Positions 1 to 38,816 of a DNA stretch of 38,816 bases are shown one piece after another (position 1 is the stretch's first letter; each line of letters begins with the position of its first letter). Position numbers and translations under genes: made by a program. Source of the stretch: Acidobacteriota bacterium (GTDB taxonomy: Bacteria; Acidobacteriota; Thermoanaerobaculia; Multivoradales; J023); assembly GCA_003697015.1 (NCBI GenBank), contig RFGL01000151.1, forward strand, positions 1 through 38,816, read 5' to 3'. Below the pieces are notes generated by a model. That model had not been told where the DNA came from, did no database searches, and saw only the letters and a program-made list of their open reading frames with translations.

Positions 1-27
1 GTCGGCGGCGGCGGAGGAGGACGGCCG

Positions 28-1176
28 ATGAAGGATGAGCGGGCGTCCGGCGAGCGGGGCGAGGCCGCCGCCGCGGCCCAGGAGGGGGCGAACGCAACGC
101 CCTCCGCCGATCCGCGGCGCTTCGTGCGCCCGCAGCTGCGGGCCCTCGCCGCCTACCACCTCGACCTCTCCCCCTGCCCCCACAAGCTGGACCAGAACGA
201 GGTGCCCTTCGACCTGCCGCGGCGCCTCAAGGAGCGCATCGCCCGGCGCTGGCTGGCGCGCGACTGGGCGCGCTACCCCGACTTCCACAGCGACGAGCTG
301 CGCCGCCGGCTCGGCCGGCGCCACCGCTGGCCGTGGCGCGGGGTGCTGGTCGGCAACGGCTCGAACGAGCTCCTCGGCGTGGTGCTGGAGGCGGTGGTCC
401 GAAGCGGGCAGGAGGTGCTCATCCACCTCCCCAGCTTCGGGCTCTACAAGGCCTTCGTGCTGCGCGCCGGCGGCGTGCCCCGCTTCGTCGGCCCGCGGCC
501 CGACGTCCGCCTGCCCCTGGCCGAGCTGGCGGCGGCGGTGGCCGAGGATCCGCGCCGGCCGCTGATCCTCTGCTCGCCCAACAATCCGACCGGCGACGCC
601 GCCGAGCCGGCGGCGATCGAGCGCCTGCTCGAGGCCCTGGACGCGCCGCTCCTGCTCGACAATGCCTACGGCGAGTTCTGCCGCTACGACTACCGGCCGC
701 TCCTCGCCCGCCACCGCCACCTGATCCTGCTGCGCACCTTCTCCAAGGCCTGGTCCCTGGCCGGCCAGCGCCTCGGCTACCTGCTCGCCGACCCCGGGCT
801 GGTCGACGAGCTGATCAAGGTCAAGCTGCCCTACAACGTCGGCCACGCCAGCGCCATCGCCGGCGAGGAAGCCCTGGCCGCCGGCGCCGCCGTCGACCGC
901 CGCATCCGGGTGATCCTCGGCCGGCGGCCGCAGTGGAAGAGGATGCTCGAAGGGCTGGGCTTCGAGGTCTTCCCCTCCGAGGCCAACTTTCTCCTCGTGC
1001 GCCACCCGCAGGCGGCGCGGATCCAGCGCGCCCTGGAAGCGCGCGGGGTGCGGGCGCGGGACGTCTCGGGCTATCCTGGCCTCGACCTTTGCCTGCGCCT
1101 GTCGGTCGGCAGCGGCCGCGATCTGCGCGCGACGGAACGGGCGCTGCGGGCCATCCTGGAGGAGATTCGAGCATGA
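28..1176 (+). CDS. hisC: Histidinol-phosphate aminotransferase (HisC family)
   Basis: This PLP-dependent class I/II aminotransferase converts imidazole-acetol phosphate and glutamate to L-histidinol phosphate in the cytoplasm. Visible family marks in the 382-residue product are LDQNEVP near residue 54, SPNNPTG at 183-189, the PLP-contacting D211 and Y214 in LLDNAYGEF, and the Schiff-base lysine K240 in LRTFSKAW, followed by AGQRLGYL with R248. The ATG at 28 is chosen because GGAGGAGG lies just upstream; the first ~30 residues are low-complexity and poorly conserved, so a later start cannot be excluded. Its stop overlaps the hisB start by four bases (ATGA), which implies translational coupling. 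Placement at the head of hisB-H-A-F supports HisC over other aminotransferases of the same fold. Earlier his genes probably lie left of the window. Confidence 0.93.
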   Translation: MKDERASGERGEAAAAAQEGANATPSADPRRFVRPQLRALAAYHLDLSPCPHKLDQNEVPFDLPRRLKERIARRWLARDWARYPDFHSDELRRRLGRRHRWPWRGVLVGNGSNELLGVVLEAVVRSGQEVLIHLPSFGLYKAFVLRAGGVPRFVGPRPDVRLPLAELAAAVAEDPRRPLILCSPNNPTGDAAEPAAIERLLEALDAPLLLDNAYGEFCRYDYRPLLARHRHLILLRTFSKAWSLAGQRLGYLLADPGLVDELIKVKLPYNVGHASAIAGEEALAAGAAVDRRIRVILGRRPQWKRMLEGLGFEVFPSEANFLLVRHPQAARIQRALEARGVRARDVSGYPGLDLCLRLSVGSGRDLRATERALRAILEEIRA

Positions 1177-1769
1177 GACGTACCGCCACCCGCCTGCGAA
1201 AGACCCGCGAGACCCGCGTCGACCTCACCCTCGACCTCGACGGCGGCGCCGTCGAAGTCGAGGTGCCGGACGGCTTCTTCGCCCACATGCTCGAAGCCCT
1301 CGCCACCCACGGCGGCCTCGGCCTCACGCTCCAGGCGAGCGGCGACACCCACGTCGACCTCCACCACACGGTGGAAGACGTCGGCATCGTTCTCGGCGAG
1401 GCCTTGGGGGAGGCGCTGGGGGAGCGCCGCGGGGTGGTGCGCTTCGCCCACGCCTACGCCCCCCTCGACGAGGCCCTGGCGCGGGCGGTGATCGACCTCT
1501 CCGGGCGCGGCTTCCTGGTCCACCGGCTGCCCGACCACCTCGCCGGCAGCTGGATCAAGCCGGCCTTTCCCCTCGACCTGATCGTCGACTTTTTCCACGC
1601 CTTCGCCGACCGCGGCCGCTTCACCCTCCACCTCGAGGTGCTGCGCGCCCGCAACCCCCACCACGCCGCCGAGGCCGCCTTCAAGGCCGTCGCCCTCGCC
1701 CTGCGCCAGGCGGTGAGGCTGCGCCCCGGGGCCGAGGTGCCGTCGACCAAGGGGACCCTGACCGCGTGA
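1173..1769 (+). CDS. hisB: Imidazoleglycerol-phosphate dehydratase
   Basis: HisB dehydrates imidazole glycerol phosphate to imidazole acetol phosphate, the step before HisC. The 198-residue product is a monofunctional IGPD of normal length, with no phosphatase domain. Both duplicated metal-binding motifs are present: DLHHTVEDVGI (H64, H65, E68) and NPHHAAEAAFKA (H163, H164, E167), and the family C-terminus STKGTL is seen. One oddity is FFAHML at residues 35-40, where most family members have Asp instead of Ala before the His. The start ATG at 1173 sits inside the hisC stop region. The gene ends five bases before the stop codon of the antisense hicB-like gene, so transcripts of the two converge here. 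Confidence 0.96.
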   Translation: MRRTATRLRKTRETRVDLTLDLDGGAVEVEVPDGFFAHMLEALATHGGLGLTLQASGDTHVDLHHTVEDVGIVLGEALGEALGERRGVVRFAHAYAPLDEALARAVIDLSGRGFLVHRLPDHLAGSWIKPAFPLDLIVDFFHAFADRGRFTLHLEVLRARNPHHAAEAAFKAVALALRQAVRLRPGAEVPSTKGTLTA

Positions 1770-1773
1770 GGAG

Positions 1774-1995
1774 CTAGCGAGAGACTTGGTAGATGGTGTG
1801 TCGATAGCGAGGTCTGGGGATCGGTTTCCCCGCTGCTCTGGCCGCTGCGAGCCAGGCTTCTTTCGCGCGCTCGACTCGCGAGAGCGCTTCCTCGGGGGTG
1901 TCGCCGAAGGCGGAGCAGGCTTCGAGGTCGGGGACGCCGGCGACGTAGCCCCCGTCTTCATCGCTGAAGAAGATGTTGATGTGATGCTCGCTCAT
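1774..1995 (-). CDS. HicB-family antitoxin-like protein
   Basis: A 73-residue protein made of the HicB/UPF0150 partial RNase H-like fold: the segment FFSDEDGGYVAGVPDLEAC followed by FGDTPEEALSRVE is the typical family signature. HicB antitoxins normally bind and block the HicA mRNA interferase and autoregulate the operon. This one is short, without the C-terminal ribbon-helix-helix or HTH seen in longer HicB proteins, so it may not bind DNA. The start ATG at 1995 has GGAGG seven bases upstream on the minus strand. No intact hicA lies next to it; only a short doubtful open frame precedes it (overlap ATGA). It lies antisense between hisB and hisH, so it is either an orphan antitoxin or a solitary HicB-like protein of unknown role. 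Confidence 0.8.
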   Translation of the reverse strand: MSEHHINIFFSDEDGGYVAGVPDLEACSAFGDTPEEALSRVERAKEAWLAAARAAGKPIPRPRYRHTIYQVSR

Positions 1996-2084
1996 CGGGC
2001 GTCCTCCAGGCTGAGATTGTAGCGCTCGAGGAGGCGCGAAAACTGCCGGATCCGGTAGGGCTCGGCCTCGAGGCGTGGTGATAC
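1992..2084 (-). pseudogene. Possible remnant of a partner gene upstream of hicB
   Basis: On the minus strand, an open frame ends with TGA overlapping the hicB start. Its last ~30 residues finish with FSRLLERYNLSLEDAR. The spacing of hydrophobic and acidic residues loosely resembles the C-terminal helix of HicA toxins (L-x2-LL-x4-LS-x-E), but the double-stranded RNA-binding-like core with its catalytic His is absent. The frame upstream runs into the hisH start region. This could be a decayed hicA or chance coding; the evidence is weak. Confidence 0.18.
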
Positions 2085-2130
2085 CGTACCAGCCGCTGAC
2101 GACGGCGGAAGGTAAGGAAGGACGGCACGG

Positions 2131-2799
2131 ATGTCGAACGGCCCGCAGGTCACGATCGTCGACGCCGGGGTGGGGAATCTCGGCAACCTGGCGCGGGCGG
2201 TGCGCCATCTGGGATGGGGCCCGACGGTGACCGACGCGCCGCCGGCGATCGCCGCCGCGCGGATCCTCCTGCTGCCCGGGGTGGGGGCCTTCCGGCCGCC
2301 GCGGGAGCGCCTGCGGGGGGCGATGGAGGAGGCCTTGAGGCAGGCCCTCGACGACGGCGCCTACCTGCTCGGCATCTGCGTCGGCTTCCAGCTCCTGTTC
2401 GAGCGCAGCGACGAGTTCGGCGACACCGACGGCCTCGGCCTCTTGCCCGGCGAGGTGCGCCGGCTGCCCGCCGGCGTCTCCCTGCCCCACATCGGCTGGA
2501 ACGGCCTCCACGACCTCGCCGAGCACCCCCTCCTCGCCGGCCTGCCGGAGGGGGTGGCGATGTACTTCGTCCACAGCTTCGCAGCCCTGGACGTACCGCC
2601 GGAGGTCGTCCTGGCGCGGGCCACCCACGGCGCGGCTTTCTGTGCCGTCGCCGGCAGCGGGCGGGTGCTCGGCACCCAATTCCACCCGGAGAAGAGCGGC
2701 GGGGCCGGCCTGCGCCTGCTGCGCAACTTCCTGCATCTGGCCGGCGGCGGCGCGCCGCTGCCGGCGACGCGGCGGCGCGGGGAGGCGGCGTGCAGCTGA
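2131..2799 (+). CDS. hisH: Imidazole glycerol phosphate synthase, glutaminase subunit HisH
   Basis: HisH hydrolyses glutamine and passes ammonia to HisF in the IGP synthase complex, joining histidine and purine (AICAR) metabolism. The 222-residue product is a class I glutamine amidotransferase. It shows [12 protein letters not shown] near the N-terminus, the oxyanion region LLPGVGAF at 47-54, the nucleophile C83 in GICVGFQLL, and the His/Glu pair H185 and E187 in [15 protein letters not shown] and YFVHSF are further HisH marks. The ATG at 2131 has a GGAAGG-like site upstream and agrees with the family N-terminus. About 135 bp separate it from the antisense hicB start, so a new promoter for hisHAF may be in this gap. 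Its end overlaps hisA by ten bases. Confidence 0.96.
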
Positions 2800-3515
2800 T
2801 CCCGGCGATCGACCTGCGGCACGGGCGGGTGGTGCGCCTCGAGCAGGGGGACGACGAGCGGCGTACCGACTACGGCGGCGATCCGCTGGCGGTGCTCGAA
2901 CGCTACGCCGCGGCCGGGGTCGAGCTGGTGCACGTCGTCGACCTCGACGGCGCTTTCGGCGAGACGCCGCAACGGGCGCTGATCGCCGAGCTCGCCGCCG
3001 CCGGCCGGCCGCGGATCGAGCTCGGCGGCGGTCTGCGCGACGAGATGGCGGTCGCCCGCGCCCTCGCCGCCGGTTGTGCGCGGGTGATCCTCGGCTCCCT
3101 GGTGGCGCGCGAGCCGGCGCGTTTCGCCCGCATCGCCCGCTCCTTCCCCGGCCGGGTGGTGCCGGCCCTCGAGGTGCTCGACGGCGAGCTGCGGATCGCC
3201 GGCTGGCGGGAGGGGGTGACGGCCTCCGCCGTCGCCCTCGGGCAGGGACTGCGCGGCCTGCCGTGCCCGGCGGTGCTGGTCACCGACGTCGCCCGCGACG
3301 GCACCCTCGAGGGGCCGAACCTGGAGCTGGCACGCCGGCTGGCCCGGGCCAGCGGCATCCCCGCCCTCTTGTCCGGCGGGGTGAGGTCCCTGGCCGACCT
3401 CGAAGCGGCGCGGCAGGTGCCGGAGATCGCCGGGGTGATCGTCGGCAAGGCGCTCTACGACGGCCGTTTCCGCCTCGAGGAGGCCCTCGCCGTCTGCCGC
3501 GGGGAGGGATCGTGA
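2790..3515 (+). CDS. hisA: ProFAR isomerase HisA
   Basis: HisA catalyses the Amadori rearrangement of ProFAR to PRFAR. The 241-residue product is a (beta/alpha)8 barrel with two phosphate-binding half-barrel repeats: [10 protein letters not shown] at the start with catalytic base D8, ELGGGLR near 77, the TDVARDGT motif at 165-172, LLSGGVRS, and [11 protein letters not shown]. It begins with GTG at 2790, inside the end of hisH, preceded by GGGGAGG. The position aligned with the general acid Asp of characterised HisA enzymes (D129 of Salmonella, D127 of Thermotoga, in a LD-V/T-R context) is Glu here (E128 in PALEVLDG). This is a conservative but notable change. The stop overlaps hisF by GTGA. 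Confidence 0.95.
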
Positions 3516-4294
3516 GCCCGCCGAGCGGCCTCCTGCGGCGCATCATCCCCTGCCTCGACGTCAAAGACGGGCGGGTGGTCAAGGGGGTGAGGTTCCGGAA
3601 CCTGCGCGATCAGGGGGATCCGGCGGAGATCGCCCGCCGTTACGACCGGCAGGGGGCGGACGAGCTGGTCTTCCTCGACGTCGGCGCCGCTCCCGAGCGC
3701 CGTGACACCGCCCTCGACTGGGTGCGGCGCACCGCCGAGCAGGTCTTCATCCCCCTCGCCGTCGGCGGCGGCGTGCGCCGGGTGGAGGACGCCGATCGGC
3801 TGCTGCGCGCCGGCGCCGACAAGGTCGGGGTGAACACCGCGGCGCTCGACGACCCGCCGCTGATCGACGCCATCGCCCGCCGTTTCGGCAGCCAGTGCAT
3901 GGTGCTGTCGGTCGACGCCAAGCGGCGGCCGGACGGCGGCTGGGAGGTGGTCACCCACGGCGGCCGCCGGCCGCGCGGCCGCGACGCCGTCGCCTGGGTG
4001 CGCGAGGGCGTCGAGCGCGGCGCCGGCGAGATCCTCCTCACCTCGATCGATGCCGACGGCACCCGGGCGGGCTACGACCTCGAGCTGCTGCGCGCCGTCG
4101 TCGCCGCCGTCGGCGTACCGGTCATCGCCAGCGGCGGCGCCGGCGAGCCCGCCCACCTCGCCGCCGCCCTCGAAGCCGGCGCCGCCGCCGTCCTCGCCGC
4201 CTCGATCTTCCACCAAGGAACCTACGACGTGCAGCAGGTCAAGGACTACCTCGAGGCCCGCGGATTCCCCATGCGGAGACCGTTCCATGAATAG
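3512..4294 (+). CDS. hisF: Imidazole glycerol phosphate synthase, cyclase subunit HisF
   Basis: HisF is the synthase half of IGP synthase; it uses HisH-derived ammonia to convert PRFAR to IGP and AICAR. The 260-residue TIM barrel carries [17 protein letters not shown] with catalytic D16 and tunnel-gate lysine K24, VGGGVR at 84-89, [17 protein letters not shown] with catalytic D135, [10 protein letters not shown], and IASGGAG, all close to the Thermotoga enzyme. The GTG start at 3512 overlaps the hisA stop by four bases with GGGGAGGG before it. It is the last his gene in this cluster; 77 bp follow before the convergent HEAT-repeat gene ends. Confidence 0.97.
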
Positions 4295-4331
4295 GTCGGC
4301 TGCGGGGTCCTAGGCCCCGGGCTGTACGGTT

Positions 4332-4348
4332 GCGCCCCTCCGGGGCGC
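4332..4348 (+). terminator. Hairpin between hisF and the convergent HEAT-repeat gene
   Basis: A perfect 7-bp inverted repeat, GCGCCCC / GGGGCGC with a three-base loop, lies 37 bp after the hisF stop and 23 bp before the convergent gene's stop. There is no T-tract on either side, so it is only a possible transcription end for the his cluster. Confidence 0.3.
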
Positions 4349-4371
4349 TGGGCTCGGCGGCCCCCCTTCCT

Positions 4372-5250
4372 TTAGAACGACGGCAGGCTGCGTTCGCCGC
4401 CGCGCAGGATCAGCAGGCATTGGAGGGCGGGTTGGCGGCGGGACGGGTCGGCGTCCTGGAGGTGCTCCTCGAGCGCCTGCTCGAGACCCGCCACCGGCGG
4501 CGGGGCGCAGGTCAGGCGCTCGAGGACGTGGGGCAGGAGGCGCAGCAGGAGGTCGCGGTCGGCCTCGGGCGGCGGTGCAAGCCAGAGCTCGGCGAGGGCG
4601 ACGAAGGCGCGCGAGCCGCCGATGCGGGCCAGGGCCTCGGCGGCGAAGGCGCCCAGCACCGGGTGGCGCAGGCGCTCCACGAGGGCCGGCGCCGCGGCGC
4701 TCGCTCGCAGCCGCCCGATGGCCTCGATCGCCGCCGTCGCGATCCACGGTTCGGCGTCGATCAGGGGCAGCAGGTCGTCCAGGGCCTGGGGCAGGCCGAG
4801 TCGGCCGAGGGCGACGATCCCCTCCTGCACGACGTTGGGGCAGGGATGGCGCAGGGCCTTGCGCAAGGGCTCGAGGGCGCGCAGGTCGCGCCGGTGACCG
4901 AGGGCCAGAACCGCCTGCAGGGCGACGTCGGGATCCGGATCGTCGAGCAGCGCCGCCGCCAGGTGAAGCGCCCGGCGGCGGCGCAGCTTGAGCATCTCCA
5001 GGCCGGCGTTGCGGCGCACGTCGTCGGCGTCGTCGTGGAGAAAGGCCGCCAGGCGCTCGTCGGAGAGGATCGCCGCCCCCAAGCCGAGGGCGCGCCGCCG
5101 CACCTGCGGGTGAGGGATGCGGATGAGGCGCTCGAGGGCCGCCAGCTGGGCGTCGACCTCCATCGCCGGCAGCCGGTCGAGCAACCGCATGCACTCGGCG
5201 AGGGATTCCGCCGGCATGTCCGCGGGCGGCTCCGCCGCAGGCTTGCTCAA
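4372..5250 (-). CDS. HEAT-repeat protein
   Basis: The product (292 residues from the TTG at 5250) is an all-helical repeat protein. Successive ~30-residue units such as HPQVRRRALGLGA, DDADDVRRNAGLEML, DPDPDVALQAVLALGHR, HPCPNVVQEGIVALGRL and EPWIATAAIEAIGRL have the paired-helix spacing of HEAT/PBS-lyase-like repeats. No catalytic motif or signal peptide is visible, so a cytoplasmic scaffold or protein-binding role is inferred. The TTG start is chosen because GGGAGGAGG ends four bases before it; an internal ATG twelve codons later (MPAESL) has no comparable site. The gene converges on hisF and diverges from the DegT aminotransferase; it stands alone on its strand. Confidence 0.82.
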   Translation of the reverse strand: MSKPAAEPPADMPAESLAECMRLLDRLPAMEVDAQLAALERLIRIPHPQVRRRALGLGAAILSDERLAAFLHDDADDVRRNAGLEMLKLRRRRALHLAAALLDDPDPDVALQAVLALGHRRDLRALEPLRKALRHPCPNVVQEGIVALGRLGLPQALDDLLPLIDAEPWIATAAIEAIGRLRASAAAPALVERLRHPVLGAFAAEALARIGGSRAFVALAELWLAPPPEADRDLLLRLLPHVLERLTCAPPPVAGLEQALEEHLQDADPSRRQPALQCLLILRGGERSLPSF

Positions 5251-5309
5251 CGATCCTCCTCCCGTTTCCGGTTCCCACCGCCGTCGCCGCCCGGCCGCCG
5301 CCGGGCGCG

Positions 5310-5338
5310 TTGTATCGATCCGACGCGCACGATAGTAT
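5310..5338 (+). promoter_or_regulatory. Candidate sigma-70-type promoter for the DegT aminotransferase
   Basis: TTGTAT at 5310-5315 and TAGTAT at 5333-5338 are separated by 17 bp, each matching four of six consensus bases, in an AT-richer island between two divergent genes. It would give a leader of about 40 bases before the ATG at 5383. Confidence 0.4.
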
Positions 5339-5382
5339 CGCCGCCGGAGCGTCGGCGCCAGCACGGCGGCTCGCCCCCCGCC

Positions 5383-6534
5383 ATGGCCGTCCCCTTCATC
5401 GACCTGCAACGTTTCGAACCCGGTTTCGTCGAGCGCTGGCTGAATTTGTGCCGGGAGATCACCGCCGGCACCCAATTCGTCGGCGGCCCCCGGGTCGCCG
5501 CCTTCGAGGAGCGGCTGACGGCGGAGCTCGAGGTCGGCGGTGCGGTCGGCTGCGCCAACGGCACCGACGCCCTGCAGCTCGCCCTGCGCGCCGCCGGGGT
5601 CGGGGAGGGCGACCGGGTGCTGATCCCCGACGCCACCTTCTGGGCGACCTTCGAGGCGGTGGTCAACTGCGGCGCGCGGCCGGTGACCGTCGACGTCGAC
5701 CCCGGGGACTGGCAGATGGACTTCGAGCTCTTCCGCCAGGCGGTAGAGCGCTTCCGGCCGCGGGCGGCGATCCTGGTCCACCTCTACGGCTGGGGCTCGG
5801 CGCGACTCGACGACTTCCGCACCTTCTGCCGCCGCCGCCATCTGCCGCTGATCGAGGACGGCGCCCAGGCCTTCGGCTGTCGCTGGCGGGGGGAGTCGAT
5901 CTACCGCGGCGCCGAGCTGGCGACGATCTCCTTTTACCCCGCCAAGGTGCTCGGCTCCTGCGGCGACGCCGGGGCCGTCGTCGGCCGCGACGCCGCCGTC
6001 CTGGAGCGCGTGCGCCGCCTCGGCAACCACGGCCGGACGCTCCACTACGAGCACGGCCTGGTGGGGTGGAACAGCCGCATGGCCGGCCTCGACGCCGCCT
6101 ATCTGAGCCTCTCCCTCGATTACCTCGGCCCCCGTCTGGCCGCTCGCCGGCGCTTCGCCGCGCGCTATCGCCAGCGCCTCGCCGAGCTCGGCGTCGCCAC
6201 CGCCGCTCCGCCGCCGGGATACGAGGAGAACGGCTACGTCAACGTCACCTTGATCCCGCCGGAGGAGCGGCCGGCGTGGCGGCGGGTGCTCGACGGGCAC
6301 GGCGTCGGCTACGGCACGATCTACCCCGGTTCGATGTCCGAGCAGCCGGCGGCGGAAGGCTTCCTCGCCGGCCGCCTCGGCGGCGATCAGGCGCGCCGCC
6401 TGGCGCGCAGCGTCCTCAATCTGCCCCTCTTCGCCGGCATGCGCGACGACGAATTCGAGGCGGTGATGGCGGCGGTGGAAGAGGCTGCCGGAAGAGGGCG
6501 CCGGCGGCCGCCGGGGGATGGGGCGTTCAGCTGA
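5383..6534 (+). CDS. DegT/DnrJ/EryC1-family PLP aminotransferase
   Basis: A 383-residue fold-type I aminotransferase of the sugar aminotransferase (DegT/DnrJ/EryC1/StrS) family. Marks are the N-terminal VPFIDLQR, GCANGTDALQLAL at 56-68, LIEDGAQAFG at 156-165 with PLP-pairing D159, and the PLP lysine K188 in FYPAKVLGSCGDAGA. Members usually aminate keto-sugars bound to nucleotides for surface polysaccharide or antibiotics, but no sugar genes sit nearby, so the substrate is unknown. The ATG at 5383 is supported by conservation of the N-terminus rather than by a clear ribosome site. The 3' end overlaps the convergent DUF6916-like gene by eight bases. Confidence 0.9.
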   Translation: MAVPFIDLQRFEPGFVERWLNLCREITAGTQFVGGPRVAAFEERLTAELEVGGAVGCANGTDALQLALRAAGVGEGDRVLIPDATFWATFEAVVNCGARPVTVDVDPGDWQMDFELFRQAVERFRPRAAILVHLYGWGSARLDDFRTFCRRRHLPLIEDGAQAFGCRWRGESIYRGAELATISFYPAKVLGSCGDAGAVVGRDAAVLERVRRLGNHGRTLHYEHGLVGWNSRMAGLDAAYLSLSLDYLGPRLAARRRFAARYRQRLAELGVATAAPPPGYEENGYVNVTLIPPEERPAWRRVLDGHGVGYGTIYPGSMSEQPAAEGFLAGRLGGDQARRLARSVLNLPLFAGMRDDEFEAVMAAVEEAAGRGRRRPPGDGAFS

Positions 6535-6832
6535 AGACGGCCTCGTAGCGCATGCCGTCCTCGTCCGGGCCGACCGGCACGAGGAAGAGCGCGAGCCGTC
6601 CCATCCGCGGGTGCTCGAGGCGGCAGATCTGCTGCGCCAGGGCGGGCTCGTGCGGACCGCGGAAGACGATCGAAAACGGCGAGCGCCGGGCGCCGTCCAC
6701 CGTGTCGCCGCGGCGGCCGACGACCTCGATCAGGCGCAGCTCGAGGCTTTGCCCTTCGTCGATGGGCAGGCGGAAGCTCTCCTCCAGGAAAGGCTTGAAA
6801 TCCTCGGCGCTGAGCTCGGCGAGATCCTTCAA
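6527..6832 (-). CDS. Small DUF6916-like protein
   Basis: A 101-residue protein starting LKDLAELSAEDFKPFLEESF and containing a beta-rich core (SLELRLIEVVGR, SPFSIVFRGPHE) and a C-terminal LALFLVPVGPDEDGMRYEAVF. This pattern recalls DUF6916 proteins, which are often encoded beside tail-collar-like proteins and acetyltransferases; the family assignment is from memory and unverified. The TTG at 6832 is chosen because GAGGAGGA lies about seven bases upstream and because it overlaps the stop of the upstream GNAT gene as TTGA. An in-frame ATG ten codons earlier would overlap the GNAT gene more. It is probably co-translated with the GNAT gene. Function unknown. Confidence 0.68.
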   Translation of the reverse strand: MKDLAELSAEDFKPFLEESFRLPIDEGQSLELRLIEVVGRRGDTVDGARRSPFSIVFRGPHEPALAQQICRLEHPRMGRLALFLVPVGPDEDGMRYEAVFS

Positions 6833-7332
6833 GATTCGTCCTCCTCGTTCTCCGGCGACCACTCCATCAGGTGGTAGACCCCCTGATCCTCGATGCGGCG
6901 AAAGCCGAGGCGGCGGTAGAGGCGCTGCGCCGGGTTGTTGTGTTCGACGTGGATGCGCACCTTCTTGCCGGCGCCGCGCGCCTCCGCCAGCAGCCGCCGC
7001 ATCAACGCCCCGCCGATGCCCCGGCCGCGGTGCTCGGGCAGCAGGGCGACGTCGATCAGCCGGATCTCCTCCTCCCGCCGGTCGACGTAGAGCCGGCCGA
7101 TCGCTTCCTCACCTCGCAGCACCAGATCGAAGGCGGCGCCGGGGAATTGTTCCTGGTAGTAGGCGTGCTGGGCGTCGAATTGAAAGCGCAGGAACGCCTC
7201 CTTCTGTTCCTCGCTCCACGGTACCGGCGCCAGCTCCTGCTGGCGGGTGGAGGCGTAGAGACGGCGCAGGAAGGGCAGGTCGCGGTCGTCGATCGGCCGC
7301 AGGGTGAGGTCGTCGGGAAGGGCGGTGGGCAT
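6829..7332 (-). CDS. GNAT-family N-acetyltransferase
   Basis: A 167-residue acetyl-CoA-dependent N-acetyltransferase. The core shows beta-strand DLTLRPIDDRDLPFLRRLY at the N-terminus, then IRLIDVALLPEHRGRGIGGAL with the acetyl-CoA pyrophosphate-binding loop (R-x-x-G-x-G type), and the C-terminal NNPAQRLYRRLGFRRIED, a classic GNAT motif B. The substrate is unknown. The start at 7332 gives normal family length; an upstream in-frame ATG at 7401 adds 23 poorly conserved residues. The stop overlaps the TTG of the DUF6916-like gene, so the two form a small operon. Confidence 0.85.
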   Translation of the reverse strand: MPTALPDDLTLRPIDDRDLPFLRRLYASTRQQELAPVPWSEEQKEAFLRFQFDAQHAYYQEQFPGAAFDLVLRGEEAIGRLYVDRREEEIRLIDVALLPEHRGRGIGGALMRRLLAEARGAGKKVRIHVEHNNPAQRLYRRLGFRRIEDQGVYHLMEWSPENEEDES

Positions 7333-7524
7333 GGGGCGGCGCTCGGCGGATCGGGTGGATGGGTCGGCCGCCGAGTCTAGCAGCCCGCGGCGGGACTTCA
7401 ACCGCGCTGCGGGGGCGGGTAGTGGGCCGGATCTTCGGGCGGATCCGCGGCGATTCGCCGATCGCCCGCTGCTCTCCCCCTCGGTCCGGCACGGGAAGTC
7501 CGCGCCCTCGCCGGCGGCCGGCGT

Positions 7525-8958
7525 TCACCGCGGGCTGGGTCCCGGCGACCCGCCGCTCGCCGCCGGCGGCGCCCAGCGCAGGGCGCGGCGGGCGAAGGGG
7601 GCGAGGGGCAGACCGAGGAGGCTGCCGCGCACCTCGCCGGCACGCCAGGCGCGCCAGCGCAGGAAGGATTCGGCGAGCAGGAAGAGGCCGCTCAAGAAGA
7701 CGATGCCGTCCGCCGCGCCGCCGGCGCCGCCCGCCCCTCGCGCCAGGCTGGCGAGGAGGTTGTAGGCGCCGAGGACCGCCTCGCCGGCGATGGTCCAGCG
7801 GGTGAATCGGCGCGGCTCGTAGCGGTAGGCGCGCCCCAGGGCGCGTTGCAGCTCGCCGTCGAGCAGGCCCCAGAGCACGGCGGCGGTCTCGACCCAGGTC
7901 GCGGCGCGGCGCTGGCGGCTCCGGCGGTAGAGCTCCCGCACCTCCTCCGGCCGGTAGTCGCAGCCGCTGCGGAAGATCATCTCCGCCGGCGCCTGCTCCA
8001 GGACGAAGCGGTGGCGCCGGCCGTCCGGCCCCGCAACCACCTGCCGCTCGGTCAGGAGGTAGTCGGCGCCGCGGTAGCGGATGCCGGTGACGTTGGCCGT
8101 CCAGTGCTCCTTGGGCAGGAGCGAGACGACTTCCAGCCGTGCCGGCGCGTCCGCGTCGCCGGGGCGCGGGGGCAGGGATCGAACCTCGTCGCGGGCGGCG
8201 GCGAAGCGCTGTGCCTCGCCGCGGCGGGAAGGCGCGGCGGTCGGTCCGCCGGCGAGCGCGGCGGCCACCGCCCGCCAGGCGAGGATGGGCAGCGCCACCG
8301 GCAGGGAGCCGACGGCGCCGGCGGAGGCGGCGGCGGCGAAGCGCACGATCGACTCGAGGGCGAGGTAGAAGACGGCGGGCCGGTACGGCGCGACGGCGGC
8401 GATGAGCGGCTCGATCGCGCCGAGCCCGAGACCCTTGGTGAGGGCGAAGATCAGCAGCAGGACGGCGATCGAGAGGAAGAGCAGGACGAGGGCCGAGATC
8501 GCCGTCGCCCGCCGCGCCGGCACGCCGTAGTCGCGTTCCAGCCGTCGTTGATCGGCGGCCGGGAGCAGGCCGGTGAGAACCGGCGCCGCCGCCAGGGCGG
8601 CGGCGCGGCGCTCGCGCGCCCGGCGCCGTCGATGCTCGGCGGCGGCCGCCGTGCAGCTGTCGCGGCTGAGCTCGAAGACCTGGCGCAGGGGGAAGCGGTC
8701 CTCCCACGGCGTCAGCTCGTAGAGCATCCCCTCGGCGGTCTCCGCCGCGCCGGCGATCTCGTACCAGCGGCCGTCGAGCAGCAGTCCGGTGCCGGGGAAG
8801 GAGGGGCGGCCGGCGGTGCCGGCGCGGCGGGGTTGCCAGCCCGGAGGGGCGAAGCCGACGGCGAGCCGCAGGCGGCCGGTCTCGGCGTCGCCGAGCAGTC
8901 GGAAGCCGCCGCCCAGATCGCGCGCTGCCCGCGCGTCCGACGGGACCGGGATGGTCAT
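7525..8958 (-). CDS. Uncharacterised multi-domain membrane protein
   Basis: A 477-residue protein that I do not recognise. Residues 1-100 are soluble with a WYEIAG/ELTPWEDRFP segment; 100-150 are basic and helical; a strong membrane segment spans about 151-175, with further hydrophobic stretches near 180-235; a second soluble part (about 240-370) includes YLLTERQVV and FVLEQAPAEMIF; a final hydrophobic region lies around 405-435. The repeated theme of ELTPWEDRFPLRQVFELS and MIFRSGCDYRPEEVRELYRRS suggests two related soluble modules. The ATG at 8958 is used because an adjacent divergent gene starts at 9061; the ribosome site is weak. No enzyme motif is visible. Confidence 0.72.
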   Translation of the reverse strand: MTIPVPSDARAARDLGGGFRLLGDAETGRLRLAVGFAPPGWQPRRAGTAGRPSFPGTGLLLDGRWYEIAGAAETAEGMLYELTPWEDRFPLRQVFELSRDSCTAAAAEHRRRRARERRAAALAAAPVLTGLLPAADQRRLERDYGVPARRATAISALVLLFLSIAVLLLIFALTKGLGLGAIEPLIAAVAPYRPAVFYLALESIVRFAAAASAGAVGSLPVALPILAWRAVAAALAGGPTAAPSRRGEAQRFAAARDEVRSLPPRPGDADAPARLEVVSLLPKEHWTANVTGIRYRGADYLLTERQVVAGPDGRRHRFVLEQAPAEMIFRSGCDYRPEEVRELYRRSRQRRAATWVETAAVLWGLLDGELQRALGRAYRYEPRRFTRWTIAGEAVLGAYNLLASLARGAGGAGGAADGIVFLSGLFLLAESFLRWRAWRAGEVRGSLLGLPLAPFARRALRWAPPAASGGSPGPSPR

Positions 8959-9060
8959 CGCCCGCCAGCCTACCGCACCGGCCGGCGGCGCGTCGCGGCC
9001 GATCGCTTGCGCTCGCCGTCCGGCGCCGGGATAATCGCGGGGCACCCCGGGGAAACCACC

Positions 9061-10014
9061 ATGGCGGAACGCAGGATCGTCATCGGCCTCAACGCGGTGA
9101 TCCTGGCGGTCACCGACGAAGAACCGCGGGTGCTGACCGTGCCGCCGCCGCCGGCCGGCGATGCCGACGCCTTGCCCTTCGGCCCGCTCGATGCCGAGCG
9201 CGACCGGACGCTCGAGCTCGCCGTGCGCGGCTGGGTGCGCGAGCAGACCGGCCTCGAGCTGGGCTACGTCGAGCAGCTCTACACCTTCGGCGACCGCAAC
9301 CGCGACCCGCGCGAGCGCGAGGGCGGCCCGCGGGTGATCTCGATCGGCTATCTGAGCCTGGTGCGCGAGGGCCGTACCGACGCCGCAGGGGTCCGCTGGC
9401 GCGGCTGGTACGGCTACCTGCCGTGGGAGGACTGGCGCGACGGCCGGCCGCCGCTCTTCGAGCGGGTGCTGGAGCCGGCGCTCGAGGCGTGGGTGGCGGC
9501 GGCCGAAGGGGAGCTCCGCCGCCAGCGCCGCGAGCGGGTCGACATCGCCTTCGGCCTGGGGGGGGCGCCGTGGGACGGCGAGCGCGTCCTGCACCGCTAC
9601 GAGTTGCTTTACGAGGCCGGCCTGGTGGCCGAAGCCCTGCGCGACCGCGGCACCGGCGATCCCGAGGTCGCCCGCCGGCTCGGCCGGCCGATGGCCTTCG
9701 ACCACCGTCGGATCCTCGCCACCGCCGTCGGCCGCATGCGGGGCAAGATCCGCTACCGGCCGGTGGTCTTCGAGTTGGTGCCCCCGACCTTCACCCTCTT
9801 CCAGCTGCAACGGGTGGTCGAGGCCCTGGCCGGCATGCGCCTGCACAAGCAGAACTTCCGCCGCCTGGTGGAGAAGGGCGGCTTGGTGGAAGGCACCGGC
9901 AAACTGACCGCCGACACCGGCGGCCGTCCCGCCGAGCTCTTCCGTTTTCGCCGCGAAGTCCTGCGCGAGCGCCCGACCCTGGGCGTCGGCCTGCCCGCCT
10001 TGCCGCGGGGATAG
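9061..10014 (+). CDS. NrtR-like Nudix/winged-helix regulator
   Basis: A 317-residue protein with an N-terminal Nudix-like domain (IGLNAVILAVTDEEPRVL; QLYTFGDRNRDP) and a C-terminal winged helix (PPTFTLFQLQRVVEALAG, NFRRLVEKGGLVEGTG, GRPAELFRF), the layout of NrtR regulators that sense ADP-ribose and control NAD metabolism. It is closest in style to the longer 'NAD regulator' group (COG4111) with ~320 residues. The Nudix box appears degraded: in the RTLELAVRGWVREQTG segment the expected REx2EE metal-binding set is incomplete, so ligand sensing without hydrolysis is likely. No NAD gene lies next to it in this window. It diverges from the membrane protein gene across 102 bp. Confidence 0.8.
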   Translation: MAERRIVIGLNAVILAVTDEEPRVLTVPPPPAGDADALPFGPLDAERDRTLELAVRGWVREQTGLELGYVEQLYTFGDRNRDPREREGGPRVISIGYLSLVREGRTDAAGVRWRGWYGYLPWEDWRDGRPPLFERVLEPALEAWVAAAEGELRRQRRERVDIAFGLGGAPWDGERVLHRYELLYEAGLVAEALRDRGTGDPEVARRLGRPMAFDHRRILATAVGRMRGKIRYRPVVFELVPPTFTLFQLQRVVEALAGMRLHKQNFRRLVEKGGLVEGTGKLTADTGGRPAELFRFRREVLRERPTLGVGLPALPRG

Positions 10015-10182
10015 AGGCGCACGCTCGATCATGACCCCGTCACTGCCCACAAGAGTAGAGGCGCGACGATCCCGCGGGCCAGGTCGATGGCGAGGCCGCG
10101 GTCGGGCCGGGTTTGTACGGTGGACGAGGTTTGCCGTAGGGTCGCGTACGGCGCCATGACCGAGGCATCGAGGAGGCGAACG

Positions 10183-11523
10183 ATGAGGCGTTGGTGGAAG
10201 GTCGTACCGGCGGTGGCCGGCATCCTGGCGACGATCCTCGCGGCCCTTGCCGCCGTGGCGGCCGAGCCCGATGCCCGCGGGCGGGCACGGATCGCCGAAC
10301 GCTTCGGCGAGGGTTTTCTGCGGGGCGACGACGACGAGGCCCTCGAGGCGATGATGGGGGAGGCGATGCTCGCCGCATTCGGTCGCCGGGCGCGGCAGCA
10401 GCTGCGCCAGCGGCTCGAGGCCCAGCACGGCGAGGTGGTGGCGGTCGGCGAGGCGTGGGAGGAGCCGCGGCTCCAGGGCTTCTACCGCCTGCGGGTGCCG
10501 GTACGCTTCGCCCGCGGGGAGCTCGACCTGCGGGTGGTGCTCGAGCCGTCCGGCAAGGTGGGGGGCTTTTTCCTCGTCCCCCATGCCGAGCCGCCGGCGG
10601 ACGACGCCGAGGCGCCGGTCGAGGAGGTGGCGGTTTCGGTCGCCGGCCTGACGGGCAAGCTCAGCCTGCCGGCGGGGGAGGGGCCGCATCCGGCGGTGGT
10701 CCTGGTCCACGGCTCGGGCCCCAACGACATGGACGAGACCGTCGGCCCCAACAAGCCCTTCCGCGACCTCGCCTGGGGGCTGGCGCGGCGCGGGGTGGCG
10801 GTGTTGCGGTACCACAAGCGCAGCTACGAGCGGCCGCAGGATCTCGCCGCTGCGGGCGACGGCCTGACGGTCGAGCAGGAGGCGATCGACGACGCCCGCG
10901 CCGCCCTCGAGCTCCTGCGCGGGCGGCCGGAGATCGACGGCGAACGCGTCTTCGTCCTCGGCCACAGCCTGGGCGGTACGGTGGCGCCGAGGATCGCTGC
11001 TCGACCGCCGCGGCCGGCGGGGATCGTGGTGCTTGCCGGCAGCGTCCTGCCCCTGCCCGAAGCGATGCTCAGGCAGATGCGCTACGTCGCCCGGGCCGAC
11101 GGCGAGCTCAGCGCGGAGGAGAAGGAGCGCCTGGCGGCGGTCGAAGGCCTCGTCGGCGAGCTGCGCTCGGCCCTGGCGGGCGAGGCGCCGCCGCCGGCGG
11201 GACAGATCCTCGGCGCCCCCTTCGCCTACTGGCGCGACCTCGACCGGCACGACCCCCCGGCCGAGGCCGCCGCCCTCGGCCTGCCGATCCTCGTGCTGCA
11301 AGGGGAGCGCGACTATCAGGTGACGATGGAGGACTTCGCCCGCTGGCAGGAGGCCCTGGCCGGCAAGTCCGGCGCCTGCCTCAAGAGCTATGCCGCTCTC
11401 GACCACCTCTTCCGCCCCGGCGACGGACCCTCCACCCCCGCCGACTACGAGCGCGCCGTCGCCGTCGCCGAGCGGGTGGTGGGCGACGTCGCCGCCTGGA
11501 TTCTCAAGGGGGAGTGCCCCTGA
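10183..11523 (+). CDS. Exported alpha/beta hydrolase with DUF3887-like N-terminus
   Basis: A 446-residue protein with a signal peptide or anchor (residues 1-27, hydrophobic with AVAAEP at the end). A ~100-residue DUF3887-like domain comes next (FGEGFLRGDDDEALEAM to GGFFLVPH), and then a serine hydrolase domain. The triad is visible as S262 in LGHSLGG, D377 in QGERDYQV and H408 in ALDHLF, and the oxyanion motif VLVHGSGPND lies at 173-182. Such proteins act as periplasmic or extracellular esterases or acyl-transfer enzymes; the substrate is unknown. The ATG at 10183 has AGGAGG seven bases upstream; an upstream ATG at 10156 lacks one. A hairpin follows the stop directly. Confidence 0.88.
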   Translation: MRRWWKVVPAVAGILATILAALAAVAAEPDARGRARIAERFGEGFLRGDDDEALEAMMGEAMLAAFGRRARQQLRQRLEAQHGEVVAVGEAWEEPRLQGFYRLRVPVRFARGELDLRVVLEPSGKVGGFFLVPHAEPPADDAEAPVEEVAVSVAGLTGKLSLPAGEGPHPAVVLVHGSGPNDMDETVGPNKPFRDLAWGLARRGVAVLRYHKRSYERPQDLAAAGDGLTVEQEAIDDARAALELLRGRPEIDGERVFVLGHSLGGTVAPRIAARPPRPAGIVVLAGSVLPLPEAMLRQMRYVARADGELSAEEKERLAAVEGLVGELRSALAGEAPPPAGQILGAPFAYWRDLDRHDPPAEAAALGLPILVLQGERDYQVTMEDFARWQEALAGKSGACLKSYAALDHLFRPGDGPSTPADYERAVAVAERVVGDVAAWILKGECP

Positions 11524-11524
11524 A

Positions 11525-11547
11525 CGACGCGAGCTCCTCTCGCGTCG
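11525..11547 (+). terminator. Hairpin directly after the hydrolase gene
   Basis: A perfect 9-bp inverted repeat, CGACGCGAG / CTCGCGTCG with a five-base loop, begins one base after the stop at 11523 and lies before the convergent aroC stop. There is no T-tract; it could end transcripts in either direction or stabilise the 3' ends. Confidence 0.45.
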
Positions 11548-11572
11548 CCCGGCACGACGGCGAGCTTGACGG

Positions 11573-12664
11573 CTAGGCCGACCCCACCTGGGCGCGCTGG
11601 CGCAGCATGTGGTCGGCGAGGGTGATGGCGACCATGGCCTCGGCCATGGGCACGAAGCGCGGCACCAGGCACGGGTCGTGGCGGCCCTTGGTGACGATGG
11701 TGGTGGGGCGGCCGTCGCGGGTGACGGTCGGCTGCTCGCGCGGTAGGGAGCTGGTCGGCTTGACCGCACAGCGCAGGACGATCGGCATGCCGGTGGAGAT
11801 GCCGCCGAGCATGCCACCGTGGCGGTTGGAGGCGGTGAGGATGCGGCCGTCGCGGCTGATGAACGCATCGTTGTTCTCGCTGCCGCGGGCGGCGACGACG
11901 CCGAAGCCGGCACCGTATTCAACCCCGAGCACCGCCGGCAGGCTGAAGAGGGCCTTGGCGAGATCGGCCTTGAGCTTGTCGAAGACCGGCTCCCCCCACC
12001 CCGCCGGCACCCCGCTGGCGACGATGGTCGCCGCGCCGCCGATCGAGTCGCGCTCGGCGCGCAGCTTCTCGATCAGGGCGATCATGCGGTCGGCGGCCTC
12101 CGGGTCGGGGCAGCGCACGATCGACGCCTCGACCTGGTCGAGGGTCACCGCCGCCGGGTCGTCGACCCGCGCGACCACGTCCCCCACCCGATCGACGTAG
12201 CCGACGATCCGCACCCCGTGGGCCTCGGCCAGAAGCTTCTTGGCCACCGCCCCCGCCGCCACCCGCACGTTGGTCTCGCGGGCGCTCGAACGGCCGCCGC
12301 CGCGGTAGTCGCGGAAGCCGTACTTGGCGTCGAAGCTGTAGTCGGCGTGCCCCGGCCGGTACGCGTCCTTGATCGCCGAGTAGTCGCGCGGCCGCTGGTC
12401 GTGGCTCTCGATCAGGATGGCGATCGAGGTGCCGGTGGTCCTGCCCTCGAAGACCCCGGAGAGGATGCGCGGCGCATCCGCCTCGCGACGCTGAGTGGTG
12501 ATCCTCGACTGCCCCGGTCGCCGTCGCGCCAGGTCGGGCAGCAGGTCGTCTTCCGACAGCTCCAGCCCCGGCGGCACGCCGTCGATGATCACCACGTTCC
12601 CCGGCCCGTGGCTCTCGCCGGCGGTGGTGATGCGGAACAGCTGGCCGAAAGAATTGCCCGGCAT
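11573..12664 (-). CDS. aroC: Chorismate synthase
   Basis: AroC eliminates phosphate from EPSP to give chorismate, the last shikimate step, using reduced FMN as a cofactor. The 363-residue product shows the family signatures in order: GESHGP near 17, [16 protein letters not shown] at 49-64, [18 protein letters not shown] around 125, [17 protein letters not shown], and a C-terminal [17 protein letters not shown]. This is a full-length bacterial type enzyme. The ATG at 12664 matches the conserved start ([18 protein letters not shown]), though without a strong ribosome site. It stands alone: upstream on its strand is the repeat cluster and then ada; downstream it converges with the hydrolase gene. 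Confidence 0.97.
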
Positions 12665-12702
12665 GCGGGGAATCTATCAAGCGCAGCATCTCCCGCTGCC
12701 GA

Positions 12703-12850
12703 TCAGGTGCCAGGGTTTTCGCAACTCGTTTCGAATGAGCGAGTTAGAACTGCCATCCGCGGTGCCACCCTTTTCCCGACCGCGGGTGCCAACCGCGGGT
12801 GCCACCCTTTTTTCGCGCGGCGACGACGCGGGCCGGGACACAGCAGGCGG
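12703..12850. repeat. Repeat cluster, copy A: duplicated 3' end of ada
   Basis: This 148-bp segment between aroC and ada starts with a 45-bp unit (12703-12747) that recurs exactly at 12903-12947, 200 bp away. The unit contains an inverted repeat AACTCG / CGAGTT around TTCGAA. It continues with sequence nearly identical to the last ~90 bp of ada (GGTGCCACCC followed by a T run, then GCGCGGCGACGACGCGGG, up to CAGCAGGCGG), plus a 16-bp insertion and small indels that break the reading frame. Two further copies of the 5' half (TCAGGTGCCAGGGTT...) start at 12852 and 12880. It is therefore a non-coding, decayed duplicate of the neighbouring gene end. Confidence 0.85.
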
Positions 12851-12902
12851 GTCAGGTGCCAGGGTTGTCGCCAGGCAGGTCAGGTGCCAGGGTTTTCGCA
12901 GG

Positions 12903-13037
12903 TCAGGTGCCAGGGTTTTCGCAACTCGTTTCGAATGAGCGAGTTAGGCGTCGTCATCCGCGGTGCCTCCCTTTTTCCCGTGGGTGCCACCCTTTTTTCG
13001 CGCGGCGACGACGCGGGCCTCGCGACGCAGCAGGCGG
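12903..13037. repeat. Repeat cluster, copy B: overlaps the ada 3' end
   Basis: The intact counterpart of copy A. The 45-bp unit (12903-12947) contains the ada stop codon (TTA on the plus strand at 12944-12946), and the rest is the ada C-terminal coding sequence. Two GGGTGCCACCC-T-run modules (about 12961 and 12981) encode, on the minus strand, the two KKGGT units of the Ada tail. Similar GGTGCCACCCTTTTT modules are reminiscent of REP-like elements spread by RAYT transposases, but no such transposase is in the window. Confidence 0.8.
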
Positions 13038-14116
13038 CGCTTGCGTTCTTCGCCCCAGCGGTAGCCGCCGGCTTTGCCGTCGGCGCGGACGACGCGGTGG
13101 CAGGGGACGAGGAGGGCGGTGGGATTGCTGGCGACGGCGCGGGCGACGGCGCGGGCGGCGCGCGGGCGGCCGAGGGCGGCGGCGATCTCGCCGTAGGTGC
13201 GCCGCTCGCCGTAGGGGATCCGGCGCAGGGCCTGCCACACCCGTTCCTGGAAGGCGGTGGCGCGCACGTCGAGCGGCAGGGACGGCTCGCCGGTCCCCTC
13301 GAGGTGGGCGAGGATCGCGGCCACCAGGGCGGTGAGCTCGCCGTCGTCGCGGCGGACGTCGGCGCGCGGATATTCGCGGCGGAGGGACGACTCGAGGGCG
13401 TCGTCGTCGTCTCCCAGGCTGACGGCGCAGATGCCGCGCGAGGTGGCGGCGACCAGCACCCGGCCCAAGGGGGTGGCGGCGGTGGCGAAGCGGATGAGCA
13501 TGCCTTCTCCTCCCCGGCGGTAGGTCGCCGGCGTCATGCCGAGGCGGGCGTCGGCCTGCTCGTAGAGCTGGCTGGCCGAGCCGTAGCCGGCGGCGAAGCC
13601 CGCCTCCAGCACCCCCTCCCCGGCCCGCAGGCGGGTGCGCAGGCGCGCCGCCCTCCGGGCCTCGACGTAGGCCCGGGGGGAGACGCCGAAGCGGCGTTTG
13701 AAGGTGCGTTGGAGGTGGAAGGGGCTCAGGTGGGCGATCGCCGCCAGACGCTCGAGGGTGACGGTCTCGTCGAGGTGGGCGTCGAGGTAGCGGCGGGCGC
13801 GCTCCACCGCGCGCAGCGCAGCGGACGGGCCGTCGTCGTGCGGCCGGCAACGCTTGCAGGGGCGGAAGCCGGCGGCCGCCGCCTCTTCGGCGCCGGCGAA
13901 GAAGCGTACGTTGGCGCGCTTCGGCCGGCGCGAGGCGCAGCCCGGGCGGCAGAAGACGCCGGTCGTCACCACCGCGTAGACGAAGGCGCCGTCGCGCGAG
14001 GCGTCGCGGCCGGCCACCGCCGCCCAGGCCTCCTCCTTATCGATGGTCGGGGCGCTCATCCTCGCGTCCTGCTGCTCCTGCCGGCGACGTCCGACGCCGT
14101 TCGTGATCGTGCTCAT
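12944..14116 (-). CDS. ada: Ada: bifunctional DNA methyltransferase and transcription activator
   Basis: Ada repairs methylphosphotriesters and O6-methylguanine and activates the adaptive response to alkylation. All three parts are present in the 390-residue product. The zinc methylphosphotriester domain has C56, C60, C87 and C90 (VVTTGVFCRPGC, GFRPCKRC). An AraC-type HTH lies at about 100-200 (LAAIAHLSPFHLQRTFKRRF). The OGT domain has nucleophile C339 in LLVPCHRVVR and the GGYRWG motif at 350-355. The ATG at 14116 has GGGAGG nine bases upstream; an in-frame ATG at 14059 (371 residues) fits the conserved N-terminus equally well. The last ~18 residues (RKKGGTHGKKGGTADDDA) are not part of the family and are encoded by the adjacent repeat, as is the stop codon. 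It is divergent from the methyltransferase gene across 270 bp in which no clear site was seen. Confidence 0.95.
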   Translation of the reverse strand: MSTITNGVGRRRQEQQDARMSAPTIDKEEAWAAVAGRDASRDGAFVYAVVTTGVFCRPGCASRRPKRANVRFFAGAEEAAAAGFRPCKRCRPHDDGPSAALRAVERARRYLDAHLDETVTLERLAAIAHLSPFHLQRTFKRRFGVSPRAYVEARRAARLRTRLRAGEGVLEAGFAAGYGSASQLYEQADARLGMTPATYRRGGEGMLIRFATAATPLGRVLVAATSRGICAVSLGDDDDALESSLRREYPRADVRRDDGELTALVAAILAHLEGTGEPSLPLDVRATAFQERVWQALRRIPYGERRTYGEIAAALGRPRAARAVARAVASNPTALLVPCHRVVRADGKAGGYRWGEERKRRLLRREARVVAARKKGGTHGKKGGTADDDA

Positions 14117-14386
14117 CTTACCGTCCTCCCGGTTGCCGCCGCGCCAGGGCGCCGCTCTACCCGGAGCGCCGGCGGCTCCATCGCCGCCGGGCAGCCTCAG
14201 GTTGCCGCAGCCCGGGGACGCGGCGCTACCCGGATCTTGCGCTCTAATCGAAGCGCCGGCGGATCGGCTCGGCTTCGCCCCGCGGCGGTCTCCGCCCGCC
14301 GCTTGCCGGCGGCGGTCGTAGGACGGCAAGATGAAGAGATCGGGTGGCGTGACGGGCGGTGGAAACGCTCTGCGGGAGGACTTGTG

Positions 14387-15481
14387 ATGGCGTCGCCGGA
14401 GGCGAAAGCGGGATCGGATCCGGTCGGGGGCCTGGGGCTCGCCCGGGTGCGGCGGGCGTGGGGATTCTTGCGCGCCTTTCGTTTCTCGCCCGGGGCGGTC
14501 TTCGACTGGCTGCGCCTGCGCCGCATTCTGGAGGGGGCGTGCGCGGTGCGGACGGTGGCCGCGGGCGAGGACGTGGGGTTGTTCGCGGCCTTGCGCCGGG
14601 GACCGTGCACCCCCGAGGAGCTGCGCCGCCGGCTGCAGCTGCCGCCGGAGTGCCTGCGCATCCTGCTCGATTCGGCGCTCCATTTCCGCCTGGTGCGTCG
14701 CAAGGGGGAGCGCATCGTCCCCGGCCGGTTGCTGCGGCGCCTGTGGCACAGCGACGGCCTGGGCGTGGCGTTTACCGCCTACTGCGTGGCCAATGCCGGC
14801 GCCGGTGCCATCGCCGCCATCCGCCGCCGGCCGAGCGCCCGGCGGGGGGAGGAGTTCTACCGCGCCATGGGCTGCGCCGGCGCCGACGGCATCCGCCGCT
14901 ACGGCTCCTACATGGCCGCCACCGCCAGTCTGTCGAGCCAGGTGTTGGCCCGCACCTGGGATCTGCGGCGGGTGGAGCGACTGCTCGACGTCGGCGGCGG
15001 CCTGGGGCACGTCTCGCGTGCCCTGCTCCGCCGCCATCCCCGCCTGCGGGCGACGGTCGCCGACCTGCCCGCGGTGTGCGAGGAGGGCCGGCGGCTGGGC
15101 GGCGAGCGCCTGAGCTTCGTGCCGCTCGACTTCCTCACCCAGCCCCTGCCCGCCGGGCACGACGCCATCCTCTTCGCCCGCGTGCTCCACGACTGGGACG
15201 GGGAAACCGCCGACCGTCTGCTGGCCAAAGCCTATGCCGCGCTCGCCCCCGGCGGCGAGGTGGCGATCTACGAAATCCTGCGCCGGCGCGAGCTGGGCAA
15301 CGCCGGCTCGGTGGTGGTGGCCCAGTGGGAGGTGCTGCTCGGCGGCACCGGCGGCGACGTCCGCACCCTGGAGGACTACCGCCGGCGCCTGCGCCGTGCC
15401 GGCTTCGACTCAGTACGGGCCCGCCACCCGGTCGACCTGCAGAATTGGGGCTCCCTGATCACCGCCCGCCGCCCGGGGTGA
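14387..15481 (+). CDS. SAM-dependent O-methyltransferase family 2
   Basis: A 364-residue protein with an N-terminal winged-helix dimerisation domain (LFAALRRGPCTPEELRRRL, residues 65-83) and a C-terminal Rossmann methyltransferase. The SAM motif LDVGGGLGHVSRALL lies at 200-214, followed by DLPAV at 226-230, and VLHDWD at 266-271 holds the catalytic-type His 268 of the plant/bacterial O-methyltransferase family (acetylserotonin/hydroxyneurosporene type). The substrate is unknown; such enzymes methylate phenols, quinones or carotenoids. The ATG at 14387 follows GGGAGGA by six bases; a GTG just before it is possible. Its end overlaps the convergent acyl-CoA ligase gene by 23 bp. Confidence 0.88.
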   Translation: MASPEAKAGSDPVGGLGLARVRRAWGFLRAFRFSPGAVFDWLRLRRILEGACAVRTVAAGEDVGLFAALRRGPCTPEELRRRLQLPPECLRILLDSALHFRLVRRKGERIVPGRLLRRLWHSDGLGVAFTAYCVANAGAGAIAAIRRRPSARRGEEFYRAMGCAGADGIRRYGSYMAATASLSSQVLARTWDLRRVERLLDVGGGLGHVSRALLRRHPRLRATVADLPAVCEEGRRLGGERLSFVPLDFLTQPLPAGHDAILFARVLHDWDGETADRLLAKAYAALAPGGEVAIYEILRRRELGNAGSVVVAQWEVLLGGTGGDVRTLEDYRRRLRRAGFDSVRARHPVDLQNWGSLITARRPG

Positions 15482-17300
15482 CGGCGGCGACGGTCTGGGG
15501 GCTCGCGGCGGCGGCGTGGAGCGCCGCCAAGCGGTCGCGGTAGCGCTCCACCACCGCCTTGCGCTTGACGCTCATCTTCGGCGTCAGCAGGCCGTTGTCG
15601 ACCGAGAATTCCTCGGGCAGGAGATCGAAGCCCTTGATCCGCTCGTAGCCCTTGAAGCCCTTGCTGTGCTCGGCGATCTCGCGTTCGAAAAGGGCGCGGG
15701 TCTTGTCGTGCTGGAGGATGGCCGGGTAGTCGCCGGCGATGCCGTTCTCCTTCGCCCAGCGTTCCACCGCGGCGCGGTCGGGGACGATCAGGGCGACGTT
15801 GTACGGCCGGTTGGCGCCGTCGATGAAGGCCTGGCTGATGAATCCCGACAGCTGGAGCTGCTCCTCCAGCGGGCCGGGGACCACGTACTTGCCGTTCTCC
15901 AGCTTGTACTGCTCCTTGATCCGGCCGGTGATGTAGAGGAAGCCGTCCTCGTCCATCCGCCCGAGGTCGCCGGTGCGGAAGCCGCCGTCCTCGCGGATCA
16001 CCTCGCGGGTGGCTTCGGGCAGGTTGTGGTAGCCGACCATCACGTTGGGCCCGCGCACCACGATCTCGCCGTCTTGCGAGTCCTCGTCGTCGACCACGCT
16101 GGTGTCGATGATCACCTCGACGCCGTCGATCGGCTGGCCGACCGAGCCGATCTTGCGCGCCCCGATGCGGTTGGAGGAGACGATCGGGCTGGTCTCGGTC
16201 AGGCCGTAGCCCTCGCAGACGAAGATCCCCAGCTTGTCGATGAAGTCCGCCACCTCCGGCGACAGGGCGGCGCCGCCGGAGATGGCGTAGCGCAGGCGGC
16301 CGCCGAAGCGGGCGCGGATCTTGGAGAAAACCAGCGCGTCGTAGAACTTGTGCTTGAGCTCGACCAAGGCCGAGGTCTTGCCCTGTTCGGCGAGCTTCTT
16401 GCGCACCTCGGCATTGGCCATGGCGGCGTCGAAGAGCCGTTTCTTGATGCCGCCTTCCTCGGCGATCTTCTTCTGCAGGCCGTCGTAGATGCGGTTGAAG
16501 ATCCGCGGCACGGCGAGGATGATCGTCGGCTTGACTTCGGCGAAGTTGTCGATCAGCTTGTCGATCGACTCGGCGATGGCGATGGCGGCACCGCGCGACA
16601 GCAGCATGTGCAGCTCGCAGGTCTGGCCGAAGGAGTGGGCCCAGGGCAGGAAGGAGACCGAGACGTCGCGGGTGTCGATGGGGAAGAACCGCGCCACGCC
16701 GTTCAGGTTGGAGACGATGTTGCGGTGCGACAGCAACACCCCCTTGGGCTTGCCGGTGGTGCCCGAGGTGTAGATGAAGCCGCAGATCGACTCGGGATCG
16801 ATCTCCGCCACCGGCGCCGGCTGCCGGCGACCGACGGACTCGAGGTGAGCGAAGCTCGCCTCGTCCTCCTCCGGCAGCGCCATGCAGAAGACGTGCTCGA
16901 CCTGCCCCACCGTGCCCACCCACTCCCGGGTGGTCTCGTAGATCGGGTAGGTGGAGGTGAAGATCACCTTGGCGCCGCTGTCCTCGACGATGTACTTGCG
17001 GTCCTCGTCCAGTTGGTGCTCGTACATCGGGCAGAAGCGCGCTCCGAGGCCGTAGGTGGCGTAGGCCGCGACCGCCCATTCGACCCGGTTGCCGGAGATG
17101 ATCGCCACCGTATCCCCCGGCCCGACGCCGAGGGTCTTGAGGCCCCCGCGCAGATCGTCGACCCGGCGGCCGAATTCACGGTAGGTGATCCACTGCCAGA
17201 CGCCGTCGCGTTTGGTGCCGAAGAGGTTGTGGTCGCCGAAGGCGGCGACGGATTTCTGGAGGACGTCGACCAGGTCCTTGAAGTTGCCTTCTGTGCTCAT
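15459..17300 (-). CDS. Long-chain acyl-CoA synthetase (AMP-forming, FadD15-like)
   Basis: A 613-residue ANL-superfamily enzyme that activates a fatty acid with ATP to acyl-AMP and then acyl-CoA. The P-loop YTSGTTGKPKG lies at 177-187, the HSFGQTCE region near 222, the YGLTETSP motif around 376, GFRTGDLGRMDEDGFLYITGR with the ATP-binding Asp and Arg near 450, and the C-terminal LTPKMSVKRK, which holds the A10-type lysine region. Length and motifs match the bacterial long-chain FadD15/AAE group rather than acetyl-CoA synthetase. No signal peptide. The ATG at 17300 starts the conserved region; GGAGG lies about 11 bases upstream. It could supply acyl-CoA for the LuxC-like reductase encoded 5 kb away, but this is only inference. 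Confidence 0.92.
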   Translation of the reverse strand: MSTEGNFKDLVDVLQKSVAAFGDHNLFGTKRDGVWQWITYREFGRRVDDLRGGLKTLGVGPGDTVAIISGNRVEWAVAAYATYGLGARFCPMYEHQLDEDRKYIVEDSGAKVIFTSTYPIYETTREWVGTVGQVEHVFCMALPEEDEASFAHLESVGRRQPAPVAEIDPESICGFIYTSGTTGKPKGVLLSHRNIVSNLNGVARFFPIDTRDVSVSFLPWAHSFGQTCELHMLLSRGAAIAIAESIDKLIDNFAEVKPTIILAVPRIFNRIYDGLQKKIAEEGGIKKRLFDAAMANAEVRKKLAEQGKTSALVELKHKFYDALVFSKIRARFGGRLRYAISGGAALSPEVADFIDKLGIFVCEGYGLTETSPIVSSNRIGARKIGSVGQPIDGVEVIIDTSVVDDEDSQDGEIVVRGPNVMVGYHNLPEATREVIREDGGFRTGDLGRMDEDGFLYITGRIKEQYKLENGKYVVPGPLEEQLQLSGFISQAFIDGANRPYNVALIVPDRAAVERWAKENGIAGDYPAILQHDKTRALFEREIAEHSKGFKGYERIKGFDLLPEEFSVDNGLLTPKMSVKRKAVVERYRDRLAALHAAAASPQTVAAVTPGGGR

Positions 17301-17445
17301 CCTCGTGTCTGCCTCCGGGCGTCGATGGCGGCGCGGTCGGCGCCGGTGCTGGGATCGTCGCGTAGAATGCGGCGGAGGTCAATCTCATCACACTCCGGCG
17401 GCGGCGCCAAACCGCGGCGCGGCGGCGGGCGGGAGAGCCACCGAC

Positions 17446-18066
17446 ATGACTACCCAGCTGTTGTTCGACGGACCGCCGGCGGCGCCGCTGACCGTCGTCC
17501 TGGCGCACGGCGCCGGGGCGCCGATGGACCATCCGTGGATGAACGCCGTCGCCGCCGGTCTGGCGGAGCGCGGCCTGCGGGTGGCGCGTTTCGAGTTCCC
17601 CTACATGGCGCGCCGCCGCGCCACCGGCAAGGGCGGCGGCCCCGATCGGCCGCCGGTCCTGCTCGACGCCTGGCGGGCGGTGATCGATCGGCTGGGCGGC
17701 GGCGACGAGCTGGTGATCGGCGGCAAGTCGATGGGCGGTCGCATCGCCTCGATGGTGGCCGACGAGGCCGCCGTCCGCGGCCTGGTCTGCCTGGGCTATC
17801 CCTTCCATCCCCCCGGCCGGCCCGAGCGCCTGCGCACCGCCCACCTGGCGGACCTCCGTACCCCCACCCTGATCCTCCAGGGCAGCCGCGATCCCTTCGG
17901 CAACGCCCAGGAGGTGGCGGGGTACGAACTGTCGCCGAGCATCCGCCTCCACTGGCTGGAGGACGGCGACCACGGCTTCAAGCCGCGCCGCGCCTCGGGC
18001 CGCACCCTGGAGCAGAACCTGGCCGAGGCGGTGGAAGAGATCGCCCGCTTCGTCGGCTCGCGGTGA
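17446..18066 (+). CDS. KANL3/Tex30-like alpha/beta hydrolase
   Basis: A compact 206-residue alpha/beta hydrolase of the KANL3/Tex30 group. It opens with VVLAHGAGAPMDHPWM (17-32), a family mark. The nucleophile is S95 in IGGKSMGGR, the acid D149 in LQGSRDPFG, and the base H176 in EDGDHGFKP. The natural substrate of these bacterial proteins is not established. The ATG at 17446 follows a GGGAG about 12 bases upstream and agrees with the family start. A TAGAAT at 17363-17368 could be a -10 box but has no convincing -35. It is divergent from the acyl-CoA ligase gene and ends five bases before the convergent TPR gene's stop. Confidence 0.88.
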   Translation: MTTQLLFDGPPAAPLTVVLAHGAGAPMDHPWMNAVAAGLAERGLRVARFEFPYMARRRATGKGGGPDRPPVLLDAWRAVIDRLGGGDELVIGGKSMGGRIASMVADEAAVRGLVCLGYPFHPPGRPERLRTAHLADLRTPTLILQGSRDPFGNAQEVAGYELSPSIRLHWLEDGDHGFKPRRASGRTLEQNLAEAVEEIARFVGSR

Positions 18067-18071
18067 GCGGC

Positions 18072-18758
18072 TCAGCCGCCGTCTCCCGCCTCTGCGGCCG
18101 CCAGGCGCAGCCGCGGCCCGCCCGGATCGGCCGCCGGCTCGACGCGGAATCGGCGGTCGGCGGCGAGGGCTGCGAGCAGCTCGTCGGGGCCGAACAGCAG
18201 GTAGCCGAAGGGCGGGCCGAGCGCGTAGAGCTCGGCCAGGGGCGATGGTTCGCCGCGGCGGGCGAGATAGGCGGCGCAGGCGTCGGCGACGGCGCGGTCG
18301 AGGCTTACCACCGGCATCCGCCGGCACCAGGGGAAATCGTCCACGTGGCGGCCGCTGGCGATCAAGGCGTCGAGGATCACCAGCTGCACGTCGAGGCCGT
18401 CCGGGTGGCGCTGGTGAAGCGGCGCCAGCAACTCGAGGGCGCGCTGCGGCCGGCCGCTCTTGACGTAGGCCTCGCCGAGGCGCAGGCGGGCGTCGTCGTC
18501 GTCGGGCCGCGCCGCCACCGTCTCCTCCAGCAGGCGCACCAGCCCGGGGTAGTCGCCCGCCAGCAGCAGGTCGGTTTCGCAGGCCGCCGCCGCGTCCTCC
18601 CAGTCCATCGCCTCCTCCCACTGCCACCGGTCGAGCGCCGCCGCGGCCGGTGGCGGGGGATCGCCGCCGACCGTAACCGGCCGGGGATCGTCGCCGCGCA
18701 TCGGCCAGGCGGCGGCGCAGCACGGGCAGATCACGATGCGGATGGGATGCAGGTCCAT
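18072..18758 (-). CDS. TPR-containing protein with N-terminal CPCC motif
   Basis: A 228-residue cytoplasmic protein. The N-terminus reads IRIVICPCCAAAWPMRG, a possible half zinc-binding site with no second CxxC pair visible. The middle (about 65-135) holds tetratricopeptide-like helices (LLLAGDYPGLVRLLEETVAARPDD, ARLRLGEAYVKSGRPQRALELL). The C-terminal part is not recognised. TPRs suggest a protein-interaction role. The ATG at 18758 has a perfect AAGGAGG five bases upstream, which rules out the longer in-frame start at 18800. A single-gene unit, divergent from the PQQ-like gene. Confidence 0.72.
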   Translation of the reverse strand: MDLHPIRIVICPCCAAAWPMRGDDPRPVTVGGDPPPPAAAALDRWQWEEAMDWEDAAAACETDLLLAGDYPGLVRLLEETVAARPDDDDARLRLGEAYVKSGRPQRALELLAPLHQRHPDGLDVQLVILDALIASGRHVDDFPWCRRMPVVSLDRAVADACAAYLARRGEPSPLAELYALGPPFGYLLFGPDELLAALAADRRFRVEPAADPGGPRLRLAAAEAGDGG

Positions 18759-18959
18759 GTCGTCCTCCTTCGATCGAGCTCGGCGGCGCGTCCATCGCAC
18801 CGCTCACGAAGAGAGGAAGACGACGCCGGCGGCGAGATTCTGCGCCGGAGGGCGACGGATGCCGGAGCCGGCGCCGGGCCGGGGGGGGTGGGCAACCCTG
18901 ATCGCCGGCTGACGTATGATCAAGCGAACCCCACGATTTCACCCCCCAGGAGGGTCTCG

Positions 18960-20210
18960 ATGATGGCGATTTCCCGACATGCATGGTCCGCGACGCTCGC
19001 CGCCGCGCTGCTCGCCGGCGGTGCGACGCTGGTGGCGGAGACGGCGGAGCACGACTGGCCGCAGTTCCGCGGCCCCAACCGCGACGGCGTCTCGACGGAG
19101 ACCGGGTTGCTCGATGCCTGGCCCGAGGGCGGGCCGAAAGAGCTCTGGCGGCGGCCCCTGGGCGAGGGCTACTCCGCCATCGCCGTGGTCGGCGACCGGC
19201 TCTACACCATGTACGCCGGGGAGCACGACGGCGAAGCGGTGGAATTCGCCGCCGCCTTCGCCGCCGGCAGCGGCGAGGAGCTGTGGCGCACGGTGGTGGG
19301 CAAGAAGAAGGACACCGAATTCGGCAACGGCCCGCGCTCGACGCCGACGGTGGACGGCGACACGGTCTACGTCCTGGGCTCGTTCGGCGATTTCGCCGCC
19401 CTCGCCACCGCCGACGGCGAGCCGCGGTGGCGTTTCAAGCTCACCGAGCGTTTCGGCAGTCGGGTGCCGCATTGGGGGTTTTCCACCTCCGCCCTGGTCG
19501 ACGGCGAGCTGCTGATCCTCGAGGGCGGCGGCCCCGAAGGCAAGTCCTACGCCGCCCTCGACAAGAGGACCGGCGAGGTGCGCTGGACCTTCGGCGACGG
19601 CCCTCCCGAGCCGGGCTACAACTCGCCGATACGGGTGGAGATGAACGGCGAGCCGCGCTACGTCTACGTGGTCGGCGACAAGCTGAATTGCATCGACGAC
19701 AAGGGCAACGAGGTGTGGTCCCATCCCTGGCCGCGGGGGGAGACCCACGCCATGCCGGTCTTCGTGCCGCCGAATAAGATCTTCGCCTCCGGCGCCGAGG
19801 GGGTGGGGGCGATGCTGGTCGCGGTGTCGGAGAACGGCGGCGAGGCGACGGTCGAGGAGGTGTGGAAGACCCGCTTCATGAAAAACCACTTCAGCTCGTC
19901 GGTGCTGCACGAGGGCTACATCTACGGCTTCGACAACGCCACCCTGAAGGCCATCTCGGTGGCCGACGGCGAGACCGCGTGGGCCAAGCGGGGCCTGGGC
20001 AAGGGCTCCCTGATCTACGCCGACGGCCACCTGATCGTGCTCTCCGATCGCGGCAAGCTGCTGCTGCTGGCGGCGACGCCGGAGGGCTACGTCGAGCAGG
20101 GCAGCGTCCAGGCCCTCGACGGCCGCTGCTGGACCGCACCGACCCTGTCCCGCGGCCGGCTGTACCTGCGCAGCCAATCGGAAATGGTGAGCTACGACCT
20201 GCGGGGTTGA
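18960..20210 (+). CDS. Exported PQQ-like beta-propeller (BamB-like) protein
   Basis: A 416-residue secreted protein. The signal peptide (about 1-27) has a hydrophobic stretch ATLAAALLAGGATLVAE. The mature part opens with DWPQFRGPNRDGVS, a hallmark of PQQ-like repeat proteins common in Acidobacteriota and Planctomycetota, and continues as repeated blades such as GDRLYTMYAG, GDTVYVLGSFGDFAAL, ALDKRTGEVRWTFG and GYIYGFDNATLKAI. No PQQ-binding catalytic set is clear, so it is more likely a structural or binding propeller than a dehydrogenase. The first of two ATGs is used because AGGAGGG ends five bases before it; TATGAT at 18915-18920 may be a -10 box. Ten bp separate it from the next gene, indicating an operon. 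Confidence 0.88.
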   Translation: MMAISRHAWSATLAAALLAGGATLVAETAEHDWPQFRGPNRDGVSTETGLLDAWPEGGPKELWRRPLGEGYSAIAVVGDRLYTMYAGEHDGEAVEFAAAFAAGSGEELWRTVVGKKKDTEFGNGPRSTPTVDGDTVYVLGSFGDFAALATADGEPRWRFKLTERFGSRVPHWGFSTSALVDGELLILEGGGPEGKSYAALDKRTGEVRWTFGDGPPEPGYNSPIRVEMNGEPRYVYVVGDKLNCIDDKGNEVWSHPWPRGETHAMPVFVPPNKIFASGAEGVGAMLVAVSENGGEATVEEVWKTRFMKNHFSSSVLHEGYIYGFDNATLKAISVADGETAWAKRGLGKGSLIYADGHLIVLSDRGKLLLLAATPEGYVEQGSVQALDGRCWTAPTLSRGRLYLRSQSEMVSYDLRG

Positions 20211-20220
20211 GGAGGACGCG

Positions 20221-21438
20221 ATGATCGAACGCAAGACGACGTTGGTGCTCACCCTGTTGCTGGCGGCGTTGCCGGCGGCGGCGACCACCGAGCGACAGGC
20301 CGGCGGCATGACCGCCGAAGAGGTGATCGAGAAGCACGTCGCCGCCCGCGGCGGGCGCGAGGCGTGGGCGAAGATCCGTTCGCTCAAGATCACCGGCGAC
20401 TTCACCGCCTTCAGCAAGGTGTCCCCCTTCACCCTGCACCGCAAGCGCGCCGGCGACGCCGTCCTCTATCACCTGGACCACAAGCTGGGAGACAAGCTGG
20501 TGGTGGTGGGCTACGACGGCGAGACCTACTGGTGGGACAACCGCTGGTTTCAGGAGGGAGCGCAGGCGATCAAGGGGGCGGACCTGGCGGTGGTCGAGCG
20601 CGATGCGGAGATGACCACGCCCTTCTTCGACTACCGCGAGAAGGGCCATAAGGTGAAGCTCGCCGGCGCGGTGACGATCGACGGCCTGGAGACCCTCGCC
20701 CTCGAGCTCGAACGCGCCGACGGCTCCCGCGAGACCTGGTACCTCGATCCCGAGACCTACCTCGAGGTGGCGCGCGACAGCCCGGCGTCGGACTTCGGCC
20801 GGCCGGCGGAGCAGCGCACCTACTACGACGATTTCCGTCGGGTCGGCGAGGTGGTGATGCCGTTCTTCGTCGAGAGTCAGTGGTACACCCGCGACCGGGT
20901 GATGGCGATCGCCGAGGTGGAGATCAATCCCGAGATCGACGACGAGCTCTTCCGCATGCCGCTGCCGATCGGCATGGGCCCCCTGCGCGCTCTCGCCGGC
21001 ACCTTCGAGGTGGCGGTGGCGAGCCGCCAGCAGCCGGGCGCGCCGCTCGAGGAGTCGCAACGCCGCTCGACCATCGTCAGCCTGCTCGGCGGCGGTCTGC
21101 TCGAGGAGCGCTACGCCACCGCGGACGGCAACCAGGTGGTGCGGACCCTGAGCTACGACCGCTACCGCAAGCGCTATCAGCTGACCCAGATCAACGACGC
21201 CACCACCCTGCTCGACGTCCAACGGGGCGATTTCGACGATCAGGGCCGGCTGGTGCTGACCAACCTCGACACCGGCACGCCGCTCGAGATGTTCGGTCTC
21301 ACCATCCACGAGCGGTGCTCGATCCAGGACGTCACGGAGCAGGGCTTCACCCTGATCCGCGAGCTGAGCATCGACGGCGGCGAGAGCTGGTTCGAGGCCG
21401 AGAAGTCGGTCTACGCGCGCAGCGACGACGGCGGTTGA
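20221..21438 (+). CDS. Exported LolA/outer-membrane-lipoprotein-sorting-like protein
   Basis: A 405-residue protein with a signal peptide (about 1-22, TLVLTLLLAALPAAA). Residues ~30-245 resemble LolA/LppX-type folds: TAEEVIEKHVAARGG, LKITGDF, YDGETYWWDNRWFQ, TWYLDPETYLEVAR, YYDDFRRVGEVVMPFFVE. The C-terminal ~150 residues (LAGTFEVAVASRQQ onward) form a second beta-rich part similar in style to DUF1579 domains. It probably binds lipid or another hydrophobic ligand in the periplasm; this is inferred from the fold. GAGGAGG lies five bases before the ATG. It is co-transcribed with the preceding propeller gene. Confidence 0.78.
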   Translation: MIERKTTLVLTLLLAALPAAATTERQAGGMTAEEVIEKHVAARGGREAWAKIRSLKITGDFTAFSKVSPFTLHRKRAGDAVLYHLDHKLGDKLVVVGYDGETYWWDNRWFQEGAQAIKGADLAVVERDAEMTTPFFDYREKGHKVKLAGAVTIDGLETLALELERADGSRETWYLDPETYLEVARDSPASDFGRPAEQRTYYDDFRRVGEVVMPFFVESQWYTRDRVMAIAEVEINPEIDDELFRMPLPIGMGPLRALAGTFEVAVASRQQPGAPLEESQRRSTIVSLLGGGLLEERYATADGNQVVRTLSYDRYRKRYQLTQINDATTLLDVQRGDFDDQGRLVLTNLDTGTPLEMFGLTIHERCSIQDVTEQGFTLIRELSIDGGESWFEAEKSVYARSDDGG

Positions 21439-21530
21439 GGCCGGCGCAGCTCGAGCAACGAGGGGGCGGGAGAACGCCGCGGATGCGGCCGGCTACGGCC
21501 TTCCGGCGGGAGGCTGACGGCGCATGCCTT

Positions 21531-21944
21531 TCAGCTGCCGGCGGTGGCGACCGCGTCGCCGTCCTGGACCGTGTCGCCGTCGCGGCTGGAGAGGGCGAGA
21601 ACGTGCTCGATCTGCGTGACGCGGCGGTCGAGGGCGGCGAGCAGCTCGAGCATGCCGGCATTGGTCAGCGGCGGGGTCAAGGGTCGCTGGCGCTCCGCAT
21701 CGCCGCCGGCATGCCCCCCCGCCATCTCCTCCAAGGCGTCCTGGAGGTCGCGGAAGTCGATGCCCAGGGCGGTCAGCACGGCGACCAGCGACTCGAGGCT
21801 CGGCCGCACCTTGCCCGATTCCCAGCGGCTCAGGTTGGCCTGAGGAACCCCGGCCTTGGCCGCCACCTCCACCTGGGTGCGGCCACTGCGTACGCGCAGG
21901 CCGCGCAAGACGGCGGGCAGCAGGTTGAGATCGATCTCTGCCAT
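21531..21944 (-). CDS. XRE-family transcriptional regulator
   Basis: A 137-residue protein with a Cro/C1-type HTH at about residues 8-65: LPAVLRGLRVRSGRTQVEVA, then QANLSRWESGKVRPSLESLV with the recognition helix, and LTALGIDFRDLQ. The C-terminal half (LLAALDRRVTQIEHVLAL) is a probable short coiled coil for dimerisation; no sensor or peptidase domain is present. Targets are unknown; it lies downstream of luxC on the same strand, with a 136-bp gap, so regulation of the lux-like pair is possible but unsupported. No clear ribosome site precedes the ATG. Confidence 0.87.
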   Translation of the reverse strand: MAEIDLNLLPAVLRGLRVRSGRTQVEVAAKAGVPQANLSRWESGKVRPSLESLVAVLTALGIDFRDLQDALEEMAGGHAGGDAERQRPLTPPLTNAGMLELLAALDRRVTQIEHVLALSSRDGDTVQDGDAVATAGS

Positions 21945-22054
21945 GCTGTCAAGGTACCACGAGGGGCCCGGGACCGGGAAGGCGCAGAGACAAAGCGCAG
22001 GCTCCGGGATGGCGTTCGCGGCAAGTCCACCACGCCGGATCGTGGGGCGGGAAC

Positions 22055-22071
22055 GGCGGGCTGAAGCCGCC
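22055..22071 (-). terminator. Hairpin after luxC
   Basis: GGCGG / CCGCC with a short loop around CTGAA lies ten bases beyond the luxC stop on the minus strand. A related GGCGG-x-CCGCC arm (22074-22090) overlaps the stop itself. There is no T-tract, so it is a weak candidate terminator or a short repetitive palindrome. Confidence 0.28.
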
Positions 22072-22080
22072 CCGGCGGGT

Positions 22081-23361
22081 TCAGGCCGCCAGGGCGGCGA
22101 GGGGCGATACGCCGCCGTTGTGCCAGCTGGCGTCGGCGCTCTGCAGCTCGCCCGGCGCGGCGCAACGGCTGATCCCCAAGGCCTCGAGCCGCGGCGCCAG
22201 TGCCCAGGCCTCCTCCCCCGCCAGGGCGGCCCCCTGCAGCCGGCCGCGCCAGCCGGCGAGGAGGGCGGGCAGGCGGTGGAGGTCGCTCAGCGGGTGGATG
22301 CGCACGGTGCGCAGGCCGGGGGAGGGCTCGAGCTGCGGCCGCGGCTCGACGATCACCGTGCCGCTGGCCAGAGGCAGGGGCGGCATCTCCAGCCCGCGCA
22401 TCGCCGCCGTCGCCCGCAGCTCCTGCACCCGCGCCGTTGCCTGCGGCGTCAGCTCCCCCGGCGGCCAGCGTTCGGCCAAGGCGCCCAGCTGGCGCGCCAG
22501 GCGGCGCGCCAGCGCCACGGCGTCGCCGGCGGCGTAGACCGCCTGGATCGACAGGCAACCGCGCTGGTCGAAGAGAGCGACGTCGCGGGCCAGTCCGGCG
22601 GCCACCGCATCGGTCGCCGCCCCGGCGCCGATCACCGCCAGACTGAGCTTGGGACCGTAGGCCAGCAGGCGCCGGCCGGCGCGCCGGCCGAGGTCGGCCA
22701 TGGTCGCCGCCCCGCCGTAGGCCAGCACCTTGCCGGCCCGCGCCAGCACGACCTCTTCCAGCTCGCGGTCGCCGCCGGGCCAGGTGACGGCAGCGACGGC
22801 GTCGGCGAGGGGCGGCAGGCGGCGCCCGAGGGCGGCGACGAAGGCGGGGGCGAAGAGGGGCTCGGCGGACGGCGACTTGATCAGCACCGGCCGGCCCACC
22901 GCCAGCGCCGGCAACAGAGGCTGCACCGCCAGCGCCGGCAGATTGGAGGCCAGGACCACCCATGCGGGGCTCGGCTCGAGGCAGCGCGGAGCGTCCTCGA
23001 CGAGCTCCTCCGCCAGCGCCCGTCGCACCCCGCCGAGCACCGTGTCGAGGGCGGCGTCGAGACCGGCGGGGGAGAGGCCGCTCAGCCGGGCCAGGGGGGC
23101 GGCGAGGCGGCGGCGCTCGGCGCTCGTGGGGTCGGCGAAGACTTCCACCACGTCCCCCCAGGCGGCGGCCAGCTGGCGGCGCTCGACGGCGGCGAGGGCC
23201 GCCGGCCCGGCCCGCGTCAGGTGCTCGACCAGGGCCGCCAGGGCCGGCGGCGTGAAGCGGCGACTGCGGTAGGCGACGCCGCGTCGGACCGCGGATGCGA
23301 GCGGCGGCAGGCCGGCGATCGCCGGCACCGCCGCGTCGGTCGGCTCAGGGGGTGGCGTCAT
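22081..23361 (-). CDS. luxC: LuxC-like acyl-CoA reductase
   Basis: A 426-residue member of the LuxC family (aldehyde-dehydrogenase fold), which reduces an acyl group carried as acyl-enzyme thioester to fatty aldehyde with NADPH. The active-site cysteine C269 sits in ALFDQRGCLSIQ, matching the LuxC context. Upstream are VVLASNLPALAVQPLLPALAVGRPVLIKSPSAEP (135-168), the cofactor-binding region, and AYGGAATM at 214-221. The start ATG at 23361 overlaps the end of the luxE-like gene by 17 bp, so the two subunits are translationally coupled. No luciferase (luxAB) or luxD is in the window, so light production is not implied. Confidence 0.85.
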   Translation of the reverse strand: MTPPPEPTDAAVPAIAGLPPLASAVRRGVAYRSRRFTPPALAALVEHLTRAGPAALAAVERRQLAAAWGDVVEVFADPTSAERRRLAAPLARLSGLSPAGLDAALDTVLGGVRRALAEELVEDAPRCLEPSPAWVVLASNLPALAVQPLLPALAVGRPVLIKSPSAEPLFAPAFVAALGRRLPPLADAVAAVTWPGGDRELEEVVLARAGKVLAYGGAATMADLGRRAGRRLLAYGPKLSLAVIGAGAATDAVAAGLARDVALFDQRGCLSIQAVYAAGDAVALARRLARQLGALAERWPPGELTPQATARVQELRATAAMRGLEMPPLPLASGTVIVEPRPQLEPSPGLRTVRIHPLSDLHRLPALLAGWRGRLQGAALAGEEAWALAPRLEALGISRCAAPGELQSADASWHNGGVSPLAALAA

Positions 23362-24418
23362 CGAGCAGCTCCTCGACGGTCAGGGAGCAACCGCGCAGCT
23401 CGGCGCCCGCGGCGCGGCCGAGGAGGCGGATGCCGCCCGCCTCGGCGATGCCCAGGTCGCCGGTCAGCAGGTGCACCGCCGAGCCGACGTTGGCCAGGTC
23501 GAAGATGGCGATCAGGCCCGCCTCCCCCGGCGCCGCCGGTTCCAGGCTCGCCGGTTCGAGCACCCGCGCCGCAAGCCACGGCGGCCCGACCAGGAGGTCG
23601 GGATCGCCGCCCTGGAGCACCCGGCTGTAGAGCTGGCTGGTGAGCTCGGTCATGCCGTACTCGCGCACCACCCGTGCGGCGGGGACCTGCAAGCGGCGGG
23701 CGATCCGATCGAGCAGCTCGCCGCGGCCGATCTCCCGGCTGCGGCCTTTGAAACCGCCGGTCTCGAAGATCGTCGTCGCCGGCGGCAGGGCCAGGGTGAC
23801 GTCCTGCGCCGCCAGCTCGTCGAGCCACTGCAGCAGGGCGAAGGCGGTGGCGAGGACGAAGACCGGTCGCCCTTCGGCGATGCGCCGCCGGCACCAGGCG
23901 GTGGCCGCCGCGGCGTCGACGCCGCCGTCGCCGAAGGCGGTAAGGCTGCCGCTGCCGCCGTAGCGGCGCAGCACGTGATCGACCATGAAGGCGAGGCTCG
24001 AGTCGGGCAGCTGGCGGCGCGACGGGATCAGGGAGAGCATCGGCGGGCGGCCGCCCTCGGGCAGGCAGAAGGCGGGGAAGGAGGCGTCGATCACCCGCCG
24101 GTAGAGATCGGGGAAGGGGTGGTAGTGGACGCTGCGCGGGCCGCCGGTGGTGCCGCTCGAGCGGAAGACCTCGCGCGGCGGCGCGGCGTGCAGGGCGAGG
24201 CCGGCGAAGGCGCCGGCCGGCACCGCCGGCACGTCCTGCCAGCGGTGGACCGACCGCGGCGTCGCGCCGCGGCTGCGGCACAGGCGGCGGTAGGGGGGGA
24301 TGGTGCGGTACTGGTAGGCGAACGCGTCGACCGCCAGGCGGTCGAAGTCGTCGCTCGCCGGCCGCGCGACGAAGCGGGCGATGCGTTCGACGATCGGCGG
24401 CTCCTCCTGCTTCACCAT
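23345..24418 (-). CDS. luxE: LuxE-like acyl-protein synthetase
   Basis: A 357-residue LuxE/PaaK-type adenylating protein. The phosphate-binding loop FRSSGTTGGPRSVHYH lies at 85-100. REYGMTELTSQLYS at 253-266 is the second ANL motif, and LLTGDLGI at 317-324 the third. The C-terminal C344 in AELRGCSLT corresponds to the LuxE cysteine that is acylated and hands the acyl group to LuxC. It activates a fatty acid as acyl-AMP. It lacks the large C-terminal domain of acyl-CoA ligases, as expected for LuxE. The ATG at 24418 has an AGGAGGA-type site upstream within the leader and is the first Met of the conserved region. It forms an operon with luxC and is divergent from the receptor kinase gene. Confidence 0.84.
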   Translation of the reverse strand: MVKQEEPPIVERIARFVARPASDDFDRLAVDAFAYQYRTIPPYRRLCRSRGATPRSVHRWQDVPAVPAGAFAGLALHAAPPREVFRSSGTTGGPRSVHYHPFPDLYRRVIDASFPAFCLPEGGRPPMLSLIPSRRQLPDSSLAFMVDHVLRRYGGSGSLTAFGDGGVDAAAATAWCRRRIAEGRPVFVLATAFALLQWLDELAAQDVTLALPPATTIFETGGFKGRSREIGRGELLDRIARRLQVPAARVVREYGMTELTSQLYSRVLQGGDPDLLVGPPWLAARVLEPASLEPAAPGEAGLIAIFDLANVGSAVHLLTGDLGIAEAGGIRLLGRAAGAELRGCSLTVEELLDDATP

Positions 24419-24607
24419 GGCCGGATTGTGCCACGGTGCGGCCGCCGGCGGGACCGCCGCCGAGGCCGGTAGGAAGCCCGCTCCGGCTCTGATAAAGTTC
24501 GCCGATCGCGCCTGACCCGAGCCGCCCGCGGCGTCGCGACGCCCGCGCGCGGGCGAGGAGCACGGCCGGCCGGGCTGCGGCCGCCGGCGAAGCTCGGGGC
24601 GATCGCC

Positions 24608-25066
24608 ATGCCGGCGGCCGGCGCAGCGCACGAGGAGAAGGCGGTGGCGAAGGACGGAAGCAGCGGCACGAGCGGCGCCGGCACGGGGATCCTGCTGCTG
24701 GTCCTGGTGGTGGCCCTGCTGGCCGCCGGCGGCGGGTTGCTCGCCACCACCCTGGTGGGCGAGCGGGTGAGCCGCCAGGAAGTCTCCCGCCTGCTCACCG
24801 GCAGCCTCTCCGGCCACGCCGCCTTGCAGCAGCAGCGCTACCGTCAACTGCAGCTGATCTCGCGGGTCTTCGCCACCGATCAGGTGCTCAAGAGCTACCT
24901 GGCGGAGGCGGCGGCGGCGCGCGATGCGGTCAAGGTGCTCGATCTGGTCGAGACCTATCAGGACCTTCTCGCCTTCGACCTGGCGATCGTCCTCGATCGC
25001 GACGGAGCGGTGGTGGCGCGCAGCGACGACCCGCAGGCGACGGGGGAAGACCTCTCCCAGATCCCT
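24608..25066 (+). CDS. Receptor Ser/Thr kinase, 5' part (before frameshift)
   Basis: N-terminal part of a membrane receptor. About residues 27-49 form a membrane helix (ILLLVLVVALLAAGGGLLAT), followed by an extracytoplasmic helix SRQEVSRLLTGSLSGHAALQQQ and a sensor segment (YRQLQLISRVFATDQVLKSY, LAIVLDRDGAVVARSDDP) with the look of a Cache-type ligand-binding domain. After ...DLSQIP the coding signal leaves this frame and continues one base ahead (+1) at the CCC run near 25063-25065, where LVSVALAEDQAFGVWQ continues the sensor domain. The ATG at 24608 has a weak ribosome site; a GTG at 24644 follows GAGGAG and is an alternative. Beyond ~25066 this frame is a shadow. Confidence 0.7.
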
Positions 25067-27236
25067 GGTGTCGGTGGCGCTGGCGGAGGATCAGGCCTTC
25101 GGCGTCTGGCAGCAGGGGGGCAAGCTCTACCACGCGGTGACCATGCCCCTGGCGCGGGATTTCGACCTGGTCGGCTACGTCCTGGTGGCCCTGGCCATCG
25201 ACGACGCCCTGGCCACCCAGCTCAGTCGCATCGGCGGGGCCGACGTCGTCTATCTCGCCGCCGCCGCCACCGGCCCGGCCCGCGCCGCCGGCACCCTCGG
25301 CCCGGCCGCCACCCAGGAGTTGATCGCCGCGCTGCGCAAGAACGGCGAAGCCCTGCCGCGGGTGATCGGCCGCGGGGAGACCCTCGACCGCGTCGCGCTG
25401 ACCCTGGCGCAGGGGCCGGCGGTCGCCGCCTTGACCCCCTTGCGCGACGCCGCCGAACAACCGGTCGGTACCGCGGTCGCCGTCACCCTGCCCGGCGCCA
25501 CGACCTCGGCCTTCGATCTGATCCGCCTGGCGCAGCTCGGCGCCGGTCTGGCGGCGTTGGTCCTGGGGGCGATCCTCGGCACCCTCTGGGCACGCCGGAT
25601 CCAGGCCCCCCTGCGCTCTCTCGCCGCCGTCGCCGCCGAGCTCGCCCGGGGCAACTACGAGGTCGAGATCCCGCGCCGATTGAGCGGCGACCACGGCCGC
25701 ATCGCCGGCGGCCTCGCCGCCCTCGCCGCCGATCTGCGCGAGCGCCGTCAGCTGGAGGCGGTGATCGGCGAGGTCTCCCGCACGCTCCCCGAGCCCGCCC
25801 CGGGGGAGGCGAGCAGCCGGCCGCAGTCCCAGGCGGTGGCGCTCCTCGGCCTCGAGCTGCGCCGCTACGCCAATCCGCGGGCGGGGTACGACGCCGAGGA
25901 GACCCTGGCCCGCTTCGGCCGCGACCTGCGGCGGGTGGCCACCGCCGTCAAGGCGCGCAAGGGACGGATCGAAGCGGTCGCCGGCCACCGCATTCTGGCC
26001 GGCTTCGCCGGCGACGGCGCCGCCCTGGGCGCCCTGGCGTCGGCGGCGGAGGCGATCCTGCTGCTGTCCCAGCGCGAGAGCGTCTTCGACGAGCCCGAGC
26101 CGCCCGCCGCCGCCATCAGCCTGGGCAACGCGGTGACCGGCTCGGTGAGCTGGGGGGAGCGGCCGGGCAACGCCGTCCTCGGCCTGCCGGCGCAGCAGCT
26201 CGAGAGTCTGCTGCGCGAGGCTGCGCCGGGGGACGTCTTCCTGGCCAAGCCCGCCGCCGAGGCGCTCCTCCCCGCCTTCCGTCAGGCCGGCACCATGCCC
26301 AAGGCGCAGCGCGGGGTGATCAGTCCGATGCCGCTCTACGTGCTGTCGGGCGAGCTGGCGGCGAAGGTCGCCGGGGTCAAGGCGCCGGGCGACGGCGGCG
26401 CGCTCGACGAGGAGCGGCTGGCGATCAGCGACGTCACCGCCGGCGTGCTGCTCGCCGGACGCTTCGAGATCCTCGCCGAGCTCGGCGCCGGACGCCTGGC
26501 GGTGGCCTTCAAGGTGCGCGACCGCGAGCGCGATCTGCTGGCCACCCTGAAGCTCTTGCGGCCGGAGGTGACGGCGGATCCCCAGCGCCTCGAGCGGCTG
26601 ACCAACCACATGCGCCTGCTGCGCTCGCTCAACCACGCCCATGCCGTGCCGGTCTACGACTTCGGCCAGGTCGGCGGCCTGCCCTACCTCCTGGTCGGCT
26701 ACGTACGCGGCGTCACCCTGCGCTACGTCCTCCAGCAGCGCCCGCAGCTGCCCGTCGCCGCCGGCCTGCTGCTGGCGCGCCAGATCGCCGCCGGCCTCGC
26801 CGCCGGCCATGCCCTGAACGTCCTGCACCTCGACCTCAGGCCGGAGAACGTGCTGATCGAAGGCTCGGGCCTGGCCCAGGTGACGGACTTCGGCCTCGCC
26901 GCGGCGCTGATCGGCACCATGGAGCCCGGGGTGACGGCGCGCTACCAGGCGCCGGAGCTGCTCGCCGGCCAGGGGGCGGACGCGCGCAGCGACGTCTACG
27001 CCCTGGGCGCCACCCTCTACGAGCTGCTCGCCGGCCGGCCGGCGGTGGAGGGCACCACCGCGGCCGAGGTGCTGGAGCACCACCGCCAGGCGGTGCCCGA
27101 GCCCCTCGCCACGCTGGTCGAGGGCATGCCGCTGGCGGTCGACCAGGTGGTGATGCGCTGCCTGGCCAGGTCGCCGGAGCAGCGCTTCGCCAGCGCGGAG
27201 GAGGTTCTGGCAGCTCTCGTCGAGCTCCGCGCCTAG
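25065..27236 (+). CDS. Receptor Ser/Thr kinase, 3' part: sensor, HAMP, cyclase-like and kinase domains
   Basis: It continues the sensor domain (GGKLYHAVTMPLARDFDLVG), then has a second membrane helix at about nt 25525-25595 (LGAGLAALVLGAILGTLWA), a HAMP linker (PLRSLAAVAAELARGNYEVE), a nucleotide-cyclase homology domain (about nt 25830-26370), and a Hanks-type kinase (about nt 26440-27220). The kinase has glycine loop LGAGRLAVAFK with its third Gly replaced by Ala, the VAIK-type lysine in TLKLLRPE, catalytic loop HLDLRPENVLI (HRD to HLD, K to R), DFG as VTDFGLA and APE as QAPELLAG. The cyclase-like part lacks both metal aspartates, so it is probably a non-catalytic sensor. If read alone, a GTG at 25068 could start it, but the sensor would then be truncated. 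It is likely one protein of about 875 residues if the frame is restored. Confidence 0.82.
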   Translation: MVSVALAEDQAFGVWQQGGKLYHAVTMPLARDFDLVGYVLVALAIDDALATQLSRIGGADVVYLAAAATGPARAAGTLGPAATQELIAALRKNGEALPRVIGRGETLDRVALTLAQGPAVAALTPLRDAAEQPVGTAVAVTLPGATTSAFDLIRLAQLGAGLAALVLGAILGTLWARRIQAPLRSLAAVAAELARGNYEVEIPRRLSGDHGRIAGGLAALAADLRERRQLEAVIGEVSRTLPEPAPGEASSRPQSQAVALLGLELRRYANPRAGYDAEETLARFGRDLRRVATAVKARKGRIEAVAGHRILAGFAGDGAALGALASAAEAILLLSQRESVFDEPEPPAAAISLGNAVTGSVSWGERPGNAVLGLPAQQLESLLREAAPGDVFLAKPAAEALLPAFRQAGTMPKAQRGVISPMPLYVLSGELAAKVAGVKAPGDGGALDEERLAISDVTAGVLLAGRFEILAELGAGRLAVAFKVRDRERDLLATLKLLRPEVTADPQRLERLTNHMRLLRSLNHAHAVPVYDFGQVGGLPYLLVGYVRGVTLRYVLQQRPQLPVAAGLLLARQIAAGLAAGHALNVLHLDLRPENVLIEGSGLAQVTDFGLAAALIGTMEPGVTARYQAPELLAGQGADARSDVYALGATLYELLAGRPAVEGTTAAEVLEHHRQAVPEPLATLVEGMPLAVDQVVMRCLARSPEQRFASAEEVLAALVELRA

Positions 27237-27378
27237 CCCGGCACCCTTCCCCGCCCTGGCGCCGGCGGCTACCGTTTGCGGCCGGCACGCGGTATGCTCC
27301 GGCCACTACCGCATGCCAGCCGAGCCCGCAGGGCGACGTACGCCGCCCGCGGCGGCGCCGAACGAAGCAGGAGGAGCC

Positions 27379-28941
27379 ATGGCCGCAGAGAAGGATCGGA
27401 GCAAGTCGGAGAAGCGGGAGCCGCCGGGAACCCTCGACCGGCTCCTGTCGTGGATCGAGAAGGTGGGCAACAAGCTGCCGGATCCGGCGGTGCTCTTTCT
27501 CATCCTGCTGCTGATCACCTGGGGGCTGTCGGCCCTCCTGGCGCCGGTCGCGTTCTCCGCCATCGACCCCCGCACCGAGGAGCCGATCCGGATCCAGAAC
27601 CAGCTCACCGGCAGCTCTCTGGCCTCCTTCCTCGCCGGCATGGTCACCACCTTCACCAGCTTTCCGCCCCTCGGGGTGGTGCTGGTGGCGCTCCTCGGGG
27701 TCGGGGTGGCGGAGCACACCGGCTTCATCAACGCCCTGCTCAAGTGGATCCTCGGCTTCACCCCGCGCTCGCTGCTGACGCCGGTGCTGATCCTGGCGGC
27801 GGTGGTCAGCCACACCGCCGCCGACGTCGGCTACGTGCTGGTGATCCCCCTCGGCGGGGTGATCTTCTACGCCGCCGGCCGCCACCCGCTGGCCGGCATC
27901 GCCGCCGCCTTCGCCGGCGTCTCCGGCGGCTTCTCCGCCAATTTCATCCCCTCGGGCATCGATCCCCTGCTGCAGGGGTTCACCCAGAGCGCGGCGCAGA
28001 TCATCGATCCCGATCGGATGGTCAATCCGCTCTGCAACTGGTACTTCACCAGCCTGTCGAGCGTGCTGGTGATCGCCGTCGGCTGGCTGATCACCGACTG
28101 GGTGATCGAGCCGCGGCTGCGCCAGACCGAGGTCGACGGCGAGCCGGAAGAGATGCCGAAGATGCGGGAGCTCGAGGCCAAGGACCGCCGCGGCCTGCTC
28201 GCCGGCCTGGCGTCGATGGCGCTGCTGCTGATCGCCCTGGTGCTCGCCACCCTGCCCGAGAGCTCGCCCCTGCGGGCGCCGAACGGGGCCGTCACCGACT
28301 TCAAGGCGCCGCTGATGCAGAGCCTGGTGCCGCTGATCTTCATCTTCTTCATCGTCCCCGGGGTCGTCCACGGCTACGTCTCCGGCTCGGTCAAGAGCCA
28401 CCGCGACGTGGTCGAGGGCATGTCGAAGGCGATGAGCACCATGGGTTACTACATCGTCATGGCCTTCTTCGCCGCCCTCTTCATCGCCGCCTTCAGCAAG
28501 TCGAACATCGGCGTGTTGATCGCCATCGAGGGAGCGAACTTCCTCAAGTCCCTCGGCATGCCCGGTCAGGTGACGATCGTCGGCATCATCATGCTGGCGG
28601 CGACGGTCAACCTGCTGGTCGGCTCGGCGTCGGCGAAGTGGGCGCTGCTGTCGCCGATTTTCGTACCGATGCTGATGCAGCTCGGCCTCTCCCCCGAGCT
28701 CACCCAGGCGGCCTACCGGGTCGGCGACTCGACGACCAACATCATCACCCCGCTGATGCCCTACTTCCCCCTGGTGGTGGTCTTCTGCCAGCGCTACGTC
28801 AAGAACACCGGCATCGGCACCGTGGTCTCCCTGATGCTGCCCTACTCGGTGGCGCTCTTCGTCAGCTGGACGGTTTTCCTGGTGGCCTACTGGCTGCTCG
28901 GCATCCCCCTCGGCCTGCAGGCGCCCTACGTCTACCCCTGA
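27379..28941 (+). CDS. AbgT-family transporter
   Basis: A 520-residue inner-membrane protein with about a dozen hydrophobic segments, the normal size for AbgT/MtrF transporters. Characteristic stretches are NKLPDPAVLFLILLLITWG near the N-terminus, FPPLGVVLVALLGVGVAEHTGFINALL, VVSHTAADVGYVLVIPLGG, SGGFSANFIPSGIDPLL, GSASAKWALLSPIFVPML and GDSTTNIITPLMPYFPL, the last two holding the re-entrant, substrate-site motifs. Known members import p-aminobenzoyl-glutamate or export sulfonamides using an ion gradient; the substrate here is not known. The ATG at 27379 has GGAGGAG four bases upstream. It is a single-gene unit. Confidence 0.93.
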   Translation: MAAEKDRSKSEKREPPGTLDRLLSWIEKVGNKLPDPAVLFLILLLITWGLSALLAPVAFSAIDPRTEEPIRIQNQLTGSSLASFLAGMVTTFTSFPPLGVVLVALLGVGVAEHTGFINALLKWILGFTPRSLLTPVLILAAVVSHTAADVGYVLVIPLGGVIFYAAGRHPLAGIAAAFAGVSGGFSANFIPSGIDPLLQGFTQSAAQIIDPDRMVNPLCNWYFTSLSSVLVIAVGWLITDWVIEPRLRQTEVDGEPEEMPKMRELEAKDRRGLLAGLASMALLLIALVLATLPESSPLRAPNGAVTDFKAPLMQSLVPLIFIFFIVPGVVHGYVSGSVKSHRDVVEGMSKAMSTMGYYIVMAFFAALFIAAFSKSNIGVLIAIEGANFLKSLGMPGQVTIVGIIMLAATVNLLVGSASAKWALLSPIFVPMLMQLGLSPELTQAAYRVGDSTTNIITPLMPYFPLVVVFCQRYVKNTGIGTVVSLMLPYSVALFVSWTVFLVAYWLLGIPLGLQAPYVYP

Positions 28942-29044
28942 TGGCGCGGCGTGAGGAGCGAGGCGTGGAGGACGGGCGCCCCGTGCCGGGTCGCCGGCGC
29001 GGGGGGCGGGTTCTCCCGGGTCCGTCGCCGCGTCCGGCGGAGAC

Positions 29045-29074
29045 AAAAATGGCCACCCTTCTCCGAGGGTGGCC
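29045..29074 (-). terminator. Rho-independent terminator, oriented to the minus strand
   Basis: GGCCACCCT / AGGGTGGCC form a perfect 9-bp stem with a six-base loop, and AAAAA on the plus strand (29045-29049) gives a U-tract just beyond the stem when read on the minus strand. On the plus strand it follows abgT by ~110 bp but has no U-tract. No minus-strand gene was found just to its right, so it either serves as a bidirectional stop or ends an unannotated minus-strand RNA. Confidence 0.6.
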
Positions 29075-29290
29075 GGCGTCGACGGATAGCCGGTCGACGA
29101 TCAAGGGACCGAAAACGGGCCTCCTTCCTCTCCCGGTACGTCCCCTTCCTGCGTTTTCCCCCGCGCTCGGCGGCGTGGCGCCGCACGCCGCAGCAGCGCT
29201 TTCTCAGCGGCCATAGAGCTAACGTCCCAAACGGCGCCGGAGTGGATCAAGGCCGCGCGACCGACGGACGGATTGCTTAGGCGGAGCGTG

Positions 29291-29319
29291 TTGACGCCTC
29301 CCAAGAGGCATGCTAACCT
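29291..29319 (+). promoter_or_regulatory. Extended -10 promoter for the exported-protein gene
   Basis: TTGACG (29291-29296) and TAACCT (29314-29319) are separated by exactly 17 bp, with a TG one base before the -10 (TGCTAACCT), the extended -10 form. Start of transcription would be near 29326, giving a leader of ~125 bases to the ATG at 29450. Confidence 0.6.
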
Positions 29320-29380
29320 CAACATGGAGGGTTTTTCCCGCCAAGTCAAGAGAGGTGCCGCGAGGGGGCGGCTTCGTTGT

Positions 29381-29443
29381 CGACGGAGATCGGACGTCGT
29401 CGGGGGGTAGTCTGGACGGCGATCGGTCGGAGGAAGGGGGAAG
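29381..29443 (+). repeat. Imperfect tandem duplication in the leader
   Basis: Two ~30-bp segments starting at 29381 and 29414 share GACGG-x-GATCGG, a CG-x2-G core and a G-run ending in AG, with an offset of 33 bp. The second copy merges into the ribosome-binding region GGAGGAAGG of the exported-protein gene. Confidence 0.45.
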
Positions 29444-29449
29444 GTTTCC

Positions 29450-32400
29450 ATGCGCAATCTCCACAAACGAGCCGGTTGGTTGCTCGTCGTAATGGTCTGT
29501 GCCCTGCCGGCCGTGGCCTCCGACGTACCGCCGGGATTTTCCCGGGTAGTGATCCTCGGCAGCGACGGCGTCGAGCTCGGCGATCGGGTCGACGTGCGCT
29601 CCGGCGAGGTGGTGGTCAACGACGCTGGGGCCGGCGAGCTCGAGGTGGGCAAGGACGTCACCACCGCCGCCGGCTGGCGCCTCGCCGGCGACCGGGTCGA
29701 GATCAAGAAAGGTTCGCAGATCGGCGGCGACGTCGCCTACAACCAGCTCGACAACAAGGGCACCATCCTCGGCAGCGAGATCACGCCTCTGGCGTTGCCG
29801 GTCTTCGCTCCCCTGCCGCCCTTCCAGACCGGCACCCCGACCGCCGACGACCTGCGGGTGAAGAAGGGCGACAGCCTGAGCCTGCCGGCCGGCGACTACG
29901 GCGCCCTGCGGGTGGAGAAGGGGGGCACGGTGCTCTTCGAAGGGGGCGTCTACAGCTTCGCCGAGATCGACGCCGACAAGGAAAGCCGTCTGCTCTTCGA
30001 AGACCGCTCGCAGGTGCGGATCGCCGGTACCCTGCGGACCAAGAAGGAAGCGGTGGTCGGCCCGGCGCCGGGTGCCTCCGTCGACGCCTCGCAGATCATT
30101 TTCTACGTCGCCGGCGCCGACGAGGACAGCGACTCGGGCGGCGACTCGGGCAAGAAGAAGGGCGGCGACAGCGACAAGGGCGACAGCGACAAGGGCGACA
30201 GCGACAAGGGCGACAGCGACAAGGGCGACAGCGATTCGGGCGACAGCGATTCGGACGTCCGCTTCGATCGGCAGAATACGGTCGGCGCCAACGTCTACGC
30301 CCCCAACGGCACCATCCGCATCGGCGAGGAGAGCCGCGCGACCGGCGCCTTCGTCGGCCGCCGGGTGCGGGTCGACAAGGAGGCGATCATCGCTCTCGAC
30401 AGCTTCTTCAACGAGCCGCCGGTAGCGGTGGACGACGCGGCGACGGTGGCCGAGGGGGGCACGGTGGCGATCCTCGCCAGCGGCGAGACGAGCGTCCTGG
30501 CCAACGACGCCGACCCCAACGGCGACGCGCTGGCGGTCACCACCACGCCGCTCTCCGGCCCCGACCACGCGGCGAGCTTCAGCCTCGCCGCCGACGGCAC
30601 CTTCAGCTATGCCCACGACGGCAGCGAGACCCTGAGCGACGCCTTCGTCTACGAGGTGTGCGACGACGGCACCCCGGTGCACTGCGCCAGCGCCACCGTC
30701 GCCATCACCATCACCCCGATCAACGATCCGCCGGCGGCCGCCGACGACGCCGCCACCACCGACGAGGACGTGGCGGTGGCGATCGACGTGCTGGCCAACG
30801 ACGCCGACGCCGACGGCACCCTGGTTCCGTCGTCGGTGGCGGTGCTGAGCGCTCCGTCGATCGGCAGCACCAGCGTCGACGTTGCGACCGGCGTCGTCAC
30901 CTACGCGCCGGACGCGGATCAGAACGGCAGCGACAGCTTCGTCTACGAGGTGTGCGACGACGGCTCGCCCCTGCCGAGCCAGTGCGGCACGGCGACGGTG
31001 ACGGTGACCATCAATCCGGTCAACGATCCGCCGGTGGCCGATCCGCAGAGCCTCGCCACCCGCGCCGACGCGCCCCTGACCATCACCCTGACCGGCAGCG
31101 ACGTCGACGGCGACGCCCTGACCTTCGCCATCGTCAGCGGTCCGACCACCGGCCAGCTCTCCGCCATCACCCAGACCTCGGCCCAGAGCGCCACGGTGGT
31201 CTTCAGCCTGGCGGCCGGCGATCTCGACTTCCAGGGCCTGGCCAGCTTCGTCTTCTCGGTCGACGACGGCAACGGCGGCAGCGATCAGGCGACGGTGGAG
31301 ATCGACGTCGAGGCGGCGAACAGCCCGCCGGTGGCCAACGACAAGTCGGTGCAGACCGGCGGTCAGCCGTCGATCACCATCAACCTCTCCGCCAACGACG
31401 TCGACGGCGACGTCCTGACCTTCTCGATCGTCAGCGGTCCGAGCGCCGGCGTCCTCACCGGCCTCACGCCGCTGCCGCCCAACCGCGCCAGCGTGGTCTA
31501 CACCGCCGCCAACCCCGCGGCCCAGGAGCGCGACAGCTTCGTCTTCCGGGTCGACGACGGCAACGGCGGCAGCGATCAGGGGACGGTGCTGATCAACGAG
31601 GACATCACCGAGACGCCGAACGATCCGCCGATCCTCGGCGCCGACAGCATCGCGGTCACCACCGGCGGCACCGCCACCACCCTGACCTCGGGGGCGGCGA
31701 GCCTGCTGGACAATGACTTCGACCCCAACGGCGACAGCCTCTTCGTCACCACCACGCCGGTCAGCGGGCCGTCGAACGGCAGCTTGACCCTCGCCGCCGA
31801 CGGCACCTTCTCCTACACCCACGACGGCGGCGGTTCGAGCAGCGACAACTTCGTCTACGAGGTGTGCGACGACGGCACGCCGGTCGAATGCGCCACCGCC
31901 CGGGTCTTCATCCGCATCCGCCTGCCGTCGGTGACGGTCTCGGTCACCAAGGCCGGCGCCGGCAGCGGCACGGTGTTCAGCAATCCGTCGGGCATCGACT
32001 GCGGTTCGACCTGCTCGGCCAGCTTCAGCGGCTCGTCGTCGATCCGGCTCGAGGCCCGGGCCGACGACGGCTCGGTCTTCCGCGGTTTCTCCGGCGACGC
32101 CGACTGCGCCGACGGCCTGCTGCTGCCCGACGGCGACAAGAGCTGCACCGCCACTTTCGAGGTGGCGCCGCCGCCGCCGGTGGGCAGCTTCACCGTCACC
32201 GTCAGCAAGTCGGGCGACGGCGACGGGGTGGTGCGCAGCGAGCCGTCGGGCATCGACTGCGGCTCGACCTGCGCGGCGCAATTCCCCAGCTTGAGCCGGG
32301 TCCGCCTCGAGGCGGTGGCCGACGACGACTCGCGCTTCGCCGGTTTCGCCGGCGACGGCGACTGCCTTGACGGCCTGCTCAACGGCGACGGCGACCGCAG

Positions 32401-32689
32401 CTGCATCGCCATCTTCGAGGCCCTGCCGCCGCCGCCGCCGGTGACCGTCACCCTCCAGGTGGTGGTCCAGGGGACGGGCTTCGGCACCATCTCCAGCAAC
32501 CCGCCGGGCATCAATTGCGGCGCCGCCTGCACCCTGGTGGTGGAGCCCGGGGAGACCGTCACCCTCTTCGCCCGGCCGGACGACGGGCGGTCGTTCTTCG
32601 CCGGTTTCTCCGGCGATCCCGACTGCACCGACGGGGTGGTGACGATGGACGTCGACAAGGTCTGCATCGCCACCTTCGACAGCCAGTAG
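29450..32689 (+). CDS. Large exported multi-repeat protein (Ig/cadherin-like and InlB-B-like repeats)
   Basis: A 1079-residue exported protein. A signal peptide (1-24, LLVVMVCALPAVAS) is followed by a beta-helix-like head (about 25-320: LGDRVDVRSGEVVVND, LEVGKDVTTAAGW, VGANVYAPNGTIRIG, ATGAFVGRRVRVDKEA). The head resembles the polymer-forming/bactofilin-like or DUF7305-like domains of surface proteins. A GDSDK tandem tract (239-268) interrupts it. Five Ig/cadherin-like repeats follow (about 322-824), most opening with PPVA-type and DP/DV-NGD motifs; three carry a paired-Cys element (EVCDDGTPVHC type). The C-terminus has three InlB-B-like repeats (about 825-1079), each with GI-D/N-CG-x2-C plus a second Cys pair. 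No transmembrane anchor or sorting motif is visible; a T9SS-type or other C-terminal signal was not recognised. GGAGGAAGG precedes the ATG. Likely an adhesin or surface-layer component. Confidence 0.88.
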   Translation: MRNLHKRAGWLLVVMVCALPAVASDVPPGFSRVVILGSDGVELGDRVDVRSGEVVVNDAGAGELEVGKDVTTAAGWRLAGDRVEIKKGSQIGGDVAYNQLDNKGTILGSEITPLALPVFAPLPPFQTGTPTADDLRVKKGDSLSLPAGDYGALRVEKGGTVLFEGGVYSFAEIDADKESRLLFEDRSQVRIAGTLRTKKEAVVGPAPGASVDASQIIFYVAGADEDSDSGGDSGKKKGGDSDKGDSDKGDSDKGDSDKGDSDSGDSDSDVRFDRQNTVGANVYAPNGTIRIGEESRATGAFVGRRVRVDKEAIIALDSFFNEPPVAVDDAATVAEGGTVAILASGETSVLANDADPNGDALAVTTTPLSGPDHAASFSLAADGTFSYAHDGSETLSDAFVYEVCDDGTPVHCASATVAITITPINDPPAAADDAATTDEDVAVAIDVLANDADADGTLVPSSVAVLSAPSIGSTSVDVATGVVTYAPDADQNGSDSFVYEVCDDGSPLPSQCGTATVTVTINPVNDPPVADPQSLATRADAPLTITLTGSDVDGDALTFAIVSGPTTGQLSAITQTSAQSATVVFSLAAGDLDFQGLASFVFSVDDGNGGSDQATVEIDVEAANSPPVANDKSVQTGGQPSITINLSANDVDGDVLTFSIVSGPSAGVLTGLTPLPPNRASVVYTAANPAAQERDSFVFRVDDGNGGSDQGTVLINEDITETPNDPPILGADSIAVTTGGTATTLTSGAASLLDNDFDPNGDSLFVTTTPVSGPSNGSLTLAADGTFSYTHDGGGSSSDNFVYEVCDDGTPVECATARVFIRIRLPSVTVSVTKAGAGSGTVFSNPSGIDCGSTCSASFSGSSSIRLEARADDGSVFRGFSGDADCADGLLLPDGDKSCTATFEVAPPPPVGSFTVTVSKSGDGDGVVRSEPSGIDCGSTCAAQFPSLSRVRLEAVADDDSRFAGFAGDGDCLDGLLNGDGDRSCIAIFEALPPPPPVTVTLQVVVQGTGFGTISSNPPGINCGAACTLVVEPGETVTLFARPDDGRSFFAGFSGDPDCTDGVVTMDVDKVCIATFDSQ
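30164..30253 (+). repeat. 15-bp tandem repeat encoding GDSDK
   Basis: Six 15-bp units in frame within the exported-protein gene: four encode GDSDK with identical or nearly identical bases, and two encode GDSDS. The first starts at 30164. Its multiple of three keeps the frame at any copy number. Confidence 0.95.
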
Positions 32690-32698
32690 GGCGATGGA

Positions 32699-32725
32699 GC
32701 CCGGCGCGGATCCTCCGCGCCGGGC
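32699..32725 (+). terminator. Strong hairpin after the exported-protein gene
   Basis: A perfect 11-bp stem GCCCGGCGCGG / CCGCGCCGGGC with a five-base loop starts ten bases after the stop. The following bases are CCCTTCCC rather than a T-run, so termination would be imperfect; it also lies between two convergent genes. Confidence 0.55.
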
Positions 32726-32810
32726 CCCTTCCCGCCGCCGCGCGATCGCGGCGCGGGCCGGCGGGCGCGTCCTGGGGCGAGGGTGGATCGGGGGATCGAG
32801 CCCGGTGCGG

Positions 32811-33728
32811 CTACCAGCTGCTCGACGAGCCGCCGCCGCCGAAGCCGCCGCCGGAGAAGCCGCCGCCGGAGAAGCCGCCGCCGCCGCCGGAGAACCAGCC
32901 GCCGGAAGACGACCAGCCGTTGCGCCGCCGGCGCCGGCGCTTCTCCTGCGCCTCGAGCAGGCGCCGGCCGGCGGCGGTCTTGTGCAGGAAGAGCCAGCCG
33001 AAGGGGAAGACGAGGCTCCACAGGATCATCATCACCACCGCTGCCGGGGTGCCGAAGAAGGCGGCGCCGAGGCCGCCCCAGAAGGCGAGGAGGAAGAGGA
33101 AGGCGAAGAGGGCGCCGATCCCCCGCGCCCGCATGGCGCCGAAGGACCAGGGGAAGAGGAGCAGCAGGATCACCACCCCGGACTCCTTATTGGCGCGGCG
33201 GGCGGTGCGCCGCGGCGGCGGCGGCAGCTCGGCTCCCGAGAGCACCGCCAGGACGGCGTTGACGCCGGCCTCGACGGCGCCGTCGGCGTCGCCCTGGCGC
33301 AGGCGCGGGCGCATGATCTCGTTCAGGATGCGGCTGGCGAGGGCGTCGGTGAGGGTCGGCTCCAGGCCGTAGCCGACCTCGAGTCGCATCTTGCGGTCGT
33401 CGCGCGCCAGGAGCAGCAGGACGCCGTCGTCGACCCCCTGACGGCCCAGCTGCCAAGTCTCGACCACGCGGATGGAGAAGTCCTCGAGGTTTTCGCCCTC
33501 GAGGCTGGGGATGGTGAGCACCGCCACCTGGTTGCCGGTCGCCTGCTCGTGCCGGCGCAGGGCCTCTTCCAGCCGCGCCTCGACCTCGGGGCTCAACATC
33601 TCGGCCAGGTCGTTGACCCGGCCGCCGAGGTAGGGCACCTCGAGGGCGGCGGCGTGGGCCCCGGCGAGCAGCGCCAGCAGCAGGACGGCCGCCCGCCGCC
33701 GGCGCGGGGCGGTGGCCGGCTCAGACAT
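32811..33728 (-). CDS. TPM-domain membrane protein (YgcG-like)
   Basis: A 305-residue protein with a signal peptide (about 1-28, AAVLLLALLAGAHAAALE) and an extracytoplasmic TPM domain (about 30-165: VPYLGGRVNDLAEMLSPE, QVAVLTIPSLEGENLEDFS, WQLGRQGVDDGVLLLLARDDRKMRLEVGYGLE). Hydrophobic segments follow near 185-250, then a basic stretch and a Gly/Ser-rich tail (GGGFSGGGFGGGGSSSSW). This is the usual YgcG layout. TPM proteins act with LemA, and roles in membrane stress or photosystem repair are known for relatives. The last codons of the upstream TPM gene overlap its start by eight bases. The ATG at 33728 gives the full signal peptide. Confidence 0.88.
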   Translation of the reverse strand: MSEPATAPRRRRAAVLLLALLAGAHAAALEVPYLGGRVNDLAEMLSPEVEARLEEALRRHEQATGNQVAVLTIPSLEGENLEDFSIRVVETWQLGRQGVDDGVLLLLARDDRKMRLEVGYGLEPTLTDALASRILNEIMRPRLRQGDADGAVEAGVNAVLAVLSGAELPPPPRRTARRANKESGVVILLLLFPWSFGAMRARGIGALFAFLFLLAFWGGLGAAFFGTPAAVVMMILWSLVFPFGWLFLHKTAAGRRLLEAQEKRRRRRRNGWSSSGGWFSGGGGGFSGGGFSGGGFGGGGSSSSW

Positions 33729-34374
33729 CGCGCACCCGCACGTCGTTGGCCAGCTCGTCGGCGTCGTCGGCGCGGCGCTCGACGCCGTGCTCGGCGAGCA
33801 GCTTGCCGCAGGCCTCCACCGCCTGCACCAGGGCCTCGGCGGCGCGCCGCTGGCGGATGCCGCGGGCGAGGTCGGCGGCGATGACGTCCCAGCTCGCGGC
33901 GTCGACCTTGGCGTTGATGCCGGCGTCGCGCAGGATCACCACCCGCCGTTCGTGGTAGGCGACGAAGATCAGCACCCCGGTGCGGTCGCGGGTGGCGAAG
34001 ACCTCCTCTTCGAGGAAGGCCTCGGCAGCGCGCCGGGCGGCCCGCCGCTCGAGGGTTTCGTCGGGCACCAGCAGGCGTTGGACGGGGGGCACGAAGCGGC
34101 CGAGGGCGTAACCGGCGACGGCGCCGGCAAACGGCGGTGCCACCAGCCACGCCGCCGGCACCCCCCACAGCTCGTGAAGATAGGACCAGCCGGCAGCCGC
34201 CATCGCCGCCAGCAGCGCTCCCAGGGTCGCCCCGGTCCACCACGCTTCGCGGTACTCGTCGCACCGCCCGACGACGTAGGTCACCACCTCGCCCGCGGTG
34301 CGCGCTTCGGCCCGGCGGGTGGCCTGGCGCACCGCCTGCAGCTGTTGCGGATCGAAGAGCTCTCGCACGCTCAT
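33721..34374 (-). CDS. Second TPM-domain membrane protein
   Basis: A 217-residue protein with a split TPM domain: the first part (about 4-45, LFDPQQLQAVRQATRRAEARTAGEVVTYVVG) is followed by two membrane segments (about 46-64 and 74-92), then the second part (about 104-205, AEAFLEEEVFATRDRTGVLIFVAYHERRVVILRDAGI). This membrane-inserted arrangement is that of the smaller TPM partner often found beside LemA and YgcG genes. The start at 34374 is the Met before VRELFDPQ; the open frame extends upstream without family similarity. It lies between lemA and the first TPM gene in one operon, with overlap on the 3' side. Confidence 0.82.
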   Translation of the reverse strand: MSVRELFDPQQLQAVRQATRRAEARTAGEVVTYVVGRCDEYREAWWTGATLGALLAAMAAAGWSYLHELWGVPAAWLVAPPFAGAVAGYALGRFVPPVQRLLVPDETLERRAARRAAEAFLEEEVFATRDRTGVLIFVAYHERRVVILRDAGINAKVDAASWDVIAADLARGIRQRRAAEALVQAVEACGKLLAEHGVERRADDADELANDVRVRDV

Positions 34375-34435
34375 GCCGTCGTCTCGATGGTGCCTTGCCG
34401 GGGCCGCGGCGGGGGAAGGGCCCTTCCGACCCGGC

Positions 34436-35038
34436 TCAGAACTCGACCTTCGGCGGTTGGTCGGCGCCTTCGGTGGCCTTGAAGTAAGGCTTCTCTTCAA
34501 AGCCGAGCAGCCTGGCGACGAGCACTGCGGGGAAACGCCGGCGGGCGGTATTGAAGGCCTGGGCGGCCTCGTTGTAGCGCCGGCGCTCGACCGCGATCCG
34601 GTTCTCGGTCCCCTCGAGCTGGCTCTGCAGGTCGCGGAAGCGATCCGTCGCCTTGAGCTCGGGATAGCGCTCGACCACCACCAGGAGGCGCGACAGGGCG
34701 GAGGACAGCGCCCCCTGGGCCTGCTCGAAGGCCTGCATCTGCTCCGCGTTCGGCACGCCGGTGAGCTGGGTCTGGCCCACCCGCGAGCGCGCCTCCACCA
34801 CCGCGTTCAGGGTCTCCTGCTCGAAATCGGCCGCTCCCTTGACCGTCGCCACCAGGTTGGGGATCAGGTCGGCGCGGCGCTGGTAGACGTTCTCCACCTG
34901 GCTCCAGGCGCTGGCCACCCCTTCCTCGAGCTCCACCAGTCGGTTGTAGCTGCCGAAGCCCACCGCCACCGCCCCGAGGGCGAAGAGGCCGACCAACACC
35001 AGTCCTATTCCCACGCAGCCCGCTGCGATTTTCTTCAT
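34436..35038 (-). CDS. lemA: LemA-family protein
   Basis: A 200-residue LemA protein: one N-terminal membrane helix (about 8-30, GIGLVLVGLFALGAVAVGF), then a helical bundle with the family stretches YNRLVELEEGVASAWSQVENVYQRRADLIPNLVATVKG (31-68), ALSRLLVVVERYPELKA and NRIAVERRRYNEAAQAFN. LemA proteins sit in the inner membrane with the bundle outside or inside the cell depending on species; the molecular function is poorly defined. It is the first gene of lemA-TPM-TPM; the upstream AGGAG lies about ten bases before the ATG. Confidence 0.95.
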   Translation of the reverse strand: MKKIAAGCVGIGLVLVGLFALGAVAVGFGSYNRLVELEEGVASAWSQVENVYQRRADLIPNLVATVKGAADFEQETLNAVVEARSRVGQTQLTGVPNAEQMQAFEQAQGALSSALSRLLVVVERYPELKATDRFRDLQSQLEGTENRIAVERRRYNEAAQAFNTARRRFPAVLVARLLGFEEKPYFKATEGADQPPKVEF

Positions 35039-35086
35039 GTCGCTTCGCTCCTACGGTCGCTGTGGCGTATGCCGCCAGTATATCCG

Positions 35087-36874
35087 CTAGTACCGCCAGC
35101 TGGTGACGTCCGCTCCTTCCGGCGCGGTGGCGAGCCAGTGCTCGACCAGCAGGCGGACGAAGCGTTGATGGTAGGTGAGACGGGAGTAGGCATTCAAGGT
35201 GGTGGCGTCGCCGGACCAGCAGTGCTCGTCGCGGGCGCCGTAGAGCACCGTGCCGCCGTAGGGGGGATCGGTGGTGCCGGCGAGGAACTTCTCCATCAGG
35301 TAGACGGCGTTGTTCAGGTAGTAGTTGTCCATCTCGCCGACGTAGATGTGGATCTTGCCCGCCAGCTTCGGCCCCAGCTCGGCCCAGTCGCGCTCCAGGA
35401 CGTAGCGCAGGTCGTAGTTCTCGCGCCAGTAGGCGGCGACCTGGTGGTCGATGGCGCCGGTGCGTTTGTCCCAGATGCGGCGCGGGTAGCCGTCCTCCCC
35501 CACCGGACCGAAGACCGCCTCCCAGACGTCCCACTGATCCCCCGAGCGCGACTTGCTACCCAGCACCAGCTCCTTGTGGTTCTGGCCTTCGAGGGTGGCG
35601 TTGACCTGGCCGAGGTAGTCGCGGTGGCCGGGGCGGGCGACGCGGCTCCAGGGCCCTTCGAGGTAGTAGGCGTTGTGGTCCTCGTAGACGTTGACCAGGG
35701 TGTAGGCCCGGAAGTCGATCGGATCCGGGCAGGCGGCGTGACTGCCGTTGTACTCCTCGGGATAGAAGACCTGCGCCGCCAGCGCCTCCCAGCCGCCGGT
35801 CGAGCCGCCGTAGAGGCCGCGCGCCCAGGGCCCCAGGCCCCGGAAGTGTTCCTCGATCCAGGGGATCAGCTCGTAGGTGATGGCGTCGCCGTAGGGGCCG
35901 AGGTTCTGCGAGTTGACGGCGTAGGAGTCGTCGTAATAGGGGTTGGCGTGCTGGATGAGGACGACGATCACGCGCGGAAAGTCGGGCCCGGTCCACAGGC
36001 GGTAGAAGTCGTAGGCCGCCTGCTGGCGTACCCGCTCGTAGCCGTGGGCGTCGCAGTCCGGGTGGTGGCCGTTGGGGCAGTGCTCGGCGATCCACTCGCG
36101 GTCGACCGGCGGCAGGTCGGGGTCGGGCGGGGTGGTGCGGAAGCCGCTCAGGGTGGCGGCGAAGTGGCCGTGGTTGATCGCCAGGGGGTAGCGCGCCTCG
36201 GGGTGCTCGGCGAAACCGTGGGGCAGGAGGAGCACCGCGCCGAGATGCATCGGCCGGCCCCAGAATTCGGACAGGAGCTCGCTCCGGATCCGCACGTGCT
36301 TGACGTACTCGCTGTCCGCCGGCGGCTCGATCGGCGGGATGGCGCGATCGAGCTCGAGGCGGATCGGCTGCGGGTCGCGGCGCCGCAGGGCGATTTCGAG
36401 CGGGGCGGTCAGCAGGTTGCCCGGGGCCCGATTCCAGCGCTGCCCCTCGCCGCGGTCCATCGGCAGCTTGACGACGTGGCCGTCGGCGCGGTGGAAGGTC
36501 TCGTAGCGGTGCAGCAGCGCCTGGACGCGGTAGGTGCCGTCGGGCACCTCGGCGAGGCTGGCGAGGGGGTAGCCGAAGACCGCGGCGTCGATCGACCGCT
36601 CCTCCCCCGGGCGCCAGCCTTCGACGTCGATGCCGAAGATCTGCTGGGTGCTCGGGTCGTCGCGGATCTGGAAGCGGGGCTCGGCGCCGTCGTCGGTCGA
36701 GATCATCAGCAGCAGGCGGCCGTCGAGGGGACCGGCGGCGAGGGACGCCGGGTAGGTGATGGCGAAGCGCACGCCGGCCGGGCCCTCGTCGTGGGGCCAC
36801 GAGGGCGCCGCGGCGAGAACCGCGACGGCGAGGCTCAAGCGGGCGAGGCGCGCGGGGCACAAGCTACCTCTCAT
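35087..36874 (-). CDS. Exported putative esterase (alpha/beta hydrolase)
   Basis: A 595-residue protein with a signal peptide (about 1-28, LSLAVAVLAAAPSW). The N-terminal third (to about 180) is beta-rich (VRFAITYPASLAAG, RFQIRDDPSTQQIFGIDVEGW). A hydrolase domain follows: LGAVLLLPHGFAEHPEARYPLAINHGHFAA at 211-240, nucleophile S358 in GLYGGSTGGWEAL, and probable later acid and base residues in YVGEMDNYYLNN and GARDEHCWSGD. The layout resembles the esterase D/feruloyl-esterase-type 'putative esterase' group. The ATG at 36874 has GGAGG six bases upstream. Substrate unknown; single-gene unit, divergent from the next carboxylesterase. Confidence 0.85.
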   Translation of the reverse strand: MRGSLCPARLARLSLAVAVLAAAPSWPHDEGPAGVRFAITYPASLAAGPLDGRLLLMISTDDGAEPRFQIRDDPSTQQIFGIDVEGWRPGEERSIDAAVFGYPLASLAEVPDGTYRVQALLHRYETFHRADGHVVKLPMDRGEGQRWNRAPGNLLTAPLEIALRRRDPQPIRLELDRAIPPIEPPADSEYVKHVRIRSELLSEFWGRPMHLGAVLLLPHGFAEHPEARYPLAINHGHFAATLSGFRTTPPDPDLPPVDREWIAEHCPNGHHPDCDAHGYERVRQQAAYDFYRLWTGPDFPRVIVVLIQHANPYYDDSYAVNSQNLGPYGDAITYELIPWIEEHFRGLGPWARGLYGGSTGGWEALAAQVFYPEEYNGSHAACPDPIDFRAYTLVNVYEDHNAYYLEGPWSRVARPGHRDYLGQVNATLEGQNHKELVLGSKSRSGDQWDVWEAVFGPVGEDGYPRRIWDKRTGAIDHQVAAYWRENYDLRYVLERDWAELGPKLAGKIHIYVGEMDNYYLNNAVYLMEKFLAGTTDPPYGGTVLYGARDEHCWSGDATTLNAYSRLTYHQRFVRLLVEHWLATAPEGADVTSWRY

Positions 36875-36986
36875 GGGCTTCCTCCGTGGACGTGTGAGGG
36901 GAGGCAGCCTACCACGGCGGCCGGCCGCCGGCGCCGCGTCCCGGCGGTTCGCCGCGCGACGCCGCCTCGCGATACCATGCGCCGTC

Positions 36987-37682
36987 ATGGAAACGACCGA
37001 CATTCTCCCCGCGATCGTTCAGGAGCCGCCGGGCGAGGCGCAGGCGGCGGTGATCTGGATGCACGGCCTCGGCGCCTCGGGCCATGACTTCGCCGGCGTG
37101 CCGCCGGAGCTCGGCCTGCCGCGCGACCTCCAGGTGCGCTACGTCTTCCCGCACGCGCCGCGCATCCCGGTGACCATCAACATGGGGCTGATCATGCCCG
37201 CCTGGTACGACGTCGCCAGCCTCGACGCCCGCGGCCAGGACGAGCGCGGCATCCGCCGCAGCGAGGCCATGATCCGCGCCCTGATCGAGCGCGAGACCGA
37301 GCGCGGGGTGCCGGCGGAGAAGATCGTCCTCGCCGGCTTCTCCCAGGGCGGCGCCATGGCCTTGCACACCGGCCTGCGCTACCCGGAGCGGCTGGCCGGC
37401 ATCATGGTCCTCTCCGCCTACCTGGTATTGCACGACAAGCTCGCCGGCGAACGCAGCGAGGCCAACCTCGAGGTGCCGATCTTCCAGGCCCACGGCCGCT
37501 TCGATCCGATGATCCCGATCGCCGCCGCCGAGCGATCGCGCGACTATCTGCAGAGCCTGGGCTACGACGTCGAGTGGCATGAGTACCCGATGGAGCACGC
37601 CGTCTGCCTGGAGGAGATCCAGGCCATCGGCCGATGGCTGACCCGGGTGCTGGCGGACGACGTCGCCGGCGGCGGCTGCTAG
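36987..37682 (+). CDS. Carboxylesterase/phospholipase family protein (EstB/YpfH-like)
   Basis: A 231-residue cytoplasmic serine esterase. WMHGLGASGHDF at 24-35 gives the oxyanion part, S119 in LAGFSQGGAMAL is the nucleophile, D173 in HGRFDPMIPI the acid, and H204 in YPMEHAVCLEE the base. This is the acyl-protein-thioesterase/carboxylesterase fold of normal length. No signal peptide. The substrate is uncertain; relatives hydrolyse short-chain esters or thioesters. The ATG at 36987 is in frame with the conserved start and shares the 112-bp gap with the divergent esterase gene. Confidence 0.93.
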   Translation: METTDILPAIVQEPPGEAQAAVIWMHGLGASGHDFAGVPPELGLPRDLQVRYVFPHAPRIPVTINMGLIMPAWYDVASLDARGQDERGIRRSEAMIRALIERETERGVPAEKIVLAGFSQGGAMALHTGLRYPERLAGIMVLSAYLVLHDKLAGERSEANLEVPIFQAHGRFDPMIPIAAAERSRDYLQSLGYDVEWHEYPMEHAVCLEEIQAIGRWLTRVLADDVAGGGC

Positions 37683-37715
37683 GATGACGGGCGATCCTCC
37701 GGCAGGGCGGAGCCC

Positions 37716-38816
37716 ATGGGCATGAGGTACGACAACCGGGCGCTCGTCGAGGCGATCATCGCCAGCGGCGAGGGCTACTACGCCGAGTTCAAGACCGCCT
37801 GGAGCTACGGCCCGAACGGCAAGGAACCGCGGCCGCTCAAGGAGGTGGCGCGGGACGTCGGCGAGACCCTGGTGGCCTTCGCCAACTCCGACGGCGGCGA
37901 TCTCCTGGTCGGCGTCGAGGACGACGGCGCGGTGACCGGCGTGCCGTATGAGGGCGATGCGCTGCGCTATCTGGTCAACGCCCCGAAGCGCGAGATCCTC
38001 GACGTCGACCTCGGCGCCACGGTGCGCACGGTCGCCCTCGACGGCAAGACGGTGCTGTGGTTTCGGGTCGAAGAGCACGTCGGCGAGCCGGTGGTCGACG
38101 CCCGCGGCCGCTGCCTGTGGCGCCGCGGCGCGCGCTCGGAACCGGTGCCGCCGCGGGAGATCGAGCGCCGCCGCCAGCACGTCCTGGGGGACGCCGGCTA
38201 CGAGGCGACGCCGGAGCCGCGGGCGGCGGTGGAGGATCTCGACCCGCTGTTGGCTCGCTGGCCGCGGCCTGGTCGTCCTCCTTCGCGTCCCCCTTTGCGT
38301 CCTCCTTTCAGGTTATGGCGTCACTTCGACGACTTCGAGACCCTGCTGCGCTACTGGAACCTGATCGAGAGCCGCAACGGGGTGGTGACCCTGCGCCGCG
38401 CCGCCCTCCTGCTCTTCGCCCGGGAGCCCCTGCGCTGGCATGCCAACAACCGCCTGCGCATCCGCCGGGTGCACGGCGACGACGAGGGCTTCGGCCGCCG
38501 TTTGCGCACCCGGGAGCAGGAGGTGAGCGGGCCGATCGCCGCCCTCATCCCCCGCGCCATCGACCTCCTGCAACGCGAGCTGGCGGCGGAGCGCCGGCAG
38601 GAGACGCTATTCTCGACCGCCCAGATCCTGCCGGAAGAGGCGATCAGCGAGTGCGTGGTCAACGCCGTCGCGCACCGCAACTACGCCATCGAAGGGCAGG
38701 CGATCGAGATCCTGCTCTTCCCCGACCGGGTGGAGGTCAAGAGCCCGGGCAGGTTGCCCGAGCCGATCACCGTCGAGGACCTGCGCCGCGAGCGCGGGGT
38801 ACACCGCTCGCGCAAC
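37716..38816 (+). CDS. AlbA_2/Schlafen-type ATP-binding protein, 5' part (runs off the window)
   Basis: At least 367 residues, open to the window's end. An N-terminal AlbA_2 (Schlafen-like) domain is visible: EGYYAEFKTAWS near 17-28, and FANSDGGDLLVGVEDDGAVTG at 62-82. After a low-complexity linker, DDFETLLRYWNLIESRNGVVTLRRAALLLF and the GHKL ATPase-like PEEAISECVVNAVAHRNY follow (the N-box Asn region), with VEVKSPGRLPEPI near the end. Such proteins are putative transcription regulators or nucleic-acid-binding ATPases. The ATG at 37716 is followed by a second in-frame ATG at 37722. A 12-bp tandem repeat lies in the linker. Residues beyond the window are unknown. Confidence 0.85.
   Translation, partial: MGMRYDNRALVEAIIASGEGYYAEFKTAWSYGPNGKEPRPLKEVARDVGETLVAFANSDGGDLLVGVEDDGAVTGVPYEGDALRYLVNAPKREILDVDLGATVRTVALDGKTVLWFRVEEHVGEPVVDARGRCLWRRGARSEPVPPREIERRRQHVLGDAGYEATPEPRAAVEDLDPLLARWPRPGRPPSRPPLRPPFRLWRHFDDFETLLRYWNLIESRNGVVTLRRAALLLFAREPLRWHANNRLRIRRVHGDDEGFGRRLRTREQEVSGPIAALIPRAIDLLQRELAAERRQETLFSTAQILPEEAISECVVNAVAHRNYAIEGQAIEILLFPDRVEVKSPGRLPEPITVEDLRRERGVHRSRN
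38274..38309 (+). repeat. 12-bp tandem repeat in the linker of the AlbA_2 protein
   Basis: Three in-frame 12-bp units (CGTCCTCCTTCG type) encode RPPS, RPPL and RPPF between the AlbA_2 domain and the next domain. The third base pattern is pyrimidine-rich and unlike the flanking GC-rich code. Confidence 0.9.

Follow-up and report, generated by a model that had tools for sequence, protein, structure and literature searches.

The repeat block between ada and aroC in the genome of an Acidobacteriota bacterium is in all likelihood a dispersed, non-autonomous repeat of the REP/TIR kind, which was probably mobilised by a HuH tyrosine transposase encoded on another contig of the same genome, inserted at the 3′ end of ada and subsequently underwent tandem duplication. 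The block supplies the end of the Ada protein together with its stop codon, its units recur across the genome, and three further genes carry segments encoded by the same repeat. Unless a contig is named, coordinates refer to the window, by which we mean the whole stretch of DNA that was analysed (38,816 nucleotides). The features of the window that matter here are as follows.

11573–12664, minus strand: aroC, encoding chorismate synthase, intact, downstream of the repeat block (TIGR00033, 436.9 bits)
12696–12850, plus strand: decayed tandem duplicate, comprising the long unit, short modules and the final ~40 bp of ada (91% identity to 12896–13037)
12761–12774, plus strand: short module copy GGTGCCACCCTTTT within the duplicate
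12798–12812, plus strand: short module copy GGTGCCACCCTTTTT within the duplicate
12850–12902, plus strand: two more partial units, GGTCAGGTGCCAGGGTT, head to tail (starts at 12850 and 12878)
12903–12947, plus strand: ~45-bp long unit CAGGTGCCAGGGTTTTCGCAACTCGTTTCGAATGAGCGAGTTAG, which holds the ada stop codon; its head and register are common to dozens of genomic copies
12944–12997, minus strand: Ada tail KKGGTHGKKGGTADDDA and TAA stop, from the translation; no counterpart in the Ada proteins of relatives
12944–14059, minus strand: ada, open reading frame for a bifunctional Ada of 371 aa (NCBIfam NF011964)
12962–12976, plus strand: short module with one substitution, GGTGCCTCCCTTTTT; its minus-strand reading is KKGGT
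12983–12997, plus strand: short module GGTGCCACCCTTTTT; its minus-strand reading is KKGGT

The repeat block and the end of ada

Judged by NCBIfam and Pfam profiles, the Ada encoded here is of the normal bifunctional type; it scores 399.8 bits against NF011964 (cut-off 345), and the match ends at residue 349. Its translated C-terminus reads ...RREARVVAARKKGGTHGKKGGTADDDA, also written ...LLRREARVVAARKKGGTHGKKGGTADDDA, and the 17 terminal residues are encoded by the repeat. They include two KKGGT units (codons AAA AAG GGT/GGA GGC ACC), which are the plus-strand module GGTGCC(A/T)CCCTTTTT read in reverse, and the TAA at 12944–12946 falls inside the long unit. An earlier note, made from the sequence alone, had claimed that this tail is without counterpart and that the stop codon lies in a 45-bp repeat unit, and both statements hold. 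Across the 40 genomes searched, KKGGT was found in none of the order's Ada homologues or Ada-like proteins read; the Ada proteins of relatives share a conserved YRWG..RK..LL, followed by short, variable and unrelated ends. Because the closest Ada homologues are only ~57–63% identical and none offers an empty site, we infer both the insertion event and the native stop of ada; the genome from the same genus lacks the exact repeat and is not close in Ada identity either.

The second, decayed copy that the note had placed downstream is also real. The long unit recurs at 12698–12747 with 96% identity over 50 nt, and when 12696–12850 is aligned with 12896–13037, 126 of 139 columns are identical, with a gap of 16 bases, two further small gaps and a score of 179, compared with −38 for the best shuffle. 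The duplicated block comprises about 40 bp of the native end of ada together with the tail, and it has the appearance of a simple tandem duplication of local origin, not a second insertion. Within the window, the modules are confined to this block, with 4 and 4 matches against 0.06 and 0.08 expected.

Genome-wide dispersal of the repeat

The repeat is not restricted to the ada locus, as the mobile or self-copying element suggested in the note would require. In the source genome (5.34 Mb in 500 contigs), with reversed patterns as the control, there are 37 exact matches to GGTGCCACCCTTTTT and 73 matches to GGTGCCASSNTYTTCGC, with no control match to either, and 41 matches to GGTGCCANNNTTTTC, with one. 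In regions fetched from this genome, at least 120 core copies fall into 39 distinct clusters on many contigs. The head of the repeat is AGGTGCCA; a long form of ~45 nt reads approximately CAGGTGCCASSSTYTTCGCAAGTCGTTTCGAATCAGCGACTTACG, and a short form reads AGGTGCCACCCTTTTTTC. Clusters are head-to-tail arrays in which extra partial AGGTGCC heads are common, and at two sites (C21 and C348) the arrays have a period of 19–21 bp.

Those short-period arrays, and the true tandem duplication at ada, are what would be expected if the block were a local tandem repeat only, produced by slippage at the end of ada, with the other loci alike by coincidence or ancestry and no mobile element involved. The same head and downstream sequence nevertheless recur across 39 clusters distributed over many contigs, with no control match, and repeats are linked to the ends of a transposase gene, described below. 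A purely local origin is very unlikely and already contradicted by the genome-wide copies; the local duplication step alone survives.

Repeats are found at or close to some twenty contig ends, which, in an assembly of 500 contigs, could be taken to suggest an artefact of fragmented assembly or of binning. True dispersed repeats themselves cause contig breaks, however, and would explain those at many of the repeat's sites. Furthermore, the ada block stands between intact genes in the interior of a contig of 38.8 kb, and substitutions and gaps set its two copies apart. We consider an artefact extremely improbable.

Many clusters are found no farther than about 50 bp from the stop of a gene, and two terminator-like sites are present on the plus strand of the block, both of which would suit repeats that are mainly functional RNA or DNA elements, such as terminators or mRNA stabilisers, under selection at gene ends. 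The two sites compare with 0.9 expected, which is not clearly above chance, and their strand is antisense to ada, whereas other copies of the repeat occur inside coding regions and ahead of genes. No conserved hairpin was found in 63 long copies either, as the best candidate stem pairs no better than when its 3′ arm is shuffled among copies; individual copies show weak folding (z −1.6 to +1.3), and a search of Rfam gave no match. As a main explanation, such a function is highly unlikely, and we retain the reading of the repeats as dispersed mobile elements.

The exact short module was found in one distant genome among 58 relatives, with 3 copies; in the genomes of other species it gave three single scattered matches and no second rich genome, and a search of phages and plasmids returned no similar DNA. 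Separately, several contig ends (C169, C229, C300, C475 and C476) show a longer conserved version (GGTGCCACCGTCTTCGCAAGTCRTTTATTCACAGACGAATACGYC..GCCGACTCAATCCCAAGAACCACCGACGCGCCGCCC), which resembles a MITE-sized element of at least 100 bp.

Other proteins that carry the repeat

The note had proposed looking for proteins with KKGGT repeats at their ends. Our scan covered open reading frames that enter clusters and have coding-like GC content by codon position, a filter that misses weakly biased or short genes, and it gave three genes besides ada with repeat-encoded segments, all in the KKGGT frame and all with segments absent from relatives. One of the three ends in KKGGT. Together with ada, the genome holds four cases of a repeat turned protein, one each as tail, internal loop, domain linker and replaced C-terminus.

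The replaced C-terminus is that of a radical-SAM/SPASM protein (contig C30), which ends ...AVRATRKKGGT, whereas most relatives have a conserved LLPVV/LLPI end; by this comparison, the repeat has taken the place of the conserved C-terminus. The linker is split over two contigs. On C21, the frame of a PHP protein (TIGR00375-like, below cut-off), which we take to be EndoQ-like, leaves the contig in (RREKGGT)n, and C247 opens with (RREKGGT)n, which reads in frame into a UvrD helicase. In relatives, PHP and UvrD form one open reading frame (1057–1181 aa in most) with an unrelated linker, and it is natural to read the two contigs as a single putative PHP-[KGGT]n-UvrD repair fusion, which the assembler would have split at the array. 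The loop belongs to a MenE on contig C95 (TIGR01923-like, 291 bits, cut-off 330), in which GKKGGTSTEKNGGTSTGGALTEKKGGTP stands in the N-terminal part, and relatives are without it. The same gene contains an exact match to the module (C95:5601–5615, part of an exact 17-nt GGTGCCACCCTTTTTTC at C95:5601–5617) ~0.8 kb from the repeat insert, which we do not count as a repeat copy: it covers the conserved RGATLF(S) motif, where relatives have RGATLF or RGPTL, and may be a coincidence or a conversion event.

Two of the four decorated proteins (Ada and PHP-UvrD) are repair proteins, and all four use the hydrophilic KKGGT frame, although the short module is free of stops in all six frames. Both facts would fit a KKGGT tail under selection for a function in Ada, for instance as a basic extension that contacts DNA, with recruitment of the segments in repair proteins. 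Against this, the repeat also decorates MenE and the radical-SAM enzyme, purifying selection that removes less soluble frames can account for the frame bias, and, since the C-terminus of Ada is variable among relatives, neutral tolerance suffices for the tail. We regard a selected tail as most improbable and favour one that would be tolerated rather than useful; the hydrophilic character of KKGGT, in a module without stops, would explain why it is the sole frame in the four cases. The four genes lend themselves to asking how protein extensions arise from intergenic parasites and whether the choice of frame is selected.

The candidate transposase and related repeat systems

Two Y1_Tnp genes are present in the genome, and one of them, on contig C235 (C235:25950–26882, 311 aa), is flanked by AAGGTGCCACCCTTTTTTTC on one side and by a cluster of AAAAAGGGTGGCACC in inverted orientation on the other. 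It is the single transposase gene of its kind in this genome; its product carries the HuH motif SNHYH and an invariant Tyr, scores around the Pfam cut-off, and had no relative in a sequence search of the PDB. The RAYT-type transposase that the note had suggested seeking was found in part: with 47.1 bits (E 2e-12) against the RAYT model NCBIfam NF047646, below the cut-off of 80, the protein is a REP-type (RAYT-like) relative flanked by the same repeat, but not a member by that model. Its position among the repeats makes this HuH tyrosine transposase relative the probable enzyme that mobilises them. The other gene, on contig C254 (150 aa), encodes an IS200-type TnpA (NF033573, 85.6 bits) and was rejected as the agent: it has a different repeat array of its own, of GGTAGCCGGTGGTTTTAACCACCGGC and CGCCCGGGGTTGAA..CCCCGGGCTACCTTGGTGCGTCCC units, and no GGTGCCA module arrays were seen beside it.

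The linkage extends through the order. Homologues of the C235 protein are present in 44 of 59 genomes, frequently in multiple copies, and are often flanked by their own AGGTGCCA-headed repeats, likewise inverted. At 24 homologous loci, GGTGCCA[GC] lies upstream in plus orientation 16 times and reversed twice (11 loci versus 2), and downstream it is inverted in 9 cases versus 1; its density is 2.4 per kb upstream and 1.1 per kb downstream, compared with 0.1 per kb in the farther flanks. The sequence that follows the head is lineage-specific (GGCGATTTG, GCCGATTCG and CCCTTTTT). Of the 59 genomes, 20 contain dispersed copies of a sister repeat, AGGTGCCAGSCGAWTY, at up to 36 copies and with no control match. 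All 20 belong to the group of 44 that encode the transposase; in the other 15, which lack it, the sister repeat is not dispersed. This association is supportive but phylogenetically confounded, as 14 of these 15 genomes belong to one genus.

By analogy with TnpA-REP (PMC3733652, PMC6006769), single-stranded repeat DNA would be the substrate of the HuH enzyme, with copies settling in permissive, chiefly intergenic sites and those in or near genes persisting where reading stays open. At ada, the arrival of copies at the 3′ end would have displaced or deleted the native stop; as the frame through the repeat is open, translation would run on as KKGGT units to the TAA of the long unit. Slippage or unequal recombination would later have duplicated the block in tandem, together with the last ~40 bp of ada, with the outer copy decaying since. 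Of the tail-adding mobile element envisaged in the note, mobility is retained as probable, given the distribution of copies, whereas a tail-adding function is not: tails arise as a side effect when copies insert at the ends of genes.

Among described systems, the repeat is best filed beside the TIRYT/TIRtron repeats. TIRtrons have RAYT-like genes, inverted repeats without REP structure and, in some genomes, dispersed relatives (PMC3733652), and they probably correspond to TnpAY1 subclass 2.1 (PMC6006769). Common to both are a RAYT-like gene between inverted non-REP repeats and, in some, dispersed families with grouped copies. The heads differ: most described TIRs have the motif GGGGWSAS (PMC3733652), whereas the head here is AGGTGCCA[CG], and this genome and many relatives have GGTGCCA[CG] and not GGGGWSAS (GGTGCCAS matches it at 6 of 8 positions). 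Subclass 2.1 has the key motifs NHVH or NH[YF]H and YIELNP or Y[IV]HLNP, with a median length of 238 aa (PMC6006769), compared with 311 aa for the C235 protein. The HuH motif fits, but in the homologues aligned (25 loci), which share it, the invariant Tyr lies mostly in RLxYxLxxGxKExLV, not Y..(L)NP, and this Y-x-L-x-x-G-x-K-E is unlike any row of Table 1 of PMC6006769.

REP/RAYT systems (REPtrons, BIMEs and REPINs) are alike in their high-copy short repeats, mostly intergenic near gene 3′ ends, in the linked Y1 HuH gene, and in copies that lie within genes or supply stop codons. A REP element forms a hairpin with a GTAG- or GT[AG]G-type tetranucleotide as a 5′ tag at its foot, whereas the repeat here has no GTAG/GGAG-type tag (there is no GTAG column) and no conserved stem-loop. 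REP insertion at gene ends that produces tails, intragenic REPs, REP-supplied stop codons and a leaning towards repair genes have all been described already (PMC3733652). In-frame extra protein segments also arise from Rickettsia palindromic elements (RPE) and from the intragenic REPs of Opitutus terrae and others, with repair genes (uvrA, uvrB and recB) among the targets, as here (PMC3733652). RPE-like decoration, as in-frame repeat segments, is found here in the conserved Ada, MenE, PHP-UvrD and radical-SAM proteins, but the repeat differs in sequence, is non-palindromic and is always read in the KKGGT frame in the cases seen.

Set against PMC3733652, PMC6006769 and the open-access literature, in a comparison short of a full survey, three aspects look new: the order-wide, hairpin-less AGGTGCCA superfamily, the unlisted Tyr motif of the transposase and the same-frame decoration of four proteins. 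They connect dispersed repeats with a candidate clade of transposases outside the published subclasses. A broader generalization, which we put forward only tentatively, is that an order-wide, undescribed branch of Y1 HuH enzymes, marked by RLxYxLxxGxKExLV and accompanied by lineage-specific, hairpin-less repeats of this superfamily, may copy sequence that is free of stops in six frames and is repeatedly fixed as KKGGT tails and linkers, including in DNA-repair proteins.

In the genomes of three relatives (G005, G025 and G038), the RAYT-like gene is multi-copy, with 31 to 39 matches each, and in this respect resembles an active IS more closely than it does the single, domesticated RAYT that is usual.
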